Shown: positions 1 through 11,874 of the stretch, one piece after another
Numbering within the stretch: the stretch's first letter is position 1
How the letters are laid out: every line of letters starts with the position of its first letter
DNA from: Candidatus Desantisiibacteriota bacterium
Lineage (GTDB): Bacteria > JACRDZ01
Reading direction: 5' to 3'
Assembly (NCBI GenBank): GCA_016209155.1
Contig: JACQWU010000046.1
Location: 1-11,874 of the forward strand
DNA: 11,874 nucleotides
The notes under the pieces: model-generated
Databases searched by the model: none
Seen by the model: the letters and a program-made list of their open reading frames with translations, nothing else
Told to the model about the DNA's origin: nothing
Translations under genes and position numbers: made by a program

Positions 1-503
1 ATTTCAAGTTATTAAAATCCATGCCGGCAGTATAATATTGAGATAAAAACATTTTAAATATAATTACTAATAAATATAAGAATAAGTGCTTTTTAAAAAA
101 CAATATTTTGTCCTATTATCATTTTATATTTTTAATTTAAAAATTCGTGTAAGTTTCAAGATCATTGAAAATACTCGAAATCCCCAGTATGCATGAGGAC
201 TGCTTTATACGGTAAATCTTCATTTGGATATAGTATTATACAGTCAAATAAACATCTTGTCAAATTATTTTACGCTGCAAAAATAAGTTTTAAATAAATT
301 CTAAAAATTCTAAAAAATTAGATTAAAGTCTGTATGTTAAAACAGCTATTACTGAAAATCTTTTTCATTATCTTTTACTTTATTATTTGAATAAATTTCA
401 TTTTTAGTCCAATATATATCATGGCAGGGAAATTACATATCCGGAGTAAAAAATTAAGATTATAGAGATTTTTGCCGATAAAATTAAAATCAGGGCAATA
501 TTT
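1..503. other. AT-rich non-coding stretch
   Basis: No convincing gene is visible on either strand. The first 40 bases could hold the last codons of an upstream plus-strand gene: two frames stay open from the edge and stop at about 35 and 44. Neither stretch is long enough to recognise. The rest is very AT-rich with many stops. A short direct repeat (ATTCTAAAA twice) lies near 298-315. The promoter of the downstream lipoprotein-phosphofructokinase unit should lie here, but I found no -35/-10 pair close enough to consensus to call. No tRNA-like T-loop or riboswitch-like core was seen. Confidence 0.5.
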
Positions 504-1211
504 ATGAGAAAAAATATAATATTTATTTTAAGTTTTATTTTTTTTACCGGTTGTGCGGGCGCGCATTATCAGGTATTGCCGGGAGCACCTTTGATGGAAA
601 AGGGCAGCCAGAGAATTGCTGTCAATCTCAGTGTATCGATCGGGCAGGAAAAAAAATTAAAATGGTATATACCTCGTGATTGGATAATTTCCAACGAATA
701 TAGATATGGAGTTGGAAATAATACGGATATAGGTATTTATCCTGCCGGATTAAATATCATTCCATGCGCTTTGGATGTCAGATGGCTTGATAAAAAAGAA
801 TCGGATAAATTAAACTTTCACCGGATGGAGTTTTTTTATAATTCTATAACTTATAATAAACAGATTTCAAATATGGGAATAAGATATGATTATTTTATTA
901 AAAAGAACGAACCCAATGAATATGTTATGATGAGAGTTTACGGCGGATCTCTTCTTTTGCTTAAGTTCTGGGATATAGAAAAAAATAATAATAATGTATG
1001 GTATCATCCTATAGCAGGTGTGTTTGCCGGCGAGGAATCGGAAAATGAATTAGATGAAATAGATTATCTCCCGGGTTTTAATTATTTTATGGAGAAACCA
1101 TCCGCCGGAAATCCGCTGCTATATCCCGGTGAAAAGAAAAAAGATTTATATGATTTTTTTATGGGAGATATATTTTTAGGCATAGCACATGGTAATTCAT
1201 ATGCAGAATAA
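504..1211 (+). CDS. Predicted lipoprotein of unknown function
   Basis: This 235-residue protein starts with a lipoprotein signal: basic MRKN, a hydrophobic run to residue 14, then FTGC with the likely lipidated Cys at 17 (Phe rather than Leu at -3). The mature part has many aromatic and alternating residues. A segment near 65-80 (YRYGVGNNTDIGIYPAG) resembles strands of small outer-membrane beta-barrel-like proteins, so a membrane-anchored beta-rich protein is plausible. No family is recognised. The start at 504 follows a modest AGGG ribosome site. The stop is only 19 bases before the first phosphofructokinase gene, suggesting co-transcription, although no functional link to glycolysis can be read from the sequence. 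The reading frame and secretion signal are secure; the function is unknown. Confidence 0.8.
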   Translation: MRKNIIFILSFIFFTGCAGAHYQVLPGAPLMEKGSQRIAVNLSVSIGQEKKLKWYIPRDWIISNEYRYGVGNNTDIGIYPAGLNIIPCALDVRWLDKKESDKLNFHRMEFFYNSITYNKQISNMGIRYDYFIKKNEPNEYVMMRVYGGSLLLLKFWDIEKNNNNVWYHPIAGVFAGEESENELDEIDYLPGFNYFMEKPSAGNPLLYPGEKKKDLYDFFMGDIFLGIAHGNSYAE

Positions 1212-1230
1212 AAAAGAAAGAGGTTAAAAT

Positions 1231-2319
1231 ATGAATAATAAACGAATTGGGGTTTTGACCGGCGGAGGCGATTGTCCGGGATTAAATGCTGTTATAAGAG
1301 CAATTGTTAAACAGGGGATAACGGAATATGGTATGGAAATAACAGGTTTAATTGACGGTTATAAAGGGCTGATTGAAAATAACAGCAAAGTATTGCGGTT
1401 AAAAGATATATCAGGAATACTGACAAGAGGAGGAACTATCCTCGGAACTTCGAATAGAGATAATCCATTCCAATATCAGACGGAAAATAATGGGAAGAAG
1501 GAAATAAAAGATGTTTCTGAGCAAGTATTAGAAAATATAAAAAAATTGAATTTGTCTTCACTTATTGTAATAGGAGGAGACGGATCATTAAAAATTGCGA
1601 ATGAACTTTACAAAAAAGGTGTTCCCATTGTGGGAGTTCCCAAAACCATAGATAATGACCTGTCGTGCACGGAAATAACATTTGGTTTTGATACGGCTCT
1701 TGTTACGGCCACAGAAGCAATCGATAAGCTCCATTCTACCGCTGAATCTCATCACAGAGTTATGATAGTTGAAGTAATGGGGCGTAATGCGGGATGGATC
1801 GCTCTTCATTCCGGTATTGCAGGAGGCGCGGATTTAATACTTTTACCTGAAATGCCTTTTAGTATTGATAAAATATGTAAAAAGGTTATTGAAAGGCATA
1901 GCATAGGAAAAAAATTCAGTATTGTTGTAGTTGCTGAAGGCGCTTATGAAGCAGGCAGCAGCGTTGTGGTAAAAAAGATAGTAAATGATATTTCAATGCC
2001 CGTGCGTCTTGGTGGAATAGGAAATAGGGTAGGGGATGAGATTGAGAAAAAAACAGGGATTGAAACACGTGTTACTGTTTTAGGACATCTGCAAAGAGGC
2101 GGAACTCCTTCTGCTTTTGATAGAATTCTTGCAACACGTTTCGGCAGTATGGCAGTAAAAATGGTAAATGAAGAAAAAAGCGGGATTATGGTCGCACTTA
2201 AAAATGCGGAGATTGTTTCTGTTCCTATTGAGGAAGCTATACAAAAACCTAAATATATAGATCCCGAAAGTCAAATAATAAATATTGCGCGTTCAATAGG
2301 AATATCTTTTGGAAATTAA
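1231..2319 (+). CDS. pfkA: 6-phosphofructokinase, ATP-type donor residues (first of tandem pair)
   Basis: This 362-residue protein is a complete PfkA-family 6-phosphofructokinase, which phosphorylates fructose 6-phosphate to fructose 1,6-bisphosphate in cytosolic glycolysis. The phosphate-binding GGGDCPGLN is at 11-19, GGDGS at 115-119, PKTIDND at 137-143 with catalytic Asp141, MGR at 183-185, and GHLQRGG at 285-291. The residue matching E. coli Gly104 is Gly118, which favours ATP; the one matching Gly124 is Lys138. This Gly/Lys combination occurs in ATP-dependent actinobacterial enzymes (TIGR02483-like 'mixed' clade), so ATP is the likely donor but not certain. A GAGG site lies just before the ATG. 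The gene sits 19 bases after the lipoprotein gene and 25 bases before a paralogue, as part of one operon. No truncation is seen. Confidence 0.95.
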   Translation: MNNKRIGVLTGGGDCPGLNAVIRAIVKQGITEYGMEITGLIDGYKGLIENNSKVLRLKDISGILTRGGTILGTSNRDNPFQYQTENNGKKEIKDVSEQVLENIKKLNLSSLIVIGGDGSLKIANELYKKGVPIVGVPKTIDNDLSCTEITFGFDTALVTATEAIDKLHSTAESHHRVMIVEVMGRNAGWIALHSGIAGGADLILLPEMPFSIDKICKKVIERHSIGKKFSIVVVAEGAYEAGSSVVVKKIVNDISMPVRLGGIGNRVGDEIEKKTGIETRVTVLGHLQRGGTPSAFDRILATRFGSMAVKMVNEEKSGIMVALKNAEIVSVPIEEAIQKPKYIDPESQIINIARSIGISFGN

Positions 2320-2344
2320 AGCATAATGAAGGAGGAAATAGCAA

Positions 2345-3379
2345 ATGGTAAAACGTATTGGAATATTAACGGGCGGCGGGGATTGTCCCGGTTTAAACGC
2401 GGCTATAAGAGCTATTGTTCGAAAAGGGATAAGTATACATGGGTATGAAATTTTCGGCATTCTTAATGGATGGGCGGGACTTTTGGATGGTAAAATAAAA
2501 CCATTGGGAAGAGATGATGTCTCGGGTATCCTACATAAAGGAGGAACAATAATAGGCACTTCCAGAACCAATCCTTATAAAAGAGATGATGGAGTAGATA
2601 AAATAAAAGAAAATATGAAGATATCAAATCTGGAATCTATTATTGCTATCGGGGGAGAGGATACTCTCGGAGTTGCCGCAAAATTAATTGATGAAGGGAT
2701 AAAAGTAGTGGGAGTGCCTAAAACTATTGATAATGACCTTAAAGGCACTCAGTATACATTCGGATTTGATACTGCGGTTAGTATTATAACAGAAGCTATT
2801 GACCGTCTGCATTCTACTGCAGAAGCTCATCATCGGGTAATAGTACTTGAAGTAATGGGAAGACATGCCGGATGGCTTGCGGTAGTCGGCGGAATTGCCG
2901 GAGGTGCGGATCTTATTTTAATTCCTGAAGAACCTTTTGATATAAATGGAGTATGTGAAGTAATAAAACGCCGTCATCAAAGCGGCAGAGATTTCAGTCT
3001 GGTTGTGGTTTCAGAAGGTGCCAAAGAAAAGGAAATGAATGAAATTACCTCAAGCAAAAGAAAAGATGAATTCGGACATGAGATGCTTGGCGGAATAGGA
3101 AATGTTTTGAGCAAAAAAATAGAAAAAATTACCGGGTTTGAAACCCGCGTTACTGTACTCGGACACACACAGCGCGGCGGTACGCCTACAGCATTTGACA
3201 GAGTACTTGCCACACGCTATGGGATAGCCGCAATAGATCTTATAGCAAAAGATCAATACGGATTTATGGTGGCGCTTGTAGGAGGGGAAATTAAACCAAT
3301 ACCGCTTAAAGAGATGGCAAGCGGTATCAAAACTGTGGATATGGAACTTTATGAAATTGCTAAAGTATTTTTTGGCTGA
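2345..3379 (+). CDS. Phosphofructokinase, PPi-type donor residues (second of tandem pair)
   Basis: This 344-residue PfkA-family enzyme shares the whole fold with its upstream neighbour: GGGDCPGLN at 10-18, PKTIDND at 125-131 with catalytic Asp129, MGR at 171-173, and GHTQRGG near its C-terminal third. The donor loop reads GGEDT at 103-107, placing Asp106 where E. coli has Gly104, with Lys126 at the Gly124 position. Asp/Lys is the classical signature of diphosphate-fructose-6-phosphate 1-phosphotransferase (EC 2.7.1.90), where Asp blocks the ATP alpha-phosphate. The predicted reaction is therefore reversible and could also serve gluconeogenesis. A strong AAGGAGG site (2329-2335) lies nine bases before the ATG. 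The stop codon directly abuts the stop of the convergent gene at 3380. Donor use is inferred from two residues, not shown. Confidence 0.93.
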   Translation: MVKRIGILTGGGDCPGLNAAIRAIVRKGISIHGYEIFGILNGWAGLLDGKIKPLGRDDVSGILHKGGTIIGTSRTNPYKRDDGVDKIKENMKISNLESIIAIGGEDTLGVAAKLIDEGIKVVGVPKTIDNDLKGTQYTFGFDTAVSIITEAIDRLHSTAEAHHRVIVLEVMGRHAGWLAVVGGIAGGADLILIPEEPFDINGVCEVIKRRHQSGRDFSLVVVSEGAKEKEMNEITSSKRKDEFGHEMLGGIGNVLSKKIEKITGFETRVTVLGHTQRGGTPTAFDRVLATRYGIAAIDLIAKDQYGFMVALVGGEIKPIPLKEMASGIKTVDMELYEIAKVFFG

Positions 3380-3745
3380 TTAAAAAGCCTGATCTAAATC
3401 GGATGAGGTTAAATCTTCAATTGTCAGTTTGTCTATTGCCCATTCTATGTCATTTAGAATTTTTTCGTTAGATTTATCAAATCCCGCATATTTTTTATTT
3501 AAGTCCATTAAATCAATGGAACCATAATCATATTCACTGAATTCATTAAAAATTACTTTATCGTTTTTCAGGATATAGTCATCATCAGGATTTGGATTGT
3601 TAAATAATACAGGCAGGTTTATATCGGGAGGTATTTTTTTTTCAATTATTTTTGTTGATGGATTTACAGGAGATGTTTTTTTTTGTGAATTAGTATTATT
3701 TAATTTACTATTCTTTTTTTCGCTGCTAAAAAAAATTTGGATCAT
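3380..3745 (-). CDS. Hypothetical protein with acidic C-terminal region
   Basis: This 121-residue reading frame has no recognised family. It has a Lys/Ser/Asn-rich N-terminal third, a Pro-rich linker (about 38-55), and an acidic C-terminal part rich in Asp, Leu and Ile (about 70-121) that looks partly helical. The first ATG has only a weak GGAAA about 7-8 bases upstream. The frame stays open without ATG up to 3838, almost to the pyrR stop; the extension is hydrophobic (VVFRLIILNFGNL), so a longer membrane-anchored product from a non-ATG start is possible. It follows pyrR on the same strand by about 100 bases and its stop touches that of the phosphofructokinase. Tight packing supports a real gene, but composition alone does not prove it. 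Confidence 0.5.
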   Translation of the reverse strand: MIQIFFSSEKKNSKLNNTNSQKKTSPVNPSTKIIEKKIPPDINLPVLFNNPNPDDDYILKNDKVIFNEFSEYDYGSIDLMDLNKKYAGFDKSNEKILNDIEWAIDKLTIEDLTSSDLDQAF

Positions 3746-3843
3746 ATTAAGATTTCCAAAATTTAAAATTATTAAACGGAAAACTACTTTAGTAGTAGTA
3801 TTATAATAATCGGCAGGTATTGAAAATACTTTATCTAATTAAG

Positions 3844-4386
3844 TTATGATTTTACCGGATAAATTACAACTCCTTCTGTTTCATCTATTTCTTTTAATTG
3901 AACTTTTATTTTTTTATGTTTTGGGGTATTTATTATTTTTCCTGTAAAGTCAGGATGAATAGGCAGTTCTCTGTTACCGCGGTCAATAAGTACGGCCAGT
4001 TGAATTTTTTGGGGACGGCCGAAATCTATCAGTTCATTTAAAGCCGCACGTATAGTTCTGCCTGTGTAGATAACATCGTCAACAAGAAGAATATTTTTAT
4101 TAACGATACTAAACGAGATATCTGTCCCTTTTACAGTTGGATGTTTTTTCCTCAGAGATGAAACATCATCCCTGTAAAAAGTAATATCTATAGAACCTTG
4201 CGGGACATCAATTTTTTTACTGTTTTTAATTTTTAGAGCAATTCGTTTTGCAAGATATACCCCTCTGGTGTGAATACCTATAATAACCAGATCCTTCATA
4301 TCCTTATTTTTTTTAATTATTTTATTTATAAGCTCATCCAATATATCATTAAGCTGCTTTTTAGACATTAATTGTTTTTTTTGCAT
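3844..4386 (-). CDS. pyrR: PyrR: pyrimidine operon attenuator / uracil phosphoribosyltransferase
   Basis: This 180-residue protein aligns over its whole length with Bacillus PyrR (181 residues). That protein binds pyr mRNA to promote attenuation when UMP/UTP is plentiful and can convert uracil plus PRPP to UMP. Visible motifs are GIHTRGVYLAKR (37-48), ITFYRDD (68-74), the PRPP loop VDDVIYTGRT (102-111), GRPQKIQLAVLIDRG (123-137) and RELPIHPDFTGK (139-150). I chose the ATG at 4386 rather than an in-frame ATG at 4422: an AGGAG site (4394-4398) sits seven bases upstream, the longer start would run into rluD, and the length then fits the family. It lies 13 bases after rluD, the order known from Bacillus. 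No pyr biosynthesis or uracil permease gene is present here, so its RNA targets lie elsewhere. Confidence 0.93.
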   Translation of the reverse strand: MQKKQLMSKKQLNDILDELINKIIKKNKDMKDLVIIGIHTRGVYLAKRIALKIKNSKKIDVPQGSIDITFYRDDVSSLRKKHPTVKGTDISFSIVNKNILLVDDVIYTGRTIRAALNELIDFGRPQKIQLAVLIDRGNRELPIHPDFTGKIINTPKHKKIKVQLKEIDETEGVVIYPVKS

Positions 4387-4393
4387 AATATAT

Positions 4394-4398
4394 CTCCT
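4394..4398 (-). promoter_or_regulatory. Ribosome binding site deciding the pyrR start
   Basis: AGGAG on the minus strand lies seven bases before the ATG at 4386, inside the gap between the rluD stop and pyrR. It favours this start over the in-frame ATG 36 bases upstream, which lies inside rluD and lacks a comparable site. Confidence 0.8.
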
Positions 4399-4399
4399 G

Positions 4400-5314
4400 T
4401 TAAATATTTTTAACAAACTCAATCGCTCTTTTCATATCTTCCGGCAGAACACTGGCAAATTCAATATACCGGTTATTAACCGGGTGATTGAACGAAAGAA
4501 ACGCTGAATGCAGCGCCTGCCGATTTATTATCTGCGTATCTTTTTTACTGCCGTAAACAACATCCCCTGCAACCGGATGTTTAATAAATGCAAGATGTAC
4601 GCGTACCTGATGAGTACGTCCGGTATCAAGTTTGGCATTTATTAATGAATAATTTTTGAATGTTTCTATTACCTCAAAATGAGTAACAGCTTCACGGCTA
4701 TTTTTATCTGTTACTTTCATTTTTTGCCTGTCTATGGGATCTCTTCCTATTGGAGCTTTAACTGTGAATTTTTTTTGTAAAAATCTGCCATGCACAAGAG
4801 CAATATATTTGCGGCTGATTTCCCGTTTTTGCCATTTTCCCTGTAATTTTCTATGTGTAATATCATTTTTTGCTATTACCATAAGTCCTGAAGTATCTTT
4901 ATCCAGCCGGTGGACAATTCCGGGACGAAGTATTCCATTTATTCCCGATAAATTTTTAGAATGATATAATACGGCATTCACCAGCGTATTTTTTGTATTC
5001 CCGGGCGCCGGATGCACAACCATCCCCGCAGGTTTATTTATTATTATCAAATCTTCATCTTCATATACAATTTCAAGAGGAATATTTTCCGGTTCTGCTT
5101 TTAAATCAGCCGGTTCCGGTAAATCAATTTCCACCTGATCCCCGCATTTTATTTTATATCCGGATTTCTCAAATCGACTGTTAACAGTGATATATCTTTC
5201 CGTGATAAGTTTTTGAATATATGTACGGCTTATATTATTTTTATGTTTAAACACAAAAATATCCAATCGTACATTCTCATCAGATTTGTTCCCAACTACA
5301 TATATTTCGGCCAT
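4400..5314 (-). CDS. rluD: RluA/RluD-family 23S rRNA pseudouridine synthase
   Basis: This 304-residue enzyme isomerises uridine to pseudouridine in RNA, most likely in 23S rRNA as RluD-type proteins do. An S4 RNA-binding domain covers about 15-65 (VRLDIFV..SRTYIQKLI). The catalytic domain follows, with INKPAGMVVHP (92-102), the hallmark HRLDKDTSG (135-143) with catalytic Asp138, and GRTHQVRVHL (232-241). Length and motif order are typical. The exact target position cannot be read from sequence, and RluA-family paralogues differ in target, so the symbol is the best family-level guess. The ATG at 5314 has only a weak AAGG upstream. It is probably the first gene of an rluD-pyrR unit; lspA, often upstream in Bacillus, is absent here and the XRE gene lies there instead. 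Confidence 0.92.
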   Translation of the reverse strand: MAEIYVVGNKSDENVRLDIFVFKHKNNISRTYIQKLITERYITVNSRFEKSGYKIKCGDQVEIDLPEPADLKAEPENIPLEIVYEDEDLIIINKPAGMVVHPAPGNTKNTLVNAVLYHSKNLSGINGILRPGIVHRLDKDTSGLMVIAKNDITHRKLQGKWQKREISRKYIALVHGRFLQKKFTVKAPIGRDPIDRQKMKVTDKNSREAVTHFEVIETFKNYSLINAKLDTGRTHQVRVHLAFIKHPVAGDVVYGSKKDTQIINRQALHSAFLSFNHPVNNRYIEFASVLPEDMKRAIEFVKNI

Positions 5315-5395
5315 AATATAAAATTACCTTAGAATATTTGATGTTTTTAATTTAAAAGAAAATTAATTTGCCAGGACAATCATTCCCTGATTTCA

Positions 5396-5719
5396 TTAAG
5401 ATTGAACTTTTTTTAACCCTTTTATAATTTTTACAGGCAGGTTGTCTTCCAAAATTGATATTATTTCAGAAATTATTTCAACAGATTGAGAAATTTTCGT
5501 ATTTATTGGTTTTTCAGCAATTTTATAAAATTCAGCGATAGGAATATCTAAACAAAGACAAATTTTGTTCAATACACCAATTGAAGGTACCCTTTGGTTT
5601 TTTTCAAGTCTAGACAAATAAGTTTGTGTAATCCCTACGAGACCAGCAAATTTAACTTGATTGTATTTTTTGGAAACTCTAAGTAAACGAATTGTATTAT
5701 TGATACCAAGTTTTTTCAT
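5396..5719 (-). CDS. XRE/Cro-family transcriptional regulator
   Basis: This 107-residue protein carries a Cro/C1-type helix-turn-helix at about 8-66. Helices 2-3 read QVKFAGLVGITQTYLSRLEKN, followed by RVPSIGVLNKICLCLDIPIAEF, which is typical spacing for the family. The C-terminal 40 residues form a Lys/Ile-rich, probably helical segment that may dimerise or contact a partner. No ligand or protease domain is visible. A perfect 15-base palindrome lies 16 bases before its ATG, and no good Shine-Dalgarno site is seen (A-rich upstream). The gene sits between a truncated enolase start and rluD on the same strand. This suggests an autoregulated small repressor, or the antitoxin-like half of a decayed pair, but no toxin homologue is visible beside it. 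Family call is firm; role is unknown. Confidence 0.88.
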   Translation of the reverse strand: MKKLGINNTIRLLRVSKKYNQVKFAGLVGITQTYLSRLEKNQRVPSIGVLNKICLCLDIPIAEFYKIAEKPINTKISQSVEIISEIISILEDNLPVKIIKGLKKVQS

Positions 5720-5734
5720 TTTAATAAATTTTTG

Positions 5735-5749
5735 GTTTAGTAACTAAAC
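5735..5749. promoter_or_regulatory. Perfect palindrome, candidate operator of the XRE gene
   Basis: GTTTAGTAACTAAAC is a perfect 7+1+7 inverted repeat located 16 bases before the XRE start codon and 11 bases after the stop of the enolase fragment. Position and size fit the binding site of a dimeric XRE repressor controlling its own gene. A run of seven T follows on the plus strand, so a weak plus-strand terminator is an alternative, but the stem would be only about five AT-rich pairs. Confidence 0.6.
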
Positions 5750-5759
5750 TTTTTTTAAT

Positions 5760-6071
<312 letters not shown>

Positions 6072-6110
6072 CTATACACATTAATTACGATGATTTCTAA
6101 TAAATAATCC

Positions 6111-6144
6111 AAGGGAACTACTGAAACAACCCTGTAGTTCCCTT
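6111..6144 (-). terminator. Strong hairpin, probable transcription terminator
   Basis: AAGGGAACTAC (6111-6121) and GTAGTTCCCTT (6134-6144) form a perfect 11-base-pair stem with a 12-base loop. The hairpin lies downstream of the helical ORF at 6253-6600 and upstream of the enolase fragment on the minus strand, a good place for a terminator. A clear U-run is lacking on either strand (minus: TTGGATTATTTATT follows), so a purely structural or processing role is possible. Confidence 0.55.
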
Positions 6145-6201
6145 AAAAACCAATATGTAATATCATTTTTTTGATTACTCCTTTAAAGCCAATAATATCG
6201 A

Positions 6202-6221
6202 ACTTAAGATCACCTCCTTAA
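6202..6221 (-). promoter_or_regulatory. Orphan consensus Shine-Dalgarno in a hairpin loop
   Basis: On the minus strand AAGGAGGTGATC is fully complementary to the 3' end of 16S rRNA. It is framed by two CTTAAG hexamers that can pair, putting GAGGTGAT in an 8-base loop. No ATG, GTG or TTG lies at the usual 5-10 base distance; the only nearby start is the GTG inside the motif itself. It looks like the translation site of a lost or non-canonical small gene. Confidence 0.5.
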
Positions 6222-6252
6222 GAATTTTTATTGGGTGCTCAAACCCTCTCTT

Positions 6253-6600
6253 TCAGTTTTTGTCATTTTGCTTGCCGGTTTTATTGGTGATTGCTTTAAT
6301 TATTTCCGAAACAACTTGGCATATTTTCGAGTTAAAAAAAACATCGAGAATATTTTTTAATGCCTCAAGAATTCGGATTATATTCTTGAGCCTTTGTTTA
6401 GTTAAGGGTCGCCTTTTCGCATAATTATTAAAAACCTCCTTTCTCAAATCACTTAAACAATTATTTATATCCTTATTAACTTCATAAAGTGATTTGAATG
6501 AACCAGCGTCTTCGTATTTTTTAACATGTTTGAAAATTTTATCTTGAAGTTTTAGCAAACGTTCTAAACCATCCAGATCGTTTTTAAGTGGTGTTGTCAT
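6253..6600 (-). CDS. Hypothetical small helical protein
   Basis: This 115-residue protein belongs to no family I recognise. It is rich in Leu, Lys, Asn and Asp with heptad-like spacing (LDGLERLLKLQDKIFKHVKKYE at 9-30; LKNIIRILEALKNIL at 71-85), so an all-helical, possibly coiled-coil fold is likely. The C-terminus is polar and basic (NKTGKQNDKN). There is no signal peptide and no clear membrane span, although the 80-105 stretch is fairly hydrophobic. I chose the ATG at 6600 because AGGAG (6606-6610) lies five bases upstream; an in-frame ATG at 6657 would add 19 residues without a ribosome site. It follows a strong promoter by about 260 bases of leader and is followed by a hairpin. It may be an accessory gene; real coding is likely, role unknown. 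Confidence 0.65.
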   Translation of the reverse strand: MTTPLKNDLDGLERLLKLQDKIFKHVKKYEDAGSFKSLYEVNKDINNCLSDLRKEVFNNYAKRRPLTKQRLKNIIRILEALKNILDVFFNSKICQVVSEIIKAITNKTGKQNDKN

Positions 6601-6605
6601 ATAGA

Positions 6606-6610
6606 CTCCT
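6606..6610 (-). promoter_or_regulatory. Ribosome binding site deciding the start of the helical ORF
   Basis: AGGAG on the minus strand, five bases before the ATG at 6600, marks the start and makes the upstream in-frame ATG at 6657 unlikely. Confidence 0.7.
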
Positions 6611-6679
6611 TTCTTCGAGCAAGTAAATGCGATAGAAGAGTCAGTTTTCACACCCACTTAAAAAACAAAAATTTGGGCA

Positions 6680-6721
6680 CTATTTTAATTCAGAATCAGA
6701 ACTCAAAAAATCAAGAATCAT
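6680..6721 (-). CDS. Possible leader peptide MILDFLSSDSELK
   Basis: A 13-codon frame begins at an ATG six bases after GGAG and ends with TAG, 80 bases before the helical ORF on the same strand. Its strong ribosome site and place in the leader between promoter and gene suggest a translated leader peptide. Another 15-codon frame (MCGKKIQNEYKRRLI) ends with a TGA overlapping this ATG, but lacks a ribosome site. It is too short to prove coding from sequence. Confidence 0.3.
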   Translation of the reverse strand: MILDFLSSDSELK

Positions 6722-6785
6722 ATTAATCTCCTTTTGTATTCGTTTTGTATTTTTTTACCGCACATGTGTTTCTATTGATGCATTT

Positions 6786-6801
6786 TACGGATTAATCCGT
6801 A
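6786..6801. promoter_or_regulatory. Perfect 16-bp palindrome, candidate operator
   Basis: TACGGATTAATCCGTA is a perfect palindrome about 60-80 bases downstream of the predicted start of transcription from the promoter at 6870-6898. The position suits a protein-binding site acting as a roadblock, or a short RNA hairpin. It does not resemble the palindrome before the XRE gene, so that regulator is not an obvious ligand. Confidence 0.4.
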
Positions 6802-6869
6802 TTCATTTTGTTCATTTATCACCCCCCTGGTTATTATTCTTTTGCCTGAGGATTTTATTTATATTAATA

Positions 6870-6898
6870 TTTATACCTCATAGTCATAAATATGTCAA
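6870..6898 (-). promoter_or_regulatory. Near-consensus sigma-70 promoter
   Basis: On the minus strand TTGACA (6893-6898) is followed by a 17-base spacer and TATAAA (6870-6875), one base from the ideal -10. Transcription would start near 6863 and run through the leader into the helical ORF at 6600 and possibly on to the enolase fragment and XRE gene. It is the best promoter in the window. Confidence 0.75.
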
Positions 6899-7055
6899 GA
6901 AAAAAATAAAATTTTTATTTCTCTTCCCTTGATCTTATCTGTCTTATATGGCGAGATTTCATTTTGTTCTGTTTTAAGACATGAAATGGATCAGGTATTA
7001 ATGGGATATGAAATACTTACAGGTAATTGGTAGTTGTTGGAATGTAAATCGTATT
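6899..7055. other. Non-coding gap after comM
   Basis: AT-rich sequence between the comM stop and the promoter at 6870-6898. Only a weak 5-base-pair inverted repeat (GTATT 6995-6999 / AATAC 7012-7016) is visible; no convincing terminator or gene. Confidence 0.4.
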
Positions 7056-8588
7056 TTAAATAAATTTCTGTTCCAGCGTGCGGTATTGAATTGCTTCGGC
7101 AATATGTTCTGTTTCTATATTCAGAGTTCCGGAAAGATCAGCAATCGTCCGCGCGACTTTTAAAATCCTGTCGTATGCCCTTGCGCTTAGTTTCATGCTT
7201 AATATTGCATTCTCCAGTATTTTTTTTGTTTCCGGTGTCAGCTCGCAATGTTTTTTTATATCCTTAGAGCGCATATGGGAATTACAGAAAATATTTTTGC
7301 TGTTTTTAAATCTTTCCTGCTGTATAAAACGCGATTTATTGACACGTGTCCGTATTTCGGAAGACGTCTCAGATTGTTTGTCGTCTGTCAGATCTTTATA
7401 TTTCACAGCCGGTACTTCAAGCATAATATCTATGCGGTCCATTAAAGGTCCGGAAATTTTGGAAAGATATTTTTGTATTTGATTGGGATTGCATATACAT
7501 TCTCTCTCCGGATGTGTGTGAAAGCCGCATGGGCAGGGATTAAGCGCGGCGGCAAGCATAAATCTGGAAGGAAAAGTAAGAGCTTTCAGCGAGCGTGAAA
7601 TTGTTATTTCCCCGTCTTCAATAGGCTGCCGCAATACTTCAAGCACGTTTTTCCTGAATTCCGGCAATTCATCAAGAAAAAGAACTCCATGATGCGCAAG
7701 ACTAACTTCTCCGGGATGAGGAAATGTCCCGCCTCCGATGAGCCCCGCATCAGAAATAGTATGGTGCGGAGAACGGAAAGGTCTTTTAGATATAAGTCCT
7801 TTTTTCCCTGACAATAATCCGGATATACTATGTATTTTCGTTGTTTCAATAGCTTCATCCATGGTCATCTCAGGTAAAATTGTAGGCAGTCGCCGCGCAA
7901 GCATGGTCTTTCCTGAGCCGGGAGGTCCCACCATTAAAATATTGTGTCCTCCTGCCGCGGCAATCTCTATTGCGCGCTTGGCATGTTCCTGCCCTTTGAC
8001 TTCAGAAAAATCCACATCATAATTCATACCTATAGAAAATATTTCCTGCAGATTCAGAATATAAGGAGCTATTTGGAATTCATCATTAAGAAAACCTATG
8101 GCTTCACACAAATTTTTTACAGGATATACATTTAAACCATTTACGACAGCGGCTTCATCTCTATTTTCATAAGGAAGGATAAGTCCGTCAAATTTTTTTT
8201 CTTTAGCATGTATGGCAATAGGCAGAATTCCCTTAACAGATCTTACAGTACCGTCCAAAGATAATTCACCTATGAGGAGATATTTTTTTAGTTTATCCGT
8301 TTTTATATGTTCCTCAGCCTGCAAAATACCCACAGCTATCGGCAGATCAAAACACGGTCCTTCTTTTTTTATATCTGCGGGAGCAAGATTAATGGTTATT
8401 TTTTTTACGGGAAATTCATAATCCGAATTTTTAATTGCAGAAACAACTCTTTCCCTGCTTTCTTTTACAGAAGCGTCGGGCAGTCCAACAACCGAAAAAG
8501 CGGGAAAACCAAGAGATATATCCACTTCAACATCAACCAAATATGCGTCAATACCAATTACAGCACTGGAATATATTTTAGCTAACAT
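7056..8588 (-). CDS. comM: YifB/ComM family Mg-chelatase-like AAA+ ATPase
   Basis: This 510-residue protein has the YifB/ComM architecture: an N-terminal Lon-protease-like (ChlI) domain (about 1-165, with FSVVGLPDASVKESRERV), a Mg-chelatase AAA+ domain with Walker A GPPGSGKT (221-228) and Walker B VLFLDE (302-307), the conserved CPCG (352-355) and DRIDI, and a C-terminal Mg-chelatase-type helical domain. ComM is a hexameric helicase that promotes branch migration during integration of DNA taken up by transformation; YifB proteins occur in many bacteria not known to be competent. I chose the ATG at 8588. An in-frame GTG at 8609 adds seven residues but has no ribosome site and lies close to the predicted transcription start. 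It is divergent from the response regulator and no competence gene is nearby. Confidence 0.93.
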   Translation of the reverse strand: MLAKIYSSAVIGIDAYLVDVEVDISLGFPAFSVVGLPDASVKESRERVVSAIKNSDYEFPVKKITINLAPADIKKEGPCFDLPIAVGILQAEEHIKTDKLKKYLLIGELSLDGTVRSVKGILPIAIHAKEKKFDGLILPYENRDEAAVVNGLNVYPVKNLCEAIGFLNDEFQIAPYILNLQEIFSIGMNYDVDFSEVKGQEHAKRAIEIAAAGGHNILMVGPPGSGKTMLARRLPTILPEMTMDEAIETTKIHSISGLLSGKKGLISKRPFRSPHHTISDAGLIGGGTFPHPGEVSLAHHGVLFLDELPEFRKNVLEVLRQPIEDGEITISRSLKALTFPSRFMLAAALNPCPCGFHTHPERECICNPNQIQKYLSKISGPLMDRIDIMLEVPAVKYKDLTDDKQSETSSEIRTRVNKSRFIQQERFKNSKNIFCNSHMRSKDIKKHCELTPETKKILENAILSMKLSARAYDRILKVARTIADLSGTLNIETEHIAEAIQYRTLEQKFI

Positions 8589-8631
8589 TGTATTATTTTC
8601 CCTTTTCACAGTAATTTTAAATAAGATATAT

Positions 8632-8661
8632 ATTTTAGCAATATAGATTAATAATAGTCAA
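8632..8661 (-). promoter_or_regulatory. Predicted comM promoter
   Basis: On the minus strand TTGACT (8656-8661), an 18-base spacer and TAAAAT (8632-8637) give a good sigma-70-like promoter. Transcription would begin near 8625, about 37 bases before the chosen ATG. This supports the start at 8588 over the GTG at 8609. Confidence 0.6.
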
Positions 8662-8694
8662 ATAAATTATTTTTTTTTGCAACTTATTTATCAG

Positions 8695-8708
8695 AAATTT
8701 GCAAATTT
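8695..8708. promoter_or_regulatory. 14-bp palindrome in the divergent promoter region
   Basis: AAATTTGCAAATTT is a perfect palindrome between the comM promoter and the response-regulator -10. It could bind a regulator acting on both divergent genes, but it is AT-rich in an AT-rich spacer, so chance is a serious alternative. Confidence 0.3.
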
Positions 8709-8734
8709 TTTGGTTTAATGATATATTAAAGGTA

Positions 8735-8740
8735 TATAAT
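8735..8740 (+). promoter_or_regulatory. -10 element of the response-regulator promoter
   Basis: A perfect TATAAT lies about 40 bases before the ATG of the response regulator. No good -35 is found at 16-18 bases upstream (GGTTTA is the nearest), so the promoter may depend on an activator, or the match may be chance in AT-rich sequence. Confidence 0.4.
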
Positions 8741-8780
8741 TTAATATAAAAATTATTTTAGTATAACTAAGGAGATTGAA

Positions 8781-9218
8781 ATGAGCAAAAAGGATAGAAT
8801 TTTAATAGTAGATGATGATCCGGATATAAGAGAATTGCTTTCTCAAAGTTTAAACAGCGATTTATTTGAAATTGCTCTCGCGGAAAACGGTGAAGAAACT
8901 TTACGTATGGTGGGACAGCAAAAACCTGACTTGATAATTCTTGATATAATGATGCCCGGGATTGATGGACTGGAAGTCTGCCGGCGATTAAAAGAAAATC
9001 CTGCGACAAGCAATATCCCTGTTCTTATGCTTACTGCCAAGTCCGGAGTTGGAGATAAAATTGAGGGATTTGTAACAGGTGCTGAAGAATATATAACAAA
9101 ACCTTTTGATCCTATGAATGTAGAAGCCCGTGTTGCCACTATTTTAAGAAGAGTTAAAAGGGAAAGAGCAAAATTTCAAACCGGTGTGCAGAGTACAAAA
9201 AAAGATGGAGTTGTGTGA
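8781..9218 (+). CDS. Single-domain response regulator (CheY-like receiver)
   Basis: This 145-residue protein is one receiver domain. The acidic pair is D11-D12, the phospho-acceptor Asp55 lies in LIILDIMMPG, the switch Thr85 in LMLTAK, and Lys107 in EYITKPF, so all catalytic residues are present. After alpha-5 there is only a basic tail of about 20 residues (RRVKRERAKFQTGVQSTKKDG) and no DNA-binding or enzymatic output domain. It therefore likely works by protein contact, as in phosphorelays or motility control, or the tail may bind RNA or protein. An AAGGAG site lies before the ATG. No histidine kinase is adjacent, so its partner is elsewhere. It is divergent from comM and followed by a long non-coding spacer. 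Confidence 0.92.
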   Translation: MSKKDRILIVDDDPDIRELLSQSLNSDLFEIALAENGEETLRMVGQQKPDLIILDIMMPGIDGLEVCRRLKENPATSNIPVLMLTAKSGVGDKIEGFVTGAEEYITKPFDPMNVEARVATILRRVKRERAKFQTGVQSTKKDGVV

Positions 9219-9235
9219 TTTTTTAGGATAAAAAA

Positions 9236-9422
9236 GCAGAGGCATCAGAGCCAAACTTTTAAGTTCAACAAAAAGAGGTTTTAAACTTTAAATCTTAAAA
9301 TTTTAACCATTATCCGTTAGTCTTAAACCCTAAAACTTAAATCTTAAATCTTGAATCTTGAATTCTTCTGACTTCCCTCTTTGAACTCAATTTTTTCTTA
9401 CTATATGCTCTGTGCCTCTGTC
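9236..9422. repeat. MITE-like degenerate inverted repeat
   Basis: The outer arms GCAGAGGCATCAGAGC (9236-9251) and GCTCTGTGCCTCTGTC (9407-9422) are inverted copies differing by one inserted base and an end base. A second inner pair, 9261-9278 (AAGTTCA..AAAGAGG) and 9376-9388 (CCTCTTTGAACTC), is also inverted. The unit is about 187 bases, non-coding, with no transposase, like a miniature element or a family of intergenic repeats. Target-site duplications are not evident. Confidence 0.55.
9334..9367. repeat. Heptamer tandem repeat (AATCTTA/AATCTTG)
   Basis: Successive seven-base units read AATCTTA (9340), AATCTTG (9347), AATCTTG (9354) and AATTCTT (9361), preceded by a partial AACTTA. Looser copies of the same word lie at 9284-9304. 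The tract is inside the inverted-repeat unit and is non-coding. Confidence 0.65.
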
Positions 9423-9452
9423 AAGAATTTTATGTAGTTAAATAAAAATATT

Positions 9453-9480
9453 ACCTGAATCTGAAGTGCAAGATTCGGGT
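9453..9480. terminator. Hairpin, probable terminator
   Basis: ACCTGAATCT (9453-9462) and AGATTCGGGT (9471-9480) form a 10-base-pair stem (one G-T pair) with an 8-base loop. T-rich sequence follows on both strands (ATTAAATTTTTATTTT on plus, AATATTTTTATTT on minus), so it may end plus-strand transcripts from the response regulator before the HEAT gene. Confidence 0.55.
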
Positions 9481-9563
9481 ATTAAATTTTTATTTTCCCG
9501 CATTCATTAATAACATTTATCTGTAATTGCCACTTTAATATTATTGTTAAAAAGAGAAAAACA

Positions 9564-11874
9564 ATGAAAGCAATTTCAAGAAAAATTGTGATAATTTCAA
9601 TTGCAGCGGCTTTTTTAATAACTAAATTTAATAATATAACAGCAGAATATAATACTGCCAATAAAAATATACCAAAAGATGTACTGGAGAAAATTGAAAT
9701 ATTGGAAAATATGGGGTTGGCAGAGCAATATAAGGTTATTAAAGAATTAGCGGATATGGGGGATAAGGCTATTCCCGCAGTCCCTATATTAATAAAAAAA
9801 TTAAAATATGAAGATTCAGAACTTCGAAAATACTCCGCACAGGCATTGGGCAGTATTAAAGATAATAGTGCTGTTGAACCTTTAATAAAAGCGCTTAAAT
9901 ATAACGATCCGGAAGTTACAACTGCAATAGTTAAATCCCTCGGTAACTTAAAAGATAAAAGATCATTTAATCCGTTAATTGCTTTACTTAAAAACAATAA
10001 AACTAAAAGAATGATACGTCTGGTTATTGTTGATGCCTTATGCGATATTAATGATAAAGGAAGCAGCCCTGTATTAATTGAAATCCTTAATGATGCAGAT
10101 GATGTATTAAGAGTTGCGGCCTCAGGTGCTTTATGGAAACTTGAACATAATGATAAAGCTTTAAATCAATTATTTTCAGCTTTAAAAAGTAAAGATGAAA
10201 ATACAAAAAGAGTAGCGGCTCAGACATTGGCACAATTAAAAGATAATAAATTTGTACCGTTTTTAATTGATGAACTTAATGATAAGGAAAGCAGTATTAA
10301 GGAAAATGCCGCATGGATTTTGGGCAAAATAAAAGATAAACGTGCTGTGGATCCATTGATAGCAGCTTTGAATGATAAAGATACCAATGTCGAAATGTAC
10401 GCGGCGGAAGCATTGGGAGAAATAGGGGACATAAAAGCTATAGAACCACTGCATAGAGTATTCAGGTTTAGCGCGCTAAGTAAAATAAAAGATCCTGAAG
10501 CGTTAAATATCCTAACTGCAATTCTTAAAGATGATTTGTACGGTAGTAATATCAGATGTGAAATCGCTGATGCATTAGGAAAAGCTAAGGAAATTCAGGC
10601 GATTCCGGCATTAATAGAAACATTTAAAGATAAAGATGCTGATCTTAGAAATTATATTGTAATTGCTCTTGATGAAATTAATGATGAAAACACCATGGAT
10701 TTTTTTGTTAATGCCCTCAGAGATGAAGACCGTGATGTAAGAAAAAACGCGATAAAAGCATTAAAAAAAATTAAAAATCCTCAATCGACAGACCTTCTTA
10801 TTAAAGCTCTTAAAGATGAAAACATAAAGGAATATGCCGCTGAAGTTCTTTGTGAAACAGGAAACAGGAAAGCCATTAAACCATTATATGAAATAATTAA
10901 AAATAAAAACGGAGAACTATCAGAAACAGTAATAGAGGCTTTAGGAAAAATAGGCGACGGGCAGGTTGTCGATTATTTAATCGAACTATCTGAAAGTAAA
11001 GACCCGAAAGTTAAAACAATTGCATTGCATGGGTTAATGGCATCAAAAAATGATAAAGCTATAAAACCGCTTCTGGATTTTGCTCTCAAAGAGAAAGACT
11101 TAAGTCTTATTCCTTATAGATTGCAATTACTTGAAAATAAAAAAAATAAAAAAATCGTTGAATATTTGATAGAAAAATTAAAAGATAATGAAGCGGCAAT
11201 AAGAGGCAATGCGGCATTAATTATTGAAAATATTCCTGATAAAAGAGCTATCCCGTCTTTAATTGAAGCTCTTAAGGATAAAGATCAAAATGTTGTAAAT
11301 AATGCCATGAAGGCATTAAAAAGAATATCAAGCTTTGGGTATGGTTCTGATTTATTTATAGACTTGCTCAAAGATGAAAATGAATTCAGCAGATATGTTG
11401 CGATATACATTTTGGGCGGGATGTGTGAGGGGAAGGCGGCTCTCCCTTTGCTTGAAATTTTAGGAGAAAATAAAGATAAAAAAAATCTGAATGTCGCATC
11501 TGATTCATTGCGAAAAATTACTGAAAGATTGGTCCTGCGGCTCAGCTACGACGAAGCGGAAGCGGAGGAAAGAAGAGACGCAGCTCTTTTATTAGGTATG
11601 ATAAATAATAAAAAGACGATAAAACCTTTAATAATGGCCTTAGATGACAGCGATGATATAGTTAAAAAAAATGCGGAAGAATCTTTAAAAAAAATAACAG
11701 GTCAGAATTTTAAAAATAATTCATTGAAATGGAAAATATGGTTTGCCGGGAAAAATGCGGCAGTTGATAGTGAAGATGAAATTCAATCCTTTCCTGATGC
11801 CTGTAAAAATTGGAAATCATTGGTGATTCAATTTGTGGAACTTGAAAATGAAACTATAACTAATTATGAAGCTC
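9564..11874 (+). CDS. Exported HEAT-repeat protein (3' end beyond window)
   Basis: From the ATG at 9564 the frame is open for 770 codons to the window edge, so the gene is incomplete. Residues 1-31 look like a signal peptide or membrane anchor (MKAISRKIVIISIAAAF..ITAEYN). From about residue 55 to 720 there are roughly 20 HEAT/PBS-lyase-type repeats of about 31 residues, with the pattern 'D..VR..AA.ALG.IKD.RAV.PLI.AL.D'. These form an alpha-solenoid used for protein binding, not catalysis. At 723-726 a W..W motif (LKWKIWFAGK) closes the repeat block, as in many HEAT proteins of environmental bacteria. A non-repeat region then begins. A GC-richer segment (about 655-680, LRLSYDEAEAEERR) interrupts one repeat. 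The ribosome site is a weak AAAGAGA. Its partner and role cannot be read from the sequence. Confidence 0.88.
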   Translation, partial: MKAISRKIVIISIAAAFLITKFNNITAEYNTANKNIPKDVLEKIEILENMGLAEQYKVIKELADMGDKAIPAVPILIKKLKYEDSELRKYSAQALGSIKDNSAVEPLIKALKYNDPEVTTAIVKSLGNLKDKRSFNPLIALLKNNKTKRMIRLVIVDALCDINDKGSSPVLIEILNDADDVLRVAASGALWKLEHNDKALNQLFSALKSKDENTKRVAAQTLAQLKDNKFVPFLIDELNDKESSIKENAAWILGKIKDKRAVDPLIAALNDKDTNVEMYAAEALGEIGDIKAIEPLHRVFRFSALSKIKDPEALNILTAILKDDLYGSNIRCEIADALGKAKEIQAIPALIETFKDKDADLRNYIVIALDEINDENTMDFFVNALRDEDRDVRKNAIKALKKIKNPQSTDLLIKALKDENIKEYAAEVLCETGNRKAIKPLYEIIKNKNGELSETVIEALGKIGDGQVVDYLIELSESKDPKVKTIALHGLMASKNDKAIKPLLDFALKEKDLSLIPYRLQLLENKKNKKIVEYLIEKLKDNEAAIRGNAALIIENIPDKRAIPSLIEALKDKDQNVVNNAMKALKRISSFGYGSDLFIDLLKDENEFSRYVAIYILGGMCEGKAALPLLEILGENKDKKNLNVASDSLRKITERLVLRLSYDEAEAEERRDAALLLGMINNKKTIKPLIMALDDSDDIVKKNAEESLKKITGQNFKNNSLKWKIWFAGKNAAVDSEDEIQSFPDACKNWKSLVIQFVELENETITNYEA

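Follow-up and report, generated by a model that had tools for sequence, protein, structure and literature searches.

Side-by-side bacterial phosphofructokinase genes with ADP-type and pyrophosphate-type donor signatures

Two phosphofructokinase (PFK) genes of the same family lying next to each other raise the question of which phosphoryl donor each enzyme uses and how the genes became neighbours. The analysed stretch of DNA (the window) comprises the whole of contig C15 (11,874 bases). It belongs to genome G000, a fragmented assembly of 3.08 Mb in 352 contigs which is 79% complete. Three other genomes from the same phylum were available for comparison. The sequence-only reading had described two adjacent PfkA-family genes, and the ORF check confirmed both as intact frames arranged head to tail, separated by 25 nt. 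The features of the locus are the following:

504 to 1211, forward strand: predicted lipoprotein reading frame from the ORF list, ending 19 nt upstream of PFK1
1217 to 1223, forward strand: AAAGAGG, ribosome-binding-site-like, ahead of PFK1 (read from the sequence)
1231 to 2319, forward strand: PFK1, intact PfkA-family frame of 362 aa with catalytic D141; matches TIGR02483 and PRK14071
1573 to 1596, forward strand: donor motif GGDGSLKI of PFK1, ADP type (Gly at 104, Ile at 108; motif from PMC11609450)
2329 to 2335, forward strand: Shine-Dalgarno AAGGAGG within the gap, 9 nt ahead of the PFK2 start (read from the sequence)
2345 to 3379, forward strand: PFK2, intact PfkA-family frame of 344 aa with catalytic D129; matches TIGR02483
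2651 to 2674, forward strand: donor motif GGEDTLGV of PFK2, pyrophosphate (PPi) type (Asp at 104; sequence motif)

The identity between PFK1 and PFK2 was 53.6%. Their TIGR02483 (PFK_mixed) scores, 472.5 and 470.7 bits, respectively, were above the curated cut-off of 430.55 bits, and PFK1 scored 420 bits with PRK14071. In the alignment with E. coli PfkA, the equivalents of Gly104, Gly108 and Gly124 were G118, I122 and K138 in PFK1 and D106, V110 and K126 in PFK2. This alignment upheld the earlier placement of Gly118/Lys138 and Asp106/Lys126, as did the AlphaFold models (pLDDT 93 for PFK1 and 92 for PFK2), in which the donor-site residues were found at a helix start right after the GG turn. Both models had the PFK-A fold, and the Foldseek top match for each was the Bacillus PFK 3pfk with a TM-score of 0.93-0.95 by target length. 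T125, D127, N128, D129, R162, M169, R171, E222, R243, H249 and R252 (E. coli numbering) were kept in both proteins together with PKTIDND (PK138TIDND in PFK1, PK126TIDND in PFK2). Every catalytic and fructose 6-phosphate (F6P)-binding residue checked was retained, in agreement with the claim that the whole motif set is common to the pair.

The donor assignments given below are predictions resting on motifs. In the case of PFK2 the assignment is straightforward. The combination of Asp104 and Lys124 is the established PPi signature (PMC12203962), and the PPi motif of PFK-A enzymes is GG(D/E)D(S/T)xxx (PMC11609450), to which GGEDTLGV fits exactly. GGEDT and PKTIDND were the forms found for the GG(D/E)D(S/T) and PKTIDXD tests. 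In the maximum-likelihood tree of 71 rows PFK2 was placed within a 22-row Asp104 group with a support of 83/90, and Lys124 was present in 47/47 of the D104-type PFK2-like homologues. PFK2 very probably uses PPi and is, by its motifs, a textbook short PPi-type enzyme, as had been proposed from the Asp/Lys rule. Asp106 would stand in for the alpha-phosphate and Lys126 would hold PPi.

The donor of PFK1 had been read as ATP from the glycine at position 104. According to a review (PMC12203962), Gly104 admits nucleotides, and all solved ATP-PFK structures have Gly at position 108. In a 2024 study Synechocystis PFK-A1 and PFK-A2 and three more enzymes, from Microcystis, Crocosphaera and Azospirillum, were shown to take ADP and not ATP, and the motifs GGDGSxxG for ATP and GGDGSxxI for ADP were derived (PMC11609450). 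By these motifs, ATP and ADP use would be told apart by position 108 and not by Gly104. GGDGSLKI of PFK1 fits GGDGSxxI letter for letter, and with Ile122 at the Gly108 position it departs from the canonical ATP motif. In PFK1 the ATP base-contact positions F73, R77, R82 and R111 were occupied by D, Q, S and E, and the bacterial effector-site set R25, R54, R154, K211 and K213 was found as K, L, H, I and K. PFK1 is likely to use ADP, releasing AMP. Gly118 would admit the phosphate next to adenosine, as in ATP enzymes, and Ile122 would fill the cleft that holds the ATP adenine.

The donor-site residues were followed in PFK1-like homologues from diverse genomes. Gly104 and Lys124 were present in 83/83, and position 108 was occupied by Ile in 68, Val in 7, Ser in 3, Leu in 2, Thr in 2 and Ala in 1; Gly108 of the canonical ATP enzymes was found in none of the 83. 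The PFK1 orthologue of the sister genome G003 had Val at 108. Many of the matches in a DNA-level pattern search for the ADP motif had nothing to do with PFK, and this search was left out of the counts. The aligned homologues indicate that the donor-site differences between PFK1 and PFK2 are clade-wide and not due to chance, because G104/K124 was invariant among the PFK1-like proteins and K124 among the D104-type PFK2-like proteins. In the tree the ADP-type rows were scattered, requiring 3-4 changes, and their grouping into one clade was not rejected (p = 0.375), with a single distant cyanobacterial sequence as the anchor. Two plasmid-borne PFKs annotated as ATP-dependent were also recorded, with Gly/Ile/Lys in Ilyobacter polytropus (L189) and Gly/Val/Lys on the large plasmid of Pseudoalteromonas donghaensis (L191).

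An irreversible ATP-dependent PFK1 beside a PPi-dependent PFK2, the pair originally suggested, has several observations in its favour. Gly104 is kept and admits nucleotides, and Lys124 is present in the ATP-using Trypanosoma PFK (PMC12203962). The nearest NCBIfam models are named ATP-dependent; however, such older names were given before the ADP finding. Actinobacterial relatives with Gly/Ala/Lys, located near the PPi branch, have no Gly108 either, yet ATP use is reported for them in Streptomyces (PMC11609450). In contrast, Ile122 occurs where all solved ATP-PFKs have Gly108 (PMC12203962), the assayed GGDGSxxI enzymes take ADP only (PMC11609450), and a clade III Gly/Lys enzyme was inactive with ATP and GTP (PMC6543838). 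An ATP-dependent PFK1 is accordingly considered unlikely, though it is the foremost of the alternatives. The earlier proposal is thus retained with respect to split donors, which are probable, and the PPi-type PFK2, and it is not supported for ATP use by PFK1, where Ile122 matches the ADP motif and no clade member carries Gly108.

It could also be supposed that PFK1 is a paralogue of little or no activity, with PFK2 alone carrying the reaction. The clade III enzyme gave no activity with three donors, and the sister genome G001, 98% complete, showed a PPi-type gene only. On the other hand, the catalytic residues are fully kept in PFK1 and its clade, and ADP is absent from the donors listed for the clade III enzyme (PMC6543838). 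A PFK1 of this kind appears very improbable.

The origin of the pair was evaluated from the same tree. A local duplication had been suggested by the sequence-only reading. A recent one with a subsequent donor switch in one copy would account for genes which adjoin and are 53.6% identical. Constraining PFK1 and PFK2 together cost 113 log-likelihood units (AU p = 3.6e-5). PFK2 grouped with the PPi-type genes of three phylum members with a support of 100/99, and the nearest row to PFK1 in a quick tree was the G003 gene (support 82), each protein being nearer to its own orthologues. The local duplication was therefore rejected by the AU test and is extremely improbable as an explanation. Gene conversion between the two was rejected as well: there was no homogenised block or raised DNA identity along the pair. 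Since the joint grouping was rejected, the tree indicates that PFK1 and PFK2 are old separate branches which were later brought side by side.

A mixed oligomer, also raised by the sequence-only reading, was considered due to the co-orientation, common fold and similar length of the neighbours. It would either contain a regulatory subunit or serve two donors in one complex. PFK-A enzymes assemble into dimers or tetramers that have shared sites. The ADP-type PFK-A enzymes are oligomeric too (PMC11609450), which was counted for the mixed complex. However, a complete catalytic and F6P residue set is present in each protein, and in G003 the two orthologues are unlinked, on contigs C3 and C6 with unrelated neighbours. 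Such a complex is improbable, and PFK1 and PFK2 each probably work alone because their orthologues are unlinked in G003.

The pairing of ADP-type and PPi-type genes was rare in the material covered. Among the best 30 PFK1-like loci, a second PFK within the 1.5 kb flanks was found only at the window's own locus, and no second ADP/PPi pair was present among the matches listed from 386 genomes. In a PFK survey of 116 genomes, a PPi-type gene next to an ATP-type (GxxG) gene recurred in several unrelated families; the two were side by side at L026/L086 (G004), L087 (G016) and L090 (G039) and on opposite strands at L089 (G081). PPi-dependent and nucleotide-dependent enzymes seem to have been paired several times, because such neighbours were seen in several families, the partner in G000 being ADP-type. 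On contig C123 of G043 (L096), an ADP-type PFK (GGDGTMKI) was preceded at a distance of about 8 kb by a short PPi-type PFK frame of 270 aa in the same orientation. Bacterial PFK frames roughly double the normal size, at 727-756 aa, were detected at L092 (G063), L093 (G107), L094 (G103) and L095 (G028); those of G063 and G107 had two separate PFK-domain matches each, resembling the fused eukaryotic arrangement.

PFK1 and PFK2 are inferred to be co-transcribed as an operon. Promoters and terminators were scanned for, and the promoter matches did not exceed those in shuffled sequences, so co-transcription is deduced from the gene spacing and the Shine-Dalgarno site. The lipoprotein gene upstream is possibly co-transcribed with PFK1; its frame had no NCBIfam match in the profile search and a single sub-threshold Pfam match. 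The Rfam and tRNA scans gave no matches. Elsewhere in the window, a truncated enolase start (5760-6047, reverse strand) consists of a 52 aa match to Enolase_N followed by unrelated sequence. Contig C20 has an intact enolase, and the truncated copy matches the beginning of that gene at 82% identity across 157 nt; it looks like a leftover of a partial duplication. A long HEAT-repeat protein (9564-11873, forward strand) runs off the contig end.

Taken together, the putative operon on balance probably pairs an ADP-dependent PFK (PFK1) with a reversible PPi-dependent one (PFK2), both phosphorylating fructose 6-phosphate. Because the PFK1 and PFK2 signatures point to ADP and PPi as donors, the PFK step of glycolysis in the host probably runs without ATP. 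The PFK2 reaction would be reversible, could serve gluconeogenesis and would carry near-equilibrium flux at little energetic cost, with PPi supplied by biosynthesis, the membrane pyrophosphatase or PPDK. PFK1 would give a one-way push at high ADP.

This proposed physiology was compared with the gene content. G000 encodes a membrane pyrophosphatase and pyruvate kinase. Its PPDK was found as two reading frames (C11:4-2183), which leave model positions 530-651 unaccounted for between them, and the gene is whole in all three phylum sisters; the split could be an assembly error, an insertion/deletion or a broken gene. A profile search of the 79% complete G000 found PFK1 and PFK2 as the only PF00365 genes, and in the four phylum genomes no PFK-B scored above the TIGR03168 cut-off. 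The fructose-bisphosphatase families PF03320, PF00316 and PF01950 were not found in G000, and GlpX is present in its sisters. Since G000 is only 79% complete, the absence of an ATP-PFK and of fructose-bisphosphatase carries little weight. The gene content fits a PPi-linked glycolysis with a reversible PFK2.

ADP-dependent PFK-A enzymes have been described as restricted almost entirely to cyanobacteria and alphaproteobacteria (PMC11609450), and outside these groups the literature search found no ADP assay for proteins of the PFK1 branch. The ADP signature marks this branch in dozens of the surveyed genomes, its members being commonly annotated as ATP-dependent. It is tentatively suggested, as a plausible but not favoured generalisation, that ADP-type PFK-A makes up a bacterial branch which is widespread and has long carried ATP-dependent annotations, and that the host has only ADP and PPi enzymes for the PFK step, in one operon and with no ATP-PFK. 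If the motif holds in the PFK1 branch, the glycolytic ATP accounting would be mistaken in many uncultured bacteria as well as in some cultured ones. The operon offers a natural test of this, as two donor types adjoin in one genome.

In comparison with known systems, PFK1 is closest in its features to the cyanobacterial and alphaproteobacterial ADP-dependent PFK-A enzymes (Sll1196, Sll0745), with which it shares GGDGSxxI, a size of about 40 kDa and the fold; the residue numbers G118 and I122 coincide with those of Sll1196 (PMC11609450). The Acaryochloris PFK (L188) has Gly/Ile/Lys as well, with Lys at the 124 position as in PFK1. PFK1 differs from that group by its lineage and the adjoining PPi-type gene, and is known here from sequence. 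It was 38% identical to the Acaryochloris plasmid copy, the single cyanobacterial sequence compared; ADP-PFKs are stated to be >40% identical to each other (PMC11609450).

The clade III enzyme CDQ83_10650 of Pseudoclostridium thermosuccinogenes was expressed and worked with none of the three listed donors, ATP, GTP and PPi (PMC6543838). Its likeness to PFK1 covers the Gly/Lys pair (Gly117/Lys137) and the membership in clade III, and the termini encoded in its primers, KKRIGV at the front and VSFGD at the back, resemble the PFK1 clade (PMC6543838). The inactivity fits ADP dependence, and the motif, if it holds, would readily explain it; the preparation could also have been dead.

The actinobacterial ATP-PFK (Streptomyces type, GGEGTxxA) has Gly104/Lys124 as in PFK1 but differs by Ala at 108 and by its branch, which lies beside the PPi enzymes and far from PFK1. 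The actinobacterial Lys124 ATP-PFK falls in the wider group recognised by TIGR02483. PFK2 corresponds to the short PPi-dependent PFK-A enzymes (group III; Amycolatopsis and Thermoproteus tenax type) in Asp104/Lys124, the length of about 344 aa and TIGR02483. As a protein it has no notable difference from them, and what is new is its neighbour, PFK1.
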